Part shown: one piece after another, positions 1-64,000 of the stretch
How positions within the stretch are numbered: position 1 is the first letter of the stretch
Layout: each line of letters begins with the position of its first letter
Assembly: GCF_030128825.1 (NCBI RefSeq)
Contig: NZ_CP119127.1
Location: 2,852,001-2,916,000 of the forward strand
Direction of reading: 5' to 3'
From: Sphingobium sp. WTD-1
GTDB lineage: Bacteria > Pseudomonadota > Alphaproteobacteria > Sphingomonadales > Sphingomonadaceae
DNA: 64,000 nt
Position numbers and translations under genes: made by a program
The notes under the pieces: model-generated
Seen by the model: only the letters and a program-made list of their open reading frames with translations
The model's database searches: none
Told to the model about the DNA's origin: nothing

Positions 1-65
1 ACCGGGACGGCAGAGCGGGAGCAATCGGGGTTTCCCCCGGAAAGAGACGGGCATGGCCCGCAGTC

Positions 66-97
66 GGGGCGAATGGCGGCTGGCCATTCGCCCCTTT
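66..97 (+). terminator. possible rho-independent terminator
   Basis: A perfect 12-base inverted repeat (GGGGCGAATGGC and its complement, five-base loop) is followed by only three T residues on the plus strand. It would end a plus-strand transcript entering from outside the window; on the minus strand it sits just past the alcohol dehydrogenase stop but has no T-run in that direction. The short T-run keeps confidence low. Confidence 0.4.
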
Positions 98-106
98 GCC
101 TGACGA

Positions 107-1159
107 TCAGGCGGCCAGCGTGGCGTTGTCGATCACGAAACGATATTTGACGTCGCTCTTCTGCATGCGAGCGTAGGCGTCTTCGATGTCCTGGATGCGG
201 ATCATCTCGATATCGGCGACGATGCCCTTTTCAGCACAGAAGTCGAGCATCTCCTGCGTTTCGGCGATACCACCGATCAGCGAGCCGGCAATGCTGCGGC
301 GCTTGAAGATCAGCGCGCCGACATTGGGCGAGGGGTGGGCATGCTCGGGCACGCCGACCAGCGTCATCGTCCCGTTGCGCTTCAGCAGGGTGGTGAAGGC
401 GTCGAGATTATGGCTTGCCGCGACCGTATTCAGGATGAAGTCGAAGCTGTTGGCATGGGCCTGCATCTCTTCGGCATTGCGCGAGACGACGACTTCGTCG
501 GCGCCCAGGTCCAGCGCATCCTGGCGCTTGGATTCCGAGGTGGTGAAGGCGACCACCTTGGCGCCCATGGCATGGGCCAGCTTGATGCCCATATGGCCCA
601 GGCCGCCAATGCCGACGATGCCGACCTTCTGGCCTGGCCCGACCTTCCAGTGGCGCAGCGGTGAGTAGGTAGTGATGCCGGCGCACAGCAGCGGCGCCAC
701 GGCGGCGAGTTGATCGGCGGGGTGGCTGATCTTCAGGACGAACTTGTCCTTCACCACGATATTCTGCGAATAGCCGCCCAGCGTGTGGCCCGGCGCATCA
801 TCAGTCTTGCCGTTATAGGTGCCGACAAAGCCGCTCTCGCAATATTGCTCCAGCCCCTCGTCGCAGGAGGCGCAGCCCTGGCAGCTATCGACCATGCAGC
901 CGACGCCGACCGTGTCGCCTACCTTGAAGGCGCTGACATGATCGCCGACCGCAGTCACATGGCCGACGATCTCATGGCCGGGAACGCAGGGATAGAGGGT
1001 GCCGTCCCATTCGGAACGGACCTGGTGCAGGTCCGAATGGCAGACGCCGCAATAGGCGATATCGATCGCGACATCATGCGGGCCGACGGCGCGGCGTTCG
1101 ATGTCGAGGGCTTCGAGCGGCTTGTCGGCGGCGTTGGCGCCATAGGCTTTGGTGGCCAT
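107..1159 (-). CDS. NAD(P)-dependent zinc alcohol dehydrogenase (YahK/CAD type)
   Basis: Medium-chain zinc alcohol dehydrogenase, expected to interconvert aldehydes and alcohols with NADP(H) in the cytoplasm. The three catalytic-zinc ligands are visible: Cys40 in GVCHSDLH, His62 in PGHEIVG and Cys159 in LLCAGITTY. Structural-zinc cysteines lie at 93, 96, 99 and 107, and the nucleotide-binding loop GIGGLG is at 183-188. The 350-residue length is normal for the YahK/cinnamyl alcohol dehydrogenase group. The ATG is preceded by AAGGGACA at good spacing. The gene stands alone, divergent from uvrC; its physiological substrate cannot be read from the sequence. Confidence 0.92.
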   Translation of the reverse strand: MATKAYGANAADKPLEALDIERRAVGPHDVAIDIAYCGVCHSDLHQVRSEWDGTLYPCVPGHEIVGHVTAVGDHVSAFKVGDTVGVGCMVDSCQGCASCDEGLEQYCESGFVGTYNGKTDDAPGHTLGGYSQNIVVKDKFVLKISHPADQLAAVAPLLCAGITTYSPLRHWKVGPGQKVGIVGIGGLGHMGIKLAHAMGAKVVAFTTSESKRQDALDLGADEVVVSRNAEEMQAHANSFDFILNTVAASHNLDAFTTLLKRNGTMTLVGVPEHAHPSPNVGALIFKRRSIAGSLIGGIAETQEMLDFCAEKGIVADIEMIRIQDIEDAYARMQKSDVKYRFVIDNATLAA

Positions 1160-1313
1160 GGGGATGTCCCTTTGCTTGAGGTTCGCGGTGTGCAGGGCAG
1201 ATATGCCCCTCCGCTGCTATTCTTGGATGGGCGCGAGCCAGGGGATGACCTGCGCCTGTCCCATGTAGGAAGTCGACAGGCTGTTGATTAGGCCGGCTTT
1301 CGGTAACACAGCC

Positions 1314-1339
1314 ATGAATGGCAATCATGAATGGCGATG
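1314..1339. repeat. 13-base tandem duplication upstream of uvrC
   Basis: Two adjacent 13-base units, ATGAATGGCAATC and ATGAATGGCGATG, differ at two positions. They create several in-frame ATG codons upstream of the more likely uvrC start and so may mislead gene callers. No function is evident. Confidence 0.5.
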
Positions 1340-1401
1340 TTGGCCGCCCTTTGTTCCACACCGCCATTGCGATCCGCGCCGGTGCCGCTATCTCTGCGGC
1401 C

Positions 1402-3315
1402 ATGTCGCAGCCGCAATCCCCCGACCGTTTCAACGAAGACAAGGCGACCTATACCGTCACCGGTAGCCAGCCCGACATCGATGCGGGCGTGGAGGCGATC
1501 CGCACGACGCTGAAGACGCTGCCGACCCGGCCCGGCGTCTATCGGATGCAGGATGCGCGCGGCGATGTTCTTTATGTCGGCAAGGCGCGGGCGCTGAAGA
1601 ACCGGGTGGCCAACTATACCCAGGTCGACCGGCTGCCGAACCGGCTGCGGCGCATGGTGGCGCAGACGCGCAGCATGACGATCGTCACCACCAACAGCGA
1701 GGCCGAAGCGCTGCTGCTGGAGGCGCAGCTCATCAAGCGCTACCGCCCGCCCTATAATGTCCTGCTGCGCGACGACAAAAGCTTCCCCTTCATCCTGTTG
1801 CGCGAGGATCATGATTTTCCCCGCGTGCAGAAGCATCGCGGCGCGCGCAAATATAAGGGGCGCTATTATGGCCCCTTCGCCAGCGCCGGATCGGTGACGC
1901 GGACGATCAACGCACTCCAGAAGCTGTTCCTGCTGCGGTCCTGTACCGACAGCTTCTTCGCCAATCGTTCGCGGCCCTGCCTGTTGTATCAGATCAAGCG
2001 CTGTTCGGCGCCCTGCGTCGATCGCATTGATACGGCCGGCTATGCCGAACTGGTGCAGGACGCGCAGGATTTCCTGGGTGGCAAGTCGACCGCGGTGCAG
2101 CAGAAGCTGGGCGCGGCGATGGAGGCCGCCGCCGAGGCGCTGGATTTCGAACAGGCGGCGATGATCCGCGACCGACTGAAGGCGCTGACCTTCATCCAGG
2201 GATCGCAGGCGATCAATGCGGAGGGGCTGGGCGATGCCGACATCTTCGCATTGGCGGAGAAGGGCGGATCGATGTGCATCCAGGCCTTCTTCATCCGCGG
2301 TGGCCAGAATTGGGGACATCGCAGCTTCTTCCCGGTCCACACCAATGACGTGGCGACCGAAGAGGTGCTGGAAAGCTTCATGGCGCAATTCTACGAGGAA
2401 GTGCCGCCGCCCAAGCTGATCCTGACGGACCGTGAACCGGCCGAGTGCGAGCTGATGGCGCTGGCGCTGAGCGAAAGGCTGGGCAGCAAGGTGCGGATCG
2501 AGGTGCCCCAGCGCGGCGAGCGCACGCGCCTGATCAAGCAGGCGCAGCGCAATGCCGTGGAGGCGCTCGACCGGCGTCTGGCCGAGACCACGACCCAGGC
2601 CAAGATATTGGACGAGATGGTCGAGGCTTTCGGGCTGGACGGCGTGCCCGATCGGATCGAGATTTACGACAACAGCCATATCCAGGGCGCCCATGCACTG
2701 GGGGCGATGGTGGTCGCCGGTCCGGAGGGCTTCCGCAAAAACGCCTATCGCAAGTTCAACATGAAGAACCCGGACATCTCGAACGACGATTTCGCGATGA
2801 TGCGCGAGATGTTCGAGCGGCGCTTCGGCCGGGCGGCGCGTGAAGACCCTGATCGCGACGGCGGAGAATGGCCCGATCTGGTGCTGATCGACGGCGGCAA
2901 GGGGCAATTGTCGGCGGCGCGGGCGATGCTGGAGGATATGGGCATCGAGGATGTCTGCATGATCGGCATCGCCAAGGGGCCGCATCATGGCCGCGACGGG
3001 CGCGAGGTCTTCCACCTGATGGATGGTCGGGAAGTCAGTTTTCCGATCAACCATCCGCTGCTCTTCTACATGCAGCGCCTGCGCGATGAAGCGCACCGCT
3101 TTGCCATCGGCGCGCATCGGGCGAAGCGCAGCAAGGCGATCACCGTTTCGTCGCTGGACGAGGTGCCTGGCATCGGCCCGGCCCGGAAAAAGGCGCTTTT
3201 GATGCATTTCGGTACGGCGCGGGCGGTGCGTGACGCCGCGCTGGAGGATTTGCAACGGGCACCGGGCGTGTCGAAAGCGGTCGCCCAACAGGTCTATGAT
3301 TATTTCCATGGTTAA
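1402..3315 (+). CDS. uvrC: excinuclease ABC subunit C
   Basis: UvrC makes both incisions around bulky DNA lesions after loading by UvrAB. From the start chosen here (637 aa): a GIY-YIG nuclease domain (GVY at 45-47, YVG at 58-60, catalytic-type Arg at about 68), a UVR helix that contacts UvrB near 235-265, the RNase H-like second nuclease domain with YDNSHIQG and LIDGGKGQL, and two C-terminal helix-hairpin-helix motifs (VPGIGPARKKALL, APGVSKAV). I chose ATG 1402 (MSQPQSPDRF) over the longer frame opening at 1318 because the extra 28 residues are low-complexity and coincide with a small tandem duplication; neither start has a strong ribosome binding site. A very long antisense open frame here is a G+C artefact. 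Confidence 0.95.
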   Translation: MSQPQSPDRFNEDKATYTVTGSQPDIDAGVEAIRTTLKTLPTRPGVYRMQDARGDVLYVGKARALKNRVANYTQVDRLPNRLRRMVAQTRSMTIVTTNSEAEALLLEAQLIKRYRPPYNVLLRDDKSFPFILLREDHDFPRVQKHRGARKYKGRYYGPFASAGSVTRTINALQKLFLLRSCTDSFFANRSRPCLLYQIKRCSAPCVDRIDTAGYAELVQDAQDFLGGKSTAVQQKLGAAMEAAAEALDFEQAAMIRDRLKALTFIQGSQAINAEGLGDADIFALAEKGGSMCIQAFFIRGGQNWGHRSFFPVHTNDVATEEVLESFMAQFYEEVPPPKLILTDREPAECELMALALSERLGSKVRIEVPQRGERTRLIKQAQRNAVEALDRRLAETTTQAKILDEMVEAFGLDGVPDRIEIYDNSHIQGAHALGAMVVAGPEGFRKNAYRKFNMKNPDISNDDFAMMREMFERRFGRAAREDPDRDGGEWPDLVLIDGGKGQLSAARAMLEDMGIEDVCMIGIAKGPHHGRDGREVFHLMDGREVSFPINHPLLFYMQRLRDEAHRFAIGAHRAKRSKAITVSSLDEVPGIGPARKKALLMHFGTARAVRDAALEDLQRAPGVSKAVAQQVYDYFHG

Positions 3316-3412
3316 AAATGTGACGTTTCCGCAATGATTTTTGCTGGCTCATAAGTGTCGCGTTAACAATTGGTGGTGATGTTTCCCCAGCCGATGGGCG
3401 GGGGAGACAAAA

Positions 3413-3718
3413 GTGGGGAACAAGTGGGGGCTTGCGGCTGCGCAACTGGCGACGGTCGCTTTTCTGATGATGGCGGGCGTTCTGGCGCCGCCGGCGCGGG
3501 GCGACATGCTCGCCATTCCCCTGACGACGGCTAGTGGCCATGGATTGGCGGCGGGGTTGATTGCGGTCGGCGCGATCCCGGTCGGCAAGGGGCAGTTGGA
3601 GGGGGCATTGGTGGTGCGCGGCGATCGCGATCGCCTGGCCTGGCCGATGCTGGCCCGCGGCGTATTGCTGCTGGCGGCGCCCGATTTCCTCTGTGCTGGC
3701 AAGGAAGGGCGGGCATGA
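3413..3718 (+). CDS. small secreted protein of unknown function, coupled to chemoreceptor
   Basis: Not recognised. It starts with GTG behind a good GGGGAGA site. Residues 1-30 look like a signal peptide (hydrophobic stretch ending PPARG), followed by a short Gly/Ala/Leu-rich segment of about 70 residues with no motif I know. The stop overlaps the start of the following methyl-accepting chemotaxis gene in an ATGA arrangement, so the two are probably translated together and this could be a periplasmic partner of the receptor. That role is inference from coupling only. 101 aa in total. Confidence 0.65.
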   Translation: MGNKWGLAAAQLATVAFLMMAGVLAPPARGDMLAIPLTTASGHGLAAGLIAVGAIPVGKGQLEGALVVRGDRDRLAWPMLARGVLLLAAPDFLCAGKEGRA

Positions 3719-5237
3719 ACGTCGAACGCCCGATGGAAAGCATTCGCCTTGCCGGTGCGCGCATGCTGATGTGGCTATTCTGGCTGAATGTGCCGGCGCT
3801 GATGCTGATCGGTTGGCTGCTCAAGTCTCCTGACGCGGAAGTCGGCGCGCTGGCGGCCGCGCTGCTGGCGTTGCTGCCGACCCATATGGTGCGGCGACGC
3901 GATATTTCGGCGCCGGCGCGCATGACCCTGGCCGTCACATCGGTGGCGATCCCGGCGCTCTATGTCTTCCTGCTGCGCGGTCATGGCTGGCAGATGGACA
4001 TGCATATGGGCTTCTTTGCGGCGCTGGCAGCGCAGACCGTGCTGCTCGATCGGCGGGCGTTGCTGGTCGCGGCCGGCGTGACCGCGCTCCATCATCTGAT
4101 CCTCAACTATAGCTATCCCGCCTGGGTGTTCGCCAGCGAGGGCGATCTGCCGCGGGTGCTGGTGCATGCGCTGATCGTGGTGATCCAGACCTTGATGCTG
4201 TGGTGGATCGTGACGCTGCTGACCCAGACTATCCGTCTGCAGACCGAGGAGCGACAGCGGAGCGAAGGTCTGCGCAAGGAAGCCGACGCGGCGAAGGAGC
4301 GGGCCGAGGTCGCGCTGGCCGAACTGGAACGGGCGCAGGCGATCGCGACGCGGCAGCGCGGGATCGAGGAAGCGGCGCGACGGGCCGAAGAGGCAAGCGA
4401 GCGGCGTCGACTGGTGGCCGATGCGCTGGAGGCGCGGTTGGGTGCGGTGGTCGGCGATCTGGCGCAGCTGGCCGGGCAATTGTCGGCCAGCAAGCAATGG
4501 CTGTTCGATCTGCTCGACCGCACGACCCAGCGTTCGGCCGAATTGCGCAAGGCCCATGCCCGCGCCGATGGCGACGTTCGTGCCGTGGCGCAGGATACCG
4601 AGAGGCTGGCGACGTCGATCAGTGGGGTGGGCGGCAGCGCCAGCCATACCCGCGACAATGCGCTGCGCGGCGCGATGGCGACCCGCGCACTGACGCCGGA
4701 GGTCGACATATTGTCGGCGACGGTCGATTCCGCCAGTTCGATCGTCGCGCTGATTTCCCAGATCGCGGCGCAGAGCCGGACCCTGTCGCTCAATGCCGGG
4801 ATCGAGGCGGCACGGAGCGGTAACGAGGTGCGCGGCTTTGCCGTCGTGGCATCGGAGATGAAGAGCCTCGCCGCGCAGACGGCCGAGGCGACCCGCCAGA
4901 TCGATATATATCTGCAGGATATTCGCCGTGCTGCCGACAGCGTGTCGGGCGCGATCGATGTCGCGACCCAATCGGCCGATACGATCGACCGATCGACTGC
5001 CGGCATCGTCGATGAAGTGGCGGAACAAATCCGTGCTACCGGCGAGATCGCGGCGGCGACCGAGGAGATGGCCCGCCATATCGCCGAAGCGGCGTCCCAG
5101 GCCGAAGCGCTCAGCCTGGCGCTGGCAGAGGCGCAATCGGCCATGGGCGAGACCGACGCGGCGGCCACCGCTTTGTCCAGTCGCTCGCAGGAATTGCAGG
5201 AAACGGTGCGTAACGTGCTGGAAGAACTGCGCGCCGC

Positions 5238-5241
<4 letters not shown>
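3715..5241 (+). CDS. methyl-accepting chemotaxis protein with polytopic membrane sensor
   Basis: Chemoreceptor signalling protein. Residues 1-175 contain about five or six hydrophobic helices with no obvious periplasmic ligand domain. Then comes a charged coiled coil (about 175-230) and a cytoplasmic helical signalling hairpin. Its tip region is recognisable as SLNAGIEAARSGNEVRGFAV followed by VASEMKSLAAQT, the conserved site where MCPs contact CheA/CheW. The membrane layout suggests it senses something in or near the membrane rather than a periplasmic ligand. No che genes are nearby, so it must feed a pathway encoded elsewhere. Its stop overlaps the convergent LysR stop by three bases. Confidence 0.88.
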
Positions 5242-7759
<2,518 letters not shown>

Positions 7760-7765
7760 TCATAA

Positions 7766-7799
7766 ATGGCCCGGCGCAGCCTGACCTGCGCCGGGCCAT
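7766..7799 (+). terminator. hairpin after CoA transferase gene
   Basis: Perfect 13-base inverted repeat (ATGGCCCGGCGCA and complement) with an eight-base loop, seven bases past the CoA-transferase stop. There is no long T-run, so termination efficiency is uncertain. Confidence 0.6.
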
Positions 7800-7900
7800 A
7801 GATCATTGCTGTTCGATTGCCGCTTTCCGACATATTCCCGCTGAGGGAACCGGGAGCCATGCCGTCCGCTTGACCTGCATCTTTGCAGCACGGACCCATC

Positions 7901-8881
7901 ATGGATTTCCTGACGACCGACTTTCTCGACAAGCCCATCTGGATGTGGGCGCTCTTCCTGACGATCATCATCGCGCTGCTGGCGCTGGATCTGGGCGTGC
8001 TGCATCGCAAGCAGCGCGAGATCGGCGTGCGCGAGAGCGTGAAGCTGGCCGGCTTCTACGTCGCCATTGGTCTGGCCTTTGGCGGCTGGATCGCCTGGCA
8101 GATGGGGCAGGAGGCGGCGGTCGCCTATCTGACCGGTTTCGTCGTCGAAAAATCGCTGGCGCTCGACAATGTCTTCGTCATCGCGATGATCTTCTCCTTC
8201 TTCCATGTGCCGCGCCGCTATCAGCATGAGGTGCTGTTCTGGGGCATCATCGGCGTCATCGTCCTGCGCGCGATCATGATCGGGCTGGGCGCGGCGCTGG
8301 TCCAGAATGTCTCCTGGGCGCTCTATGTCTTCGCGGCGATCCTGATCTTCACCGGCATCCGCATGCTGTGGACGGTGGGCAAGGAACAGACGATGGAGGG
8401 GAACCGGCTGCTCGGTTTCCTGCGCCGTCACATGCGCGTGACCGAGCGGGTGGAGGGCGATCATTTCTTCGTGCGCCAGCCGGCCGAACCGGGCGGCAAG
8501 CCGCTGCTCCATGCGACGCCGCTGTTCCTGGCGCTGGTGATGATCGAGATTGCCGACGTCATCTTCGCGGTGGATTCTGTGCCGGCGATCTTCGCCATCA
8601 CCACCGATCCCTATCTGGTCTATACCTCCAATATCTTCGCGATCCTGGGCCTGCGCGCGCTCTATTTCGCGCTGGCGGCGGCGGTCCACCGATTCCATTA
8701 TCTCAAATATGCGCTGTCGGTGGTGCTGATCTTCATCGGCGCCAAGATCTTCCTGGCCGATGCGCTGGGGCTGGAGAAGATCCCGCCGGCCTTTTCCCTG
8801 CTGGTGACGGCCGGGGTATTGGGCGCGGGCATCGGCCTGTCGCTGTGGCGCACCCGTGGCGAGGCGCAGCCGCAACATTAG
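7901..8881 (+). CDS. TerC family integral membrane protein (Alx-like)
   Basis: TerC/Alx family inner-membrane protein, 326 aa from ATG 7901; a TTG six codons upstream is a less likely start. About eight hydrophobic helices are visible. The family hallmark is the paired acidic motifs: EKSLALDNVFVIAMIF in the first half and IEIADVIFAVDSVPAIFAIT in the second, thought to line a cation path. Characterised members export manganese or respond to alkaline pH or tellurite. I looked for a manganese riboswitch upstream and could not support one. Single gene between two unrelated units. Confidence 0.9.
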   Translation: MDFLTTDFLDKPIWMWALFLTIIIALLALDLGVLHRKQREIGVRESVKLAGFYVAIGLAFGGWIAWQMGQEAAVAYLTGFVVEKSLALDNVFVIAMIFSFFHVPRRYQHEVLFWGIIGVIVLRAIMIGLGAALVQNVSWALYVFAAILIFTGIRMLWTVGKEQTMEGNRLLGFLRRHMRVTERVEGDHFFVRQPAEPGGKPLLHATPLFLALVMIEIADVIFAVDSVPAIFAITTDPYLVYTSNIFAILGLRALYFALAAAVHRFHYLKYALSVVLIFIGAKIFLADALGLEKIPPAFSLLVTAGVLGAGIGLSLWRTRGEAQPQH

Positions 8882-8919
8882 ATTTGGCACGAATGCCGGA
8901 TCGTCGATAGGAAGGCGCC

Positions 8920-9654
8920 ATGCCCGTCCTCATCACATCCGGCATCGTCTGCGCGCTGCGCGCCCATGGCGAACATGGCGCGCTCGCGCGGCTGCTGACG
9001 CCCGACCATGGGCTGGTCGCCGGCTATGTGCGCGGCGGGCGGTCGCGGGCGCTGCGTCCGGTGCTGCTGCCGGGCAATGCGGTGAAGGCCGAGTTTCGCG
9101 CTCGCACCGAGGATCAACTGGCCAGCCTGACCGTCGAACTGGAGCATAGCCGCGCACCCCTGCTGGGCGAGCCATTGCCGGCGGCAGCGATCGACTGGGC
9201 CTGCGCGTTGACGGCGGCTGCTTTGCCGGAGGGCACGCCCTATCCAACGCTCTACGAAGCGCTCGATGGCGTGCTCGGCGCAGTCGAGGCGGCGCCGGCG
9301 GCGCGGGGCTGGGCGGCGGCTTTGGTCCGCTACGAATTGCTGTTGCTGGCGGAACTGGGCTTTGGCCTCGACCTCAGCCGTTGCGCCGCGACCGGCACAG
9401 CCGACGACCTGGCCTTTGTCAGCCCGCGCAGCGCGGCGGCGGTCAGTCGGGCCGGGGCGGAGGGCTATGAGGCGCGCCTGCTGCCGCTGCCGCCTTTCCT
9501 GTTACAGGGTGGGGCCGGAGACTGGCCGCAGATCATGGATGGATTGCGCCTGACCGGCTTCTTCCTGGAGCGGTCCGTGCTGACCGAAAGGCGGGCCGAT
9601 GTGCTGGCCGCGCGCGAAAGACTGGTCGATCGGCTGAAAAGAGCGGTTGCGTAA
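8920..9654 (+). CDS. recO: DNA repair protein RecO
   Basis: RecO mediates RecA loading on gapped DNA with RecR and anneals SSB-coated strands. The 244-aa protein has the N-terminal OB fold ([20 protein letters not shown], then [13 protein letters not shown]) and the helical C-terminal part with the typical [12 protein letters not shown] segment. Only one cysteine of the four-Cys zinc motif found in some RecO proteins is present, which is common in alphaproteobacteria. Start ATG follows AGGAAG. Not in the rnc-era-recO operon seen in enterics; here it precedes leuB. Confidence 0.92.
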
Positions 9655-9774
9655 CGCGCGCAGTTTTTGCAAGGGCGGGCGCGCCGTTTCCGCATTCTCC
9701 GTTCGCCCGCCGGGCAGCGGCGGCCATTTTCTTTCGCGGAACCGTGCCGGCAGAGATTTAGAAAGAGGTTTCCC

Positions 9775-10818
9775 ATGTTGATCGCCCTGTTCCCTGGAGA
9801 TGGTATCGGCCCCGAGATCGTCGCGCAGGCGAAGCGCGTGCTTGATGCGCTGGCGATCGACGGCCTCACCTATGAAGAGGGTCTGGTCGGCGGTTCGGCC
9901 TATAAGGCGGTCGGCCATCCGCTGCCGCCCGAGACGCTGGATATCGCCAAGCGCGCCGAGGCCATCCTGTTCGGCGCGGTCGGCGACCCCGACTGCGACT
10001 CGCTGGAACGCCATCTGCGCCCGGAACAGGCGATCTTGGGCCTGCGCAAGGAACTGGGTCTCTTCTCCAACCTGCGCCCGGCCAAGGTCTTCCCCGAACT
10101 TGCGCATGAAAGCGCGCTGAAGCCCGAAGTGGCCGGCTCGATCGACCTGCTGATCGTGCGCGAAACCAATGGCGACGTCTATTTCGGCGAGAAGGGCATG
10201 CGCACCACCGCCGATGGCCTGCGCGAAGGCTATGACATCATGTCCTATAACGAGGCCGAGGTGCGCCGCATCGCCCATACCGGCTTCCAGGCGGCGCGTG
10301 CCCGTCGCGGGAAGCTCTGCTCGGTCGACAAGGCCAATGTGCTGGAAACCAGCCAGTTGTGGCGTGACGTGGTGATCGAGGTGTCGGCCGAATATCCCGA
10401 CGTCGCGTTGACCCACATGTATGTCGATAATGCCGCGATGCAGCTGGTCCGCAACCCCGGTCAGTTCGACGTGATCGTCACCGGCAACATGTTCGGCGAT
10501 ATCCTGTCGGATCAGGCGAGCATGTGCGTGGGCTCGATCGGCATGCTGGCATCGGCGACGCTCAACGGTAGCGGCCAGGGCCTCTATGAACCGATCCATG
10601 GTTCGGCGCCCGACATTGCTGGCCAGGGCAAGGCCAATCCGCTGGCGACCATCCTGTCGGCGGCGATGATGCTGCGTTACTCGCTGAACCTGCCCGAACC
10701 GGCCGACCGGATCGAGGCGGCGGTGGCCAAGGCTCTCGCCGACGGCGCCCGTTCGCCGGATCTGGGCGGCACGATGAACACGGTGGAGATGGGCGACGCG
10801 GTTCTTGCTGCGCTTTAA
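9775..10818 (+). CDS. leuB: 3-isopropylmalate dehydrogenase
   Basis: Catalyses NAD-dependent oxidation and decarboxylation of 3-isopropylmalate in leucine synthesis. 347 aa from ATG 9775, which follows GAAAGAGG; an upstream TTG frame extension lacks family similarity. Recognisable elements are the N-terminal [11 protein letters not shown], the substrate segment [15 protein letters not shown], the catalytic Tyr/Lys region ([13 protein letters not shown] and DKANVLETS), the metal-binding aspartates in [13 protein letters not shown], and the NAD site [14 protein letters not shown]. leuCD are not adjacent. Confidence 0.93.
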
Positions 10819-10903
10819 TTCCGCTTCGGTTCGTCGCATTTGCATGACGCGAACGTAAAGTTTCTTCGTTTCCGGTCGATATGATCGGAGAATGGGGACG
10901 CAA

Positions 10904-11320
10904 ATGCCGACTGAACTGATTGAAGACCATCATGCCCTGCGGGGCATGATGCGGGATTTTGCCAGCATGATGGACGATGACGTCCGCGACATGGCACTTC
11001 TGACCCGCTGGCGCATCCGCTTCGCCCAGTTGTTCCGCGACCATATGGGGCGTGAGGATATGCTGGCGCGGGGCTTGCGCCAGGGGCCGCTGGCGATGGA
11101 AGCCGAGCCGATCGTGCATCAGCATGGCCGCACCATGGTGGCCCTGTTCCTGCGCTACAGCGATCATATCAAGCAATGGACCCCGGCCCAGATCATGGCT
11201 GACTGGGATGGCTATCGCCGGGGCACCTTGGGGCTGCAGGACATGCTCTACGACCATATGGAGTGGGAAGAGGCGCATCTGCATCCGCTGATCGAGGGCA
11301 GGGTGCGCAGGGCCGCCTAG
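10904..11320 (+). CDS. hemerythrin-domain protein
   Basis: Four-helix bundle hemerythrin-like protein (138 aa) that would bind a di-iron centre with histidines and acidic residues. Candidate ligands are spread through the chain: EDHHALRG near the N-terminus, RDHMGRED at about 45, VHQHGRTM at about 70, and DHMEWEEAHLHP at the C-terminus. Family members sense or store oxygen or protect against nitric oxide. ATG 10904 is preferred over ATG 10892 because GGGGA lies five bases before it. The stop codon lies inside a palindromic repeat that begins at 11317. Confidence 0.85.
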   Translation: MPTELIEDHHALRGMMRDFASMMDDDVRDMALLTRWRIRFAQLFRDHMGREDMLARGLRQGPLAMEAEPIVHQHGRTMVALFLRYSDHIKQWTPAQIMADWDGYRRGTLGLQDMLYDHMEWEEAHLHPLIEGRVRRAA

Positions 11321-11370
11321 ACCTTGATCGCTTCAGGCTGAATCTGCCTGAAGCGTGAATCAAGGTCTAG
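11317..11370. repeat. palindromic intergenic repeat, copy 1
   Basis: Arms CTAGACCTTGAT plus CGCTTCAGGC pair with GCCTGAAGCG plus ATCAAGGTCTAG, with a seven-base loop and a three-base bulge. It swallows the hemerythrin stop codon. Its right half shares TGATTCACGCT (in complement) with the left half of the next palindrome, so the two belong to one repeat family. Confidence 0.75.
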
Positions 11371-11380
11371 CATCCAAGAA

Positions 11381-11444
11381 TAGAGCCTGATTCACGCTAT
11401 CGGTGGAAGCGCAAGGCGCTTCCGCCTCAAACGATCAGGCTCTA
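11381..11444. repeat. palindromic intergenic repeat, copy 2
   Basis: Outer arms TAGAGCCTGAT and ATCAGGCTCTA (11 bases, perfect) enclose an inner perfect hairpin GGAAGCGC-AAG-GCGCTTCC at 11405-11423. Ten bases separate it from copy 1. The 12-base word TAGAGCCTGATT recurs at 28124-28135. Confidence 0.75.
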
Positions 11445-11504
11445 GGGGGCCAATTCGCGCATATCGGTCCTGTCGGCTGTTCCACGCGCCGGCTAGGCAG
11501 CGGC

Positions 11505-12503
11505 ATGGACGACTTTTCCCTGCCCAGCCTTCGTGCCGCCGCCGCCATGGTTCATGACCAGGTGCCGCCGACCCCGCAATATGCCTGGCCGCTGCTGGCC
11601 GGGCGGATCGGCGTTGAAACCTGGGTCAAGCATGAGAACCACACGCCGACCGGCGCTTTCAAGGTGCGCGGCGCCATCACCTATATCGACTGGCTGCGCC
11701 GCACCCATCCCGAGGTGACGGGCATCATCACCGCGACCCGCGGCAATCATGGCCAGGCGCAGGTGCGCGCGGCCCGCGCCGCCGGTCTTCAGGCGACGAT
11801 CGTCGTTCCCCACGGCAATGCGCTGGAAAAGAATGCGGCGATGCGCGCATTCGGCGCGACCCTGATCGAACATGGCCATGATTTCGACAGCGCCAAGGCG
11901 GAGGCGGTGCGCCTGGCCGCCGAGCAGGGACTGTTCATGGTCCCGGCCTATCATGAACAACTGGTGCGCGGTGTCGCCAGCTATGGGCTGGAACTGTTCG
12001 ATGCGGTGCCGGACCTCGACACTGTCTATGTCCCCGTCGGTTGCGGATCGGGCCTGTGCGCCACGATCGCGGCAAGGGATGCGCTGGGCCTCAAGACCAA
12101 GGTCGTCGGCGTCGTGTCCGCCCATGTCGATGCCGCCAAGCGCTCGTTCGAGGCAGGGCAATTGCTGACCAGCCCGACCGCCTATACCTTTGCCGATGGC
12201 GTTGCCGTCTGCACCCCGGTCCAGGCCGCGCTCGACTATTTCGGGCCGCGCGCCGATCGCTTCGTCGGCGTCACCGATGACGAGGTGGCCGACGCCATCC
12301 GCATCTATTGGCAGGACACCCATAATCTGGCCGAGGGCGCCGGTGCGGTGGCGCTGGCCGCGCTGATCCAGGAAAAGGAGCAGATGCGCGGCAAGAAGGT
12401 TGCGGTTATCCTCTCGGGCGGTAATGGCGACATGAGCCAGATGGCACAGATATTGGGCGGCGAAACGCCGCGCGTCACGACGGATATGCGGAAGGCGATA
12501 TGA
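11505..12503 (+). CDS. threonine dehydratase-like PLP enzyme
   Basis: Fold type II PLP enzyme of the serine/threonine dehydratase family (332 aa). The PLP lysine is Lys53 in PTGAFKVRGA; the substrate loop is TRGNHGQ; the phosphate-binding Gly loop is VGCGSGLC; SGGNGD closes the site near the C-terminus. There is no C-terminal ACT regulatory domain, so it is a catabolic/short form rather than IlvA with isoleucine feedback. The ATG at 11505 was chosen because family similarity begins there; the longer frame runs back into the palindromic repeats. The stop overlaps the metZ start (ATGA), pointing to co-translation with a sulfur amino-acid enzyme. Confidence 0.88.
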   Translation: MDDFSLPSLRAAAAMVHDQVPPTPQYAWPLLAGRIGVETWVKHENHTPTGAFKVRGAITYIDWLRRTHPEVTGIITATRGNHGQAQVRAARAAGLQATIVVPHGNALEKNAAMRAFGATLIEHGHDFDSAKAEAVRLAAEQGLFMVPAYHEQLVRGVASYGLELFDAVPDLDTVYVPVGCGSGLCATIAARDALGLKTKVVGVVSAHVDAAKRSFEAGQLLTSPTAYTFADGVAVCTPVQAALDYFGPRADRFVGVTDDEVADAIRIYWQDTHNLAEGAGAVALAALIQEKEQMRGKKVAVILSGGNGDMSQMAQILGGETPRVTTDMRKAI

Positions 12504-13708
12504 AGCGGAAGAGCGGGCAGAACCCTGAGATCACCAAGAACTGGAAGCCGGCGACACTGGCCATCCGGGGCGGCACCGCGCGCACCGAATATGGCGAGAC
12601 GTCCGAGGCCCTGTTCCTGTCCAGCGGCTATTGCTATGACCGGGCCGAGGATGCCGCCGCGCGCTTCGCCGGTGAACAGCAGGGCATGACCTATAGCCGG
12701 CTGCAGAACCCGACTGTCGAGATGCTGGAGCAGCGGATCGCCCTGCTGGAAGGCGCCGAAGCCTGTCGCGCGACTGCGACCGGCATGGCGGCGATGACCG
12801 CCGCCCTGCTGTGCCAGCTGTCGGCCGGCGACCATGTCGTCGCGGCCAAGGCGGCCTTTGGCTCGTGCCGCTGGCTGGTCGACACGCTGCTGCCCAAGTT
12901 CGGCATCGCGACGACGACGATCGACGGCAGCGACGTTGCGGCCTGGGAAGCGGCGGCACAGGCCAATACCAAGGTCTTCTTCTTCGAGACGCCGGCCAAC
13001 CCGACCATGGACGTGGTCGACATCGCCGCCGTCTGCGCGATCGCCAAGGCCCGCGGCATCACCACCGTCGTCGACAACGCCTTCGCCTCGCCCGCGCTGC
13101 AGCGGCCGATGGAGTTCGGCGCCGATGTCGTCGCCTATAGCGCGACCAAGATGATGGACGGGCAGGGCCGCGTGCTGGCCGGCGCCATCTGTGGCAGCCG
13201 CGACTGGATCGACAATGTGCTGCTGCCCTTCCACCGCAACACCGGCCCGACGCTCAGCGCGTTCAACGCCTGGGTGGTGCTGAAGGGGCTGGAGACGCTG
13301 GACCTGCGCATCCGCCGCCAGAGCGAGAATGCGCTCAAGGTCGCCCAGTTCCTGGAAACCCGCCTGCCCAAGGTCAATTATCCGGGGCTGGAGAGCCACC
13401 CGCAGCACGCGCTGGCGATGCAGCAGATGGATGCGGCCGGGCCGATCTTCTCGCTCTATGTCGGTGGCGGCCGGGCGGAGGCGCATGGCCTGCTCAATGC
13501 GCTGGAACTGGTCGATATCAGCAACAATATCGGCGATTCACGCTCGCTGATGACCCACCCGGCATCGACCACCCATTTCGGCATGGCCGAAGAGGCGCGG
13601 CTGGAAGTCGGCATCACCGAGGATATGCTGCGCCTGAACGTCGGCCTGGAAGATCCGGACGATGTGATCGCGGACTTCGACCAGGCGCTCAAGACGATAG
13701 GGCGTTGA
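12500..13708 (+). CDS. metZ: O-succinylhomoserine sulfhydrylase
   Basis: Cys/Met-metabolism PLP enzyme that makes homocysteine from an O-acylhomoserine and sulfide (402 aa). The PLP lysine is Lys217 in YSATKMMDGQGRV; MTYSRLQNPTVEMLE and FFETPANPTMDVVD are family signatures. The GQGRVLAGAICG segment resembles MetZ rather than cystathionine gamma-synthase, but related activities cannot be fully excluded from sequence. Overlaps the upstream dehydratase by four bases and is followed closely by apaG, so the four genes 11505-14927 are probably one transcript. Confidence 0.9.
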   Translation: MKRKSGQNPEITKNWKPATLAIRGGTARTEYGETSEALFLSSGYCYDRAEDAAARFAGEQQGMTYSRLQNPTVEMLEQRIALLEGAEACRATATGMAAMTAALLCQLSAGDHVVAAKAAFGSCRWLVDTLLPKFGIATTTIDGSDVAAWEAAAQANTKVFFFETPANPTMDVVDIAAVCAIAKARGITTVVDNAFASPALQRPMEFGADVVAYSATKMMDGQGRVLAGAICGSRDWIDNVLLPFHRNTGPTLSAFNAWVVLKGLETLDLRIRRQSENALKVAQFLETRLPKVNYPGLESHPQHALAMQQMDAAGPIFSLYVGGGRAEAHGLLNALELVDISNNIGDSRSLMTHPASTTHFGMAEEARLEVGITEDMLRLNVGLEDPDDVIADFDQALKTIGR

Positions 13709-13740
13709 CGGAACCGGGCAGGGAGGCGCATGCGGGAGAT

Positions 13741-14139
13741 ATGAACGCATTGTTCCCCCTGCACGCGACGACACGGGACATCATTGTCCATGTCGCCGTG
13801 ACCTTTCTGCCCGAACAGTCGGAGCCGGACCGGGGGCGCTGGTTCTGGGCCTATCATATCCGGATTGAAAATCAGGGCGAACAGCCGGTGCAACTGCTGA
13901 GCCGCCACTGGATCATCACCGATGGGCGGGGCATTCAGCAGGAATTGGAGGGTGAAGGCGTGATCGGGGAGCAACCGGTGGTGCAACCGGGCAAAAGCTA
14001 TGACTATGTGTCGGGCTGCCCGCTCAACACGGCGACGGGGTCGATGCGCGGCGCCTATACGATGATCGGTTCCAATGGCGAGACGTTTGAAGTGACCATC
14101 CCCCATTTCGCGCTGATCGCGCCGGCGGTGGCCGAATGA
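13741..14139 (+). CDS. apaG: ApaG (CO2+/Mg2+ efflux-associated, ApaG domain protein)
   Basis: Stand-alone ApaG domain, an immunoglobulin-like beta sandwich, 132 aa from ATG 13741. Typical blocks are AYHIRIENQGEQPVQLLSRH, WIITDGRG and VVQPGKSYDYVSGCPL. The biochemical role is unsettled; in enterics apaG sits with apaH and ksgA. Here it follows metZ and overlaps the next LysR gene in an ATGA arrangement. A TTG-started extension from 13705 overlaps metZ but adds no family sequence. Confidence 0.9.
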   Translation: MNALFPLHATTRDIIVHVAVTFLPEQSEPDRGRWFWAYHIRIENQGEQPVQLLSRHWIITDGRGIQQELEGEGVIGEQPVVQPGKSYDYVSGCPLNTATGSMRGAYTMIGSNGETFEVTIPHFALIAPAVAE

Positions 14140-14927
14140 AGCGGACCCATTTGCCGCTCAACGGCCTGCGCGTGCTGGATGCAGCGGCACGCCACCTGTC
14201 CTTCACCCGTGCGGCCGACGAACTGGCGGTGACGCCGGCGGCGGTCGGCCAGCAGATCCGCGCGCTGGAGGATATGTTGGGCGTGGTGCTGTTTCGCCGC
14301 ACGCCCAAGGGGCTGGAACTGACGCCCGAGACCGAGGCGGGGCTGGAAGCGCTACGGGCTGGTTTCCTGGAGTTCGAGGAAGCGGTGCGGGCGATGCAGG
14401 CTGGCCAGTCCAGTTCGTCGCTGACGATCGCCGCGCCGCGCGATATCACCGCCAAATGGCTGCAATCGCGTCTGGCCGCCTATGCTGCGGGCCAGCCCGG
14501 CCTGACCTTCTCGCTGGTTGCTGCCGACGAGGCGCTGGACTTTACCGAGGCCAATCTGGATCTGGCGCTGCGCCTGACCGATGGCGCGGGCGAGCATGAG
14601 GGGATCAAGATCGGCGAAACCGCCTTCGTCACCGTGGAAGCGGCGGCGGGCGGGCCGGAACAGCGGATCGAATGGCCGGGCTGCCCCTCGGGCGACCTGC
14701 CCGCCGCGATCCGGGTGGCGGATGCGGGCCTTGCGATCGAGGCGGCGGCGAACGGCTTTGGCCGGGCGAGCGTGCCGCTGCTGCTGGCGCAGGCGGATAT
14801 CGAGAATGGACGGGTGCGCAAGGTGGGCGATGCCCTGCCGACGATGCTCAGCTACTGGCTGATCGCGCCGCTGCCGCAATGGCGCCAGAAGAAGGTCAAG
14901 GCGCTGGTCGAGGCGCTCACAGCCTGA
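14136..14927 (+). CDS. LysR-family regulator, GcvA-like, short
   Basis: 263 aa, shorter than the usual 290-310. Residues 1-65 form a clear LysR helix-turn-helix (FTRAADELAVTPAAVGQQI, then ALEDMLGVVLFRRTP), of the GcvA/AmpR-like subgroup. The effector domain appears compact: part of the second subdomain between about 170 and 200 seems reduced. Co-transcribed with the dehydratase-metZ-apaG run, so it may be read through from there rather than regulating it; its target is unknown. Confidence 0.85.
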   Translation: MKRTHLPLNGLRVLDAAARHLSFTRAADELAVTPAAVGQQIRALEDMLGVVLFRRTPKGLELTPETEAGLEALRAGFLEFEEAVRAMQAGQSSSSLTIAAPRDITAKWLQSRLAAYAAGQPGLTFSLVAADEALDFTEANLDLALRLTDGAGEHEGIKIGETAFVTVEAAAGGPEQRIEWPGCPSGDLPAAIRVADAGLAIEAAANGFGRASVPLLLAQADIENGRVRKVGDALPTMLSYWLIAPLPQWRQKKVKALVEALTA

Positions 14928-15095
14928 TCCGGCGGGGCCGGGAAAATAGGATTTCGGCCGCTTAACTGCGCATATTTCCCGCACATTTCGACATTAAATG
15001 TCCAACTGGTGATGGATTGTTACGCGCTCCGTTCATGTCCCTTCGGGCATGTATAGAGGATCGGCGGCGTGTAGGACAGGCACCGGACCGGGCGA

Positions 15096-16370
15096 TCAGT
15101 CGGCCAGCAGGTTGAGCGCGCGCGTCATCAGCATGACGAAGCGGCCTTCGTCGACGCGGGCGACCGGATCGTTCCAGGCGCCGCTGACCGCGTAATATTG
15201 GCCGTCCTGCGCCTGCACCAGGAAGTTCATGGCAATGACGCCGGGTTCGCTGCCGCCCTTATAGCCGAAATAGCGCCAGCGTTTCGCGTTGGCGGGGGCG
15301 ATGCCCGGATTGACCGCCATGATCGACAGGGCGTCGCCGCCGTTGCGGCGCAGCCAGTCAAGCTGGGCGATTTCCTCCAGCGGGCTGGCGAACCATTCGA
15401 GCGTGTCGATCGCCACCGGATTTTCCGACACGGTGCCGACATCCACATGGGTCGCGGTCAGCCGGGCGGCGGCCTCCCGCAACAGGGCGCGGCGATCGGC
15501 GATGGTTCCGCCCTCATAACGGCGGCGCAATTCGGCATTGGCCGGCATCTTGAGGGCAAAGGCCTCGGCCGTGGTCAGCATAGGCAGGCTGCGGGGATCG
15601 GCGATGCCGAAGCGCTGGCGCATGGCATCGACCTTGTCGCGGCCCAGGCCCAGCAGCAACGTGTCCGACGCGCTATTGTCGCTTTCGGCGATCATCGCGG
15701 TCGCCAGGCTGTGCAGCGTCATCGGCGCGTGATCGGGCCATGCCATCAGCCGGCCGGAAAAGCTTTTCGGACCGAGCGGCATGACGTCGCTCCAGCGCCG
15801 CTCGCCGGCCTGCACCGCACGCGCCAGTTCGGCCAGCACGGTCAGCTTGAAGGAGGAGCCGGTCGCCATCGGCTGGTCGGGATGGTGCGACTGGAGCAGG
15901 ACGGGACCGGCATCGGTCAGCCGGGCGATGGCGAAGCTGCTGCGGCCGGGCAGGGCGGCGATGTCGCGCAGCACCGCAGCCATGCTGTCATCGGCCTGGC
16001 GGCTGCCGATGATGCGTAGGCCGACGACGCGATTGGGCGGATCGGGGGCGATCACCAGCGTGATCGCGACGATCGCCCGTTCGTAGCGGACCTCCATCTG
16101 CCCGGCGGTTGCGCTCTGCTGGGTGACGGCGCCAAGCGCGACCGGGCGGCCATGCTGGCGGCGCAGGTCGGCGGCGAGTGTACGCCAGCGGTCGACCGGG
16201 ATCGCGTCGATGAAAACGGGGGAGAAGAAGTCGGCTTCGTTACCGGGGCCGGCGAGGATGGTCACCAGTTGCGTGGCGCGCGCGCGAAAGGCGGGGCTGG
16301 GGTCAGCCATGGCGCGGGCGGGCAGCAGCGCCATCCCGATGAGGACAAGCGCGGCCGCCAGCAGCCTCAT
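15096..16370 (-). CDS. secreted serine hydrolase, class A beta-lactamase fold
   Basis: 424-aa exported protein with a signal peptide (residues 1-22, ALLPARAMA). An N-terminal domain of about 110 residues, probably a beta-rich DUF3887/Cpe-like module, precedes a beta-lactamase/penicillin-binding-like domain. Active-site motifs are readable: SxxK as Ser172-Ser-Phe-Lys175, SDN at 230-232, and KGG at 371-373 in place of KTG. I do not find a convincing Glu166-type residue in an omega loop, so it may be a peptidase or esterase rather than an antibiotic-hydrolysing enzyme. The gene start overlaps the parE stop by four bases. Confidence 0.8.
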   Translation of the reverse strand: MRLLAAALVLIGMALLPARAMADPSPAFRARATQLVTILAGPGNEADFFSPVFIDAIPVDRWRTLAADLRRQHGRPVALGAVTQQSATAGQMEVRYERAIVAITLVIAPDPPNRVVGLRIIGSRQADDSMAAVLRDIAALPGRSSFAIARLTDAGPVLLQSHHPDQPMATGSSFKLTVLAELARAVQAGERRWSDVMPLGPKSFSGRLMAWPDHAPMTLHSLATAMIAESDNSASDTLLLGLGRDKVDAMRQRFGIADPRSLPMLTTAEAFALKMPANAELRRRYEGGTIADRRALLREAAARLTATHVDVGTVSENPVAIDTLEWFASPLEEIAQLDWLRRNGGDALSIMAVNPGIAPANAKRWRYFGYKGGSEPGVIAMNFLVQAQDGQYYAVSGAWNDPVARVDEGRFVMLMTRALNLLAD

Positions 16371-18346
16371 GCGTCAATCGCTTCCTCATCGACCGCTGCT
16401 GCATTTTCCTGGATGAAGGCGAAACGATGGGCCGGGTTGGTGCCCATCAGCCGCTCGACCAGATCGCGCACCTGCTGCCGATCCTCGATATCGTCGGGCA
16501 GGGTGATGCGGATGAGGCTGCGGGTCTTGGGGTCCATGGTGGTCTCGCGCAGCTGCATCGGGTTCATTTCGCCCAGCCCCTTGAAGCGGCTGATCTCGAC
16601 CTTCTTGCCCTTGAACTCCTTGGCCAGCATCGCCTCGCGCTGGGCATCGTCCATCGCATAGAGGCTCTTGCCGCCGGCGGTCAGGCGATAGAGCGGCGGC
16701 TGGGCAAGGAAGAGATGGCCGCGGCGCACCAGTTCGGGCATTTCCTGAAAGAAGAAGGTCATCAGCAGGGTGGCGATATGGGCGCCATCGACATCGGCGT
16801 CGGTCATGATGACGATGCGTTCGTAGCGCAGATTGTCGGGGTTGCAATCCTTGCGTGTGCCGCAGCCCAGCGCCAGGATCATGTCGGCAATTTCCTGGTT
16901 TGCCAATATCTTGGCGGTGTTTGCTGAGGCGACGTTGAGGATCTTGCCGCGCAGGGGCAGGATCGCCTGCGTCTTGCGGTCGCGGGCCTGCTTGGCCGAT
17001 CCGCCGGCCGAGTCGCCTTCGACCAGAAAGATTTCAGCGCCTTCCGGGTCATCATTCGAACAATCTGTGAGCTTGCCGGGCAGGCGCAGCTTGCGCGCGC
17101 TGGTGGCGGTCTTGCGCTTGACCTCCTTTTCCTGCTTGCGCTTCAGGCGCTCGTCCATGCGGTCGATGACATAGGCGAGCAGCGCCTTGCCCCGGTCCAT
17201 ATGGTCGGTCAGGAAATGGTCGAAATGGTCGCGCACGGCATTTTCGACCAGGCGCGCGGCGTCCGGGCTGGTCAGGCGATCCTTGGTCTGGCTCTGGAAC
17301 TGGGGATCGCGAATGAAGACCGACAGCATGATTTCCGATGACGTCATGATGTCGTCGGCGGTGATGTCCTTCGCCTTCTTCTGCCCCACCAGTTCGCCAA
17401 AGGCGCGGATGCCCTTCACCAGCGCGGCGCGCAGGCCGTTTTCATGGGTGCCGCCATCGGGCGTGGGAATGGTGTTGCAATACCAGCTATAGCTGCCGTC
17501 GGACCAGAGCGGCCAGGCGACCGCCCATTCGACCCGGCCGGCTTCGCCCGGAAAATCCTGATTGCCCGAGAAGAATTGGGTGGTGGCGCATTCGCGGTCG
17601 CCCAGTTGCTCCTTCAGATGGTCGGCCAGGCCGCCGGGGAACTGGAACACCGCTTCGGGCGGGGTGTCGTCACCGATCAGTTCGGGCGCGCATTTCCAGC
17701 GTATCTCGACCCCGGCGAACAGATAGGCCTTGGACCGGGCGAGACGATAGAGCTTGGCCGGCTTGAATTTCTGCTCGCCGAAAATTTCGCTGTCAGGGAT
17801 GAAACTAACCGCGGTGCCGCGCCGGTTGGGGGCGGCGCCGACCTTTTCCAGCCCGCTGGTGGGCAGGCCCTGGCTGAAGCTCTGGCGGAACAGCTCCTTG
17901 TTGCGTGCTACCTCGACCACCGTCTTGATCGACAGGGCGTTGACGACGCTGATGCCCACGCCATGCAGGCCGCCCGAGGTGGCATAGGCCTTGCCCTCGA
18001 ACTTGCCGCCCGAATGGAGCGTGGTGAGGATGACTTCCAGCGCCGACTTGCCGGGGAATTTCGGGTGGTCGTCCACCGGAATGCCGCGACCATTGTCGGT
18101 GATGGTCAGCTTGTTGCCCGGTTCCAGGCTGATCTCGATCCGGGTGGCATGGCCGGCGACGGCTTCGTCCATGCTGTTGTCGAGCACTTCGGAGGCGAGA
18201 TGGTGAAAGGCGCGCTCGTCAATGCCGCCAATATACATGCCCGGACGGCGCCGGACCGGCTCCAGCCCTTCGAGCACTTCGATGGTGGAGGCGTCATAGC
18301 CCGGCGAGGTGGTGGACTGGGCGGAGGCGAACAGGTCTTCGGACAT
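16367..18346 (-). CDS. parE: DNA topoisomerase IV subunit B
   Basis: ATPase subunit of topoisomerase IV, which unlinks daughter chromosomes with ParC (encoded at 40858-43185). 659 aa. The GHKL ATPase shows VLDNSMDEAVAGH, DNGRGIP and GGLHGVG; the TOPRIM domain shows LVEGDSAGGSAK, the conserved acidic DADVDGAHI, and the C-terminal ISRFKGLGEMNP region. It is ParE rather than GyrB because of its moderate length and LPLRGKILNV context typical of alphaproteobacterial ParE. Begins a two-gene unit with the secreted hydrolase. Confidence 0.95.
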   Translation of the reverse strand: MSEDLFASAQSTTSPGYDASTIEVLEGLEPVRRRPGMYIGGIDERAFHHLASEVLDNSMDEAVAGHATRIEISLEPGNKLTITDNGRGIPVDDHPKFPGKSALEVILTTLHSGGKFEGKAYATSGGLHGVGISVVNALSIKTVVEVARNKELFRQSFSQGLPTSGLEKVGAAPNRRGTAVSFIPDSEIFGEQKFKPAKLYRLARSKAYLFAGVEIRWKCAPELIGDDTPPEAVFQFPGGLADHLKEQLGDRECATTQFFSGNQDFPGEAGRVEWAVAWPLWSDGSYSWYCNTIPTPDGGTHENGLRAALVKGIRAFGELVGQKKAKDITADDIMTSSEIMLSVFIRDPQFQSQTKDRLTSPDAARLVENAVRDHFDHFLTDHMDRGKALLAYVIDRMDERLKRKQEKEVKRKTATSARKLRLPGKLTDCSNDDPEGAEIFLVEGDSAGGSAKQARDRKTQAILPLRGKILNVASANTAKILANQEIADMILALGCGTRKDCNPDNLRYERIVIMTDADVDGAHIATLLMTFFFQEMPELVRRGHLFLAQPPLYRLTAGGKSLYAMDDAQREAMLAKEFKGKKVEISRFKGLGEMNPMQLRETTMDPKTRSLIRITLPDDIEDRQQVRDLVERLMGTNPAHRFAFIQENAAAVDEEAIDA

Positions 18347-18499
18347 TCCGCCAAGCTATAGGCAGCCGGGCGTCGGGCGCAAGCGCTGCGCGCACGTGAT
18401 CGTCAGCAATCAATTGTTACAAGCCGTGGTGCAACAAATCGGCCGTCCGGTCGGTTACCTCCATCAGGGTATATTCCCAAGGTCAGGCTGGAGAAATTC

Positions 18500-19342
18500 A
18501 TGACATTCAAGCATTTTGCGCCGATCGGCGCCACGCTGGCGCTCGCCCTGGCGACGCCGGCAATGGCGCAGCAGGATAGCGGCAAGGTCGACTGGACCGG
18601 CCCCTATGTCGGCGGCTCCTTTGGCTATAACTGGTCGAAAGGTGATGGTGGCGAACATCTGCGCTTCGACACGGACGGGGACGGCAATTATGATAATGTC
18701 GTCACCACGGCGGCCGGGGCCAATGCCTTTTCGCCCGGCACCTGCGGCGGTTCGGCACGGGGCGCGACGCCGGCCAGCGGCTGCAATGGCGACAAGGATG
18801 CGATCGGCTGGATGGGCCATGTCGGCTATGACCGGCAGTTCGGCAATATCGTCGCGGGCATCGTCGGCGAAGCGGGCAAGGCCTATGTCAGCGACAGCGT
18901 GACCGAATATTCGACCACGCCGGCCAGCTATACCATGACCCGGCGGATCGGCTGGAACGCCAATCTGCGCGCGCGGCTGGGCTATACCACCGATGGCGGC
19001 GTCATGCCCTACATCACCGGCGGCCTGGCCTATGCCAAGGTGAAGAATCATTTCGACACCAGCAACACCGCCAACAGCTTCACCGAATATGATCGCAAGG
19101 AAGATGCCTGGGGCTACACGATGGGCGGCGGTGTCGAGGCCAAGGTCGCGCAGAATTTCTCGATCGGCGCGCGCTATCTTTGGACCCGTTACAATACCGG
19201 CGACTATCGCGTCGATGTGGGGCAGGGCGGCGCGCCCGCGACCAACCCCTTCATCATTACGCCATCCGGCGGCACCAGCATCAACCGTGGCGACAAGTTC
19301 GACAATCAGAGCCTGATGGCGACCGCCAGCTTCCGCTTCTGA
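18500..19342 (+). CDS. outer-membrane beta-barrel protein
   Basis: 280-aa exported protein: signal peptide with cleavage near ATPAMA-QQ (about residue 24), then alternating amphipathic strands typical of an eight-stranded Omp25/OmpA-like porin-family barrel. Strand-like pieces include YVGGSFGYNW, NLRARLGYT, ITGGLAYAKV and SIGARYLWTRY, and it ends in a C-terminal Phe (TASFRF), the outer-membrane insertion signal. An insert at about 75-95 with two cysteines may be an extracellular loop. GGAG precedes the ATG. Single gene flanked by a terminator. Confidence 0.88.
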   Translation: MTFKHFAPIGATLALALATPAMAQQDSGKVDWTGPYVGGSFGYNWSKGDGGEHLRFDTDGDGNYDNVVTTAAGANAFSPGTCGGSARGATPASGCNGDKDAIGWMGHVGYDRQFGNIVAGIVGEAGKAYVSDSVTEYSTTPASYTMTRRIGWNANLRARLGYTTDGGVMPYITGGLAYAKVKNHFDTSNTANSFTEYDRKEDAWGYTMGGGVEAKVAQNFSIGARYLWTRYNTGDYRVDVGQGGAPATNPFIITPSGGTSINRGDKFDNQSLMATASFRF

Positions 19343-19354
19343 TCCGCCGCAATG

Positions 19355-19383
19355 AAGGGGCCGGGGCGATGTTCCGGCCCTTT
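19355..19383 (+). terminator. terminator after outer-membrane barrel gene
   Basis: AAGGGGCCGG and CCGGCCCTTT form a stem with a nine-base loop, followed by a short pyrimidine tract (TTTCCTGTTG), 13 bases past the stop. Confidence 0.65.
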
Positions 19384-19457
19384 CCTGTTGTGATCTTTAC
19401 CTGATCCCGCGCCCGACATAGCTTCCCGCCGACAGGATATGGCGGGAGGTCGAGAAT

Positions 19458-20636
19458 ATGGCGGCAGGTTTCAACCCCGATGCGGCGACCGCCGCCTATC
19501 TGGCGACGCTGTCGCCGGCCCAGCATGAACGGGCGATCGCCTATACCCAGGGCGGCCACTGGCTGTTGCTGTGGGGCATGGTGGTGACACTGGTCGCCAT
19601 GGCGCTGATCTGGCGCAGCGGCCTGCTGGTGCGGCTCGGTCGGCGGGTGCATGTGCGGCGCCCCAATCTGGCGGTGTTTCTGTCCGCCTTGCTCTTCTTC
19701 CTGCTCGACTGGTTGATCGAACTGCCCTGGTCCATCTACGCCAATTGGGGACGCGAGCGCAGCTATGGGCTGACCAGCCAGGGTTTTGACGGCTGGCTGG
19801 GTGAGGACATATTGTCGACTGCAATCAGCCTGCCGTTGCTGGCGCTGCTGGCGGTCGCCATCTGTGCGCTGATGCGGCGGACGCCGCGCTGGTGGTGGGC
19901 CTGGTCGGGGCTGGTGGTGGTGCTGGGCATCATCCTGATGGTGGTGATTGCGCCGGTGGCGATCGAGCCGCTGTTCAATACATATACGCCAGCGCCCGCC
20001 GGGCCGACCCGCGATGCGGTGGTCGAACTGGCCCATCGTGCCGGCGTGCCGGGCGACAAAATCTATATCTATGACGGGTCGAAGCAGTCGGAACGCTATA
20101 CCGCCAATGTCTCCGGCCTGCTCGGCACGGCGCGGGTGGCGATGAGTGATGTCATGTTCAAGCGCGGCGCCGACCTGGCCGAGGTGCGCGGTGTGGTGGG
20201 CCATGAAATGGGCCATTATGCCGAACATCATGTGCTGTGGCTGGCGGGCGGCATGAGCCTGCTGGCGATGCTGCTTTTCTTCCTGGTCGACCGGCTCTAT
20301 CCGGTGGCGGCGCGCTGGTTCGGCGCCGGTAGCGCGATCAGCGATCCGGCACATATGCCGGTGGCCTGGGCGGTGGCGGCGGTGGTCGGGATAGTCCTGG
20401 TGCCGCTGATGAACAGCATTAGCCGCTATGACGAGAATGCCGCCGACCGTTTCTCGCTCAAGGTCGCGCATGAACCCGATGGCTTGGCCAAGGCGCTGGT
20501 CAAGACGATCGAATACCGCGCCTCATCCCCCTCGCGACTGGAGGAAATCCTGTTCTACGATCATCCCAGCGTCGAGCGGCGCGTCCATGCCGCGATGGTC
20601 TGGAAGGCGGAAAATCCGCAACTGGTCGGCAAATAG
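19458..20636 (+). CDS. M48 family metalloprotease, Ste24/CAAX-like
   Basis: 392-aa inner-membrane zinc protease related to the eukaryotic CAAX protease Ste24. Several hydrophobic helices span residues 30-185 and 265-330. The zinc-binding HEMGH is at 249-253 in VVGHEMGHYAEHH, and the third ligand is the Glu of YDENAADRFSLK. Bacterial members probably clear damaged or stuck membrane proteins. ATG follows GGGAGG. A perfect bidirectional hairpin separates it from the convergent gcrA. Confidence 0.92.
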   Translation: MAAGFNPDAATAAYLATLSPAQHERAIAYTQGGHWLLLWGMVVTLVAMALIWRSGLLVRLGRRVHVRRPNLAVFLSALLFFLLDWLIELPWSIYANWGRERSYGLTSQGFDGWLGEDILSTAISLPLLALLAVAICALMRRTPRWWWAWSGLVVVLGIILMVVIAPVAIEPLFNTYTPAPAGPTRDAVVELAHRAGVPGDKIYIYDGSKQSERYTANVSGLLGTARVAMSDVMFKRGADLAEVRGVVGHEMGHYAEHHVLWLAGGMSLLAMLLFFLVDRLYPVAARWFGAGSAISDPAHMPVAWAVAAVVGIVLVPLMNSISRYDENAADRFSLKVAHEPDGLAKALVKTIEYRASSPSRLEEILFYDHPSVERRVHAAMVWKAENPQLVGK

Positions 20637-20647
20637 GGACAAAAGAA

Positions 20648-20671
20648 AAGGCCGCCCGGTGGGGCGGCCTT
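20648..20671. terminator. bidirectional terminator between M48 protease and gcrA
   Basis: AAGGCCGCCC and GGGCGGCCTT form a ten-base perfect stem with a four-base loop. A-rich sequence on the left and CCTTGTC on the right let it serve both convergent genes. Confidence 0.75.
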
Positions 20672-20687
20672 CCTTGTCTCGTTGCGC

Positions 20688-21380
20688 TCAGCGCACCCGC
20701 GGGCCGCCAAAAGGCAGCGGCGGGGGCGGGCGGCGCGTGCCGCGCGGCAGCTGCGCCTGATAGGCGCGGCCGCAATGCTCGACGCAATAGGGGAAGCCGG
20801 GGTTCACCGCTTCACCGCAGAAATGGAAGTCCGGCTCGCCCGGATGGCCCATCGGCCACTTGCAGATCCGTTCGGTCAGGTCGAGCAGGCTCGTCTTGCC
20901 GGCAATTTCGGCGCTCGGCTTGGCCGGCACCAGACGGCGCGGCGGCGCCGGCGGGATCGGTGCCTGCTGGTCACCGGGGCCCTGACGCAGGAAGCCGCCC
21001 GGGCCGACCGATACGATGCGCGGCTGGGGCGGCGCGGCGGGCGCGTCGCTGGGCGCAGCGGCGGCAGCCGGCGCGGCAGGCGCAGCCGGTGCGGCGACCG
21101 GGGCCGGACGCGGCGGCGGCGGCGGGGCGGCCACGGGCGCGGCGGCGCGGGGCGCTTCGGCTTCCGGGGCAAGGGCTGCCGGCTTGCGGGCGGGCGCGGC
21201 CTTCTTGGGCGCCTCGTTGGCCTTCACCGGGGACGGGCGCGACTGCAGGCCAAGGCGATGCGCCTTACCGATTACCGCGTTACGGCTGACGCCGCCCAGT
21301 TCGTCCGCGATCTGGCTCGCGGTCAGGCCCTTTTCCCACATCGCCTTGAGCTGGTCGATACGTTCGTCGGTCCAGGACAA
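20688..21380 (-). CDS. gcrA: cell-cycle regulator GcrA
   Basis: GcrA works with sigma-70 at promoters carrying methylated GANTC sites and drives cell-cycle genes in alphaproteobacteria. The N-terminal DNA-binding domain is intact (SWTDERIDQLKAMWEKGLTA, SQIADELGGVSRNAVIGKAH). A long Ala/Pro-rich linker (about 55-130) leads to a conserved C-terminal sigma-binding part with CKWPMGHPGEPDFHFCG and YCVEHC. The start codon is TTG (21378-21380): homology begins exactly there, with GAGGAG six bases upstream and no in-frame ATG. The linker makes it longer (230 aa) than Caulobacter GcrA. Confidence 0.93.
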   Translation of the reverse strand: MSWTDERIDQLKAMWEKGLTASQIADELGGVSRNAVIGKAHRLGLQSRPSPVKANEAPKKAAPARKPAALAPEAEAPRAAAPVAAPPPPPRPAPVAAPAAPAAPAAAAAPSDAPAAPPQPRIVSVGPGGFLRQGPGDQQAPIPPAPPRRLVPAKPSAEIAGKTSLLDLTERICKWPMGHPGEPDFHFCGEAVNPGFPYCVEHCGRAYQAQLPRGTRRPPPPLPFGGPRVR

Positions 21381-21493
21381 TGAAAACTCCTCACAATCTG
21401 TGCTATGCGCCCTATATGGGGCATGCAGGCGCGACTTCCAACCGCGCAGAACGCCCTTGCGGCATAACGGACCAGCCGATAGTCGATCCCATC

Positions 21494-22342
21494 ATGAACG
21501 ACCAGCCCAAAATTGCAGCCGCCCATCCCGCACCCGTTCCCTTCCATGAACCGGGGGAGTTGGTGATCCGCAACGTCAACTGGGCCGGCATGCGCGCGCT
21601 CTACCGCAAGGAGGTGCGGCGCTTCATGAAGGTGCAGCTCCAGACGATCTGGGCGCCGGCCGTTACCACGCTAATGTTCCTGGTGATTTTTGCCATCGCG
21701 CTGGGCGGTGCGAACCGTCAGGTGCTGGGCGTGCCCTTTGCCGATTTCATCGCGCCGGGCCTGATGATGATGGGCATGATGAACAATGCCTTCGCCAACA
21801 GCAGCTTCTCGCTGCTGGCGGGCAAGATGCAGGGGACGCTGATCGACTATCTGATGCCGCCGCTGTCGGTGGGCGAATTGCTGCTGGCGCTGGTCGGCGC
21901 GGCGGTGACGCGTGCGGTCGCGGTCGGTCTGGCGCTGTGGGGGGCAATGGCGCTGTGGCCGGGCGTGCATGTGACGCCGACGCATCTGTGGGCGGTGATC
22001 TGGTTCGGCCTGATGGGCGCCAGCCTGACCGCGTTCATCGGCGTGATGACGTCGATCTGGGCGGAAAAATTCGATCATGCCGCCGCCATCACCAATTTCG
22101 TGATCGGGCCGATGACCCTGTTGTCGGGCACCTTCTATTCGATCGACCGCCTGTCGCCGCTCTTCCGGGCGATCAGCCACGCCAACCCCTTCTTCTACGC
22201 CATTTCCGGTTTCCGCTATGGCTTCGTCGCGGCGGCGGACGGCAATGTGCTGGTCGGCAGCGTCGTGCTGCTGGCGCTCAATGCCGGGCTGGCGCTGCTC
22301 TGCTATGTGCTGCTGCGCAAGGGCTGGAAGCTCAAGGCCTGA
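21494..22342 (+). CDS. ABC-2 type transporter permease
   Basis: 282 aa from ATG 21494, chosen because the upstream extension to 21380 covers the gcrA promoter and is not protein-like. About six hydrophobic helices; the segment NPFFYAISGFRYGF is the ABC-2 signature near the C-terminus, as in YadH/DrrB-type exporters. Such permeases need an ATP-binding partner, and none is encoded nearby. The short cytoplasmic N-terminus contains VNWAGMRALYRKEVRRFMK, the usual amphipathic connector helix. Exported substrate unknown. Confidence 0.88.
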   Translation: MNDQPKIAAAHPAPVPFHEPGELVIRNVNWAGMRALYRKEVRRFMKVQLQTIWAPAVTTLMFLVIFAIALGGANRQVLGVPFADFIAPGLMMMGMMNNAFANSSFSLLAGKMQGTLIDYLMPPLSVGELLLALVGAAVTRAVAVGLALWGAMALWPGVHVTPTHLWAVIWFGLMGASLTAFIGVMTSIWAEKFDHAAAITNFVIGPMTLLSGTFYSIDRLSPLFRAISHANPFFYAISGFRYGFVAAADGNVLVGSVVLLALNAGLALLCYVLLRKGWKLKA

Positions 22343-22347
22343 CGGCG

Positions 22348-22545
22348 TCAGGTGAGCGCGGCGAAGATCGGCACGGCCAGCATCGCGCCGAGGATCAGTA
22401 TGGCCGCCAGCAGCCAGTGGCGCAGCGGAGGAAGGTGCTCAGGCCCTTCCTCTTGCCAGGGCCACATCATGGCGCGTTCCATTTGATGGCTGTCATGCTG
22501 GCGATCCATAGCGTCGGGTAGGGGAGGCCCTGCCGATAGCATCAA
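22348..22545 (-). CDS. possible small single-pass membrane protein
   Basis: Open frame of 65 codons; a 53-residue version from ATG at 22509 is as likely. The N-terminal part is acidic and Trp/Met-rich (ERAMMWPWQEEGPEH), and the C-terminus is one hydrophobic helix (LLAAILILGAMLAVPIFAAL). I see no strong ribosome binding site for either start and do not recognise the family. It ends five bases from the ABC permease stop, convergent. Call rests on the clean helix and reading-frame bias only. Confidence 0.45.
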   Translation of the reverse strand: MMLSAGPPLPDAMDRQHDSHQMERAMMWPWQEEGPEHLPPLRHWLLAAILILGAMLAVPIFAALT

Positions 22546-22632
22546 CGGCGCGGGCAGGAAAAGCGCTGCGCGTTCAGGCGATGGTTACGAATTTCTGCGA
22601 TGGGGCGGAAACCGCAGCAGGATGGGGCGAAG

Positions 22633-23769
22633 ATGAAGGTAGCGCTGGTATTTGGGACAAGGCCGGAAGCGATCAAGCTGTTCCCGGTGATCCATGCGCT
22701 CAAGGCGCGTGCCGATATCGACACCCGCGTGATCGTGACGGCGCAGCATCGCGGCCTGCTGGACCAGGTGCTGGAGATTGCCGGCATCGTGCCCGACATC
22801 GATCTGGACGTCATGACGCCCAACCAGACGCTGGACGGGCTGACCGCCAAGTTGATCGTCGCACTGGGCGAGGCGTTCGACGAGGAGAAGCCCGACCGGG
22901 TGGTGGTGCACGGCGACACGCTGACGACGATGGTGGCGAGCCTGGCGGCCTATTATCGCAAGATCCCGGTCGCCCATGTCGAGGCCGGCCTGCGCAGCGG
23001 CGACATCCATCATCCCTGGCCCGAGGAGGTCAATCGCCGCGTCGTCGCCTGTATCGCCGACATGAATTTTGCGCCAACCCACGCCGCCGCAGATGCGCTG
23101 CTGCGGGAAAATCGCGACGCGGCCGGCATTCATATCACGGGAAATACCGTGATCGACGCGCTGCTGGCGACGGTCGATCGGGTCCATGGCGAACCGGCGC
23201 TGGCCAGCGGCCTTGATGATCTGGCGGCGCGTTTCGCCGGCAAGCGGATCGTGGCCGTCACCAGCCACCGGCGCGAGAATTTCGGCGACGGGATGGAGGC
23301 GATCGCGCGTTCCATCGCCGATATCGCTGCGCGGCCCGATGTCGCGGTGATCTTCCCCGTCCATCCCAATCCCAATGTCCGTCCGGTGATGGATGCGGTG
23401 CTGGGCGACCTGCCCAATGTCGCGATGATCAAACCGCTCGACTATCCCCATTTCGTCCGTCTGCTCGACCTGTGCCATCTGGTGCTGACCGACAGCGGCG
23501 GCGTGCAGGAAGAGGCGCCCTCGCTCGGCAAGCCGGTGCTGGTGATGCGCGAGACCACCGAACGGCCCGAAGGGGTGCAGGCCGGCACGGCGAAGCTGGT
23601 CGGCGCGGACCGGGACCGGATCGTGCGCGAGGTACTGGCGCTGCTCGACGATGATGCCGCCTATCAGGCGATGGCCCGGGCCCATAACCCGTTCGGCGAC
23701 GGGAAGGCGGCTGAGCGGATCGCGGAGATTATTGCAGGAACGGCCGGCGCGGCGCATCTTGCCGCCTGA
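22633..23769 (+). CDS. wecB: UDP-N-acetylglucosamine 2-epimerase (non-hydrolysing)
   Basis: Converts UDP-GlcNAc to UDP-ManNAc in the cytoplasm (378 aa). Signatures: FGTRPEAIKLFPVI at the N-terminus, VVHGDTLTTM, HVEAGLRSGD, HRRENFGDGM and TDSGGVQEEAPSLGKP, which together define the WecB/MnaA GT-B-fold epimerases. ATG 22633 follows GGGGCGA. Directly upstream of the ManNAc dehydrogenase gene, so the pair supplies UDP-ManNAcA for a surface polysaccharide. Confidence 0.94.
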   Translation: MKVALVFGTRPEAIKLFPVIHALKARADIDTRVIVTAQHRGLLDQVLEIAGIVPDIDLDVMTPNQTLDGLTAKLIVALGEAFDEEKPDRVVVHGDTLTTMVASLAAYYRKIPVAHVEAGLRSGDIHHPWPEEVNRRVVACIADMNFAPTHAAADALLRENRDAAGIHITGNTVIDALLATVDRVHGEPALASGLDDLAARFAGKRIVAVTSHRRENFGDGMEAIARSIADIAARPDVAVIFPVHPNPNVRPVMDAVLGDLPNVAMIKPLDYPHFVRLLDLCHLVLTDSGGVQEEAPSLGKPVLVMRETTERPEGVQAGTAKLVGADRDRIVREVLALLDDDAAYQAMARAHNPFGDGKAAERIAEIIAGTAGAAHLAA

Positions 23770-23840
23770 CATTACCCAAATCTTCAACATTTCCGGGCAA
23801 TGTCGCTCCGAATTTTGGTGAATGAAGGATTATCTCCCCC

Positions 23841-25136
23841 ATGCCCGTCGACAGCAAGCAGAAGGTTTCCGTCATTGGCCTGGGCTATATCGGCCTGCCG
23901 ACTGCGGCGCTGATCGCGCGCGGCGGGGCGCAGGTCGTCGGTGTCGATGTCAGCGCCCATGTGGTCGAGACGGTCAATTCGGGTCGGGTTCATATCGAGG
24001 AAGTCGATCTGGACGGCCTGGTGCAGGGCGTGGTGGCACGCGGCAATCTGCGCGCCTCGCTTAGCGTCGAGGCCAGCGACGTCTTCATCATCGCGGTGCC
24101 GACCCCGGTGGCCGAGGACCGCGCGCCCGACATCTCCTATGTGCTGCAGGCGGCGCGGACCGTCGCGCCGGTGCTGAAGGCCGGCGATACGGTGATCCTG
24201 GAATCCACCTCGCCGGTCGGCACGACCGAGGCGATGCGCGACCTGATTGCCGAACTGCGCCCCGACCTCAAGATGCCGGCGCCCGGCGTCGCGGGCGACA
24301 TCGCCATCGCCTATTGCCCCGAGCGGGTGCTGCCCGGCCGCATCCTGGTCGAGCTGATCGACAATGATCGCTGCATCGGCGGCATCACGCCGCGCTGTGC
24401 GCGCAAGGCGCTGGGCTTCTATCGCCAGTTCGTGCGTGGCGCCTGCATCACCACCACGGCGCGGGCGGCCGAGATGGTGAAGCTGGTGGAAAACAGCTTC
24501 CGTGACGTCAACATCGCCTTCGCCAATGAATTGTCGGTGATCGCCGACCGCATGGACATCGACGTGTGGGAGGTGATCCGCCTCGCCAACCGCCATCCGC
24601 GCGTCAACATATTGCAGCCGGGGCCGGGCGTTGGCGGCCATTGCATCGCCGTCGATCCCTGGTTCATCGTCCATGGCGACCCGGAAAATGCCCGCATCAT
24701 CCGCACCGCGCGCGAGGTGAACGACGGCAAGACCGATTATGTCGTGGCCAAGTCGTCCGACATGATCGACGCCTTTGCCGGCGAGGATGTCGCCTGCCTC
24801 GGCCTCGCCTTCAAGCCGAACATCGACGATTTCCGCGAAAGCCCGGCGGTCAAGGTCGCCAGCCGCCTCGCCCGCCGCTACGGCAAGCGGGTCAAGCTGG
24901 TCGAACCCTATGCCCAGGATCTACCGATGGAGTTCGCCGGCACCGGCGCCGAACTGATCGATCTCGATACGGCTCTGGAACAATGCGGTGTGTTCATCAT
25001 TCTTGTCGATCATGACATGTTCAAATCCGTTCCCGTCGACGAACGTGCCGGCAAGGCCGTCTATGATACGCGCGGCATCTGGCCCGACCAGCCGCGTCGT
25101 CAGCCCGAGCCTGCCGCGCAGCGCATCGCGGTCTGA
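23841..25136 (+). CDS. wecC: UDP-N-acetyl-D-mannosamine dehydrogenase
   Basis: Oxidises UDP-ManNAc to UDP-ManNAcA with two NAD+. 431 aa; N-terminal Rossmann motif GLGYIGLPTAA (residues about 13-23), the central VKLVENSFRDVNIAFANELS helix, and the catalytic cysteine in GVGGHCIAVDPWF. The C-terminal domain has LAFKPNIDDFRESPA. Related UDP-glucose dehydrogenases differ in these blocks. It follows wecB by 71 bases and precedes the polysaccharide export genes by 117 bases; the gap holds a hairpin GCGGCCC-N6-GGGCCGC at 25211-25230 with no T-run. Confidence 0.93.
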   Translation: MPVDSKQKVSVIGLGYIGLPTAALIARGGAQVVGVDVSAHVVETVNSGRVHIEEVDLDGLVQGVVARGNLRASLSVEASDVFIIAVPTPVAEDRAPDISYVLQAARTVAPVLKAGDTVILESTSPVGTTEAMRDLIAELRPDLKMPAPGVAGDIAIAYCPERVLPGRILVELIDNDRCIGGITPRCARKALGFYRQFVRGACITTTARAAEMVKLVENSFRDVNIAFANELSVIADRMDIDVWEVIRLANRHPRVNILQPGPGVGGHCIAVDPWFIVHGDPENARIIRTAREVNDGKTDYVVAKSSDMIDAFAGEDVACLGLAFKPNIDDFRESPAVKVASRLARRYGKRVKLVEPYAQDLPMEFAGTGAELIDLDTALEQCGVFIILVDHDMFKSVPVDERAGKAVYDTRGIWPDQPRRQPEPAAQRIAV

Positions 25137-25253
25137 TCGTCGGCCGGGCGGTTCGTCCTGCCCCCCGCGCGGTTGCCATGACGGTGCCGCGTCGCTAACC
25201 CCCGAGCCGAGCGGCCCTTTTGCGGGCCGCACCCGGTTCGCAATGGGGTGTTG

Positions 25254-25982
25254 ATGCGCATGAAGCGCCAGATTTTGGGGCACTATGGCAAGGGCATGAA
25301 GGGCAGCGCCGTCGCGGCAGCGGCGATGCTGCTGGCCGGCTGCTCGACTGTGGAGGATGCCCCGCGCGGCGAGGCCGCCTATGCGTTGATGCCCGCGCCC
25401 GCCGCGGTGGGCCGCGACTATGTCATCAGTTCCGACGATGTGCTGCGCATCCAGGTCTATCATGAGCCCGACCTGTCGCTGGAGGATGCGCGGGTCAGCG
25501 CGGCCGGCATGGTCCGCATGCCGCTGGTCGGCGATGTGTCGATCGGCGGACTGACTGCCGGCGAGGCGTCGGACGTGATCGCCGGACGGCTGGGCGAGCG
25601 TTATCTGGTGTCGCCGCAGGTCACGGTGTTCGTGAAGCAGGCGGTCGGCCGCCGCATCACCGTCGATGGCGAGGTGCGCGAGCCCGGCCTGTTCCCGATC
25701 GAGGGACGGATCGGCCTCATCCAGGCGGTGGCGCTGGCCCATGGCCCGACCCGGCTGGCGAGCCTGGGGCAGGTAGTGGTGGTCCGCACCGTCGAGGGGC
25801 AGCGCCAGGCGGCGACCTTCGACCTGGGCGCCATCCGCAAGGGCGAGGCGCCCGATCCTGAAATTCTTCCCGGCGATCTGGTGATCGTCGGCCTGTCGCG
25901 CGCCAAGGCTCTCCTTGGCGGCGCGCTGATCGCCATTCCCGCCGTCGCGACCGGCTTCATCGCCATAGACGGAGGCAATTGA
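25254..25982 (+). CDS. polysaccharide export lipoprotein (Wza-like)
   Basis: Outer-membrane polysaccharide export protein, 242 aa from ATG 25254 (a second ATG follows at 25260). A signal peptide ends in the lipobox LAGC with lipidated Cys30. The PES domain (about 58-135, YVISSDDVLRIQVYHEPDLS) is followed by one SLBB-like repeat (RRITVDGEVREPGLFPIEG). Only one SLBB domain is present and the chain is shorter than enteric Wza, as is common in alphaproteobacteria. The stop overlaps the kinase gene start by one base. Confidence 0.9.
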   Translation: MRMKRQILGHYGKGMKGSAVAAAAMLLAGCSTVEDAPRGEAAYALMPAPAAVGRDYVISSDDVLRIQVYHEPDLSLEDARVSAAGMVRMPLVGDVSIGGLTAGEASDVIAGRLGERYLVSPQVTVFVKQAVGRRITVDGEVREPGLFPIEGRIGLIQAVALAHGPTRLASLGQVVVVRTVEGQRQAATFDLGAIRKGEAPDPEILPGDLVIVGLSRAKALLGGALIAIPAVATGFIAIDGGN

Positions 25983-28126
25983 TGGTGTCCCGGATCATCG
26001 AACTGGAACAGCGTCAGGCCGGGGAGGAGGATCGCACCACCCGCTTTGTCGAGAGCGCGCGCGGCACATGGACCGTGGTGCGGCGGCACAGGGTGATCCT
26101 GTTCGTCACCATGGCGCTCTGCGTGCTGGCGGGCGTCATCTATATCCTGCTGTCGACGCCGGACTATCGCGCGACCGCCTCGGTCGAGGTGGAGGATGTG
26201 CCGGCGGGGGCCGCCGGCGCCGGCGCGATGCAGAAGCCGGTCAGCGCGGCCGATACCGAAAGCATGATGCAGACCGAGCTGGAAGTGCTGCGCAGTCGGG
26301 CATTGGCCGAGGATGTCGCGCGCGATCTGGCGCTGGTCGGCAGCCCGGTCTTCTTCCAGGGCATGGATGCGCGCCGGCCGGCACAGGGGCAGGGCAGCCT
26401 GACCCAGCGCCAGGTTGAGCATGAGCAGGTCATCAAGCTGCTGCGCGACAATCTGCAGGTCGAACTGCCGGGCAAGTCGCGGGTATTGCGCATCAGCTTC
26501 GTCAGCGCCGATCCGGCCTTGTCGGCGCGGGTGGCGAACAGCTATGCCGACAGCCTGATCCGGGCGGACCTGAAGCGCGGCTTTGAGTCTGGCGTGCAGG
26601 CGCGTCGTTTCCTGCTGGGCGAGCTGGATGGCGCGCGTAAGGATCTGGAACGGGCCGAGCGCGATCTGGCGGTCTACGCCTCGCGCACCGGCGCGGTGCC
26701 GGTCGAGGCGGCCACGGACGAGGACAAGAAGAGCGACGGCAAGGATGCAAAGCCCGACGCCGCGCCGGTGCCGGAAGGGTCGACCGCAGCGCGCTTGGCG
26801 CAGCTCAACGCCTTCCGTGCGCAGGCGGTCGCCGACCGTATCGCCGCGCAGAAGCGCTGGGAAAGCGCCAAGGCCGCGAGCGCGGAGACGCTGCCCGAGG
26901 TGCTGGGCAACGGCGCCATGCAGCAGTTGATGGCGGAACGGGCGCAGGCGCGCGCGGCGCTGGTCGAGGAACGGCAGTTCCGCAAGGATGCCCACCCCGA
27001 AATGCGCGAGGCGCGGGCGCGGCTGGCGGCGCTTGACGATCAGGCCGAGGCCATGGCCAACACCATCCGCGCGTCGCTGCGTCAGGAATATGAGGTGGCG
27101 GCGCATGGCGAGAAGCAGATCGCTTCGGAAATCGCCGCGCTGGAAGGCGATGCACGGGTCGAGCGCGGCCGCGACATGCAGATGAGCATGATGAGCCGGT
27201 CGGTCGAAACCTATCGCCTGCTGCATGACAGCCTGTTGCAGCGTTATCGCGACATGGCGTCGCAGGCGGGCTTCCAGGCCGGCCGCATCCAGCCGCTCGA
27301 CCGGGCGGCGGTGCCGACCACGCCCTTTGCCCCCCATGCCGGCCAGATCATGCTGGTCGCGCTGCTCGGCGGCATGCTGCTGGGCCTGCTGCTGATCGCG
27401 GCGCGGCACATGTTCGACGATGCGGTGACCTCGGCCGATACGCTGGCGGAGCGGGTCGACCTGCCGTTGCTGGGCGCAGTGCCGACCACCGGCGACCAGC
27501 CGAGCGCGCCCGACATCTTCGCGCCGATCGCGGCGTCGCTGCAATTGGCATCGGTTGCCGGCCTGCCGCGCTCCATCCTGGTCACCAGCGCGCAGGAGGA
27601 GGAAGGCAAGTCGCTGACCGTCAACGCGCTGGCCCGCGCGCTGGCGCGGCTGGACAAGAAGGTGCTGGTGATCGACGCCGACATGCGCCGGCCGGTGCAG
27701 CACAGCCTGTTCCGGGTGACCGCGACGCGCGGCATCAGTGAGGTGCTGACCGGCCAGGGCAAGGTCGAGGATCTGATCCTCGACAGCGGTGTCGCCGGCG
27801 TATCACTGCTGCCCTGTGGCGCGGTGCCGCCCAATCCGGCTGAATTGCTCTCCACTCCGGCGCTCGATGCGCTGCTGGGCGCGGTGCGCGACCGCTATGA
27901 CACGGTGCTGATCGACGCGCCGCCGATCCTGGGCATGTCCGACGCACAACTGCTCGCCGCCAAGGTGCAGGTCACGCTGCTGGTGGTCGAATGGGGTCGC
28001 AACCATCATGGCGGTCTGCGGGTGGCGGTGGAACGGCTGCGCCGGGCCGGCGGCTCGATTGTCGGCGCCGTGCTGACCAAGGCGCATGGCCGGGCCTATG
28101 ATTATGACTATCACCGGGGCGGTTAG
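25982..28126 (+). CDS. polysaccharide co-polymerase / tyrosine autokinase (Wzc-like)
   Basis: 714-aa BY-kinase that sets chain length and drives export of capsule or exopolysaccharide. Layout: N-terminal transmembrane helix (about 40-58), Wzz-type periplasmic domain with long coiled coils (about 60-445), second transmembrane helix (VALLGGMLLGLLLIAAR), then a cytoplasmic ATPase. Walker A lies around Lys543 in EEEGKSLTV, Walker A-prime in VLVIDADMRRP, and Walker B in TVLIDAPPI. The C-terminal tyrosine cluster is short (YDYDY). GGAGG lies six bases before the ATG. The stop codon is part of a copy of the intergenic repeat word. Confidence 0.92.
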   Translation: MVSRIIELEQRQAGEEDRTTRFVESARGTWTVVRRHRVILFVTMALCVLAGVIYILLSTPDYRATASVEVEDVPAGAAGAGAMQKPVSAADTESMMQTELEVLRSRALAEDVARDLALVGSPVFFQGMDARRPAQGQGSLTQRQVEHEQVIKLLRDNLQVELPGKSRVLRISFVSADPALSARVANSYADSLIRADLKRGFESGVQARRFLLGELDGARKDLERAERDLAVYASRTGAVPVEAATDEDKKSDGKDAKPDAAPVPEGSTAARLAQLNAFRAQAVADRIAAQKRWESAKAASAETLPEVLGNGAMQQLMAERAQARAALVEERQFRKDAHPEMREARARLAALDDQAEAMANTIRASLRQEYEVAAHGEKQIASEIAALEGDARVERGRDMQMSMMSRSVETYRLLHDSLLQRYRDMASQAGFQAGRIQPLDRAAVPTTPFAPHAGQIMLVALLGGMLLGLLLIAARHMFDDAVTSADTLAERVDLPLLGAVPTTGDQPSAPDIFAPIAASLQLASVAGLPRSILVTSAQEEEGKSLTVNALARALARLDKKVLVIDADMRRPVQHSLFRVTATRGISEVLTGQGKVEDLILDSGVAGVSLLPCGAVPPNPAELLSTPALDALLGAVRDRYDTVLIDAPPILGMSDAQLLAAKVQVTLLVVEWGRNHHGGLRVAVERLRRAGGSIVGAVLTKAHGRAYDYDYHRGG

Positions 28127-28135
28127 AGCCTGATT
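28124..28135 (+). repeat. partial copy of the intergenic palindromic repeat
   Basis: TAGAGCCTGATT is identical to 11381-11392, the left arm of palindrome copy 2, and again coincides with a gene's stop codon (TAG). No matching right arm is seen nearby, so this is a remnant or chance match. Confidence 0.4.
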
Positions 28136-28137
28136 GT

Positions 28138-28668
28138 TTAGCGCGCCTTGACGGGCGCGCATGCAACCTTGCGGAGGCTGTAGCTGGCGAGGGGCTTTTC
28201 GGCATTTGCCTCGTCCCGCGCGACGATGCTCCATGTCAGTTGCGCGCCTTTGATGCGCCAACGGTTGACGAAGGTCGCGTCGGGATAGGCATAGTCGATG
28301 TCGAAGCCATCGGGCTGGCTTTCGCCTTCGCCAAGGGCAGTGAAGGCGCCGCCGAAACTGTCGGCCCAGAAACCGATGATCGGATGGGATTTTCCGGTGC
28401 CGCCGAAGATCAGATGCGCGGCATAGCGATCCTTGGGATCGGCCAAGGCGCTGCTTTCCACATCGAGCGCGAGCATCGCGTCGAGCGTTATGGGCTGGCT
28501 GCGGATGGACACGCTGACCGGCTTGCCCATCACGCTGCCTTCGCCTTCCCAGCAGCCATTTAGCGCAAGGACCGCTGTGGGAACGGCGATCGTGCCGGGT
28601 TCGGCGGCTTGAGCGGCCATCGGCAACAGCAGTAAGGCCATCAGGTGCGCGCGCGATTTGCTGATCAT
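28138..28668 (-). CDS. exported protein of unknown function, possibly lipocalin-like
   Basis: 176 aa with a signal peptide (residues 1-21, LLLLPMAAQA). The mature part reads as a small beta barrel: LNGCWEGEGSVMGKPVSVSI, then LIFGGTGKSHPIIGFWADSF and FVNRWRIKGAQLTW, a pattern like DUF1579/lipocalin-type proteins that test the weight of a bound ligand. This likeness is inference. Two cysteines (about 38 and 170) could form a disulfide. Convergent with the tyrosine kinase gene, 11 bases apart. Confidence 0.7.
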   Translation of the reverse strand: MISKSRAHLMALLLLPMAAQAAEPGTIAVPTAVLALNGCWEGEGSVMGKPVSVSIRSQPITLDAMLALDVESSALADPKDRYAAHLIFGGTGKSHPIIGFWADSFGGAFTALGEGESQPDGFDIDYAYPDATFVNRWRIKGAQLTWSIVARDEANAEKPLASYSLRKVACAPVKAR

Positions 28669-28757
28669 TGATCCCCCTTAACCATTGTCCATCTCGTGAA
28701 GAACAAAGGGGAGTGATGCAAGTCAGGACCGATGCCGGCATCGCCGCAGCCGGACAT

Positions 28758-28796
28758 AAAAAAAGCCCGCCGCGCTGATGCGTGGCGGGCTTTTTT
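28758..28796. terminator. bidirectional terminator after purQ
   Basis: Seven A, GCCCGCC, a 12-base loop, GGCGGGC and six T: a strong symmetrical intrinsic terminator 20 bases beyond the purQ stop. Confidence 0.85.
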
Positions 28797-28815
28797 GTGA
28801 TTACGATCCGGTGGA

Positions 28816-29490
28816 TCAGGCGCGGGCGAGCAGGCCTTCCACCAGGCCGGCGAACAGGCGCTGGCCATCGGTGCTGCCATGAGCCGGCTCAATCACGCGC
28901 TCGGGGTGGGGCATCATGCCCAGCACATTGCCCGCTTCGTTGAGGACGCCGGCGATGTTGCGGGCCGAGCCGTTGACGCTTTCGGCGTAGCGCAGGGCGA
29001 CGCGGCCTTCGCCTTCGAGGCGATCGAGAGTGGCGTCGTCAGCGAAATAATTGCCGTCATGATGGGCCACGGGGAAGCTGATCGCTTCGCCAGCGGCATA
29101 GCGGCTGGTGAAGGCACTCTGGGCGTTCTCGACGGTCAGGGCTACATCGCGGCAGACGAAATGACCGCCGGCGTTGCGCAGCAGTGCGCCGGGCAGCAGA
29201 CCGCTTTCGGTCAGCACCTGGAAGCCGTTGCAGATGCCCAGGACAAAGGCGCCCCGGTCGGCGGCACGGGCGACGGCCTGCATCACCGGCGAGCGGGCGG
29301 CCATCGCGCCGGAACGCAGATAGTCGCCATAGGAGAAGCCGCCGGGCACGCCGATCAGGTCGATGTCGTCGGGCAGTTCGGTATCGCGATGCCACACCAT
29401 GGCGGGCTTGGAACCGGTCGCAGCCTCGAACGCCACCGCCAGGTCGCGATCGCAATTGCTGCCCGGAAAGACGATGACGGCGCTCTTCAT
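28816..29490 (-). CDS. purQ: phosphoribosylformylglycinamidine synthase subunit PurQ
   Basis: Glutaminase subunit of FGAM synthase in purine synthesis; supplies ammonia to PurL. 224 aa class I amidotransferase: [11 protein letters not shown] at the N-terminus, the nucleophile Cys in [13 protein letters not shown], and the His/Glu pair in MMPHPERV near the C-terminus. Three bases separate it from purS, so they are translated together as the PurS-PurQ pair of the three-subunit enzyme. purL is not in the window. Confidence 0.95.
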
Positions 29491-29493
29491 GGC

Positions 29494-29727
29494 TCAGGCC
29501 ACCTTTTCGATGCGATAATTTTCGATGACCGTGTTGGCCAGCAGCTTGCGGCACATGGCGTCGATATCCTCGTCGCTGGTGCCATCAGCCAGATCCAGTT
29601 CAATGAGCTTGCCGGCGCGCACGTCGTTGACGCCGCCAAAGCCCAGACCTTCGAGCGCGTGATGGATCGCGCGGCCCTGCGGATCGAGGACGCCGCCCTT
29701 GAGAGTGACGAAGATGCGGGCTTTCAT
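29494..29727 (-). CDS. purS: phosphoribosylformylglycinamidine synthase subunit PurS
   Basis: 77-aa accessory subunit that bridges PurQ and PurL for ammonia transfer. KARIFVTLKGGVLDPQGRAI and the later GKLIELDL are characteristic. ATG 29727 is chosen because similarity starts at MKARIF; the longer frame from 29814 is low-complexity. In many relatives purC lies directly upstream, whereas here purC is 3.3 kb away with plus-strand genes between. Confidence 0.94.
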   Translation of the reverse strand: MKARIFVTLKGGVLDPQGRAIHHALEGLGFGGVNDVRAGKLIELDLADGTSDEDIDAMCRKLLANTVIENYRIEKVA

Positions 29728-29881
29728 GAGGTGCAAACTCCTTGGCATGCCGCCCGCCGATGCGGGGGGATGAACTTTGCCGCTCCCCCTAGGCGCGGCG
29801 CGGCGCGCAGGCAAGAGATTATGACTTTCTTAGGAAGCTGAGGATAATCTGATCGCCGGGTTTTTTGCGGGGATATGGGGC

Positions 29882-30034
29882 ATGTCCGGTCTGGCACTGG
29901 CGATGTTTGTGGGACTTTTTGCCTGGGGGCAGCAAATTGTCGGCTATGACGACCCGCATGGACGAGTTCAGCTGGCGCTGCTGGCGACGTTCTGCTTCGG
30001 CTTGCTGATCGGTTATCGGGCCAAGTCCGCTTGA
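29882..30034 (+). CDS. possible 50-aa membrane protein
   Basis: Short frame, ATG to TGA, between the purS and AraC genes. It encodes two hydrophobic stretches (LALAMFVGLFAWGQQIVG and LALLATFCFGLLIGY) separated by a polar turn DDPHGRV, a plausible two-helix membrane peptide ending in basic residues. GGGGA lies about ten bases upstream. Not recognised; support is reading-frame character only. Confidence 0.45.
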   Translation: MSGLALAMFVGLFAWGQQIVGYDDPHGRVQLALLATFCFGLLIGYRAKSA

Positions 30035-30038
30035 TCCT

Positions 30039-30803
30039 TCAGGGGCAGTAGCGGCTGGGCGAGACTCCCAGCGCGCGCTTGAACATGGTCGAAAAATTGG
30101 CCGGCCCGTCATAGCCCAGGTCCAGCGCGATAGTCGTGATCGGTTCGCCCGCCGCCAGCCGGGGCAGGGCGGCCGACAGGCAGGCCTGTTGCCGCCATTG
30201 CGCGAAGCTCATCCCCGTTTCCTGCCGGAACAGCCGGGTAAAGCGGCGCCGGTTCATCGCCAGCGCGTCGGCCCATTGGTCGATCGTCACATGGGCATCG
30301 GGCCGTTCGACAAAGGCGTGGCAGCGGGCGGCAAGCGCGGCATGGCGCGGGAAGGGGACGGCGAGCGGGATCAGCGGCGCCCGCTGTATCTCCGCTACCA
30401 GCAGCCGCATGACGAGGCCGTCGCGCGCCGCTTCCTCATATTCCACTGGCACATGGGCGGCCTCCACCAGCAACTGGCGCAACAGCGGCGACACGCCGAG
30501 CACCCGACAGGACCGGGCCAGGCCGGGATAGACGGCATGGTCGACCAGCACGCTGCGCGTCTGCACTGCGCCGACCATCCGCACCGCATGGGGCGTGCCG
30601 CCGGGAATCCAGACGGCCCGTTCGGGCGGCGCGACCCAGGCGCCCTGCGGGGTGCTGACCGCGACCACGCCGGACGCCGCATAGAGCAACTGCCCGCGCC
30701 GATGCTGATGCTCGGCCAGTTCGAAGGAGGGCGGATAATCATTGCCGATGCCGACCACCGGCCGGGGCACATGCTCATGATCGTCCGGGTGCCGCTGGTC
30801 CAT
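30039..30803 (-). CDS. AraC-family regulator (NimR-like)
   Basis: 254 aa. N-terminal cupin-like sensor (HQHRRGQLLYAASGVVAV, PPERAVWIPGGTPH) and C-terminal double helix-turn-helix (about 160-254: IDQWADALAMNRRRFTRLFR, DLGYDGPANFSTMFKRALGV). This two-domain form matches the E. coli NimR/YeaM group, which represses a neighbouring exporter gene. It is divergent from an MFS exporter with a 92-base shared promoter region, so control of that exporter is likely. Inducer unknown. Confidence 0.9.
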   Translation of the reverse strand: MDQRHPDDHEHVPRPVVGIGNDYPPSFELAEHQHRRGQLLYAASGVVAVSTPQGAWVAPPERAVWIPGGTPHAVRMVGAVQTRSVLVDHAVYPGLARSCRVLGVSPLLRQLLVEAAHVPVEYEEAARDGLVMRLLVAEIQRAPLIPLAVPFPRHAALAARCHAFVERPDAHVTIDQWADALAMNRRRFTRLFRQETGMSFAQWRQQACLSAALPRLAAGEPITTIALDLGYDGPANFSTMFKRALGVSPSRYCP

Positions 30804-30895
30804 GATTGTCCTGATCGCAAAAGAGATTGGCCCATATGCGGAAGCGGGACGAGAAGGGAAGCGCTAATCGGTCCGGCCTCAGAAAGGAACCGACA

Positions 30896-32110
30896 ATGAA
30901 AGAGATAAGGATAGAAAAGGCAGGCGCACAATTGGCAGCGGGCGGCACGGCATTTGGCGTGATCGTGGCGATCAGCTTCTGCCATCTGCTCAACGACATG
31001 ATGCAGTCGCTGCTTCCCGCCATCTATCCGGGCCTCAAGAGCGAGCTACATCTGAGCTTCGGCCAGATCGGCATGGTGACCCTGGTCTATCAGATCACGG
31101 CATCGATCCTGCAGCCAATGATCGGCCTCTATGCCGACAAGCGGCCGACGCCGATGGCGCTGCCGGGCGGCACGTTCTTCTCGCTGGCGGGGCTGACCGT
31201 GCTGTCGATCGCGCACAGCTACGGCCTCGTGCTGGTCGGCGCGGCGCTGCTGGGCGTCGGTTCCTCGGTCTTCCATCCCGAATCCTCGCGGGTGGCGCGG
31301 ATGGCGGCCGGCGGTCGCCATGGGCTGGCCCAGTCACTGTTCCAGGTCGGCGGCAATGCCGGGCAGGCGCTGGGGCCGCTGGCGGCGGCGCTGGTCGTGG
31401 TGCGCTGGGGCCAGTCGAGCCTGGCCTTCTTCGCGCTGCTGGCGCTGCTGTCGGGCGCGGTGCTGTGGAATGTCGCCAACTGGTATCGCCATCATGGCCT
31501 CAGCCGTCTGCAGGTCGGTGGCGCCGGCGCGCTGCACATCGAACTGCCGCGCGGTCATGCGGCGCGGGGCATTGCCATCCTGCTGGCGCTGATCTTCTCC
31601 AAATATGTCTATCTCGCCAGTCTGACCAGCTATTACACCTTCTACCTGATCCAGCGGTTCGACCTGTCGGTGCAGAATGCGCAGCTCCATCTGTTCGCCT
31701 TCCTGGCAGCGGTGGCGGTCGGCACGGTCGCGGGCGGGCCACTGGGCGACCGTTTCGGGCGCAAATATGTGATCTGGTTCTCGATCCTGGGGGCGCTGCC
31801 CTTCACCCTGGCGCTGCCCTATGCCGGGCTGTTCTGGAGCGGGCCGCTGACCGTCATCATCGGCCTGATCCTCGCCTCCGCCTTTCCCGCGATCGTCGTC
31901 TTCGCGCAGGAACTGGTGCCCGGCAAGGTCGGCATGATCTCGGGCCTGTTCTTCGGCTTCTCCTTCGGCATGGGTGGGCTGGGCGCGGCCGGGCTGGGCT
32001 GGCTGGCGGACCATAGCAGCATCGAGATGGTGTTCCGGGTCTGTGCCTTCCTGCCGGCGATCGGCCTGCTCACCGCCTTCCTGCCCAATCTGGGACGCGA
32101 GCGGAACTGA
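30896..32110 (+). CDS. MFS transporter, fosmidomycin-resistance (Fsr) type
   Basis: 404 aa with 12 hydrophobic helices. ATG 30896 is preceded by AAAGGA at seven bases; the longer frame from 30827 covers the promoter. The N-terminal HLLNDMMQSLLPAIYP and GLYADKRPTP, and GGNAGQALGPL in the fifth helix, are typical of the Fsr group of drug exporters. Divergent from an AraC-type regulator of the kind that controls efflux pumps, so inducible export of a toxic small molecule is plausible; the natural substrate is not known. Confidence 0.9.
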   Translation: MKEIRIEKAGAQLAAGGTAFGVIVAISFCHLLNDMMQSLLPAIYPGLKSELHLSFGQIGMVTLVYQITASILQPMIGLYADKRPTPMALPGGTFFSLAGLTVLSIAHSYGLVLVGAALLGVGSSVFHPESSRVARMAAGGRHGLAQSLFQVGGNAGQALGPLAAALVVVRWGQSSLAFFALLALLSGAVLWNVANWYRHHGLSRLQVGGAGALHIELPRGHAARGIAILLALIFSKYVYLASLTSYYTFYLIQRFDLSVQNAQLHLFAFLAAVAVGTVAGGPLGDRFGRKYVIWFSILGALPFTLALPYAGLFWSGPLTVIIGLILASAFPAIVVFAQELVPGKVGMISGLFFGFSFGMGGLGAAGLGWLADHSSIEMVFRVCAFLPAIGLLTAFLPNLGRERN

Positions 32111-32181
32111 ATGTCACGGGCGGGGTGGCCCAGGTCGCCCCGCTTATTCTCTTTGCAGGCAACTGCTTATAAGGCAGGGGC

Positions 32182-32934
32182 ATGAGTCCCGACCTTCTCT
32201 ATTTCGCCTGTGCCATCATCGCCGTCATCATATCGGGGCTCGCCAAGGGCGGCTTTGCCGGTGTCGGGGCGCTGGCCATGCCGATCATGGCGCTGGGCGT
32301 CGACCCGGTGCGCGGCGCGGCGATCCTGTTGCCGATCCTGATCCTGCAGGATGCGGTCAGCGTCTGGGCCTTCCGCCGCAGCTGGGACGGGCATATCCTG
32401 GCGGTGATGCTGCCCGGCATGGCGATCGGCGTCGGACTGGGCTACTGGTTCGCGGCGCAAGTCTCCGAAACGGCGGTGTTGGGTGCGCTCGGCGCCATTT
32501 CCACCTTGTTCGGGTTACAGCGGCTCTGGGTCGAGCGGGGCGGGGCGATCGTCCTGCCCTCGACCTCGCCGGGCTGGGTCGGCACGCTGTTCGGCGTCGC
32601 CAGCGGCTTCACCAGCCAGATCGCGCATGCCGGATCGCCGCCCTTCCAGATGTGGGTGCTGCCCAAGAAGCTGCCGCGCGACATGCTGGTCGGCACCACG
32701 GCTGTCGCCTTCGCTGTCATGAACTGGATGAAGGTGCCGGCCTATGCCGCGCTGGGCCAGTTCACCCATGCCAATCTGATGGCGACGGCGCTGCTGGTGC
32801 CGGTGGCGGTGGTCTCGACCTTCGCCGGCGTCTGGCTAGTCCGGCGGGTCGACGCCGCGCGCTTCTACACGCTCATCTATGCGCTGATGGTGCTGCTGGG
32901 GCTCAAGCTGATGGCGGATGCCATCCTCGCCTAA
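32182..32934 (+). CDS. sulfite exporter TauE/SafE family protein
   Basis: 250-aa integral membrane protein with about eight helices and the two-fold TauE/SafE repeat (SGLAKGGFAGVGALAMPIMA and SGFTSQIAHAGSPPFQMWVL). Family members move sulfite, sulfoacetate or related small anions. No sulfur-metabolism genes adjoin it. ATG follows AAGGCAGGGGC. It lies 71 bases behind the MFS gene and shares a terminator with the convergent purC. Confidence 0.9.
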   Translation: MSPDLLYFACAIIAVIISGLAKGGFAGVGALAMPIMALGVDPVRGAAILLPILILQDAVSVWAFRRSWDGHILAVMLPGMAIGVGLGYWFAAQVSETAVLGALGAISTLFGLQRLWVERGGAIVLPSTSPGWVGTLFGVASGFTSQIAHAGSPPFQMWVLPKKLPRDMLVGTTAVAFAVMNWMKVPAYAALGQFTHANLMATALLVPVAVVSTFAGVWLVRRVDAARFYTLIYALMVLLGLKLMADAILA

Positions 32935-32945
32935 GAGCTGAAAGA

Positions 32946-32973
32946 AAAAGGCCGGCGCTGCGGCCAGCCTTTT
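32946..32973. terminator. bidirectional terminator between TauE-type gene and purC
   Basis: AAAAGGC, one mismatch, GGC, six-base loop, GCC, mismatch, GCCTTTT. Located between convergent stops at 32934 and 32980. Confidence 0.75.
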
Positions 32974-32979
32974 CGTAGA

Positions 32980-33762
32980 TCAGTCCTTCTCGCGCTTCTT
33001 GCGATGCGTGTCGAGGTCGAGGACGGTGGTGTCCAGCCCTTCGGGCAGCAGGCCCAGGCGGCGCGCCACTTCCTGATAGGCTTCGACTTCACCGCCGAGG
33101 TCGCGACGGAAGCGATCCTTGTCCAGCTTCTCGTTGGTCGCCATGTCCCACAGGCGGCAGCCATCGGGGCTGATCTCGTCGGCCAGGATGATGCGGCTGT
33201 AATCGCCGTCATAGAGGCGGCCGAATTCCAGCTTGAAGTCGATCAGGCGGATGCCGATGCCGGCGAACAGGCCGCACATGAAGTCGTTGATGCGGATCGC
33301 CATGTCGGCGATGTCGTGCATCTCTTCCTGCGTGGCCCAGCCGAAGCAGGCGATATGCTCTTCGGAGATCAGCGGGTCGCCCAGCGCATCATCCTTGTAG
33401 CAATATTCGATCAGCGTGCGCGGCAGCTGGGTGCCTTCCTCGATGCCGAGCTTCTTCGACAGCGAACCGGCGGCGACGTTGCGCACCACGACCTCGATCG
33501 GCACGATCTCGACCTGGCGGACGAGCTGTTCGCGCATGTTGAGGCGGCGGATGAAGTGGGTTGGCACGCCGATCTGGCCGAGCAGGGTGAAGATGTGCTC
33601 GGAAATCCGGTTGTTGAGCACGCCCTTGCCCGAAATCGTGCCCTTCTTCTGGGCATTGAAGGCGGTCGCATCATCCTTGAAATATTGGATGATCGTGCCG
33701 GGCTCGGGGCCTTCGTAAAGGATCTTTGCCTTGCCTTCGTAGATCTGGCGGCGACGGGCCAT
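32980..33762 (-). CDS. purC: SAICAR synthetase
   Basis: Joins CAIR and aspartate using ATP in purine synthesis. 260 aa, normal length. N-terminal [13 protein letters not shown] nucleotide loop, [30 protein letters not shown], the conserved [15 protein letters not shown], and the C-terminal [14 protein letters not shown]. Single gene with its own promoter; separated from purSQ by unrelated genes. Confidence 0.96.
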
Positions 33763-33889
33763 GCGCGTTCCTGTCTTTTTCTTACAAAAGATTTTGCCCC
33801 GGCAAACGCGAATCGGAAAGGATCAGCGGGTGCCGGGGCTGCTTGGGCAGGCCCATAGAGCAATATAGGCGGGGGTGCAATTGTGGCAG

Positions 33890-35164
33890 CTATGCCCCCT
33901 TCATCTTCCGATATTCGTCGAACAGGCCGAGGAAGCGGTCAATGTCCGCCCTGCTCAGGAAATAGGGGGTGGCAAGGCGCAGCTTGCTGGGGTTGCCGCC
34001 GCGAATGCGCACCTTGTGATTTTCCCAGAGCCAGTCCTGCAATTCCATCCGCTGCACCGATGGAACGTTGACGGTCGCGATCGCGCAGCGCAGCGCCGGA
34101 TCGGGCGAGGTCCAGTCCTGCGCGCCGCGCTTCACCATCTCGGCATGGATATAGTCGGCGAGCATGCGGTTGCGCGCCTCGATCCGCTCCATGCCGATGC
34201 TGTCGGCGAAGCTGATCGCGGCGTTGAGGCCCATCAAGGTCGGGATGCAGGAGGAGCCGATCTGCATGTAACGGTCCGCCATGCGGGTCGGGTCGTCATA
34301 GCCGCCGGTCGCGATCGTGTTCCAGACCCGGTCCATCACGCTCTTGTCGCGCAGATAGAGGAAGCCGGTGCCCTTGGTCGCGAACAGCCATTTGTGCATC
34401 GACCCGGTATAGAGGTCGCAGCCGATATCGTTGAGGTCGACCTTCATCATGCCCGGCGCATGGGCGCCGTCGAAGGCGGAGATGATCCCCTTCGACCGGG
34501 CGAGCGCGGCAATCTCCTTGGCCGGCAGCACTACGCCGGTCGAGGTGCTGATATGGCTGACAAAGATGATCCGCGTCTTCGGCGTGATTGCGTCGTTGAT
34601 GCGGTCGAGGATTTCGGCGGCGTTCTTCGGCGGCTTGGGCATGGCGAATTTCTTGACCACCACGCCATAGCGGCGCGACCGCAGCATCCAGGGCATTTCG
34701 CCCGATCCATGTTCCTCGTCGGATATCAGCACTTCGTCGCCCGGCTTCATGTCGAAGCCATTGGCGATATAGCTGTTGGCCTCCGTGCAGTTGCGCAGGA
34801 TCGCCATCTGCTCGACCTTCGCGCCCATGAAGTCGGCGAAGGGCTTGCGATACTGGTCCCAGGCGCCATAGCCCCAGATCGGATAATCCTCCGACCCTTT
34901 TTGGGTCATCTGCTTAGTCGTCTCGAACCCGTCGAAGATCGCCTTCAATACCGGGCGCGGCGAGGAACCGACCGTGCCGACATTGAGATTCACGACATCG
35001 GCCGGGATCAGGAACTGTTTGCGCAGCGCCGCCCAATAGGCATCTTCATTCTTCGCATGGAGATCGGCGGCCGGTAGCGGCACGCTGGTCAATGCTTGCG
35101 CCCCGATCGGCGCGGCGAGCGAGGCGGCAGCGGCGCTGCCCAGGAAGGAACGGCGATCGAGCAT
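33890..35164 (-). CDS. exported class V aminotransferase-fold PLP protein
   Basis: Fold type I PLP protein of aminotransferase class V (isopenicillin N epimerase/cysteine desulfurase-like), 424 aa from ATG 35164, which has AGGGG six bases upstream; ATG 35170 is the alternative. The N-terminus is a twin-arginine signal: DRRSFLG followed by an Ala-rich hydrophobic stretch and an AQA cleavage site, so the folded, cofactor-loaded protein is probably exported to the periplasm. PLP lysine is in GSMHKWLFATKGTGFL; SFDGAHAPG-like FDGAHAPGMM carries the PLP aspartate. Substrate unknown. Confidence 0.87.
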   Translation of the reverse strand: MLDRRSFLGSAAAASLAAPIGAQALTSVPLPAADLHAKNEDAYWAALRKQFLIPADVVNLNVGTVGSSPRPVLKAIFDGFETTKQMTQKGSEDYPIWGYGAWDQYRKPFADFMGAKVEQMAILRNCTEANSYIANGFDMKPGDEVLISDEEHGSGEMPWMLRSRRYGVVVKKFAMPKPPKNAAEILDRINDAITPKTRIIFVSHISTSTGVVLPAKEIAALARSKGIISAFDGAHAPGMMKVDLNDIGCDLYTGSMHKWLFATKGTGFLYLRDKSVMDRVWNTIATGGYDDPTRMADRYMQIGSSCIPTLMGLNAAISFADSIGMERIEARNRMLADYIHAEMVKRGAQDWTSPDPALRCAIATVNVPSVQRMELQDWLWENHKVRIRGGNPSKLRLATPYFLSRADIDRFLGLFDEYRKMKGA

Positions 35165-35255
35165 GGACATCCCCTATTTGGCGCTCCCGAAGCCGGAGCG
35201 GCATCATGTCTGCCGCTGGTTCAACGAGGCGCAAGGGGAAATCCGCAGGGGCACG

Positions 35256-35390
35256 CTACAGCACGTCGCCGAACATGAACCAGATCAGCGCCAGCCAGGC
35301 GATCAGGCCGATGCTGCCAATGATCAGGCCGGATTTGGCGCTGATGGCGGCCCACAGGCCGCGCGGTTCGTCATCATCTTCGCTATGCAT
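35256..35390 (-). CDS. possible 44-aa membrane protein
   Basis: ATG-to-TAG frame with an acidic start (HSEDDDEPRG) and one long helix (GLIIGSIGLIAWLALIWFMF). Not recognised. No Shine-Dalgarno sequence is visible; instead a perfect hairpin ends on the base next to the ATG. It lies 35 bases downstream of otsA on the same strand. Support is the tail-anchored shape and clean frame. Confidence 0.5.
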   Translation of the reverse strand: MHSEDDDEPRGLWAAISAKSGLIIGSIGLIAWLALIWFMFGDVL

Positions 35391-35416
35391 GGCACCGGCC
35401 TAGCGGGACCGGTGCC
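35391..35416 (-). promoter_or_regulatory. hairpin abutting a small ORF start
   Basis: GGCACCGG and CCGGTGCC form an eight-base perfect stem with a ten-base loop, ending directly at the ATG of the 44-aa frame and ten bases after the otsA stop. No T-run follows. It could slow transcription after otsA or block ribosome entry on the small ORF; which one is unknown. Confidence 0.45.
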
Positions 35417-35425
35417 TGATCTCAA

Positions 35426-36832
35426 TCATTCGGTGGCCGGTTCCGGTTCGGCCTCCGGCTCTTCCTGCCGGGTCGCTGCCAGTCGATCGGTGAAGGCCCT
35501 GCGCCACCAGCTGATGTCCTGCTGCTCGACGCTGTCCATCATTGCCCGCCAGCGCCGCTTGCGCTCGTCGAGCGGCATGGCCAGCGCCCGGTCGATCGCG
35601 TCGGACATCTCTTCGGGGCTATAGGGGTTGATGAGCAGAGCGTCCTTGAGTTGCATCGCCGCACCGGCAAAGCGGGACAGGATCAGGACACCGGGATCGT
35701 CCGGGTTCTGGGCCGCGACATATTCCTTGGCAACTAGGTTCATGCCGTCGCGCAGCGGCGTCACCAGCCCGATCCGGGCGGAGCGATAGATGCCGGCCAG
35801 CTTGTCGCGCGGATAGCCCTGGTTGACATAGCGGATCGGCGTCCAGTCGACATCGCTATATTCGCCGTTGATCCGCCCGGCGAGCGAATCCAGCGTGGCG
35901 CGGATCTGCTGATAGCTTTCCACCTCGCCACGCGAGGGCGGGGCGATCTGGGCCAGCACGACGCGGCGATGATGTTCAGGATGATCCTTCAGGAAGCGGG
36001 CATAGCCGTTGAACCGCTCTTCGAGGCCCTTGCTATAGTCGAGCCGGTCGACGCCGACGATCAGCGAGCGATCCTGCAGCGAGGCGCGGACCTGACGGTG
36101 CATTTCGACCGCTGCGTCGCTGGTCGCAGCCTGCTTGAACTCCTCGGCATTGATGCCGATCGGGCAGGCGACGGCCTGGATGGTGCGATCGCCGACGGTG
36201 ACGAAATCGCCGTCGACGGTGCCGCCCATCTCGCGCTCGACATAATGGCGGAAGGATTCCAGCCATTCCTCGGTATGGAAGCCGATGACGTCGTAGGCGA
36301 AGAGGGTGCTGACCAGCTTGGTATGATGGGGCAGGGATACCAGCAGGCGGGTCGGCGGCCAGGGAATGTGCAGGAAGAAGCCCATGCGGTTCTTCAGTCC
36401 CTTGTCGCGCAGCATCTGGCCGAGCGGGATCATGTGATAATCCTGTACCCAGATGACGTCCTCGGGCTCGATCAGAGGCGTGGCGGTGTCGGCGAAGCGC
36501 TGGTTGACGCGGTTGTATCCGCCCTCGAAATCACGGGCATATTCGGCCAGGTCGATGCGATAATGGAACAGCGGCCACAGCGTCTTGTTGGCATAGCCAT
36601 TATAATATTCGTCGACGTCCTGTTCTTCCAGGTCGATCGTCGCGGTCTTGACCCCCTCATCCTCGGCAAAGCCGATATGACCGGTGAAATTGTCGGTCGT
36701 GCCGCCTGACCAGCCGACCCATATGCCCCGGCTTTCGCGCAGCGCCTGGGCCAGTGCGACGGCCAGCCCACCCTGGTTGGCGGCGCCATTGGGGCGACTG
36801 ACCCGGTTGGAAATGACTATCAGACGGCTCAT
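35426..36832 (-). CDS. otsA: trehalose-6-phosphate synthase
   Basis: Retaining GT20 enzyme that joins UDP-glucose and glucose-6-phosphate. 468 aa from ATG 36832 (MSRLIVISNRV, where similarity begins). Recognisable parts: the N-terminal loop NRVSRPNGAANQGGLAV, GWSGG, WVQDYHMIPLGQML, VDRLDYSKGLEERF with the phosphate-binding Arg/Lys, and the nucleotide-sugar site RDGMNLVAKEYVA. Overlaps the GH15 stop by four bases; last of the otsB-GH15-otsA unit. Confidence 0.95.
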   Translation of the reverse strand: MSRLIVISNRVSRPNGAANQGGLAVALAQALRESRGIWVGWSGGTTDNFTGHIGFAEDEGVKTATIDLEEQDVDEYYNGYANKTLWPLFHYRIDLAEYARDFEGGYNRVNQRFADTATPLIEPEDVIWVQDYHMIPLGQMLRDKGLKNRMGFFLHIPWPPTRLLVSLPHHTKLVSTLFAYDVIGFHTEEWLESFRHYVEREMGGTVDGDFVTVGDRTIQAVACPIGINAEEFKQAATSDAAVEMHRQVRASLQDRSLIVGVDRLDYSKGLEERFNGYARFLKDHPEHHRRVVLAQIAPPSRGEVESYQQIRATLDSLAGRINGEYSDVDWTPIRYVNQGYPRDKLAGIYRSARIGLVTPLRDGMNLVAKEYVAAQNPDDPGVLILSRFAGAAMQLKDALLINPYSPEEMSDAIDRALAMPLDERKRRWRAMMDSVEQQDISWWRRAFTDRLAATRQEEPEAEPEPATE

Positions 36833-38553
36833 CGCATCACGCTCCACGGTTTGCTTAGCAAGACGGCGCAGTTGATGATGCCGACCAACGAATAGGTTTG
36901 CGGGTAATTTCCCCAGAGTTCCCCATTTTGGGGATCGATATCTTCGGACAGCAGGCCGGCGGCGGTGCGGCGGGACAACATCTCCTCGAACAGTTCGCGT
37001 GCCTCCTCGGTCCGGCCGGTGCGGTGTAGCGCCTCGATCAGCCAGAAGGTGCAGACATTGAAGGCGGTGACCGGCTCGCCGAAATCATCGGGTGCGCTGT
37101 AGCGCAGCATGTCGTTGCCGCGACGCAGATCCTTTTCCAGCGCTTCGAGCGTGCCGACGAACATCGGATCGTCGGCGGTCAGGAAGCGCAGGTCGAGCAG
37201 TTGCAGCAGCGACGCGTCGCGCGCGTCATCCTCGAAATTGGCGGAGATCGCCTTGCTGTCGGCGCGCCAGGCGGATTCTATGATGCGGGCGCGCATGGTT
37301 TCGGCGCGGTTTTCCCAATGGGCGGCGCGCAGCGGAAGGTCGAGCGCGGTGGCGGCATGGGCCAGACGATCGCAGGCGGCCCAGCACATCACCGCGCTAT
37401 AGCTGTGGACATGGGCGCGGGTGCGCAATTCCCACAGGCCTGCGTCCGGCTGGTCATAAACCTGCCAGGCGCGCTCGCCCACTGCCTCCAGCGCCTCGAA
37501 ATCGGCATGGCCGGCCATGCGCAGCAGGCGCCGGTCGATGAAGCCCTGGACCGAGGACAGGACGATCTGGCCATAGGCGTCATGCTGGATCTGTTCATAG
37601 GCGGCATTGCCGACCCGCACCGGCCCCATGCCGCGATAGCCGGGCAGATGCGCGGCCTCCCATTCATGCAGCGTGGCATTGCCGCGCACGTCGTAGAGCG
37701 GCTGGATATGGCCGCCCTTGGCGCCGTCGACGATGTTGCGCAGATAGACGAGATAGGTTTCCAGCACGTCGAGGGCGCCGAGCCGGTTCAATGCCTCGAC
37801 CGTATAATAGGCGTCGCGCACCCAGCAGTAGCGATAGTCCCAGTTGCGGCCGCTGTCGGCATGTTCGGGGATGGAGGTGGTGAGCGCGGCGACGATCGCG
37901 CCGGTTTCCTCATGCTGGCAGAGCTTGAGTGTGATGGCGGAGCGGATCACCGCCTCCTGCCATTCGGGCGGGATGGCGAGGCCGCGCACCCAGAGCTGCC
38001 ATTCCAGGATGGTGTCGTCCAGCATCCGCTCGATCGCCGGGCGCAGCGCGTCGGAAAAACCTTCATCCGGCCCCATGAAGAAATGCATGTCGGATTCCAG
38101 CCGGAACCAGCTTTCCTGGGAAATGAGGCCGATCGGCGCATTGGTCGATATCCGCATCGCCATGTAAGACAGGACCATGCGGATATGGTTGGAGCCGTAG
38201 GTGACCGGGACATTTTCCTTGCCCCAACTGGTCGTGGGGCGCAGGCGGACGCGGATGCGCGGGCTGCCGGCGACGGGGCGCACGATGCGCGCGAAGGCGA
38301 CCGGGCGATACATGCGGCCCTTATGCTTGTGGCGCGGGCAGAAATCGAAAATCTCGATCGCATTGCCCTGGCCGTCGCTCTGGCGGGTGACCAGGATCGG
38401 TGTATTGCGGATATAATGCTGTTCGACCGCGACGCAATTTTCCAGCTCGATCGCCCAGAAGCCGCGGGCTTCCTTGCTGTCCCAATGCTTGTTGTCGAGC
38501 AGGGCTGAGAAGACAGGGTCGCCGTCGACCCGCGGCACGCAGGCCCAGATCAT
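36829..38553 (-). CDS. glycoside hydrolase family 15 protein, start region disrupted
   Basis: (alpha/alpha)6-barrel glucoamylase/trehalase-like hydrolase. The visible frame from ATG 38553 gives 574 aa with NWDYRYCWVRDAYYTVEALN (catalytic-region signature), LPGYRGMGPVRVGNAA and the C-terminal SEDIDPQNGELWGNYPQ. The same frame stays open upstream and continues the family N-terminus (DLDLWPIGNCQASALIDRAG), but has no ATG, GTG or TTG there. An ATG at 38678 is one base out of frame, across a run of five G at 38665-38669; one extra G would give MNEGGPNIID and a 615-residue protein. Between otsB and otsA, so it probably acts on trehalose or related glucosides. Confidence 0.85.
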   Translation of the reverse strand: MIWACVPRVDGDPVFSALLDNKHWDSKEARGFWAIELENCVAVEQHYIRNTPILVTRQSDGQGNAIEIFDFCPRHKHKGRMYRPVAFARIVRPVAGSPRIRVRLRPTTSWGKENVPVTYGSNHIRMVLSYMAMRISTNAPIGLISQESWFRLESDMHFFMGPDEGFSDALRPAIERMLDDTILEWQLWVRGLAIPPEWQEAVIRSAITLKLCQHEETGAIVAALTTSIPEHADSGRNWDYRYCWVRDAYYTVEALNRLGALDVLETYLVYLRNIVDGAKGGHIQPLYDVRGNATLHEWEAAHLPGYRGMGPVRVGNAAYEQIQHDAYGQIVLSSVQGFIDRRLLRMAGHADFEALEAVGERAWQVYDQPDAGLWELRTRAHVHSYSAVMCWAACDRLAHAATALDLPLRAAHWENRAETMRARIIESAWRADSKAISANFEDDARDASLLQLLDLRFLTADDPMFVGTLEALEKDLRRGNDMLRYSAPDDFGEPVTAFNVCTFWLIEALHRTGRTEEARELFEEMLSRRTAAGLLSEDIDPQNGELWGNYPQTYSLVGIINCAVLLSKPWSVMR

Positions 38554-38664
38554 GCGCCCGGCGCGGTCGATCAGGGCGGAAGCCTGGCAGTTTCCGATTG
38601 GCCAGAGGTCGAGATCACGCTCGTTTCCGGCCAGGATATGGTCGCTGGTATCGATGATGTTCGG

Positions 38665-38669
38665 CCCCC
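38665..38669 (-). other. homopolymer at apparent frameshift in the GH15 gene
   Basis: Five C on the plus strand (five G in the gene). Adding one base joins ATG 38678 in frame to conserved GH15 N-terminal sequence; with five the ATG frame runs into a stop near 38571. Either a sequencing error or a real mutation. Confidence 0.6.
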
Positions 38670-38696
38670 TTCGTTCATGCGAATGGTGGCCGCCGG

Positions 38697-39461
38697 TCAG
38701 ATGATCGCGGCGACCCCCTGCGCCAGATAATGCCTGACGGCGGCAACCTGTTCCAAGCCGAAGGCCGCGTGCGTGTGCCGCACCGGCCCGACCAATATGC
38801 CATGGCCGCCCAATTGCGCGGCGGCGGCGAAACCTTCCTCGTCCGTGACATCGTCGCCGATGAAGATCGGCGTGCCGCCGGCCATCGGTGCCTGCTGCAT
38901 CAGGCGGGTGAGCGCGCTGCCCTTGTCGGCGCCACCGGGGCGCAGTTCGAACAGCATCTTGCCCGCCTGCACGGCCAGGCCATGTTCCTCGGCAAGCTGA
39001 TGGGCGAGCAGGCCGGCGGCCTCGCCACAGTCGGGCGCGCCGCGGAAATGGAGGCCGACGCTGATCGACTTGCGTTCGACCAGCACGCCGGGACGGGTGT
39101 CGGCAAAGATATGGAAGGCTTGTTCGACCATATCGATGGCGGGCAGGCGGGGCGGCGCATCCGGCGCTTCGCCGGGCGCGGCAAATTCAAGGCCGTGGGT
39201 GCCGGCGAGCAGGAAATCCTCAAAGCCGAAATCGCGCAGCGTGGCGATCGACCGGCCGCTGACGATGGCGAGCCGCCCGCCCAGCTTTCGTCGTAGCGCC
39301 GCCAGCAGGGCTAGCAGGTCATCATCGACATGCACCCCGTCGGGCGTGTCCGCGATCGGCGCCAATGTCCCGTCGAAATCGAGGAACAGGGCGGCGCCAG
39401 TCAGCAGCGCGGGCGGGGGAGCGGGAAGATCGGGCAGAGGGGGAAGAGCGGTTTCGGGCAC
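38697..39461 (-). CDS. otsB: trehalose-6-phosphate phosphatase
   Basis: HAD-family phosphatase completing trehalose synthesis; 254 aa. Nucleophile motif LDFDGTLAPIAD with Asp28 and acid/base Asp30, motif II IVSGRS, and motif IV IFIGDDVTDEEGF. GTHGLE marks the OtsB cap region. First gene of otsB-GH15-otsA; 61 bases separate it from a 56-aa frame on the same strand. Confidence 0.94.
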   Translation of the reverse strand: MPETALPPLPDLPAPPPALLTGAALFLDFDGTLAPIADTPDGVHVDDDLLALLAALRRKLGGRLAIVSGRSIATLRDFGFEDFLLAGTHGLEFAAPGEAPDAPPRLPAIDMVEQAFHIFADTRPGVLVERKSISVGLHFRGAPDCGEAAGLLAHQLAEEHGLAVQAGKMLFELRPGGADKGSALTRLMQQAPMAGGTPIFIGDDVTDEEGFAAAAQLGGHGILVGPVRHTHAAFGLEQVAAVRHYLAQGVAAII

Positions 39462-39522
39462 GGCCTAAAGGTGGCGCCTGTACCGGAAACCGCAACCCCT
39501 GTTTTGCCCCTTGCCGGCATTT

Positions 39523-39693
39523 TCACGATTGGCAGGGGCGCTTGCATTGGCGCTCCTCAGCCCAGGGTGCGCTCCATTCGATGCGGTGAAGCACGCGAAA
39601 TGCCTGCATCACGCGATGCAGGAAATGATCGGCACTCTTGCTGATTTCTTCATGGCTGTCGTTCCACAGCCGGGCGTCATATTGATCGCGCAT
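39523..39693 (-). CDS. possible 56-aa protein upstream of otsB
   Basis: ATG at 39693 has GGAAGGA at good spacing. The product is charged and helical (RDQYDARLWNDSHEEISKSA, then HRVMQAFRVLHRIEWSAPW) with two cysteines near the end, soluble, and not recognised. It may lead the trehalose transcript and is divergent from a LysR gene. Ribosome binding site and amphipathic pattern make it a better candidate than most short frames here. Confidence 0.55.
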   Translation of the reverse strand: MRDQYDARLWNDSHEEISKSADHFLHRVMQAFRVLHRIEWSAPWAEERQCKRPCQS

Positions 39694-39798
39694 CACGGTT
39701 CCTTCCGTCCATGATCATCGCCGTGCGCGGAGGGCCGCCGGCGCCGCTGTCTCTGCCCGAACGGCCCCTCTGGCGCCAACAAAAGCATGGACAGCATA

Positions 39799-39815
39799 GA
39801 TAAGCCTGGCTTATC
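39799..39815. promoter_or_regulatory. candidate LysR operator
   Basis: Perfect palindrome GATAAGC-CTG-GCTTATC, containing a T-N11-A core, ten bases before the LysR start at 39825. Position at the gene's own start suggests negative autoregulation. Confidence 0.55.
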
Positions 39816-39824
39816 GAATGGCGG

Positions 39825-40745
39825 ATGTACCCGCTGCCACCCCTGTCCGCCATTCGCGTGTTCGAGGCCGCTGCGCGGCTGGAGAATTTCACGGCCGCCG
39901 CGCAGGAACTGGGGATGACCCAGGCAGCGGTCAGCTATCAGGTGAAATTGCTGGAGGAGCGGCTGGGCATCAGCCTGTTCCAGCGAACCGGGCGCAAGGT
40001 GGCGCTGACCGGGAAGGGGCGGGAGATCGCGCCGATCCTGACCCGCGCCTTCGACCAGATGCGGCAGGGCTTTGCCGCACTGACCCAGGATCATTCGGCG
40101 GTACTGAGCATAAGCTGTACCAACAGTTTCGCGCATCTCTGGTTGGCGCCGCGCATCGGCGCCTTCCAGATGCGCCACCCGAACCTCGCCGTGCGGATCA
40201 TGGCGGATGACGCGGTGGTCGATCTGGCGCGCGACGGCATCGATCTGGCGGTGCGCGGCGGCAAGGGGGAATGGCCGGGGCTGGAGGCGAAGCTGCTGAC
40301 CCATAACCGGCTGGTGCCGATGTGCAGTCCGGCCTGGCGCGACCGGCACGGGCCGATCGCCGATGCGCAGGCGCTCCATGCCCTGCCGCGCCTGTCGCCC
40401 GACGATATGTGGTGGCATGAATGGTTCGCGGCGATGGGCGTGGAGGCCGACCCGGCCGATGGCCCGCCCGGCATCGCGCTCGACAGCCAGGTGATGGAAG
40501 GCCGCGCCGCGATCGCCGGGCAGGGGGTCGCCATCCTCAACCATTTCCTCTGGAAGGCGGAGGTGGAGGCCGGGCAACTGGTGGAGGCGGTGCCCTCCTA
40601 TGTCCGCGAGATTGCCAGCTACTGGCTGGTCTATCCGCCCCACGCCCGCAACACGCCCAAGATCAAGGCCTTCCGCGACTGGATCGGCGCCGAGTTCGCC
40701 ACCGCCATCGCCGCCGATACGGAGGCGCGTTTCTTGCCGCGTTGA
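39825..40745 (+). CDS. LysR-family regulator, GcvA-like
   Basis: 306 aa. N-terminal helix-turn-helix (FTAAAQELGMTQAAVSYQVK, LLEERLGISLFQRTG) of the GcvA/AmpR subgroup, followed by a full effector domain; SCTNSFAHLWLAPRIGAFQ starts the second part. Divergent from the small ORF ahead of otsB, with a palindrome close to its start codon. Target genes are unknown; the trehalose unit is a candidate by position only. Confidence 0.9.
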   Translation: MYPLPPLSAIRVFEAAARLENFTAAAQELGMTQAAVSYQVKLLEERLGISLFQRTGRKVALTGKGREIAPILTRAFDQMRQGFAALTQDHSAVLSISCTNSFAHLWLAPRIGAFQMRHPNLAVRIMADDAVVDLARDGIDLAVRGGKGEWPGLEAKLLTHNRLVPMCSPAWRDRHGPIADAQALHALPRLSPDDMWWHEWFAAMGVEADPADGPPGIALDSQVMEGRAAIAGQGVAILNHFLWKAEVEAGQLVEAVPSYVREIASYWLVYPPHARNTPKIKAFRDWIGAEFATAIAADTEARFLPR

Positions 40746-40857
40746 AAAGCATGGAATTTCGCTTGATACATGTCGGACTTTCTGATCGAGCTGAACTGGC
40801 GATCAATGGGCATAATTCTCGTTTCCGTTCACGTTCCGTCCTGCTAAGCCACTCCCG

Positions 40858-43185
40858 ATGACCGATTTTCGCGACCCGTTCGACGCTATCAAGGACCATC
40901 CTTTCGATGCGGCGCTCTCGCAGCGCTATCTGGTCTATGCGCTCTCCACCATCACCGCGCGTTCGCTGCCGGACCTGCGCGACGGGCTGAAGCCGGTGCA
41001 TCGGCGCCTGCTCTGGGCAATGCGGCTGCTGCGGATGGAGCCGGGCGGTGCGAACCCGGACGTGCTGGTCGCCAATCCGGCGCGCAACACCACCAGCTAC
41101 AAGAAATGCGCCCGCGTCGTCGGCGACGTCATCGGTAAATATCATCCGCATGGCGACGCGTCGGTCTATGATGCGATGGTCCGCCTGGCTCAGGATTTCT
41201 CGCTGCGCACGCCGCTGGTCGATGGCCAGGGCAATTTCGGCAATATCGACGGCGATAATGCGGCGGCCATGCGCTATACAGAGGCGCGGCTGACCCAGGC
41301 GGCCGCCGACCTGATGGCGGGGCTCGACGAGGGCACGGTCGATTTTCGCCCGACCTATAATGGCGAGGATGAGGAGCCGGAGGTTTTTCCCGGCCTCTTC
41401 CCCAATCTGCTGGCCAATGGCGCGAGCGGCATTGCGGTCGGCATGGCAACCAGCATCCCGCCGCACAATGTTGGCGAATTGCTGGATGCCGCCACGCTGC
41501 TGATCGACAGCCCGGAGGCGGACGACGCCGCGTTGATGGAGATCGTCAAGGGACCGGACTTCCCGACCGGCGGCGTGCTGGTGGATAATCAGGCGATCAT
41601 TTCCGAAGCCTATCGCACCGGGCGCGGCTCCTTCCGCACCCGTGCCCGCTTCTCGACCGGCCGCAACGAGGATGGCAGCTGGGAAGCGGAAGGGATCGAG
41701 AAACTGGCCGGTGGTACCTGGCAGCTGGTGATTTCCGAAATACCCTATCAGGTGCAGAAGTCGAAGCTGATCGAGCAGATCGCGGCGCTGATCAACGACA
41801 AGAAGCTGCCGATCCTGGAAGATGTGCGCGATGAGAGCGATGAGGCGATCCGCATCGTCATCGTCCCTAAGAGCCGCAACGTCCCGGTCGATGTGCTGAA
41901 AGACAGCCTGTTCCGGCTGACCGACCTGGAAAATCGTTTTCCGCTCAACCTCAACGTACTCGACGCCAGCCATACGCCGCGCGTGCTGGGGCTGCGCGCG
42001 GTGCTGGTCGAATGGCTCAAGCACCAGATCGAGGTGCTGGTCCGCCGGGCGCAGCACCGGCTGGAGAAGATCGCCGCACGGCTGGAACTGCTCGACGGCT
42101 ATATCATCGCCTATCTCAACCTCGACCGGGTGATCGAGATCATCCGCACCGAGGATGAACCCAAGCAGGTGATGATGGCCGAATTCAGTCTGACCGATCG
42201 GCAGGCCGAGGCGATCCTCAACATGCGGCTGCGCAGCTTGCGCAAGCTGGAGGAAATGGAGCTGCGGCGCGAGCATGCCGAGCTGGTCAAGGAACAGGCG
42301 GAGCTGGAAAAGCTGGTCGAGAGCCCGGCCCGGCAGCGCACCCGGCTGAAGCGCGACATCGCTGACCTGCGCAAGCGCTATGGCCCAGACACGGTGATCG
42401 GCCGGCGTCGCACGCTGGTCGAGGAAGCCGGTCCGGCGCGTGAGATCCCGCTGGAGGTGATGATCGAGCGCGAGCCGGTGACGGTGATCCTGTCCGAACG
42501 CGGCTGGATCCGCGCGATGAGCGGGCATCGCGACCTGGCCGCAGCCGATACGCTGAAGTTCAAGGAAGGCGACGGGCCGCAATTCGCCTTCCATGCCTAT
42601 ACGACCGACAAGCTGCTGATGGCGACGTCGAGCGGGCGCATCTATACGCTGGGGGCGGACAAGCTGCCGGGCGGGCGCGGCTTTGGTGATCCGGTGCGGA
42701 TGATGGTCGACATGGATGACCAGGGCGGCATCGTCGCGTTGATGCCGGCCAGGACGGGCGGGCAGCTGCTGCTGGCTTCGTCCGACGGACGCGGATTCCT
42801 TGCCGATGTGGCGGATATCCTGGCGGAAACGCGCAAGGGCAAGCAGGTGGTCAATGTCCGCACGGGCGCGAAGCTTGCCGTGGTGCATGCAGTCGATCCG
42901 GAGGCGGACAGCATTGCCGTCATCGGCGAGAACCGGAAGCTGCTGGTCTATTCGATCATCGAAATGCCCAAGATGGCGCGCGGGCAGGGTGTGCAGATGC
43001 AGCGCTATCGCGACGGGGGGCTGTCCGATGCGATCGCCTTCCGCCTGAGCGACGGGATTAGCTGGGCAATGGGTGGCGAGACTGGTCGGACCCGGACGGA
43101 GGCCGACATGACGCCATGGCGGGTAGCCCGCGGTGCCGCAGGTCGCATGCCACCGACAGGCTTCCCGCGCGACAACAAGTTCTGA
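40858..43185 (+). CDS. parC: DNA topoisomerase IV subunit A
   Basis: DNA-cleaving subunit partnering ParE (16367-18346). 775 aa. Catalytic Tyr140 lies in RYTEARLTQ; the N-terminal block [20 protein letters not shown] is typical. The quinolone-resistance region reads [11 protein letters not shown], with Ala101 where E. coli ParC has Ser80 and Asp105 for Glu84, which is a natural state in several lineages. The C-terminal pinwheel has short repeats ([14 protein letters not shown]). parC and parE are 22 kb apart. Confidence 0.95.
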
Positions 43186-43253
43186 CGCAAATTCAGCACC
43201 ATCGGCAGATGTTCGTTTCCCGAATATTTACCCTTGGCGGATAAGGCAGAGGC

Positions 43254-45008
43254 ATGAAAGCCATGTCGGTGCGTAGCTGGCCCCCTGAACAGACCAGTGG
43301 CCTCCCCTTGCCCGGGGGCGATGACACGCATCTGCCGCACATGATCGGCGCTAGCGAATGGCTCTCCGCCCTGTCGCAAGCTGCGGCAATTTTATCATGT
43401 GAAAACAATGTAATAGACATTGTTGAGGCGAATGAGCCGTTCCTGAAGGCCTTCCGGGAACATCGGGAACGGACGGCTGCGACCGCCCAGGCATCGGCCG
43501 AATGGCGCGCGCGCGTCACCGGTTTTGCCCAGTCGGATCGCGATTCGGAAAGTTTCGAAATTCGCCGCGACGGCAAGCTTGGTCCGGAATATTTTCTCTG
43601 CACGCTCGGACGGCTGCGGGCCGCCGGTGCGCGCGCCGAACAATTTCTCTTCACCGCGATCGATCGCACCAGCGAGCGGACGATGGAGAAGAATTTGCGG
43701 CGCGAACTGCTCTCCGACGGCCTGACCGCGCTGCCCAACCGCACCGGCTTCGGCGAGGAGATTGACGATCGTCTCGCCAATGGCAGCTGGCCGGACAATG
43801 CCCAGTTCGGCATCATCGCGATCGACCTCAGCCGATTTAGCCGGGTGAATGAATCACTGGGTCCGATGGCTGGTGACGAACTGTTGATCACGGTTGCCAA
43901 GCGGCTCAAATCCTGTCTGCGTCAGGGCGATGTGCTGGCCCGCATCGGCGGCAATGACTTTGCCATTTTTGCGCGCTTGAACAATGGCTTGTCCGATTCT
44001 CTTCAGATCGTTCAGAGGATCAGGGAGGCGCTGAGTTCGCCGATCCGCCTGTCCGACCTGCAGATCCGCGTCGATTGCGCCATCGGCTGCGCCCTGTCGA
44101 CGCATCTGGAGGACGACCCGGACGATGTCGTCCGCAAGGCGCAGGCGGCGGTCAAGATCGCCAAGCGCACCGGCAAGGTCGAGATTTACCGCAATGGCGT
44201 GCTCAAGGAAGCGCAGCGCCGCTTCTCGATCGAGAGCCGGCTGCGTGATGCGCTCGCCCATGGTGGCCTGACCCTGGCCTATCAGCCGCTGATCCATCTT
44301 CAGACCGGCGAAATTACCGGTTTCGAGGCGCTGGCGCGTTGGGATGACCCGGAACTGGGCCATGTCTCGCCGGTGGAGTTCGTGCCGGTCGCGGAAGAGA
44401 GCGGTCTCATCACCCCGCTCGGCCGCTGGGCCGCCTATGAAGCGGCGCAGGCGCTGAGCCGCTGGGATGCGAAATTCGGCCAGGCCCTGCCGGTCGGCGT
44501 CAACGTCAACCTGTCGCCGATCCAGATGGCGCGCGACGATGTCGCGTCGATGTTCGAGGAAGCGCTGCGCTATTCGGGCATTGGCGGCCATCGCCTGACC
44601 GCCGAACTGACCGAAAGTGCGATCATCGCCGATCCGGACAAGGCGCGCAAATTGCTGTTCGCGCTCAAGGATCTGCAGATGCCGATCGCGATGGACGATT
44701 TCGGCACCGGCTTCTCCAACTTGGCGAGCCTGCACAGCCTGCCGATCGATATCCTCAAAATCGATCGAAGTTTCGTTTCTAACATGCTGGAAGACCACGA
44801 TAAAGCTGTGATCGTCCGGACCATATTGTCACTGGCGGAATCGCTCAACCTGCGGGTCACTGCCGAGGGTATCGAAACCCAGGAACTGGCCGACATGCTG
44901 CAGAAGATGGGCTGCTGGCAGGGGCAGGGCTATTATTTCGCCCGCCCGATGAGCGAAGCCGATGCCTTCGACTATTGGCGCGTGCGCTGGAATTTCGAGA
45001 CGATCTGA
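43254..45008 (+). CDS. GGDEF/EAL protein, probable c-di-GMP phosphodiesterase
   Basis: 584 aa. Residues about 25-150 may be a PAS-like sensor; 165-320 a GGDEF domain whose signature is degenerate (GGNDF at 232-236); 325-580 an EAL domain with all key residues readable: Glu358 in FEALARW, NVNLSP, ELTESAI, DDFGTGFSNL, KIDRSFV and TAEGIETQE. It therefore most likely degrades c-di-GMP, with the GGDEF part acting as a GTP sensor. No transmembrane helix. Its 3-prime end overlaps the convergent cca gene by 37 bases. Confidence 0.9.
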   Translation: MKAMSVRSWPPEQTSGLPLPGGDDTHLPHMIGASEWLSALSQAAAILSCENNVIDIVEANEPFLKAFREHRERTAATAQASAEWRARVTGFAQSDRDSESFEIRRDGKLGPEYFLCTLGRLRAAGARAEQFLFTAIDRTSERTMEKNLRRELLSDGLTALPNRTGFGEEIDDRLANGSWPDNAQFGIIAIDLSRFSRVNESLGPMAGDELLITVAKRLKSCLRQGDVLARIGGNDFAIFARLNNGLSDSLQIVQRIREALSSPIRLSDLQIRVDCAIGCALSTHLEDDPDDVVRKAQAAVKIAKRTGKVEIYRNGVLKEAQRRFSIESRLRDALAHGGLTLAYQPLIHLQTGEITGFEALARWDDPELGHVSPVEFVPVAEESGLITPLGRWAAYEAAQALSRWDAKFGQALPVGVNVNLSPIQMARDDVASMFEEALRYSGIGGHRLTAELTESAIIADPDKARKLLFALKDLQMPIAMDDFGTGFSNLASLHSLPIDILKIDRSFVSNMLEDHDKAVIVRTILSLAESLNLRVTAEGIETQELADMLQKMGCWQGQGYYFARPMSEADAFDYWRVRWNFETI

Positions 45009-46183
45009 TCTGCGATTTCGCCGACCCGGTCGGCGTCGGGGAAATCCTCCGCCACCCATGATTTCTGGACTTCCTGCAAGGCACGGGCGACGTCCGGGCC
45101 GGGCTGAAGGCCGCGCGCGATCAGCGCGCCGCCGCCGATCGGCAGGCTGGGCGGCGTCCAGCCGTCGAGCGGGACCAGTGCCGACAGGGGTACTGCGGGA
45201 TCGAGCAGGATGCGGTCGATCGCGCCTTCCACGCCGACCCGGTGCGCCAGCGCGCGCGGCCCTTCGGGTGCGGAGGCGGTTTCGAGCGCGGTGATCAGCC
45301 GCTTGCGCGCCTTGTTGGACAGTTTGAGCCGTGCGCCGATCTGGTCCGCCAGCGCCGCGTCGGCCGGCACCAGCGCGGCCAATCGGCGCAGCGCCGATGG
45401 CGCCATGTTCGCCTCATTCTCCCGTGCGATCAGCTTCGTCAGCCGGTCGATGCCTTCGTGTGTGATTTCGGGCAGCACCGGCAGCCAGATCCCGCCGTCC
45501 ACCATCAGCCGCAGCGCCGGCACGGGATCGCGCACCACCAGCAATTTGAGCAGTTCGTCGGCGATCCGCTCGCGCGACAGGGCCATCAGGCTGTTGGCTG
45601 CGGCGACGCACGCATCATAGGCGGATGCGTCAACTTCGTTGTCACCATAGCGGGCCAGGAAACGGAAATAGCGCAGGATGCGCAGATGATCCTCGGCGAT
45701 CCGGGCGCTGGCATCGCCGATGAAACGCAGGTGCCGGGCGTCGAGATCGGCCACGCCGCCGAAATAGTCGCTGATCGCGCCGGTCAGGGGATCGGCATAG
45801 AGGGCGTTGAAGGTGAAATCGCGCCGGGCGGCATCCTGCTGCCAGTCGTCGGTATAGGCGATGGTGGCGCGGCGGCCGTCGGTGCTGACATCGCGGCGCA
45901 GCGTGGTGATCTCGACTGGCCCGTCGGGCAGCACGGCGGTGATCGTGCCATGCTCGATCCCGGTCGGCACCGCCTTGATCCCGGCTCCCTTCAGCCGAGC
46001 GACCACATCCTGCGGCATCAGGCTGGTGGCGATGTCGAGATCATTGACCGGCAGGCCAAGCAGCCCGTCGCGCACCGCGCCACCGACATAGCGGGCACGG
46101 CCCTGGTCGGCGTCGAGTGCGGCGAGAAGGCCGGAAAGGCCGGAACGGTGGCGCCACGGGGCGTCAGGAAGAATGCGGGTCAT
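44972..46183 (-). CDS. cca: CCA tRNA nucleotidyltransferase
   Basis: Class II nucleotidyltransferase-superfamily enzyme that builds or repairs tRNA CCA ends (or poly(A) polymerase relative). 403 aa: YVGGAVRDGLLGLPVNDLDI with the metal-binding DLD, TLRRD, RRDFTFNALYADP, and EDHLRILRYFRFLARYG. Because tRNA-Thr in this window lacks an encoded CCA, such an enzyme is needed. Overlaps the nudix gene upstream by 20 bases. Confidence 0.92.
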   Translation of the reverse strand: MTRILPDAPWRHRSGLSGLLAALDADQGRARYVGGAVRDGLLGLPVNDLDIATSLMPQDVVARLKGAGIKAVPTGIEHGTITAVLPDGPVEITTLRRDVSTDGRRATIAYTDDWQQDAARRDFTFNALYADPLTGAISDYFGGVADLDARHLRFIGDASARIAEDHLRILRYFRFLARYGDNEVDASAYDACVAAANSLMALSRERIADELLKLLVVRDPVPALRLMVDGGIWLPVLPEITHEGIDRLTKLIARENEANMAPSALRRLAALVPADAALADQIGARLKLSNKARKRLITALETASAPEGPRALAHRVGVEGAIDRILLDPAVPLSALVPLDGWTPPSLPIGGGALIARGLQPGPDVARALQEVQKSWVAEDFPDADRVGEIADQIVSKFQRTRQ

Positions 46184-46775
46184 GACCGAGCCTGCGGGAA
46201 AGATTGGCGAGGATGGCAGCGGTCACGCCCCAGATGCGGCGGCCCTGCCAGTCGATTTCATAATATTGCCGCTCGACGCCTTCGAACATCAGGCTGCGGC
46301 GCACCCGATTGGCCGGATCGAGCGCATAGTCAAGCGGCAGTTCGAACCAATCGGCCACTTCCCCCGGCTGGGGGCGCAGCGGCAGGTCGGGCGGGATCAC
46401 GCCCAGCACCGGCACGATGTCGAAGCCGGTGAAGGTATGGTAGCGATCGGAGGTACCGATGATGTCGACGCTGTCGGAAGGGAGATCGATCTCCTCCCGC
46501 GCCTCGCGCAGGGCGCCCGCAATCTCGTCGGCATCGTCGGGGTCGACCCGGCCGCCGGGGAAGGCGATCTGGCCGGCATGCTTGCGCAGCGTCTCGGAAC
46601 GCTGGGTCAGGATCAGGCCGGGATTGGCCCGGTCGGTGATCGCGACCAGCACGGCGGCGGGGGCCAGCGCCATGTCGCCGACGATGCGGGGATCGCGGGT
46701 TTCGGACGGAAGTAACTGGATGTCGCGGCTATGCCCGTCGATCAGCGCGGCGCGCAGCCGCTCGGCCAGCGTCAT
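46164..46775 (-). CDS. NUDIX hydrolase, CoA pyrophosphatase type
   Basis: 203 aa from ATG 46775. The nudix box starts at GGRVDPDDADEIAGALREAR and continues EEIDL; with QIAFPGGRV and the upstream LTQRSETLRKHAG it matches the NudL/YeaB CoA-diphosphatase group, which cleaves CoA or its esters. Overlaps the DUF1285 gene by four bases and cca by 20, so three genes form a tight unit. Confidence 0.9.
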   Translation of the reverse strand: MTLAERLRAALIDGHSRDIQLLPSETRDPRIVGDMALAPAAVLVAITDRANPGLILTQRSETLRKHAGQIAFPGGRVDPDDADEIAGALREAREEIDLPSDSVDIIGTSDRYHTFTGFDIVPVLGVIPPDLPLRPQPGEVADWFELPLDYALDPANRVRRSLMFEGVERQYYEIDWQGRRIWGVTAAILANLSRRLGHDPHSS

Positions 46776-47338
46776 GCCGCGCCGTCCAGCGGAAAGAAAC
46801 GGCCTTCGCTCCACAGGCCGACCCGCTCGCCTTCTTCATCCAGGGCCAGGTTCATCAGTTCATAATAGACGCTGCGCACGATCAGCGCGTCGAGCCCGGC
46901 ACGGACGTGGAGATAGGGATGGGGGCCATCCTCCTTCTCGCACAGGGTCAGTGCATGGTCGGGGCCGGCCGGCACCAGTTCGCCGGTGTTGAGCCGGAAG
47001 GCGAGGTTCCGGCTGGCGCCTTCGCCCTCGCTCTTGAGTTCGACCGCAACGAAGGGGGCATCCTCGACCGCGATGCTCAGCTTCTCGACTGGCGTGACCA
47101 GTACATAGGCGCCGTCGCCCTCACGCCGCAATATGGTGGAAAAGAGCCGCACCATCGCTTCGCGCCCGATCGGCGATCCCTGATGGAACCAGGTGCCGTC
47201 GCGCGCGATCCGCATCTCGCTGTCGCCGCAATGGTCGGGATTCCATTTCTCGACCGGCGGCAGGCGCTTTTCGGCGGCAAGGCGGGCGATGTCGGCGAGC
47301 GACAGGTCGGCGAGGTCGGGTAGGGGCTCCATCGGCAT
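46772..47338 (-). CDS. DUF1285 domain protein
   Basis: 188 aa, start ATG 47338 or 47332. Conserved uncharacterised family: PPVEKWNPDHCGDSEMRIAR, DGTWFHQGSPIGREAMVRLF and HPYLHVRAGLDALIVRSVYY are its blocks. Structures known for the family show a beta-rich fold without assigned activity. First gene of the DUF1285-nudix-cca unit, an association common in alphaproteobacteria, but no function follows from it. Confidence 0.9.
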   Translation of the reverse strand: MPMEPLPDLADLSLADIARLAAEKRLPPVEKWNPDHCGDSEMRIARDGTWFHQGSPIGREAMVRLFSTILRREGDGAYVLVTPVEKLSIAVEDAPFVAVELKSEGEGASRNLAFRLNTGELVPAGPDHALTLCEKEDGPHPYLHVRAGLDALIVRSVYYELMNLALDEEGERVGLWSEGRFFPLDGAA

Positions 47339-47390
47339 GGAAAGCAGATAGGAGCGGCCGGCCCGCTTGGCAAAGGTCTTTAGGCTGTGG

Positions 47391-47927
47391 TCAGGCCGTA
47401 ACGGTGATTCGCGGCGACAGCATGCCGGTTCCGCCGACCGGGCGGCCATCGACCGACAAGGCGAGCAGGCGCCGGGGCTCGAACGGGCCGGGGCAATCCC
47501 AGCCGGCGGTGCCGTCGGCGGTGAAGCCCCAGAAGCGGCCATAATATTCCGGATCGCCGATCATCATCAGCGGTTCGCAGGCCTGGGCGCGGGCAGCGGC
47601 GACCACTGCGTCCATCATCGCGCGGCCGTGGCCGCCCTTCTGATGCGCGGGCGCAACCGCGACCGGGCCGACCATGATCAGCGGCAATTGGCTGCCATCC
47701 TGGTGGGTTAGCGCCACCGGCCAGCTTTGCAGCGATCCGATCAGGTCGCCCTTTTCGTCCAGCACCGCAAAGGAGAGGGCAGGCAGCCAGGGCATGCCAT
47801 TGCGGATCAGATAGGCGGTGCGGCCGTGCCGGTCGGGACCGAAGGCGGCGTCCAGCAGGCCCTCGATCGCGTCGGCGGGCTGGCTGTCGAGGGGAAGAAT
47901 TGCTGACATGTCTTGCCGATCCGCCAT
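47391..47927 (-). CDS. GNAT family N-acetyltransferase (YhbS-like)
   Basis: 178 aa from ATG 47927, or 172 from ATG 47909; neither has a clear ribosome binding site. The acetyl-CoA binding region reads VGPVAVAPAHQKGGHGRAMM, followed by MMIGDPEYYGRFWGF, a pattern typical of YhbS-type GNAT proteins. Acceptor unknown. Upstream of the DUF1285 gene with 52 bases between. Confidence 0.88.
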   Translation of the reverse strand: MADRQDMSAILPLDSQPADAIEGLLDAAFGPDRHGRTAYLIRNGMPWLPALSFAVLDEKGDLIGSLQSWPVALTHQDGSQLPLIMVGPVAVAPAHQKGGHGRAMMDAVVAAARAQACEPLMMIGDPEYYGRFWGFTADGTAGWDCPGPFEPRRLLALSVDGRPVGGTGMLSPRITVTA

Positions 47928-48036
47928 CAATGGCGCATGGACCGCGCCGGAAGCGGCGGGCCTATAGCGCCCATGCCGCAAAAGGAAAGATTAAACTGGA
48001 ACCGCGCCTTTCAGGCGTGGCCGGACTTGGCGAGCT

Positions 48037-48420
48037 ATGGACAGCATTTTTGACGATTATCTGACGCTGGAGGTCAACGATCTGCACGTCGACGTATTGA
48101 CCGGCATCTATTCGGAAGAGACGCACCTGCCCCAGCCGTTGCGGATCTCGATTCGGGCCAAGTTGCGGATCGCGGATCATTATGATCCCGACACGCCGCT
48201 CAGCCAGTCGAAAAATTATATGGACTTGAAGCATGCCGCGTCGACCGCGCTGCCCGAGGGGCTGCACTTCACCTTGATCGAGGGTGTGGCCGACCATATC
48301 ATTCAGACCATCTTCCTGCAGGACGACAAGGTCCGGCATGTAGAGGTGAAGATCGTCAAGCTGGCGCTGAGCGAGCGGGGCGAGGAGATCGGCATCACCC
48401 TGGGCCGCGGCCGGAAATAA
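48037..48420 (+). CDS. folB: dihydroneopterin aldolase family protein
   Basis: 127 aa tunnel-fold protein of the FolB/FolX type for folate synthesis. VNDLHVDVLTGIYSEETHLP carries the N-terminal pterin-loop region; LSQSKNYMDLKHAAST and HFTLIEGVADHI hold the conserved Tyr and Glu. The catalytic-lysine strand is slightly atypical (VKIVKLAL where many have VEKP). Ends at a strong terminator; other fol genes are not adjacent. Confidence 0.85.
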   Translation: MDSIFDDYLTLEVNDLHVDVLTGIYSEETHLPQPLRISIRAKLRIADHYDPDTPLSQSKNYMDLKHAASTALPEGLHFTLIEGVADHIIQTIFLQDDKVRHVEVKIVKLALSERGEEIGITLGRGRK

Positions 48421-48441
48421 GCGCCGCTTGCGCTGAGAATG

Positions 48442-48479
48442 AAAGGCCCGCCGCTGCTGGATGCAGGGGCGGGCCTTTT
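48442..48479. terminator. bidirectional terminator between folB and oxygenase gene
   Basis: AAAGGCCCGCC, a 15-base loop, and GGCGGGCC followed by TTTT; placed exactly between the convergent stops. Confidence 0.82.
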
Positions 48480-48480
48480 C

Positions 48481-49428
48481 TTATGCCTTTTTGATGAGGC
48501 CGATCTCGATCAGCCGCTCGGTCAGATAGTCATGCGCGCTGATCGGTTCCTGGCGGCGCGGATTGTCCGGCGTCACGCACTGCGGCAGCGCGTCGATCAT
48601 GAAGTCCGGGCGCAGATGCAGGAAGAAGGGCATGGAATAGCGCGAATGGCCGCGCCGTTCCGGCGGCGGATTGACGACGCGGTGGCTGGTCGAGGGCAGC
48701 ACATGGTTGGTCAGCCGCTGCAACATGTCGCCGACATTGATGGCGAGTGCGCCCGGCGGGGGCACTACCGGCAGCCAGTTGCCGTCGCGGTCTTTCAACT
48801 CCAGCCCGCCTTCCTCGGCACCCAGCAGCAGGGTGATGAGGTTGATATCCTCATGCGCGCCGGCGCGGATGCCCGGCGCCTCGGGCGAGACCGGGGGATA
48901 ATGGAGCAGGCGCAGGATCGAGTTGCCGTCCTTGATCGGGCCGTCGAACCAGCGTTCGGGCAGGCCCAGATAGATGGCAATGGCCGACAGCAGTTCGGCG
49001 CCGACCCGGTCGAATTCGGCATAGAGCGGCGCGAATATGTCGCGAAACGCCGGCATCTCGGTCGGCCAGACATTGGGCGGCATGGTTTCGGCGAGTGGAT
49101 CGCCCGGCGCCAGGTCGCGGCCGACATGCCAGAATTCCTTGAGGTCATTCTCGCTCGCGCCCTTGGCGATCTCAACGCCGAAAGCGGTGTAGCCGCGCTG
49201 GCCGCCATTGAACTTGGCATCATAGGTGCGCTTCATCTCGATCGGCTGGGCGAAGAATTCGCGCGCCAGCGCCCATCCCTTGTCGACCAGCGCCTGGTCC
49301 ATGCCATGGTCCTTGACCATGGCGAAGCCGAAGCGTTGGAAGGAGCCGCCGAAGGCGGCGGCGAAATCGTCCTTGCTCATTTCTGCCATGGACAGGACAG
49401 GCACCTGTTCCAGCACGGATTGCGACAC
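48481..49428 (-). CDS. 2-oxoglutarate/Fe(II)-dependent oxygenase (isopenicillin N synthase family)
   Basis: 315 aa. Iron ligands His192 and Asp194 in GAHEDINLITLL and His249 in STSHRVVNP; the 2-oxoglutarate Arg/Ser are in RYSMPFFLH (263, 265). The N-terminal DIOX_N part is complete (VLSMAEMSKDDFAAAFG). Bacterial members of this group act on diverse small molecules and the substrate cannot be named. Divergent from the EVE gene across 98 bases. Confidence 0.9.
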   Translation of the reverse strand: MSQSVLEQVPVLSMAEMSKDDFAAAFGGSFQRFGFAMVKDHGMDQALVDKGWALAREFFAQPIEMKRTYDAKFNGGQRGYTAFGVEIAKGASENDLKEFWHVGRDLAPGDPLAETMPPNVWPTEMPAFRDIFAPLYAEFDRVGAELLSAIAIYLGLPERWFDGPIKDGNSILRLLHYPPVSPEAPGIRAGAHEDINLITLLLGAEEGGLELKDRDGNWLPVVPPPGALAINVGDMLQRLTNHVLPSTSHRVVNPPPERRGHSRYSMPFFLHLRPDFMIDALPQCVTPDNPRRQEPISAHDYLTERLIEIGLIKKA

Positions 49429-49526
49429 GTATATTCTCCAGATCGGTAAGGCGTACGGACAATATAGCGATCGCCCGTGATCTTCCCATCCTTGATCGTC
49501 CTTGGCGCCTGATGCAAGGAGGCGGC

Positions 49527-49934
49527 ATGAACTACTGGCTGATGAAATCGGAACCCGATGTCTTTTCCTATGACGACCTGGTCGAAAAGGGGAAGGCGGA
49601 ATGGGACGGCGTGCGCAACCATGCGGCGCAGGGGCACATGAAGGCGATGCGCAAGGGCGACCTGTCGATCTTCTATCACAGCAATATCGGCGTCGAAGCG
49701 GTCGGCATCATGGAGATTGTCGAGGAGGCGGCGCCCGACAGCACCGACGATACCGGTAAGTGGATCGCGGTGCATGTTGCGCCGCACAAGAAGCTTGATC
49801 GTTCGGTGACGCTGAAGGTGATGAAGGCAGACTCGGCGCTGGCCGATATGGTGATGTTGCGCCAATCGCGCCTTTCCGTGTCGCCGCTGACCCAGCAGCA
49901 GTTCGAGCATATCGTCGCCTTGTCAAAGGCTTAG
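49527..49934 (+). CDS. EVE domain protein
   Basis: 135 aa stand-alone EVE domain (PUA-like fold, thymocyte nuclear protein 1 type) that may bind modified bases in DNA or RNA. YWLMKSEPDVFSYDDLV, EWDGVRNHAAQGHMKAM and GDLSIFYHSN are the family blocks. GGAGG precedes ATG 49527. It does not sit with a modification-dependent nuclease, so a defence role is not indicated here. Confidence 0.92.
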   Translation: MNYWLMKSEPDVFSYDDLVEKGKAEWDGVRNHAAQGHMKAMRKGDLSIFYHSNIGVEAVGIMEIVEEAAPDSTDDTGKWIAVHVAPHKKLDRSVTLKVMKADSALADMVMLRQSRLSVSPLTQQQFEHIVALSKA

Positions 49935-50077
49935 AAAAACGAGAGTGCCTCGATTGCGTTTCGCGCAACTGGAACGCCCTTTTTTGCGATTGTATGAGTT
50001 TTTGCGCTGCAACATATGGGTGTCAACAGAACAGAATGTCCAAGAGGTGTTTGAGGGCATTCACAAGGAGCACACCC

Positions 50078-50374
50078 ATGCGAATGCTGTCCAAGTTTGT
50101 TGTCGCCGGCGCCCTGAGCGCCATCGTTGCCGTCGCTGCCCCCGCCAATGCGCAGGACGCCGCCAAGCAGCGCTTCACCCACGAAGGTTACACCTACGTC
50201 TATGACGTCAAGGATACCAAGACCGGCAAGGTGATCTCGGGCCGTCGTTATCCCGACGCCGTCGCCTTCAACCTGCAGGTCAAGGGTGACAAGGTCTCGG
50301 GCGTTTCGGGCGGCCAGTCGGTGTCGTTCAAGGTCGATGATGCACGTGGCGCGGCTTCGGGCGCAGCCAACTAA
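50078..50374 (+). CDS. small secreted protein of unknown function
   Basis: 98 aa with a signal peptide (residues 1-26, AVAAPANA then QD). AAGGAG lies seven bases before ATG 50078. The mature part is beta-rich: FTHEGYTYVYDVKDTKTGKV, then ISGRRYPDAVAFNLQVKGD. No known domain. Strong ribosome site, strong terminator and highly biased codons suggest good expression as a single-gene unit. Confidence 0.75.
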   Translation: MRMLSKFVVAGALSAIVAVAAPANAQDAAKQRFTHEGYTYVYDVKDTKTGKVISGRRYPDAVAFNLQVKGDKVSGVSGGQSVSFKVDDARGAASGAAN

Positions 50375-50394
50375 GCAGTCTGGCCTCGGCCATT

Positions 50395-50431
50395 AAAAAG
50401 GGCGGCTTCCCATCGGGAGGCCGCCCTTTTT
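50395..50431. terminator. bidirectional terminator
   Basis: AAAAAGGGCGGC and GCCGCCCTTTTT form a 12-base perfect stem, with an inner TCCC-ATC-GGGA pairing. It sits between the convergent genes ending at 50374 and 50452. Confidence 0.88.
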
Positions 50432-50451
50432 CGTTGTCTTTGACGACGGGA

Positions 50452-50754
50452 TCAGCGGCAGCGGCGCTTGCTGTCGATTTCCTTGCCGAGCAACGCACCA
50501 CCGGCGGCGCCCAGGATCGTGCCGGTCGCACGGTCGCCACGGGTGTCGATCGCGCGGCCTACCAGGGCGCCGCCGACGCCGCCGACGATCAGGCCGGTCG
50601 TACCATTGGACTTGCGGCAATAGGTGCGGCCATCGCGACCGCGCCACTCCTTATAGCGATAATGTTTGCGGGCCTGGGCGCCGTCCGTGGGAACGGCCAT
50701 CGAAACCGGAATGGCCAGCGACAGGGCGGCCATGGCCATAAGGGCGTTACGCAT
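50452..50754 (-). CDS. glycine-zipper 2TM domain protein
   Basis: 100 aa. Signal peptide at the N-terminus (MRNALMAMAALSLAIPVSMA), then a tandem glycine zipper: GLIVGGVGGALVGRAIDTRG and TILGAAGGALLGKEID, as in 17-kDa antigen/SlyB-like envelope proteins. Lacks a lipobox. GGAGGAGA precedes ATG 50754. Likely an envelope protein; exact role unknown. Confidence 0.82.
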   Translation of the reverse strand: MRNALMAMAALSLAIPVSMAVPTDGAQARKHYRYKEWRGRDGRTYCRKSNGTTGLIVGGVGGALVGRAIDTRGDRATGTILGAAGGALLGKEIDSKRRCR

Positions 50755-50875
50755 AATATCTCCTCCGAATTGCGTTGTCAGCCGATTGAACCCCTGCCTA
50801 TTGACCTGGGTTGCATGAACCTTGGACAACGGCATAAGTTTTTGTTTCCGTGGGAATTAAATTTGAGGTGAAGCG

Positions 50876-51313
50876 ATGAATGCAGGCGACGGGCAGGATC
50901 CGGTTGCGCTGATCCAGGCACTTAATCTGGCGCCGCATCCCGAAGGCGGATGGTATCGCGAGACCTGGCGGGCGCCAGCGGCTGCGGGCCAGAGGGCGGC
51001 AGGCACGGCGATCTTGTTCCTGCTGGAGGCGCATCAGCGTTCGCACTGGCATCGGGTCGATGCCGACGAGATGTGGTTCTGGCATGCGGGGGCGCCGATC
51101 ATCCTGGGCCTCGCTCCGCCGCAGGGATCGTCAATCGACCATCATCTGGGGCCGAATGTTGCCGCGGGCCAGATGCCGCAGCTTCTGGTGCCGGCGCATC
51201 ACTGGCAGGCTGCACGGCCAGTTGGCGGATGGGCGCTGGTCAGTTGCGCAGTCACGCCTGGATTTGATTTTGCCGGCTTTACGCTGGCGCCACCCGATTG
51301 GTCGCCCGCCTGA
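50876..51313 (+). CDS. cupin-fold DUF985 protein
   Basis: 145 aa cupin_5/DUF985 protein. LAPHPEGGWYRETWRAP, FLLEAHQRSHWHRVDADEMW and PAHHWQAARPVGGWALVSC are family blocks; the histidines could hold a metal. Members resemble sugar or nucleotide-sugar binding cupins but no reaction is settled. Divergent from the glycine-zipper gene by 121 bases. Confidence 0.9.
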   Translation: MNAGDGQDPVALIQALNLAPHPEGGWYRETWRAPAAAGQRAAGTAILFLLEAHQRSHWHRVDADEMWFWHAGAPIILGLAPPQGSSIDHHLGPNVAAGQMPQLLVPAHHWQAARPVGGWALVSCAVTPGFDFAGFTLAPPDWSPA

Positions 51314-51342
51314 AGCGCGCAGATTTCTGCCGTTTTTCAGAC

Positions 51343-51361
51343 TTATCCAAAGTTATCCACA
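51343..51361 (+). promoter_or_regulatory. paired DnaA-box-like sites
   Basis: TTATCCAAA (51343-51351) and the consensus TTATCCACA (51353-51361) lie in tandem one base apart. The second also forms CCACA-GATT-TGTGG with following bases. Two boxes alone do not make an origin; they could be a DnaA-regulated promoter site. Confidence 0.4.
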
Positions 51362-51589
51362 GATTTGTGGTTTGGCCTGTCGTCAAATTGTCGAAATCCG
51401 CTTTGTGCGACTCGCAGATCGTGACAGCATCCTATTATCGGGACAGTCGACAAGGAGCGATCCAAAGCCGAAAAATCCAAGAGAAATCAAGGATTTTTGT
51501 TCTGATGGTTCGATGGGAGCTGCCATGCGCGAGGATGGCAGGGAAGATCGGATCCAAGCCTTTCAGGATGATGCCGGGTACGCGCGAAA

Positions 51590-51773
51590 GTGAACGTCGG
51601 GCTTCAAACGGAAGGTAAGCAAAGGTGAACAGACCTCCGGGCTCGTTCTCCCGCGCGAAGATGTGGCAACACATCACATCGCCGGACCGGAAGGCGCAAC
51701 CCGCAAGGGCATGTGGCCGAAAGGAACCGACGTTAGTGGGGACCGACAGCAATGTCGGCCCCCATTTTGTTTC
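51590..51773 (+). ncRNA. candidate structured RNA with intrinsic terminator, unassigned family
   Basis: An eight-base closing stem AACGTCGG (51593-51600) with CCGACGTT (51727-51734) encloses about 126 bases that hold hairpins with GNRA loops: ATGTG-GCAA-CACAT (51661-51674) and CCC-GCAA-GGG (51700-51709), plus GGT-N6-ACC. It is followed by a terminator hairpin with another GCAA loop. The layout suits either a free small RNA or a leader that ends transcription before the GSCFA gene. I compared it by eye with 6S, SRP, tmRNA, RNase P and common riboswitch consensus sequences and matched none. Confidence 0.4.
51737..51773 (+). terminator. intrinsic terminator of the candidate RNA
   Basis: TGGGG and CCGACA pair with TGTCGG and CCCCA across one A-C mismatch, GCAA loop, followed by TTTTGTTTC. 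About 100 bases before the GSCFA start. Confidence 0.7.
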
Positions 51774-51876
51774 GGGCGAACGAATTTGCGGTGCCATCCC
51801 GATAGCGTTGTGACGCTTGTCACCCTTCCGATCGGCTGGCAGGATCGCCTCGGGCCGATCGAGGAGGCATGCAAAT

Positions 51877-52848
51877 ATGGCCGAACCCTTCATTGTCGAA
51901 CCATGCCAGGCGAAATGGGCGCAATTTGTCGAGAGCGACCGCATCAGCATCGCGCCCGAGCCATTTCTGAGCCCGAACGATCGTATCTTTGCGATTGGTA
52001 GCTGTTTTGCGGAGGAAATTCGCAAGGCGTTGGCACAATTGAACATGGCGATGCTGCCTGATTATGCGTCCGTGGCGATCGACCGGAAACATAATCTGGT
52101 CGATACGCTGCCAGAGCGCCCCCATCTGAATTATTATAACAGCTTCACCATCCGTCAGGAATTTGAACGGATTGTCGGTGAATGGGAACAGGCGCCCGAT
52201 GATCATTGGCGCGTTCGACACAAGCGCTGGACAGAGCGCAAGGCATTCCAAGACCCCTATCGGCGACTGGTGTTCGCGCGCACTGCTTCGGACCTGAATG
52301 CGACGATCGCCAATCTCAACGCCGTGATGCGGGCAGGGTTTGAACAGGCCAATGTTTTTCTGATGACCTTTGGCATGATCGAGGTCTTCGTCAACAGGCG
52401 CAACGGCCGCGTTGTTGGGCAAAAACCGCTCTATGGTGGTGGCGGTGGCGCGGAGGAGAGCGATTTTCTACAGAGCGGGTTCGAGGATAATCTGTCCAAC
52501 GTCCGGCGGATTTGCGATATTATCTTGTCTCGCAAGCCCGAAGCCAGGATCATCATGACGGTTTCGCCGGTGGGCCTTGAACGCACCTTTTCGGGCAAGG
52601 ATATCTATGTCGCGAATATGGAGGGCAAGTCGGTCCTGCGCGCCGTTTTGGGGCAGGTTGAGCGGGAATATTCGCAGGTCCGCTATTTCCCTGCCTATGA
52701 ACTGGTCATGTCGAACGGCATGGCCGGCTTCAAGGAGGATGGCCGGCACGTTCGCGATGATGTGGTGCGGGCCATCATGCAGGCCTTCGTCCGCGCCCAT
52801 GTACAAGAGGGGGCAGCGGCTGTCGAAAATCTTGAGAGAAATATCTGA
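51877..52848 (+). CDS. GSCFA domain protein
   Basis: 323 aa. Residues about 33-40 contain the family-naming motif in FAIGSCFAEEI, followed by the GSCFA/SGNH-hydrolase-like core: LMTFGMIEVFVNRR, IIMTVSPVGLERTFSG and YFPAYELVMS. Family members are poorly characterised, and resemble lipases/acyl-esterases acting on surface glycans. ATG 51877 follows GAGGAGG. The gene uses more A/T-ending codons than its neighbours and lies next to a tRNA, which hints at transfer, though no att repeat was found. Confidence 0.85.
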   Translation: MAEPFIVEPCQAKWAQFVESDRISIAPEPFLSPNDRIFAIGSCFAEEIRKALAQLNMAMLPDYASVAIDRKHNLVDTLPERPHLNYYNSFTIRQEFERIVGEWEQAPDDHWRVRHKRWTERKAFQDPYRRLVFARTASDLNATIANLNAVMRAGFEQANVFLMTFGMIEVFVNRRNGRVVGQKPLYGGGGGAEESDFLQSGFEDNLSNVRRICDIILSRKPEARIIMTVSPVGLERTFSGKDIYVANMEGKSVLRAVLGQVEREYSQVRYFPAYELVMSNGMAGFKEDGRHVRDDVVRAIMQAFVRAHVQEGAAAVENLERNI

Positions 52849-52899
52849 AATGGCAACAATGCTACGGAGGTAAGCATCGCTTTTTCCATGGCCCGTCGG

Positions 52900-52971
<72 letters not shown>

Positions 52972-52999
52972 GCACCCGACGGGTCGGACGCCCTTACTA

Positions 53000-53890
53000 T
53001 CAGATCACGCCGAACGTCCAGCCCTCAGTGCGTGCAATTTCGTCGGACATGGCTGCTGGTGCCCAAAGTGCCGGATTTCCGGTCGTCTCGCGCATCCAGG
53101 TTGCGGTCAGCAGGGCGTCGGCCTGATGGTCGGCGATGATCGGGCCGGCATAGGGGGCGGTCGCGAACGCTGGCAGCGCGTCGTTCAGGGCGGCAAGATC
53201 GCGCATCTTCGTGCGCCCCCTGGGGCGGCCGGCGGCACGCGCGGCGATGCTGGTGTAGATTTCGACGATCAATGATCCGGTTTCGGGCAGCGGATCAAAG
53301 GGCCAGATTGGCACAAAGGGGCGGGTGTGATGGAGCAGGCGCATGCCGGCAAAGCTGGCCTTGGCCACCTGCGCGGCGCCGATTGCGTCATAGATGGTCG
53401 AGGGCTTGCCGCCGCCCAAGGCTTTATAATGGGATTCGCAGGCGCGGTTGTGCAGGAAGTCGGCCTTTATTCCATCGGCCTTGCCGAAATAGAAATGGCG
53501 GCGATGCGTGCTTTCCAGCAGGCTGGCGGCCCCCAGGTCCGGATCGTCGCAGACCGTATCGACATAGGCCCAGAAAGCGGGGCCATCCGTAGGTGTTGGA
53601 TCGCCGGGCAGATAGGCGCCGCGCGCCACGAAGGGTGGGGCGAAGCTGAAGTCGAAACCGAACAGGGTCGGTGCCTCGTGCGCCGTTGCGATCAGCCAGT
53701 CGGCGACCGCCTGGCGCGACCAGATGCCGCCGGGCGGCTCGACCAGTTCCGGCGCATCCTGACCGATACCGCAGATGGCGACCGCTATCCCCTTGTGCCG
53801 CGTGCCCTTGGCGCCCGACCAGTCGATCGCCGCGAAGCGTGCGAAACGCGGCGTCACGCCGCGCCGCGCTCGGCGCGCAGCTTGTTCCAA
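53000..53890 (-). CDS. DUF429-like predicted RNase H-fold protein
   Basis: 296 aa. Acidic residues occur where RNase H-fold DUF429 proteins have them: FAAIDWSGAKG near the N-terminus, LFGFDFSF at about 85, LIVEIYTSIAAR at about 215, and DHQADALLTATWM near the C-terminus. Nuclease activity is not shown for most of the family. The start overlaps the end of rarA by 37 bases, so it is probably co-translated with a replication-repair gene. Confidence 0.75.
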   Translation of the reverse strand: MEQAARRARRGVTPRFARFAAIDWSGAKGTRHKGIAVAICGIGQDAPELVEPPGGIWSRQAVADWLIATAHEAPTLFGFDFSFAPPFVARGAYLPGDPTPTDGPAFWAYVDTVCDDPDLGAASLLESTHRRHFYFGKADGIKADFLHNRACESHYKALGGGKPSTIYDAIGAAQVAKASFAGMRLLHHTRPFVPIWPFDPLPETGSLIVEIYTSIAARAAGRPRGRTKMRDLAALNDALPAFATAPYAGPIIADHQADALLTATWMRETTGNPALWAPAAMSDEIARTEGWTFGVI

Positions 53891-55170
53891 TAGGCGATGC
53901 GTTCGGCGATCCTGGCCTCGAACCCACGCTCGGTCGGCGTGTAGAAGGTCTGCGGGCGCATCTCCTCCGGCCAGTAATTGGCGCCGGAAAAACCGCCCTC
54001 GGCATCATGGTCATATTGATAATTCTTGCCATAACCAACCTGCTTCATCAGCTTGGTGGGGGCATTGACGATGTTCATCGGCGGCATCAGAGACCCGGTT
54101 TCGCGCGCGGTGCGGAAGGCCGTCTTCATCGCCATATAGCCGGCGTTCGACTTGGGCGCGGTAGCGCAATAGATGCAGGCCTGAACGATCGCGAGTTCGC
54201 CTTCGGGCGAACCGAGAAATTCATAGGCATCCTTGGCTGCGAGGCACTGAACCACTGCCTGCGGGTCGGCCAGGCCGATATCCTCAGTCGCGAAGCGGAC
54301 GAGTCGGCGCAGGACGTAGAGGGGTTCTTCGCCAGCGGTCAGCATCCGCGCCATATAATAAAGCGCCGCCTGTGGATCGGAGCCGCGCAGTGATTTGTGC
54401 AGCGCGGATATGAGATTGTAATGGCCCTCGCGATCCTTGTCATAGACCGCTACGCGGCGGTGGAGCAGGGCGGAGAGCGCCGCCGGGTCGAGCGGTGCAG
54501 GGATGTCGATCGAATAGAGCGTTTCGACCTGATTGAGCAGGAAGCGGCCGTCGCCGTCCGCGCTGGCCAGCAGGGCCTCGCGGGCGGCAATGTCGAGCGG
54601 CAACGGGCGCCCCATCAGCGCTTCGGCCCGGTCCAGCAATTGTTCGAGCGCAGCGGCATCGAGCCGGCGCAGGATCAGCACCTGCGCGCGGGACAGGAGC
54701 GCAGCGTTCAGTTCGAAGCTGGGATTTTCCGTTGTCGCGCCGACCAGCGTGACCGTGCCATCCTCGACGAAGGGCAGGAAACTGTCCTGTTGGGCGCGGT
54801 TGAAGCGGTGGATTTCATCCACGAACAGCAGGGTCTTCTCGCCGCGCCGACCATGTTCCTTTGCGGCGGCGAAGACCTTCTTGAGGTCGGCGACACCGGA
54901 GAAAACGGCGGAGATCGGTTCGAAACGCATGCCGACGGCGTCGGCGAGCAGGCGCGATATCGTCGTCTTGCCCGTGCCTGGCGGCCCCCAGAAGAGGATG
55001 GACGACAGGCGGCCAGCCGCCACCATTCGGCCGATCGCCCCGTCAGGCCCGGTCAGATGTTCCTGGCCGACGACATCGGCCAGGACCGCCGGGCGCAATC
55101 GATCGGCGAGGGGAGCGTGAACCGAGCCATTTGCAGGGAGGTCGTCGGAAGCGAAAAGATCAGCCATCAT
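53854..55170 (-). CDS. rarA: replication-associated recombination protein A (AAA+ ATPase)
   Basis: RarA/MgsA acts at stalled forks, related to clamp-loader ATPases and eukaryotic WRNIP1. 438 aa from ATG 55170 (ATG 55167 also possible). Walker A GPPGTGKTT near residue 60, Walker B LLFVDEIHRF, sensor GATTENPSFE, and a C-terminal tetramer domain with GLADPQAVVQ and YGKNYQYDHDAEGGFSGANY. Lies 25 bases behind the glycosyltransferase gene. Confidence 0.95.
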   Translation of the reverse strand: MMADLFASDDLPANGSVHAPLADRLRPAVLADVVGQEHLTGPDGAIGRMVAAGRLSSILFWGPPGTGKTTISRLLADAVGMRFEPISAVFSGVADLKKVFAAAKEHGRRGEKTLLFVDEIHRFNRAQQDSFLPFVEDGTVTLVGATTENPSFELNAALLSRAQVLILRRLDAAALEQLLDRAEALMGRPLPLDIAAREALLASADGDGRFLLNQVETLYSIDIPAPLDPAALSALLHRRVAVYDKDREGHYNLISALHKSLRGSDPQAALYYMARMLTAGEEPLYVLRRLVRFATEDIGLADPQAVVQCLAAKDAYEFLGSPEGELAIVQACIYCATAPKSNAGYMAMKTAFRTARETGSLMPPMNIVNAPTKLMKQVGYGKNYQYDHDAEGGFSGANYWPEEMRPQTFYTPTERGFEARIAERIAYWNKLRAERGAA

Positions 55171-55195
55171 TGCCAATATAGGGGCGCTTTGGCGA

Positions 55196-56374
55196 TCAGG
55201 GAACCGGGCTGGACCGGATCGTTGCCCCTTGGGCGCGCTGGCGGAGAATGCGCAGATAGGTGTCGACCAGTGCCTGGTTCACCCGATCCCAGCCGAAATG
55301 CTCGGCCTGGGCCTCGGCCGCTGCCCCGGCGCTTTCGCGCGCAGCATGGTCGGTACAGTAGATTTGCAGCGCATCGGCGAACTTGCCGATTGCGCCGGGG
55401 CGGATCAGCCGCCCCGTTATGCCCTCGCGCACCAGGCTTTCGCTGCCGGTGGCGCGTGCCGCGACGGTCGGTAGGCGGCAGGCCATAGCCTCCAGCGTGA
55501 CATTGCCAAAGGTTTCCGTGACCGACGGATTGAACAGCATATCCATGCTGGCGACCGCGCGGCCCAGATCGGCCCCGCCTTGGAAGCCGGTGAAGACGGC
55601 GGCGGGCAGGCGGTTCTGGAACCATTCACGCGCCGGCCCTTCGCCAACCACCAGTACCCTATGTGGCACCTTGCGCGCGGTCAGTTGATCAATCGTGTCG
55701 GAAAAGACGTCCAGCCCCTTTTCCATCACCTGGCGGCCGACAAAGCCGATCACCGGGACATCGTCGGCAAAGCCGAGCGACCGACGCCAGTCGAGGTCAC
55801 GTCGCTCCGGATTGAAGATTTCGCGATCAATGCCACGGGTCCAGATGCCCACGTCATAGCTCATCCGCTGTTCGCGCAGCAATTGCGCCATCGATTCTGA
55901 CGGCGCGACGATGGCGTCGCAACGGCGATAGAAACGGCGCAAAATCCCTTCGATCGCCGGTTCCAGGAAGGCGAGGCCATAATAGCGCGGGTAGGTTTCG
56001 AAGCGGGTATGGACAGATGCCACGGCTGGCAGCTTGCGGTCGCGCGCCCAGGTGAGTGCGCGGTGCCCGAGCGGATCGGGGCTCGACAGGTGGATCATGT
56101 TGGGCGCGAAAATTTTCAGGTCGCGTCGGGCAGAGCGCGACAGGCGGGTCGGGATCCGATATTCCGGGCGGCCGGGCACAGGGATGGATGGCGTGCTGAC
56201 CAGGTCGCCGGTCGGCGGAAAGGCCGGGGTGTCGGTGGTCGGGGCATAGACGCGCACCGCCGCGCCCTGGCGCAACAGATAGCCGACGAAACGGTTGAGC
56301 GCCTGGTTCGCGCCATCGCGCACATAATTATAATTGCCGCTGAACAGCGCGACACGAAGTCCGGTAACATCCAT
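55196..56374 (-). CDS. GT4 family glycosyltransferase
   Basis: 392-aa GT-B retaining transferase, most like the diacylglycerol/phosphatidylinositol mannosyl- or SQD2-type transferases. N-terminal acceptor domain begins RVALFSGNYNYVRDGANQAL; HTRFETYPRYYGL and SESMAQLLREQ are typical; the donor E-x7-E motif is ETFGNVTLE. Membrane-lipid or surface-sugar glycosylation is likely; exact donor and acceptor unknown. Followed by rarA on the same strand. Confidence 0.9.
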   Translation of the reverse strand: MDVTGLRVALFSGNYNYVRDGANQALNRFVGYLLRQGAAVRVYAPTTDTPAFPPTGDLVSTPSIPVPGRPEYRIPTRLSRSARRDLKIFAPNMIHLSSPDPLGHRALTWARDRKLPAVASVHTRFETYPRYYGLAFLEPAIEGILRRFYRRCDAIVAPSESMAQLLREQRMSYDVGIWTRGIDREIFNPERRDLDWRRSLGFADDVPVIGFVGRQVMEKGLDVFSDTIDQLTARKVPHRVLVVGEGPAREWFQNRLPAAVFTGFQGGADLGRAVASMDMLFNPSVTETFGNVTLEAMACRLPTVAARATGSESLVREGITGRLIRPGAIGKFADALQIYCTDHAARESAGAAAEAQAEHFGWDRVNQALVDTYLRILRQRAQGATIRSSPVP

Positions 56375-56497
56375 CGCGGCCCCTTAACCCAGACCGGCGA
56401 AAAACCCAAGGAACCAGAGCATGTCTCGGGAATTTTGCTGAGGCTGACCGGGAAAGCCGGCCGGCATGATTGCCCCCGAAGGAGAGGATGTCTGCTG

Positions 56498-56716
56498 ATG
56501 GCCGAGAGATTCCGCAAGGGAACACGGGTCAGGTGGAATTGGGGGCAGGGTGTCGGCCGGGGACGTATAGCTGAGCGGTTCGAGCGGCAAGTGGAGCGGA
56601 TGATCGCCGGCTCCCTGATCCGTCGCAACGGGTCCACCCGCGATCCCGCCTATCTGGTCCATACCGACAAGGGTGACATGGTGCTCAAGCTTGGGTCCGA
56701 ACTGAGCGTCGCCTGA
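56498..56716 (+). CDS. DUF2945 / hypervirulence-associated Tudor-like protein
   Basis: 72 aa matching the HVA1 Tudor-like family: FRKGTRVRWNWGQGVGRGRI at the start and DPAYLVHTDKGDMVLKLGSE at the end. Small beta barrel of unknown role. GGAGAGG lies about ten bases upstream. A longer open frame from 56009 is antisense to the glycosyltransferase and not real. Confidence 0.88.
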   Translation: MAERFRKGTRVRWNWGQGVGRGRIAERFERQVERMIAGSLIRRNGSTRDPAYLVHTDKGDMVLKLGSELSVA

Positions 56717-56776
56717 TCTAAGGCGGGCGGACGGGGCAAGCAGACCGCAACTGGCCATCGTCATTGCGCTGCAACC

Positions 56777-57445
56777 ATGGCATGGAGCGGCATGACCCAG
56801 CCTTTCATGACCATCGATGCGCTGCTGATCGGTATGCCCCGGCCCTTTCGCGATGACGAGCATAGTGCCATTGGCAAGCTGCCGGTCGCTGGCCCGATCC
56901 GCATCAACTGGCTGGGGTTCGCGGGCGACGGGGTGGCCGATACGGTCCATCACGGCGGCTGGGACAAGGCGATCCATCTCTATCCGCAGGACCATTATGA
57001 CTGGTGGCGGGATCGCAAGCCGGATCATCCACTGCTCGAAGCGCCCGGCGCCTTTGGCGAGAATATCGCCAGCCGCGGCATGACAGAAAGCGAGATCTGT
57101 CTGGGTGACCGGTTCAGTCTGGGCAGCGCGGTGGTGGAGGTGAGCCATGGCCGCCAGCCTTGCTGGAAGCTTGACCATCGTTTCGGCGCCCGCGACGTGA
57201 TGGCGACGATCGTCAAGACCGCGCGCTGCGGCATCTATTTCCGGGTGATCCGCGAAGGCGAGGCGGAGGCCGGCACACAGATGGGGTTGCTGGAGCGGCC
57301 CTTGCCCGACTGGAGCATCGAGCGGGTCTTTCGCCTGCTGATCGGCGGCGGGCACAAGGCCGATCCTGATGCGGTGCGCGCGCTGGCGGAGATGCCGCAA
57401 CTGGCCGAAGCCTGGCGCGAACGGGCGCGCAAGCTGGCGGCCTGA
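56777..57445 (+). CDS. MOSC domain protein (YiiM-like)
   Basis: 222 aa; molybdenum-cofactor sulfurase C-terminal domain. GDGVADTVHHGGWDKAIHLY, GAFGENIASRGM and SHGRQPCWKLDHRFG (with the conserved Cys) mark the YiiM group, thought to handle Mo-cofactor-linked detoxification of N-hydroxylated compounds. Start ATG 56777, or ATG 56792. Confidence 0.9.
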   Translation: MAWSGMTQPFMTIDALLIGMPRPFRDDEHSAIGKLPVAGPIRINWLGFAGDGVADTVHHGGWDKAIHLYPQDHYDWWRDRKPDHPLLEAPGAFGENIASRGMTESEICLGDRFSLGSAVVEVSHGRQPCWKLDHRFGARDVMATIVKTARCGIYFRVIREGEAEAGTQMGLLERPLPDWSIERVFRLLIGGGHKADPDAVRALAEMPQLAEAWRERARKLAA

Positions 57446-58142
57446 TCGGCAGAGCCCGGATCAGGGCACAGATCATTTTGTCTACATGTCAAAGAGCGGG
57501 AAGGCTAGGCCGGCAGAGGCGTTGTAGGACAGCGAAAAATGCGGTCGGGCATCGTCGCGCTGACGCTCGGCCGACACGACAATGGATTTCCTACGAAGTT
57601 CACAGTGTCGTCGGGCGATTAGGCCTCTGATGCGCTCGTGACGCATCGATAACGCGCCACTCACGCGTCCATGACGCGACAGTCAGGCAGAAATTCGGGT
57701 CACCGCCGCGCGCCATCGACGCGACAGCCGGGCGACACCGAAGCGACTGTATGGAGAGCGAGAGACAGCGTGCGGGGAAGCTTTCCATCATCGGAGTAGA
57801 TCATGCCTGGCCCGAATAGGAAAGGTCGGCTCTTTATGACCAGAAGCTGACGTTCCGAGTTCCTCCCCAAGCTTGCTTGGGGAGTTCAATGGAGACACGT
57901 GTCTCCATTGGACAGCGCGAAGCGCTGACGGAGGGGCAATGGCGCGACCTCATCTACTTGCCCCTCCACCGCCTTCGGCGGCCCTCCCTCTCCAAGCAAG
58001 CTTGGGAAGGATCTCGGACGTTCCGCAAACCACCCAATATCGCCATCGAAGCAAAAGGTTGCGCGCATAAGAGGAAGCGCTGGCATGCTCAAGGCACCCG
58101 CCTTCAGGCTGTCGACAACAACGTAGGAAAAGGAAGAGACCC
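57446..58142. other. 697-base intergenic region with a MITE-like element
   Basis: No protein gene is convincing; a 63-codon frame at 57600-57791 (minus) is arginine/serine-rich without a ribosome site. The left 400 bases are rich in GCGAC/GACGCG words with no clear structure. The right part holds the element at 57856-58016 and the ybeX terminator. Confidence 0.6.
57856..58016. mobile_element. MITE-like non-autonomous element, 161 bases
   Basis: Terminal inverted repeats of 29 bases, 26 identical (57856-57884 and 57988-58016), start CGAG and contain CCCAAGCTTGCTTGG. They are flanked by the 7-base direct repeat GACGTTC (57849-57855 and 58017-58023), a likely target duplication; nine bases match if the first CG is counted outside. 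The interior is packed with perfect hairpins: CTCCCCAAGC-TT-complement, a 24-base palindrome at 57887-57910, CAGCGC-GAA-GCGCTG, GGAGGGGCAA with its complement at 57958-57967, and CCGCC-TTC-GGCGG. No coding capacity. Confidence 0.75.
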
Positions 58143-58155
58143 TCAGGCCTCTTCC
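58132..58155 (-). terminator. terminator overlapping the end of ybeX
   Basis: On the minus strand GGAAGAG, a ten-base loop and CTCTTCC are followed by TTTTCC; the left arm lies in the last ybeX codons. Ends the miaB-phoH-ybeY-ybeX operon. Confidence 0.7.
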
Positions 58156-59090
58156 GCTTCCAGCTCCTGTTCGACCGGCGGGTGGAGCCGCAGGCGGGTG
58201 ACGCGGCGGCCGTCGCTGGCCAGGATTTCCAGTTTCCAGCCGCTTTGTTCGTGCGGGATGATCTCGCCCGGTTCGGGGACGCGGCCGGCGAGCACGAAGG
58301 CGAGGCCGCCCAGCGTGTCGACATCTTCCTCGATCTCGCCCAGACGCGGGTCGATTTCCTCGGCCACATCGTCCAGTTCGGCGCGGGCATCGGCATCCCA
58401 CATGCCGCCTTCCAACGGCACCAACATCGCTTCGGGCGCGTCGTCATGCTCGTCCTCGACCTCGCCGACGATTTCCTCGACCAGATCCTCGAAGGTCAGA
58501 AGCCCTTCGGTGCCCGAATATTCGTCCAGCACGATGGCCAGATGGGTGCGCTTTGCGCGCATTTCGGCGAGCAGGTCGAGCGCGCCCATGCTTTCGGGCA
58601 CATAGAGCGGCTGGCGGATCAGCGGCGCCAGCGTGTCGGGCACGGGCGCCTTGCCGGCGAGGATCGCGAAGGCATCGCGGATATGGACCATGCCGACAAT
58701 CGTATCGAGCGTCTCGCGATAGACCGGGATGCGGCTGTGACCGGCCTCGGCGAACAGTTCGGCCAGTTCGGCAAAGCTCGCCTGTTCCTCGATCGCGACG
58801 ATGTCGGCGCGGGGCAGAGCGACGTCGTCGACCGTATGTTCGGAAAAATGCAGCAGGTTGCGGACCATCTGCCGCTCGATCGCGGACAGATCGCCCTTGG
58901 CAGGCGGGGCCGCGCCCTCTTCCTGCTCTTCCTCATCATATTCGTCGAGCGCCTCTTCCAGTTCCTTGCGGAGGCTGGGGGCTTCATTCTCGCCGAACAG
59001 GAGCGACTTCAGGCCGCTCCATAAACCGCCCTCGTTACTACTGTCCGCTTCCTTCGAACCGGCGCTATCCTTCGGGCTGCCTTCAGCCAT
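58143..59090 (-). CDS. ybeX: CBS-pair HlyC/CorC family protein (YbeX)
   Basis: 315 aa soluble CorC/YbeX type: an acidic N-terminal extension, tandem CBS domains (about 85-210: MVRNLLHFSEHTVDDVALPR, GHSRIPVYRETLDTIVGMVH, LAIVLDEYSGTEGLLTFED), and a C-terminal CorC_HlyC domain (GGLAFVLAGRVPEPGE). Linked to magnesium homeostasis and ribosome maturation in E. coli. Follows ybeY, and its last codons form a terminator stem. Confidence 0.92.
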   Translation of the reverse strand: MAEGSPKDSAGSKEADSSNEGGLWSGLKSLLFGENEAPSLRKELEEALDEYDEEEQEEGAAPPAKGDLSAIERQMVRNLLHFSEHTVDDVALPRADIVAIEEQASFAELAELFAEAGHSRIPVYRETLDTIVGMVHIRDAFAILAGKAPVPDTLAPLIRQPLYVPESMGALDLLAEMRAKRTHLAIVLDEYSGTEGLLTFEDLVEEIVGEVEDEHDDAPEAMLVPLEGGMWDADARAELDDVAEEIDPRLGEIEEDVDTLGGLAFVLAGRVPEPGEIIPHEQSGWKLEILASDGRRVTRLRLHPPVEQELEAEEA

Positions 59091-59159
59091 CTTTCTTCCT
59101 ATTCCCCTGTTTCAGAACATTGTCGAAGCCGGTGACAGACCGGATCCGAATAAGCATGA

Positions 59160-59684
59160 TCAACCATTGTCCCGATCCCCATAAGGATCGGCCAGACCAA
59201 GGCTGAGGAGCGCGCGGATTTCCAGCGCTTCCATCGCCTCGGCTTCATTGTCGTCCATATGGTCATATCCAAGCAAATGAAAAGTCCCGTGGACGATCAG
59301 ATGCGTGGCATGATCGGCGACCGATATGCCCTTTTCCGCGGCTTCGGCGGCACAGACCCCCTCGGCCAGCACGATATCGCCCAGCAGAACCTCGCCATCG
59401 TCGGTGTTCGCCGTCACTTCCAGCAGGTCTTCCTGCACCATCGGGAAGGACAGGACGTTGGTCGGCTTGTCCTTCTCGCGATAGGCGCGGTTGAGCTGAT
59501 GGACCTCATTATCGTCGGTCAGCTTGACCGCAACTTCATAGAGGGTGGATTCGGTCGCGAAGGCGGCATAGGGACTGTGCGCAATGGCGGCCGAAACCGC
59601 CTGTTGCGCGAGAAATTCCCAGTCCGTACCGGGCCAGCCTTCTTCATGAAGGACAGCGACTTCGATCATAATGTTGAGATCCAT
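59160..59684 (-). CDS. ybeY: endoribonuclease YbeY
   Basis: 174-aa zinc-dependent rRNA maturation factor. The metal motif is HGTFHLLGYDH (three His), followed by MDDNEAEAME; the N-terminal DDNEVHQLNRAYREKDKPTN and VLSFP are typical. Processes 16S rRNA 3-prime ends and helps ribosome quality control. Ten bases after phoH in the conserved operon. Confidence 0.95.
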   Translation of the reverse strand: MDLNIMIEVAVLHEEGWPGTDWEFLAQQAVSAAIAHSPYAAFATESTLYEVAVKLTDDNEVHQLNRAYREKDKPTNVLSFPMVQEDLLEVTANTDDGEVLLGDIVLAEGVCAAEAAEKGISVADHATHLIVHGTFHLLGYDHMDDNEAEAMEALEIRALLSLGLADPYGDRDNG

Positions 59685-59693
59685 TGTGAAGAT

Positions 59694-60695
59694 TTAGGCA
59701 TCCGGCCCCTCATAGGCCTGGACGATGCGGCCGACCACCGGATGGCGCACGACGTCGCCAATGCCGAAGGGGACCATGGCGATGCCCTCGACCCCGTCCA
59801 GCCGCGCGACCGCGTCGGCCAGGCCGGAAATGCCGGGTTGCGGCAGGTCGACCTGCTTGGGATCGCCGCAGATGACCATGCGGCTACCTTCGCCAAAGCG
59901 GGTCAGGAACATCTTCATCTGGGCGATGGTGGTATTCTGCGCCTCGTCCAGCACGATGAAGGCATTGGCCAGCGTTCGGCCGCGCATGAAGGCGAGCGGC
60001 GCGATCTCGATCTCACCGCTGGCGATCCGCCGTTCAACCTGTTCGGCCGGCAGCGTATCGTGCAACGCGTCGTAGATCGGCCGCAGATAGGGATCGACCT
60101 TTTCCTTCATGTCGCCGGGCAGGAAGCCGAGTTTCTCGCCAGCCTCGACAGCCGGGCGGGAGAGGATAAGGCGGTCGACGCTGCCGGTGATGAGCTGGCT
60201 GACCGCCTGGGCGACCGCCAGATAGGTCTTGCCGGTGCCCGCCGGGCCAAGTGCGAAGATGATGTCGTTCCGGGTCAGCGCCTCCATATAGGCGACCTGT
60301 GTGGCGGAACGGGGGACGATCGTCTTCTTGCGGGTGCGGATCATCACCTTGGGCGGTTCGGCGACGTCATGGCGGATGATGCCATCCAGCGTCGGTTCGG
60401 CCGACATGGCGATCACGGCTTCCACCGCGCCATTGTCGATTTCCTGCCCGGCGACGATGCGGTTGTAGAGGCCGGTCATCACGTCGCGGGCGCGGGCGGC
60501 GGCTTCGGCCTCGCCCTCGATCTGCAGCTTGTTGCCGCGCGCGGCGATATAGACGCCGAGCCGGTTCTCGATCGCGACCAGATTCTGGTCATATTGGCCG
60601 AACAGCGCACCCAGAAGATGCGGCTTTTCGAACGTCACTTCCAGGCGCGCACGCTCGGCAATGTCGGTGCGGGGATGGTGCGGTTTCTTGCCCAT
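59694..60695 (-). CDS. phoH: PhoH-family ATPase (YbeZ)
   Basis: 333 aa P-loop ATPase: N-terminal KH-like part (about 20-110), Walker A ALGPAGTGKTYLAVAQAV near 160, Walker B FIVLDEAQNTT, and VICGDPKQVDLP. Thought to act on RNA together with YbeY. The conserved order miaB-phoH-ybeY-ybeX is kept; a small repeat lies between miaB and this gene. Confidence 0.95.
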   Translation of the reverse strand: MGKKPHHPRTDIAERARLEVTFEKPHLLGALFGQYDQNLVAIENRLGVYIAARGNKLQIEGEAEAAARARDVMTGLYNRIVAGQEIDNGAVEAVIAMSAEPTLDGIIRHDVAEPPKVMIRTRKKTIVPRSATQVAYMEALTRNDIIFALGPAGTGKTYLAVAQAVSQLITGSVDRLILSRPAVEAGEKLGFLPGDMKEKVDPYLRPIYDALHDTLPAEQVERRIASGEIEIAPLAFMRGRTLANAFIVLDEAQNTTIAQMKMFLTRFGEGSRMVICGDPKQVDLPQPGISGLADAVARLDGVEGIAMVPFGIGDVVRHPVVGRIVQAYEGPDA

Positions 60696-60711
60696 TCAAA
60701 AGCCTCCCTGG

Positions 60712-60788
60712 CTCGTCATGCATCTCGTAAGGACCGGCAGGCGCCGTGGGTCGGGGAGATGGCTTCCCGGCTGTGCGGGAATGACGAG
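60712..60788. repeat. GTCATTCCCG-type intergenic repeat
   Basis: 77 bases bounded by CTCGTCAT and its complement ATGACGAG, with an inner hairpin TTCCCG-N6-CGGGAA (60764-60781). The GTCATTCCCG word with a hairpin is a common dispersed intergenic repeat in proteobacteria. It fills the gap between miaB and phoH, in a transcribed position. Confidence 0.6.
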
Positions 60789-60796
60789 GCTTTGGT

Positions 60797-62161
60797 TCAA
60801 GCGGCTTTCCTCCTGCTGATTTCGCCGGCCAGGCTGTTTGGGCCGGCGCTGATGATATCGACATCGACCATGTCGCCAATGCCATATTCGGGCGCGGTGA
60901 CATGGACGGATTGCAGCCAGGGCGTCTTGCCGATCAGCTGGCCGGGATAGCGGCCCTTGCGTTCGAGCAGGATGCTGGTGGTGCGGCCCACCGTGGCGCT
61001 GTTGAAATCGACCTGATGGCGGTTGATCGCGGCCTGCAGCCGGGCCAGCCGTTCGTCCATCACCGCCGCCGGAATCTGATGATCCATGTCCGCCGCCGGG
61101 GTGCCGGGGCGGGGGCTGTATTTGAAGGAATAGCATTGCGCATAGCGCACTTGCTCGACGATCTTCAGAGTGTCCTCGAACTCCGCGTCGGTTTCACCGG
61201 GGAAGCCGACGATGAAATCGCCCGACAGGGCGATGTCCGGTCGGGCCTCGCGCACGCGCTCGATGATGCGCAGATAGCTGTCGACCGTGTGGCTGCGGTT
61301 CATGGCCTTCAAAATGCGGTCATTGCCCGACTGCACCGGCAGGTGGAGGAAGGGCATCAGCTTGGGCTCGTCGCCATGGGCGGCAATCAGGCCGTCGCTC
61401 ATGTCATTGGGGTGGCTGGTGGTGTAGCGGATACGCTCCAGCGCGCCCAGCTTCGCCAGCTCGCGGGCCAGGCCATCCATGCCCTGCATCCGACCCCGAT
61501 CATCTTCGCCGGTCCAGGCATTGACGTTCTGACCCAGCAGGGTGATCTCGCGCACGCCGCCATCGACCAGTGCCCTGGCCTCGTCCAGGATCGCGGACCA
61601 GCTGCGGCTGATCTCCGCGCCGCGGGTATAGGGCACAACGCAATAGGTGCAGAATTTGTCGCAGCCTTCCATGATTGTCAGGAAGGCGGTCGGCCGGGCC
61701 TGCTTGGTGCGGCCGGGCAGGGCGGCGAACTTGGAATTGGCCGGCATGTCGGTGTCGACCGCCTCCTCGCCGCGCTGCGCCTTGCCAATGAGGTCGGGCA
61801 GGCGGTGATAGGCCTGCGGGCCGACGACGATGTCGACATTGCGGGCGCGGCGCTGGATTTCTCCGCCTTCGGCCTGGGCAACGCAGCCGGCGACGGCGAT
61901 CATCGGGCGCGTACCATCCTCGCGGGTCAGGCGGCCAATGTCGGAATAGACCTTGTCCACCGCCTTTTCGCGGATGTGGCAGGTGTTGAGGATGACGAGG
62001 TCGGCTTCGGCGCCATCGGCAGCAGCGGTCATGCCGCGCTCGCCCAGCATTTCGGCCATGCGCTCGCCATCATAGACGTTCATCTGGCAGCCGAAGGATT
62101 TGACCTGGAAGGTGGCCGGGCCCTTGCCGGCTTTATGTTCGGGGGCGTCGTTACGATTCAT
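60797..62161 (-). CDS. miaB: tRNA-2-methylthio-N6-dimethylallyladenosine synthase
   Basis: Radical SAM methylthiotransferase acting on i6A37 of tRNAs. 454 aa. N-terminal cluster cysteines at 25 (SFGCQMN), 61 (NTCHIREKA) and 93 (AGCVAQ); radical SAM CxxxCxxC at 167, 171 and 174 in GCDKFCTYCVVPYTRG; C-terminal TRAM domain near 375-445. The NTCHIREKA form separates it from RimO and MtaB. Ten bases after plsC; heads the miaB-phoH-ybeY-ybeX run. Confidence 0.96.
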   Translation of the reverse strand: MNRNDAPEHKAGKGPATFQVKSFGCQMNVYDGERMAEMLGERGMTAAADGAEADLVILNTCHIREKAVDKVYSDIGRLTREDGTRPMIAVAGCVAQAEGGEIQRRARNVDIVVGPQAYHRLPDLIGKAQRGEEAVDTDMPANSKFAALPGRTKQARPTAFLTIMEGCDKFCTYCVVPYTRGAEISRSWSAILDEARALVDGGVREITLLGQNVNAWTGEDDRGRMQGMDGLARELAKLGALERIRYTTSHPNDMSDGLIAAHGDEPKLMPFLHLPVQSGNDRILKAMNRSHTVDSYLRIIERVREARPDIALSGDFIVGFPGETDAEFEDTLKIVEQVRYAQCYSFKYSPRPGTPAADMDHQIPAAVMDERLARLQAAINRHQVDFNSATVGRTTSILLERKGRYPGQLIGKTPWLQSVHVTAPEYGIGDMVDVDIISAGPNSLAGEISRRKAA

Positions 62162-62170
62162 GCCGTCCAG

Positions 62171-62929
62171 CTATACAGGCGCTTGGCCCGAAGAGGAAGG
62201 TGGCAGCTGCGCGGCAATGCTTGCGGCGATCCGCTGGTGCGCGGTGGCGGCCAATATCTTGCGATCGGCGCAACTGGCCGGGTCGAACGGCTCCAGGAAA
62301 CGGATGGTGACGGGCAGGCGGCCCTTGCGCTCCAGCAGCCGTTTGGCGTTGGCGCCGGCCGGCTCGTCACCATGCCAGGCGATCTCGGCGGTGGCGGCGC
62401 CATAATCGATATGGACCGGCTGGATCATCACCGCGCGCGGCGGCGGCATTAGCACGGCGAGCAGCGAGGGCTTGAAGGGCAGCAGGCCACCGCCGTCGCT
62501 GGTCGTGCCTTCCGGAAAAAGCGCGACCGGCTGGTGGCCGGCGAGCGCGGCACGCAGCGCATCGAGCTGGCCCGACAGGCTGCCGCGCTTCTCGCGCGAG
62601 ACGAACAACGTGTTGTTCTGGGCCGCGAGCCAGCCGATCACCGGCCAGCTGGCAATGCCGTCATGCGCGACGAAAGCGGCTCCGGTGGCGTCAGCCAGGG
62701 CAAGGATATCGACCCAGCTGACATGATTGGCGACCAGGAACATGTCGCTGTCGACCGGGCGACCTTCCACCCGGACGCGCGCGCCGACCGAGCGGGCCGC
62801 CATCCCCAGGAAGCGGCGCGGCCAGGGAGATGGACGGCGAAACAGGCGCCACAAGAGGTGCGGGGGCAGGCAGAGCAGCAGGCTGCCCAGCAGGGCGCCG
62901 ATGCGGCCTGCCCGACGCAGTGGCGCCAA
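62171..62929 (-). CDS. 1-acyl-glycerol-3-phosphate acyltransferase family protein
   Basis: 252-aa PlsC-type acyltransferase of phospholipid or ornithine-lipid synthesis. HX4D motif with His69 and Asp74 in NHVSWVD, substrate motif LFPEGTTSDGG near 140, and an N-terminal hydrophobic helix anchoring it to the membrane. This is the lineage-common position between fur and miaB in alphaproteobacteria. Could act on lysophosphatidic acid or on lyso-ornithine lipid. Confidence 0.9.
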   Translation of the reverse strand: MAPLRRAGRIGALLGSLLLCLPPHLLWRLFRRPSPWPRRFLGMAARSVGARVRVEGRPVDSDMFLVANHVSWVDILALADATGAAFVAHDGIASWPVIGWLAAQNNTLFVSREKRGSLSGQLDALRAALAGHQPVALFPEGTTSDGGGLLPFKPSLLAVLMPPPRAVMIQPVHIDYGAATAEIAWHGDEPAGANAKRLLERKGRLPVTIRFLEPFDPASCADRKILAATAHQRIAASIAAQLPPSSSGQAPV

Positions 62930-62933
62930 GGCG

Positions 62934-63356
62934 TCAGTCCTTGCGGTCGAGGGCGACGCCGTACAGTTCCATGCGGTGGTCGACCAGGCGGAAGCCGAGC
63001 TTTTCGGCGATCTGCTTCTGCAGCAGTTCCAGTTCGGGATCGACGAATTCGATGACGTTGCCGGTTTCGACGTCGATCAGATGGTCATGATGCGATTCCG
63101 GGGCCGCTTCGTAGCGGGCACGGCCGTCGCCAAAATCGTGGCGCTCCAGAATGCCGGCTTCCTCGAACAGGCGCACGGTGCGGTAGACGGTGGCGATCGA
63201 GATGCCCGGATCGATGGTGGACGCGCGCTTGTGCAGTTCCTCGACATCGGGATGATCGGTCGCGTCGCTCAGCACCTGGGCGATGACCCGGCGCTGTTCG
63301 GTGATGCGCAGGCCCTTTTCGTGGCAAAGGGCTTCGACGTCGATCTTGCGGTTCAT
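62934..63356 (-). CDS. Fur-family transcriptional regulator
   Basis: 140 aa. Winged-helix N-terminus (GLRITEQRRVIAQVLSDATD, ISIATVYRTVRLFEEAGILE) and metal-binding C-terminus with ESHHDHLIDVETGNVIEF. The structural CxxC of enteric Fur is absent (Asp-Val follow HLI), as is usual for alphaproteobacterial Fur/Mur, so iron or manganese could be the co-repressor. Upstream of plsC-miaB on the same strand with four bases between. Confidence 0.93.
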   Translation of the reverse strand: MNRKIDVEALCHEKGLRITEQRRVIAQVLSDATDHPDVEELHKRASTIDPGISIATVYRTVRLFEEAGILERHDFGDGRARYEAAPESHHDHLIDVETGNVIEFVDPELELLQKQIAEKLGFRLVDHRMELYGVALDRKD

Positions 63357-63423
63357 GCGGGGGGCTGGCTCGCTTCAAAAATGGAAAAGTCGGACATTGC
63401 CTAGCCGCTTTTGTTCCAACGGA

Positions 63424-63452
63424 AAAGGGGCGCATCGTCGATGCGCCCCTTT
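63424..63452 (-). terminator. terminator after the MucR-family gene
   Basis: AAAGGGGCGCATCG and its perfect complement around a single base; on the minus strand followed by TTTTCC. Sits between the MucR stop (63483) and the Fur start (63356). Confidence 0.78.
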
Positions 63453-63482
63453 CGCAATAGGTAAATACCGAAGTTGTGGGGC

Positions 63483-63908
63483 TTATTTGCCGCCACGGGT
63501 CCGGCGGCGCTTGGTGCCGAGGCCGATCTTCTTGGCCAGCGAGCGGCGCTGTTCGGCATAATTGGGGGCGACCATCGGGTAATCGGCCGGCAGGCCCCAC
63601 TTGGCGCGATAATCTTCGGGGGTCATCTGATAATGGGTCATCAGGTGACGCTTGAGCATCTTCAGCTTCTTACCGTCTTCCAGACAGATGATGTAATCCG
63701 GCTTGATCGATGCGCGCACCGAAACAGCCGGTTCCGGCTTGACTTCGGGGGCGGGCGCCGGGGTCGAAAGACCGGTCAGCGCGGCATGAACATTCTGGAT
63801 CAGGGTTGCGACGTCGGAAACAGCAACACTGTTGTTCGAAACGTGCGCAGCGACAATGTCGGAGGTCAGAGTGACGAGCAGTTCGCTCTGTGCCGATTCG
63901 TTTTCCAT
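63483..63908 (-). CDS. MucR/Ros-family transcriptional regulator, CxxD zinc finger
   Basis: 141 aa from ATG 63908. MucR/Ros proteins bind AT-rich DNA, silence genes like H-NS, and often control exopolysaccharide and cell-cycle genes. N-terminal oligomerisation region (about 10-45) and Pro/Ala linker, then the finger: Cys75, Asp78 (in CLEDGKKLKMLKRHL), His88 and His92. The second ligand is Asp rather than Cys and the position of the last Ros histidine is Tyr93. TPEDYRAKWGLPADYPMVAP completes the family signature. Ends with a basic tail. Confidence 0.93.
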   Translation of the reverse strand: MENESAQSELLVTLTSDIVAAHVSNNSVAVSDVATLIQNVHAALTGLSTPAPAPEVKPEPAVSVRASIKPDYIICLEDGKKLKMLKRHLMTHYQMTPEDYRAKWGLPADYPMVAPNYAEQRRSLAKKIGLGTKRRRTRGGK

Positions 63909-64000
63909 TTTTCTTGTTTCCTGCAAAGGCTTCTATTGTGCGACCCGCCTGAGGAAATGGATTCAGAGCGGTATATCTTGGCTAGACCCTGTGGCCTGCC

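Follow-up and report, generated by a model that had tools for sequence, protein, structure and literature searches.

A mosaic palindromic repeat between convergent genes of Sphingobium sp. WTD-1 and the palindrome nested in it

Among the described repeats close to the element treated here are BIMEs and REPINs, which consist of paired inverted REP units (as described in PMC3116915 and PMC2817692). A second group, the CGTC REPs, was reported by Di Nocera and others (2013, PMC3733652) mainly from alphaproteobacteria, with S. chlorophenolicum, S. wittichii and N. aromaticivorans among the named hosts, and is described there as having no dedicated transposase. The rule given in that report is a stem of 8–9 bp with A-T at the first and second position, a loop of 4–5 and a CCA tail. 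The CIR repeats of Caulobacter and Brucella are portrayed in PMC2229807 as about 110 bp long, with two arms, a linker and a GANTC site.

The element of this study is a non-coding stretch of about 200 bases in the 5.67-Mb genome of Sphingobium sp. WTD-1 (G000). We regard it as probable that it is one copy of a BIME/REPIN-like mosaic family of palindromic repeats which belongs to the Sphingomonadaceae and is located at the 3' ends of genes. The likeness to BIMEs and REPINs lies in the inverted hairpin units around a spacer, the intergenic location near gene 3' ends and the additional occurrence of single units. In contrast to them, the mosaic family has two hairpins per unit, feet made of C or G runs (CTCCCC/GGGGAG and GGAGGGG/CCCCTCC), exchangeable types of halves and no Y1 transposase in four copy-rich genomes. 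CIR repeats share the two arms with a linker, the intergenic location and the alphaproteobacterial hosts, a likeness judged by their description in PMC2229807 and not by sequence. With MITEs, which are treated in PMC10969869 and PMC2229807, the family has in common that it is short, non-coding and has inverted ends; it differs in that a target duplication is missing at the place proposed for it, in that modules are exchanged between copies and in that no parent is known.

The element and its borders

In the window, that is the whole 64-kb stretch of DNA that was analysed, the element follows a MOSC gene on the plus strand and precedes a corC gene on the minus strand and therefore sits between convergent genes. 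According to blastn against unlinked copies the repeated unit extends from about 57836 to about 58047, which makes the interval 57849..58023 given in an earlier note too narrow. The features are as follows, in positions of the window:

56777..57445, plus strand: gene for a MOSC domain protein, 5' neighbour (Pfam PF03473, E 4e-33)
57836..57862, plus strand: left outer frame, ATGACCAGAAGCTGACGTTCCGAGTTC plus 1–2 preceding bases, holding the first GACGTTC (blastn homology, 12-row copy table)
57849..57855, plus strand: first copy of GACGTTC, part of the repeated left frame (sequence, blastn homology, copy table)
57863..57884, plus strand: outer hairpin A, CTCCCC-AAGCTTGCTT-GGGGAG (repeat search, copy comparison)
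57885..57912, plus strand: nested palindrome (gamma module), TT-CAAT-GGAG-ACACGTGT-CTCC-ATTG-GA, with the perfect part at 57887-57910
57913..57927, plus strand: inner hairpin B, CAGCGCGAAGCGCTG, on the opposite strand CGTC-AGCGC-TTC-GCGCT (copy comparison)
57930..57936, plus strand: GGAGGGG, pairing with CCCCTCC at 57961-57967 (sequence and fold)
57937..57960, plus strand: variable spacer (copy comparison)
57961..57967, plus strand: CCCCTCC, pairing partner of 57930-57936 (sequence and fold)
57968..57982, plus strand: inner hairpin C, alpha half, ACCGCCTTCGGCGGC (copy comparison)
57988..58009, plus strand: outer hairpin D, CTCTCCAAGCAAGCTTGGGAAG, a relative of hairpin A, inverted as well as direct
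58010..58047, plus strand: right outer frame, GATCTCGGACGTTCCGCAAACCACCC plus some more bases, holding the second GACGTTC (58017-58023)
58143..59090, minus strand: gene for a CBS/CorC_HlyC protein (corC/ybeX), 3' neighbour (Pfam PF03471 and PF00571)

The earlier note saw no coding capacity here, and indeed the open reading frame that overlaps the element (57877-58605) has no match in a Pfam search. Two further observations concern the surroundings. By eye, positions 57795-57835 to the left (GTAGATCATGCC..GAATAGGAAAGGTCGG) look like a diverged repeat that is also present in L052, L058 and L176, and a terminator-like hairpin with a T-rich tail lies on the minus strand at the end of corC (58132-58155).

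The element is dense in hairpins. Complementarity reaches 90% over the 31 nt of its inverted arms (57854-57884 and 57988-58018), which bears out the 29-base inverted ends (26 of 29) noticed before. Perfect hairpins are formed by 57863-57872/57875-57884 and by 57930-57939/57958-57967, and the 24-nt perfect palindrome at 57887-57910 consists of a 16-nt core extended by 4 on each side; two further hairpins, 57913-57927 and 57969-57981, were read from the sequence and the predicted fold. Thus the stacked hairpins and the palindrome described earlier are present, but not all of the hairpins are perfect, as the one at 57987-58010 is only 82% complementary. The RNA fold of the 175 nt originally delimited reaches -113.1 kcal/mol, compared with -62.2 (sd 4.6) for shuffled sequences (z -11.0, none of 200 shuffles as good), and the DNA fold of 57836-58037 has a z of -9.3. 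Chance clearly does not explain these hairpins. A scan allowing up to 3 mismatches detected the outer hairpin at no other place in the window, and Rfam at the gathering score assigned no family to the element, the sole match in the window being a tRNA elsewhere.

The word GACGTTC on both sides had been taken for a target duplication of 7 bases. The direct repeat is in reality 9 nt long, GACGTTCCG at 57849-57857 and 58017-58025. A 7-mer is repeated at exactly this spacing at 48 of 63825 window positions, and the observer was free to choose the boundary; a direct repeat of 7 nt alone is thus the weaker evidence. A target duplication is expected to differ between loci and to lie outside the homology. 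In blastn, the homology with unlinked copies begins at 57836-57839 in L061, L053, L056, L058, L052 and L055 and at 57843-57844 in L015/L054, L057, L062 and L063; it ends at 58036-58047 in L052, L053, L055, L057 and L061 and before 58017 in L062. Both words hence fall within the homology shared by unlinked loci of close relatives. Furthermore, L053 of G016, a different locus, also has GACGTTC on both sides, so that this arrangement occurs with the identical word in two of the 12 rows of the copy table, the window and L053. The table comprises copies or single-hairpin remnants from 11 loci, since L015 and L054 represent the same locus of two genomes. Its left frame is related in most rows, with GACGT in 7 of 12, and is lost in L057 and L063, while the right frame is recognizable by CGGAC in 9 of 12 rows and is missing from L062. 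As GACGTTC lies inside the homology and the same word recurs at an unlinked locus, it is therefore no target duplication.

Make-up and distribution of the family

The copies follow a shared plan: TCCTCCCC, hairpin A and GGGGAGG, then GGGACC or TGGC, hairpin B, GGAGGGG, the spacer, CCCCTCC, hairpin C and finally CCTCCCC, hairpin D and GGGGAGG. A full copy consists of two inverted two-hairpin units about a variable spacer, often within short outer frames. Searching both strands by regular expression yielded 81 distinct family strings, orthologues counted. Most commonly one alpha half (GGGGGACC..GGTGGAGGGG) is combined with one beta half (GGTGGC..GACGGAGGGG); rarer are two alpha halves, or an alpha half joined to a beta half of the gamma form. 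In hairpins B and C the stem letters vary yet stay paired, i.e., these stems are compensated. Among 29 non-redundant elements with a beta or gamma left half, the 5-nt arms of hairpin B (readable in 28) are 91% complementary as against 65% after shuffling of the partners, those of hairpin C (readable in 25) 93% as against 80%, and none of 2000 shuffles reached either value. The same permutation test is weak for the outer hairpins, with 8 usable copies for A (value reached by 6 of 2000 shuffles) and 5 for D (430 of 2000).

The search for further copies suggested in the earlier note did find such copies. Matches at E <= 0.001 were found in 33 of 100 searched genomes, 31 of them in Sphingobium including the own genome, where the 175 nt recover one full copy along with several partial matches; the best copies are in G016 and G018. 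A covariance model built from 20 copies matches at least 26 times in G000, 50 in G016, 51 in G018 and 59 in G029 with both strands counted, which are lower bounds because 150 candidates were scored per genome. In G000 these represent at least 13 distinct places, the window copy among them. Within the Sphingomonadaceae, 108 of 249 genomes have the core pattern GGAGGGGN{12,42}CCCCTCCACC, and at the genus level this amounts to 49 of 96; in some of these genomes the reversed control pattern is equally high (e.g., G136 and G148). Of 115 genomes sampled across the class, 4 contain it; the own genome is one of these, and another is a member of the Sphingomonadaceae with a high control. Spread by plasmids was considered and set aside, with one partial match, in Sphingobium indicum B90A.

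How copies change can be seen at orthologous sites. We placed 20 flank pieces in G000 and its three nearest relatives, G016, G018 and G029, and compared 19 ortholog groups, one of which is represented in two genomes only and several of which have slots anchored by one flank only. The same element was met again in another genome in seven groups (L060, L069, L072, L073, L081, L082, L084). In three of the 19 groups a full element in one genome faces a single hairpin in another: the L081 slot is full in G000 and G018 and reduced in G016 and G029 (L204/L205), the L122/L124 slot is full in G016 and reduced in G000, and the L082 slot is full in G000, G029 and G018 (L082/L213/L214) and reduced in G016 (L215). 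These states match what is expected from deletion between directly repeated hairpins. At other sites the halves are swapped between two species (L073 versus L198), an outer hairpin is changed (L058 versus L177) or a differently composed element occupies the slot (L052 versus L059 and L070). Between L025 and L028 an 8-nt palindrome centre is inverted between two genomes; together with the swapped halves of L073/L198 we take this as a sign of inversion at hairpins. Thus, the family is a mosaic of exchangeable palindromic modules. At L062 the element is present in G018 and absent from G000, a candidate pair of an occupied and an empty site whose junctions are too diverged for a duplication to be read.

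The other slots are taken by different palindromic families, by CGTC-type REPs or by gene-like sequence, or show nothing similar. At shared slots G029 seems to favour CCCTGGAAGGG types (L174, L182, L188) and G018 CCCGTAAACGGG or CCCGCAAGCGGG types (L172, L178, L196). Apparently short genes are found in slots L176 and L082/L221 of G000, L190 of G016 and L191 of G000, and these gene-like slots share outer frame words (GACCAnnnGCGGAC, GGGTGGnnnGCGGAC) that elsewhere bracket palindromic repeats, so a cassette-like exchange at framed slots is possible. For the exact frame word GCGGACATTCC there are 8 occurrences in the genome and 0 for the control. Several of its contexts look coding, however, and we therefore rejected the outer frame as the end of a mobile gene cassette and do not claim a cassette system.

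A comparison of occupied and empty sites 3' of ybeX had also been proposed. It did not yield an empty site, since in G016, G018 and G029 this position is filled by other palindromic repeat families; within the 1.3 kb fetched from each of them the MOSC gene was not found beside corC. More distant Sphingobium genomes do have elements of the CTCCCC type, with another make-up, at the 3' side of corC (L108:2525-2654 in G102 and L109:1333-1461 in G026), and the one in L242, a named record, is letter-identical to that of L108. A regular expression detected a full CTCCCC-type element at 2 of 52 corC 3' sites (30 loci and 22 of 80 named ones), namely L108 and L242, but it misses diverged copies such as L109 and the window's own, which is picked up by its palindrome only.

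Gene placement, movement and origin

Regarding neighbouring genes, 38 copies were hand-picked from the regular expression hits and genes were called by a simple codon score. For 29 copies with a placement, 16 are between convergent and 13 between codirectional genes and none between divergent ones; as a baseline, the window has 62 pairs of neighbouring genes, of which 11 are convergent, 40 codirectional and 11 divergent (Fisher p 0.0005 for the convergent and 0.015 for the divergent placement). Six more copies have a gene on one side only, and three, from other genera, are within a called ORF, which is doubtful. This agrees with the convergent and unidirectional placement reported for REPs (PMC3733652). 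In its placement it behaves as a 3'-end element, lying after stop codons and often between convergent genes. RNA made from either flank would then contain very stable hairpins, and protection of mRNA 3' ends or reduced readthrough could follow. Placement after genes may also just reflect where insertions are tolerated.

One might go further and suppose a structured regulatory RNA or a bidirectional terminator maintained here to serve the MOSC and corC genes. The very stable fold and the position between convergent genes would suit such a role, which we nevertheless hold to be improbable, as no Rfam family is recognized at the gathering score, a T run is missing and the nearest relatives carry other sequences 3' of corC. 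A search for intrinsic terminators detected none with a T run inside the element; this identity was rejected, and a role in termination is at most possible. The interpretation in the earlier note, a MITE that has 29-base ends, duplicated 7 bases of its target and is mobilized in trans by the transposase of an absent parent, keeps some of its observations: the repeat is dispersed and non-coding, it has inverted ends, nested hairpins and a direct repeat, and several copies in G016 and G018 have similar ends. Against it stand the words GACGTTC within the repeat at unlinked loci and again, as the same word, at another locus, the exchange of ends, halves and internal hairpins between copies, and the result that none of the three nearest relatives has an unoccupied site 3' of corC. 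With the target duplication gone and no parent known, the defining proof of a MITE is gone too; with the borders proposed this reading is largely refuted, and we consider it very improbable.

Two inverted hairpin units with a spacer between them in intergenic DNA, accompanied by single units and single hairpins, also resemble a REPIN or REP doublet moved by a REP-associated tyrosine transposase (RAYT). But a GTAG tag was not seen when the alignment was checked by eye, and the Y1_Tnp profile (PF01797, RAYT-type), the only transposase profile searched, had no match in G000, G016, G018 and G029, all rich in copies. As the control search was positive in 5 of 14 named genomes and Y1_Tnp matches were obtained in 23 of 94 genomes of the genus, we regard mobility driven by RAYT as ruled against for these four genomes and this origin as quite improbable. 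Somewhat less remote, though still unlikely, is a derivation from the CGTC-tagged REPs, in which case the beta half would be a CGTC REP of reduced length. As described in PMC3733652 these REPs share with the family the alphaproteobacterial hosts including sphingomonads, the formation of dimers, the lack of a dedicated transposase and a similar placement. One strand of the beta half reads as CGTC, a short hairpin with A-T as first pair in most copies, and a CCA tail, given by GCCACC after the hairpin of beta copies, while gamma copies such as that of the window have the palindrome there; by eye, typical-looking CGTC REPs adjoin the element in several copies. However, the stem is about 5–6 bp and the loop 3, against 8–9 and 4–5, the second stem pair is not A-T, and the unpaired CGTC tag at the beta half is absent from the alpha half. 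The window's own hairpin, CAGCGC-GAA-GCGCTG, with 6 bp, a loop of 3 and G-C as second pair in the CGTC reading, departs from the CGTC stem rule. Moreover, the mosaic element is larger, with four hairpins, and CGTC-type REPs appear as its separate neighbours.

We therefore return to the mosaic family as the probable identity of the element. Orthologous sites show that copies swap halves and exchange hairpin modules, and the full and single-hairpin states there are those expected if the interior between directly repeated hairpins is lost until a single hairpin is left. Recombination, or copying through the hairpins, would cause such deletions and swaps, and new copies would need a mover other than a Y1 transposase of these four genomes.

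The nested palindrome

Sister copies have GTGG where the window element has its 24-nt palindrome. The gamma module follows the plan TT-NNNN-GGAG-(8)-CTCC-N'N'N'N'-AA with an 8-nt centre nCRCGYGn. In the same element at the same slot it is present in G029 (L069) and missing in G016 (L197), the remainder aligning almost letter for letter; at a second slot it is present in G018 (L214) and missing in G000 and G029 (L082, L213). The pattern GGAGNCNCGNGNCTCC was found at 26 places in the four genomes (5, 2, 11 and 8; control 0). When all loci were examined, 18 of 24 distinct instances had TT or AA outer ends, and in these the four-base stem has nine different 5' words and pairs at 100%, whereas shuffling gives 51% and the best of 5000 shuffles 75%. 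The remaining six are three instances at an apparently coding site, L339 and L343, whose ends differ, and L348, which is paired at 5 of 6. The apparently coding site is one and the same in the four genomes (L340, L341, L349, L351), has a stem extension of 1 and was set aside as chance.

The palindrome is not confined to the family of the window. It is nested in several other repeat families, told apart by eye, with a different but paired outer stem: the CCCCTCCCG family (L342, L352, L354, L172), the CCCTCCCT family (L345, L347, L348, L350), a CGTC-type REP (L335) and the GCGCAAAACC family (L339, L343), where the outer ends of the palindrome differ. The fully paired variable mid-stem, the several host families and the presence or absence at the same site make the 28-nt palindrome a separate module, conserved at the level of structure. 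From this we infer that it moves by itself, although loss from an ancestral copy would fit each single presence/absence site too. Tentatively, and with the balance somewhat against it, one may think of an independently mobile hairpin that is a parasite of hairpins: it would enter junctions of at least four host families in place of a short linker, be present or absent in sister species, have its mid-stem rewritten at different places yet self-complementary and possibly replicate by way of a folded single strand.

A direct repeat on either side of inverted ends counts as a target duplication only if the homology between unlinked copies stops there, and it was this homology that corrected a tempting misreading as a MITE. 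For the mosaic repeat family of the Sphingomonadaceae described here, as for the nested palindrome, our literature searches, judged by titles, beginnings of abstracts and term counts, found no published name. Since the four genomes without a Y1 transposase differ in what occupies a given slot, the spread of palindromic repeats can be studied here in closely related species. The most interesting part of the finding is the palindrome, whose function and mobility we can so far only propose: with a conserved plan and a variable but paired mid-stem, it is a test case for transmission at the level of structure and not of sequence.
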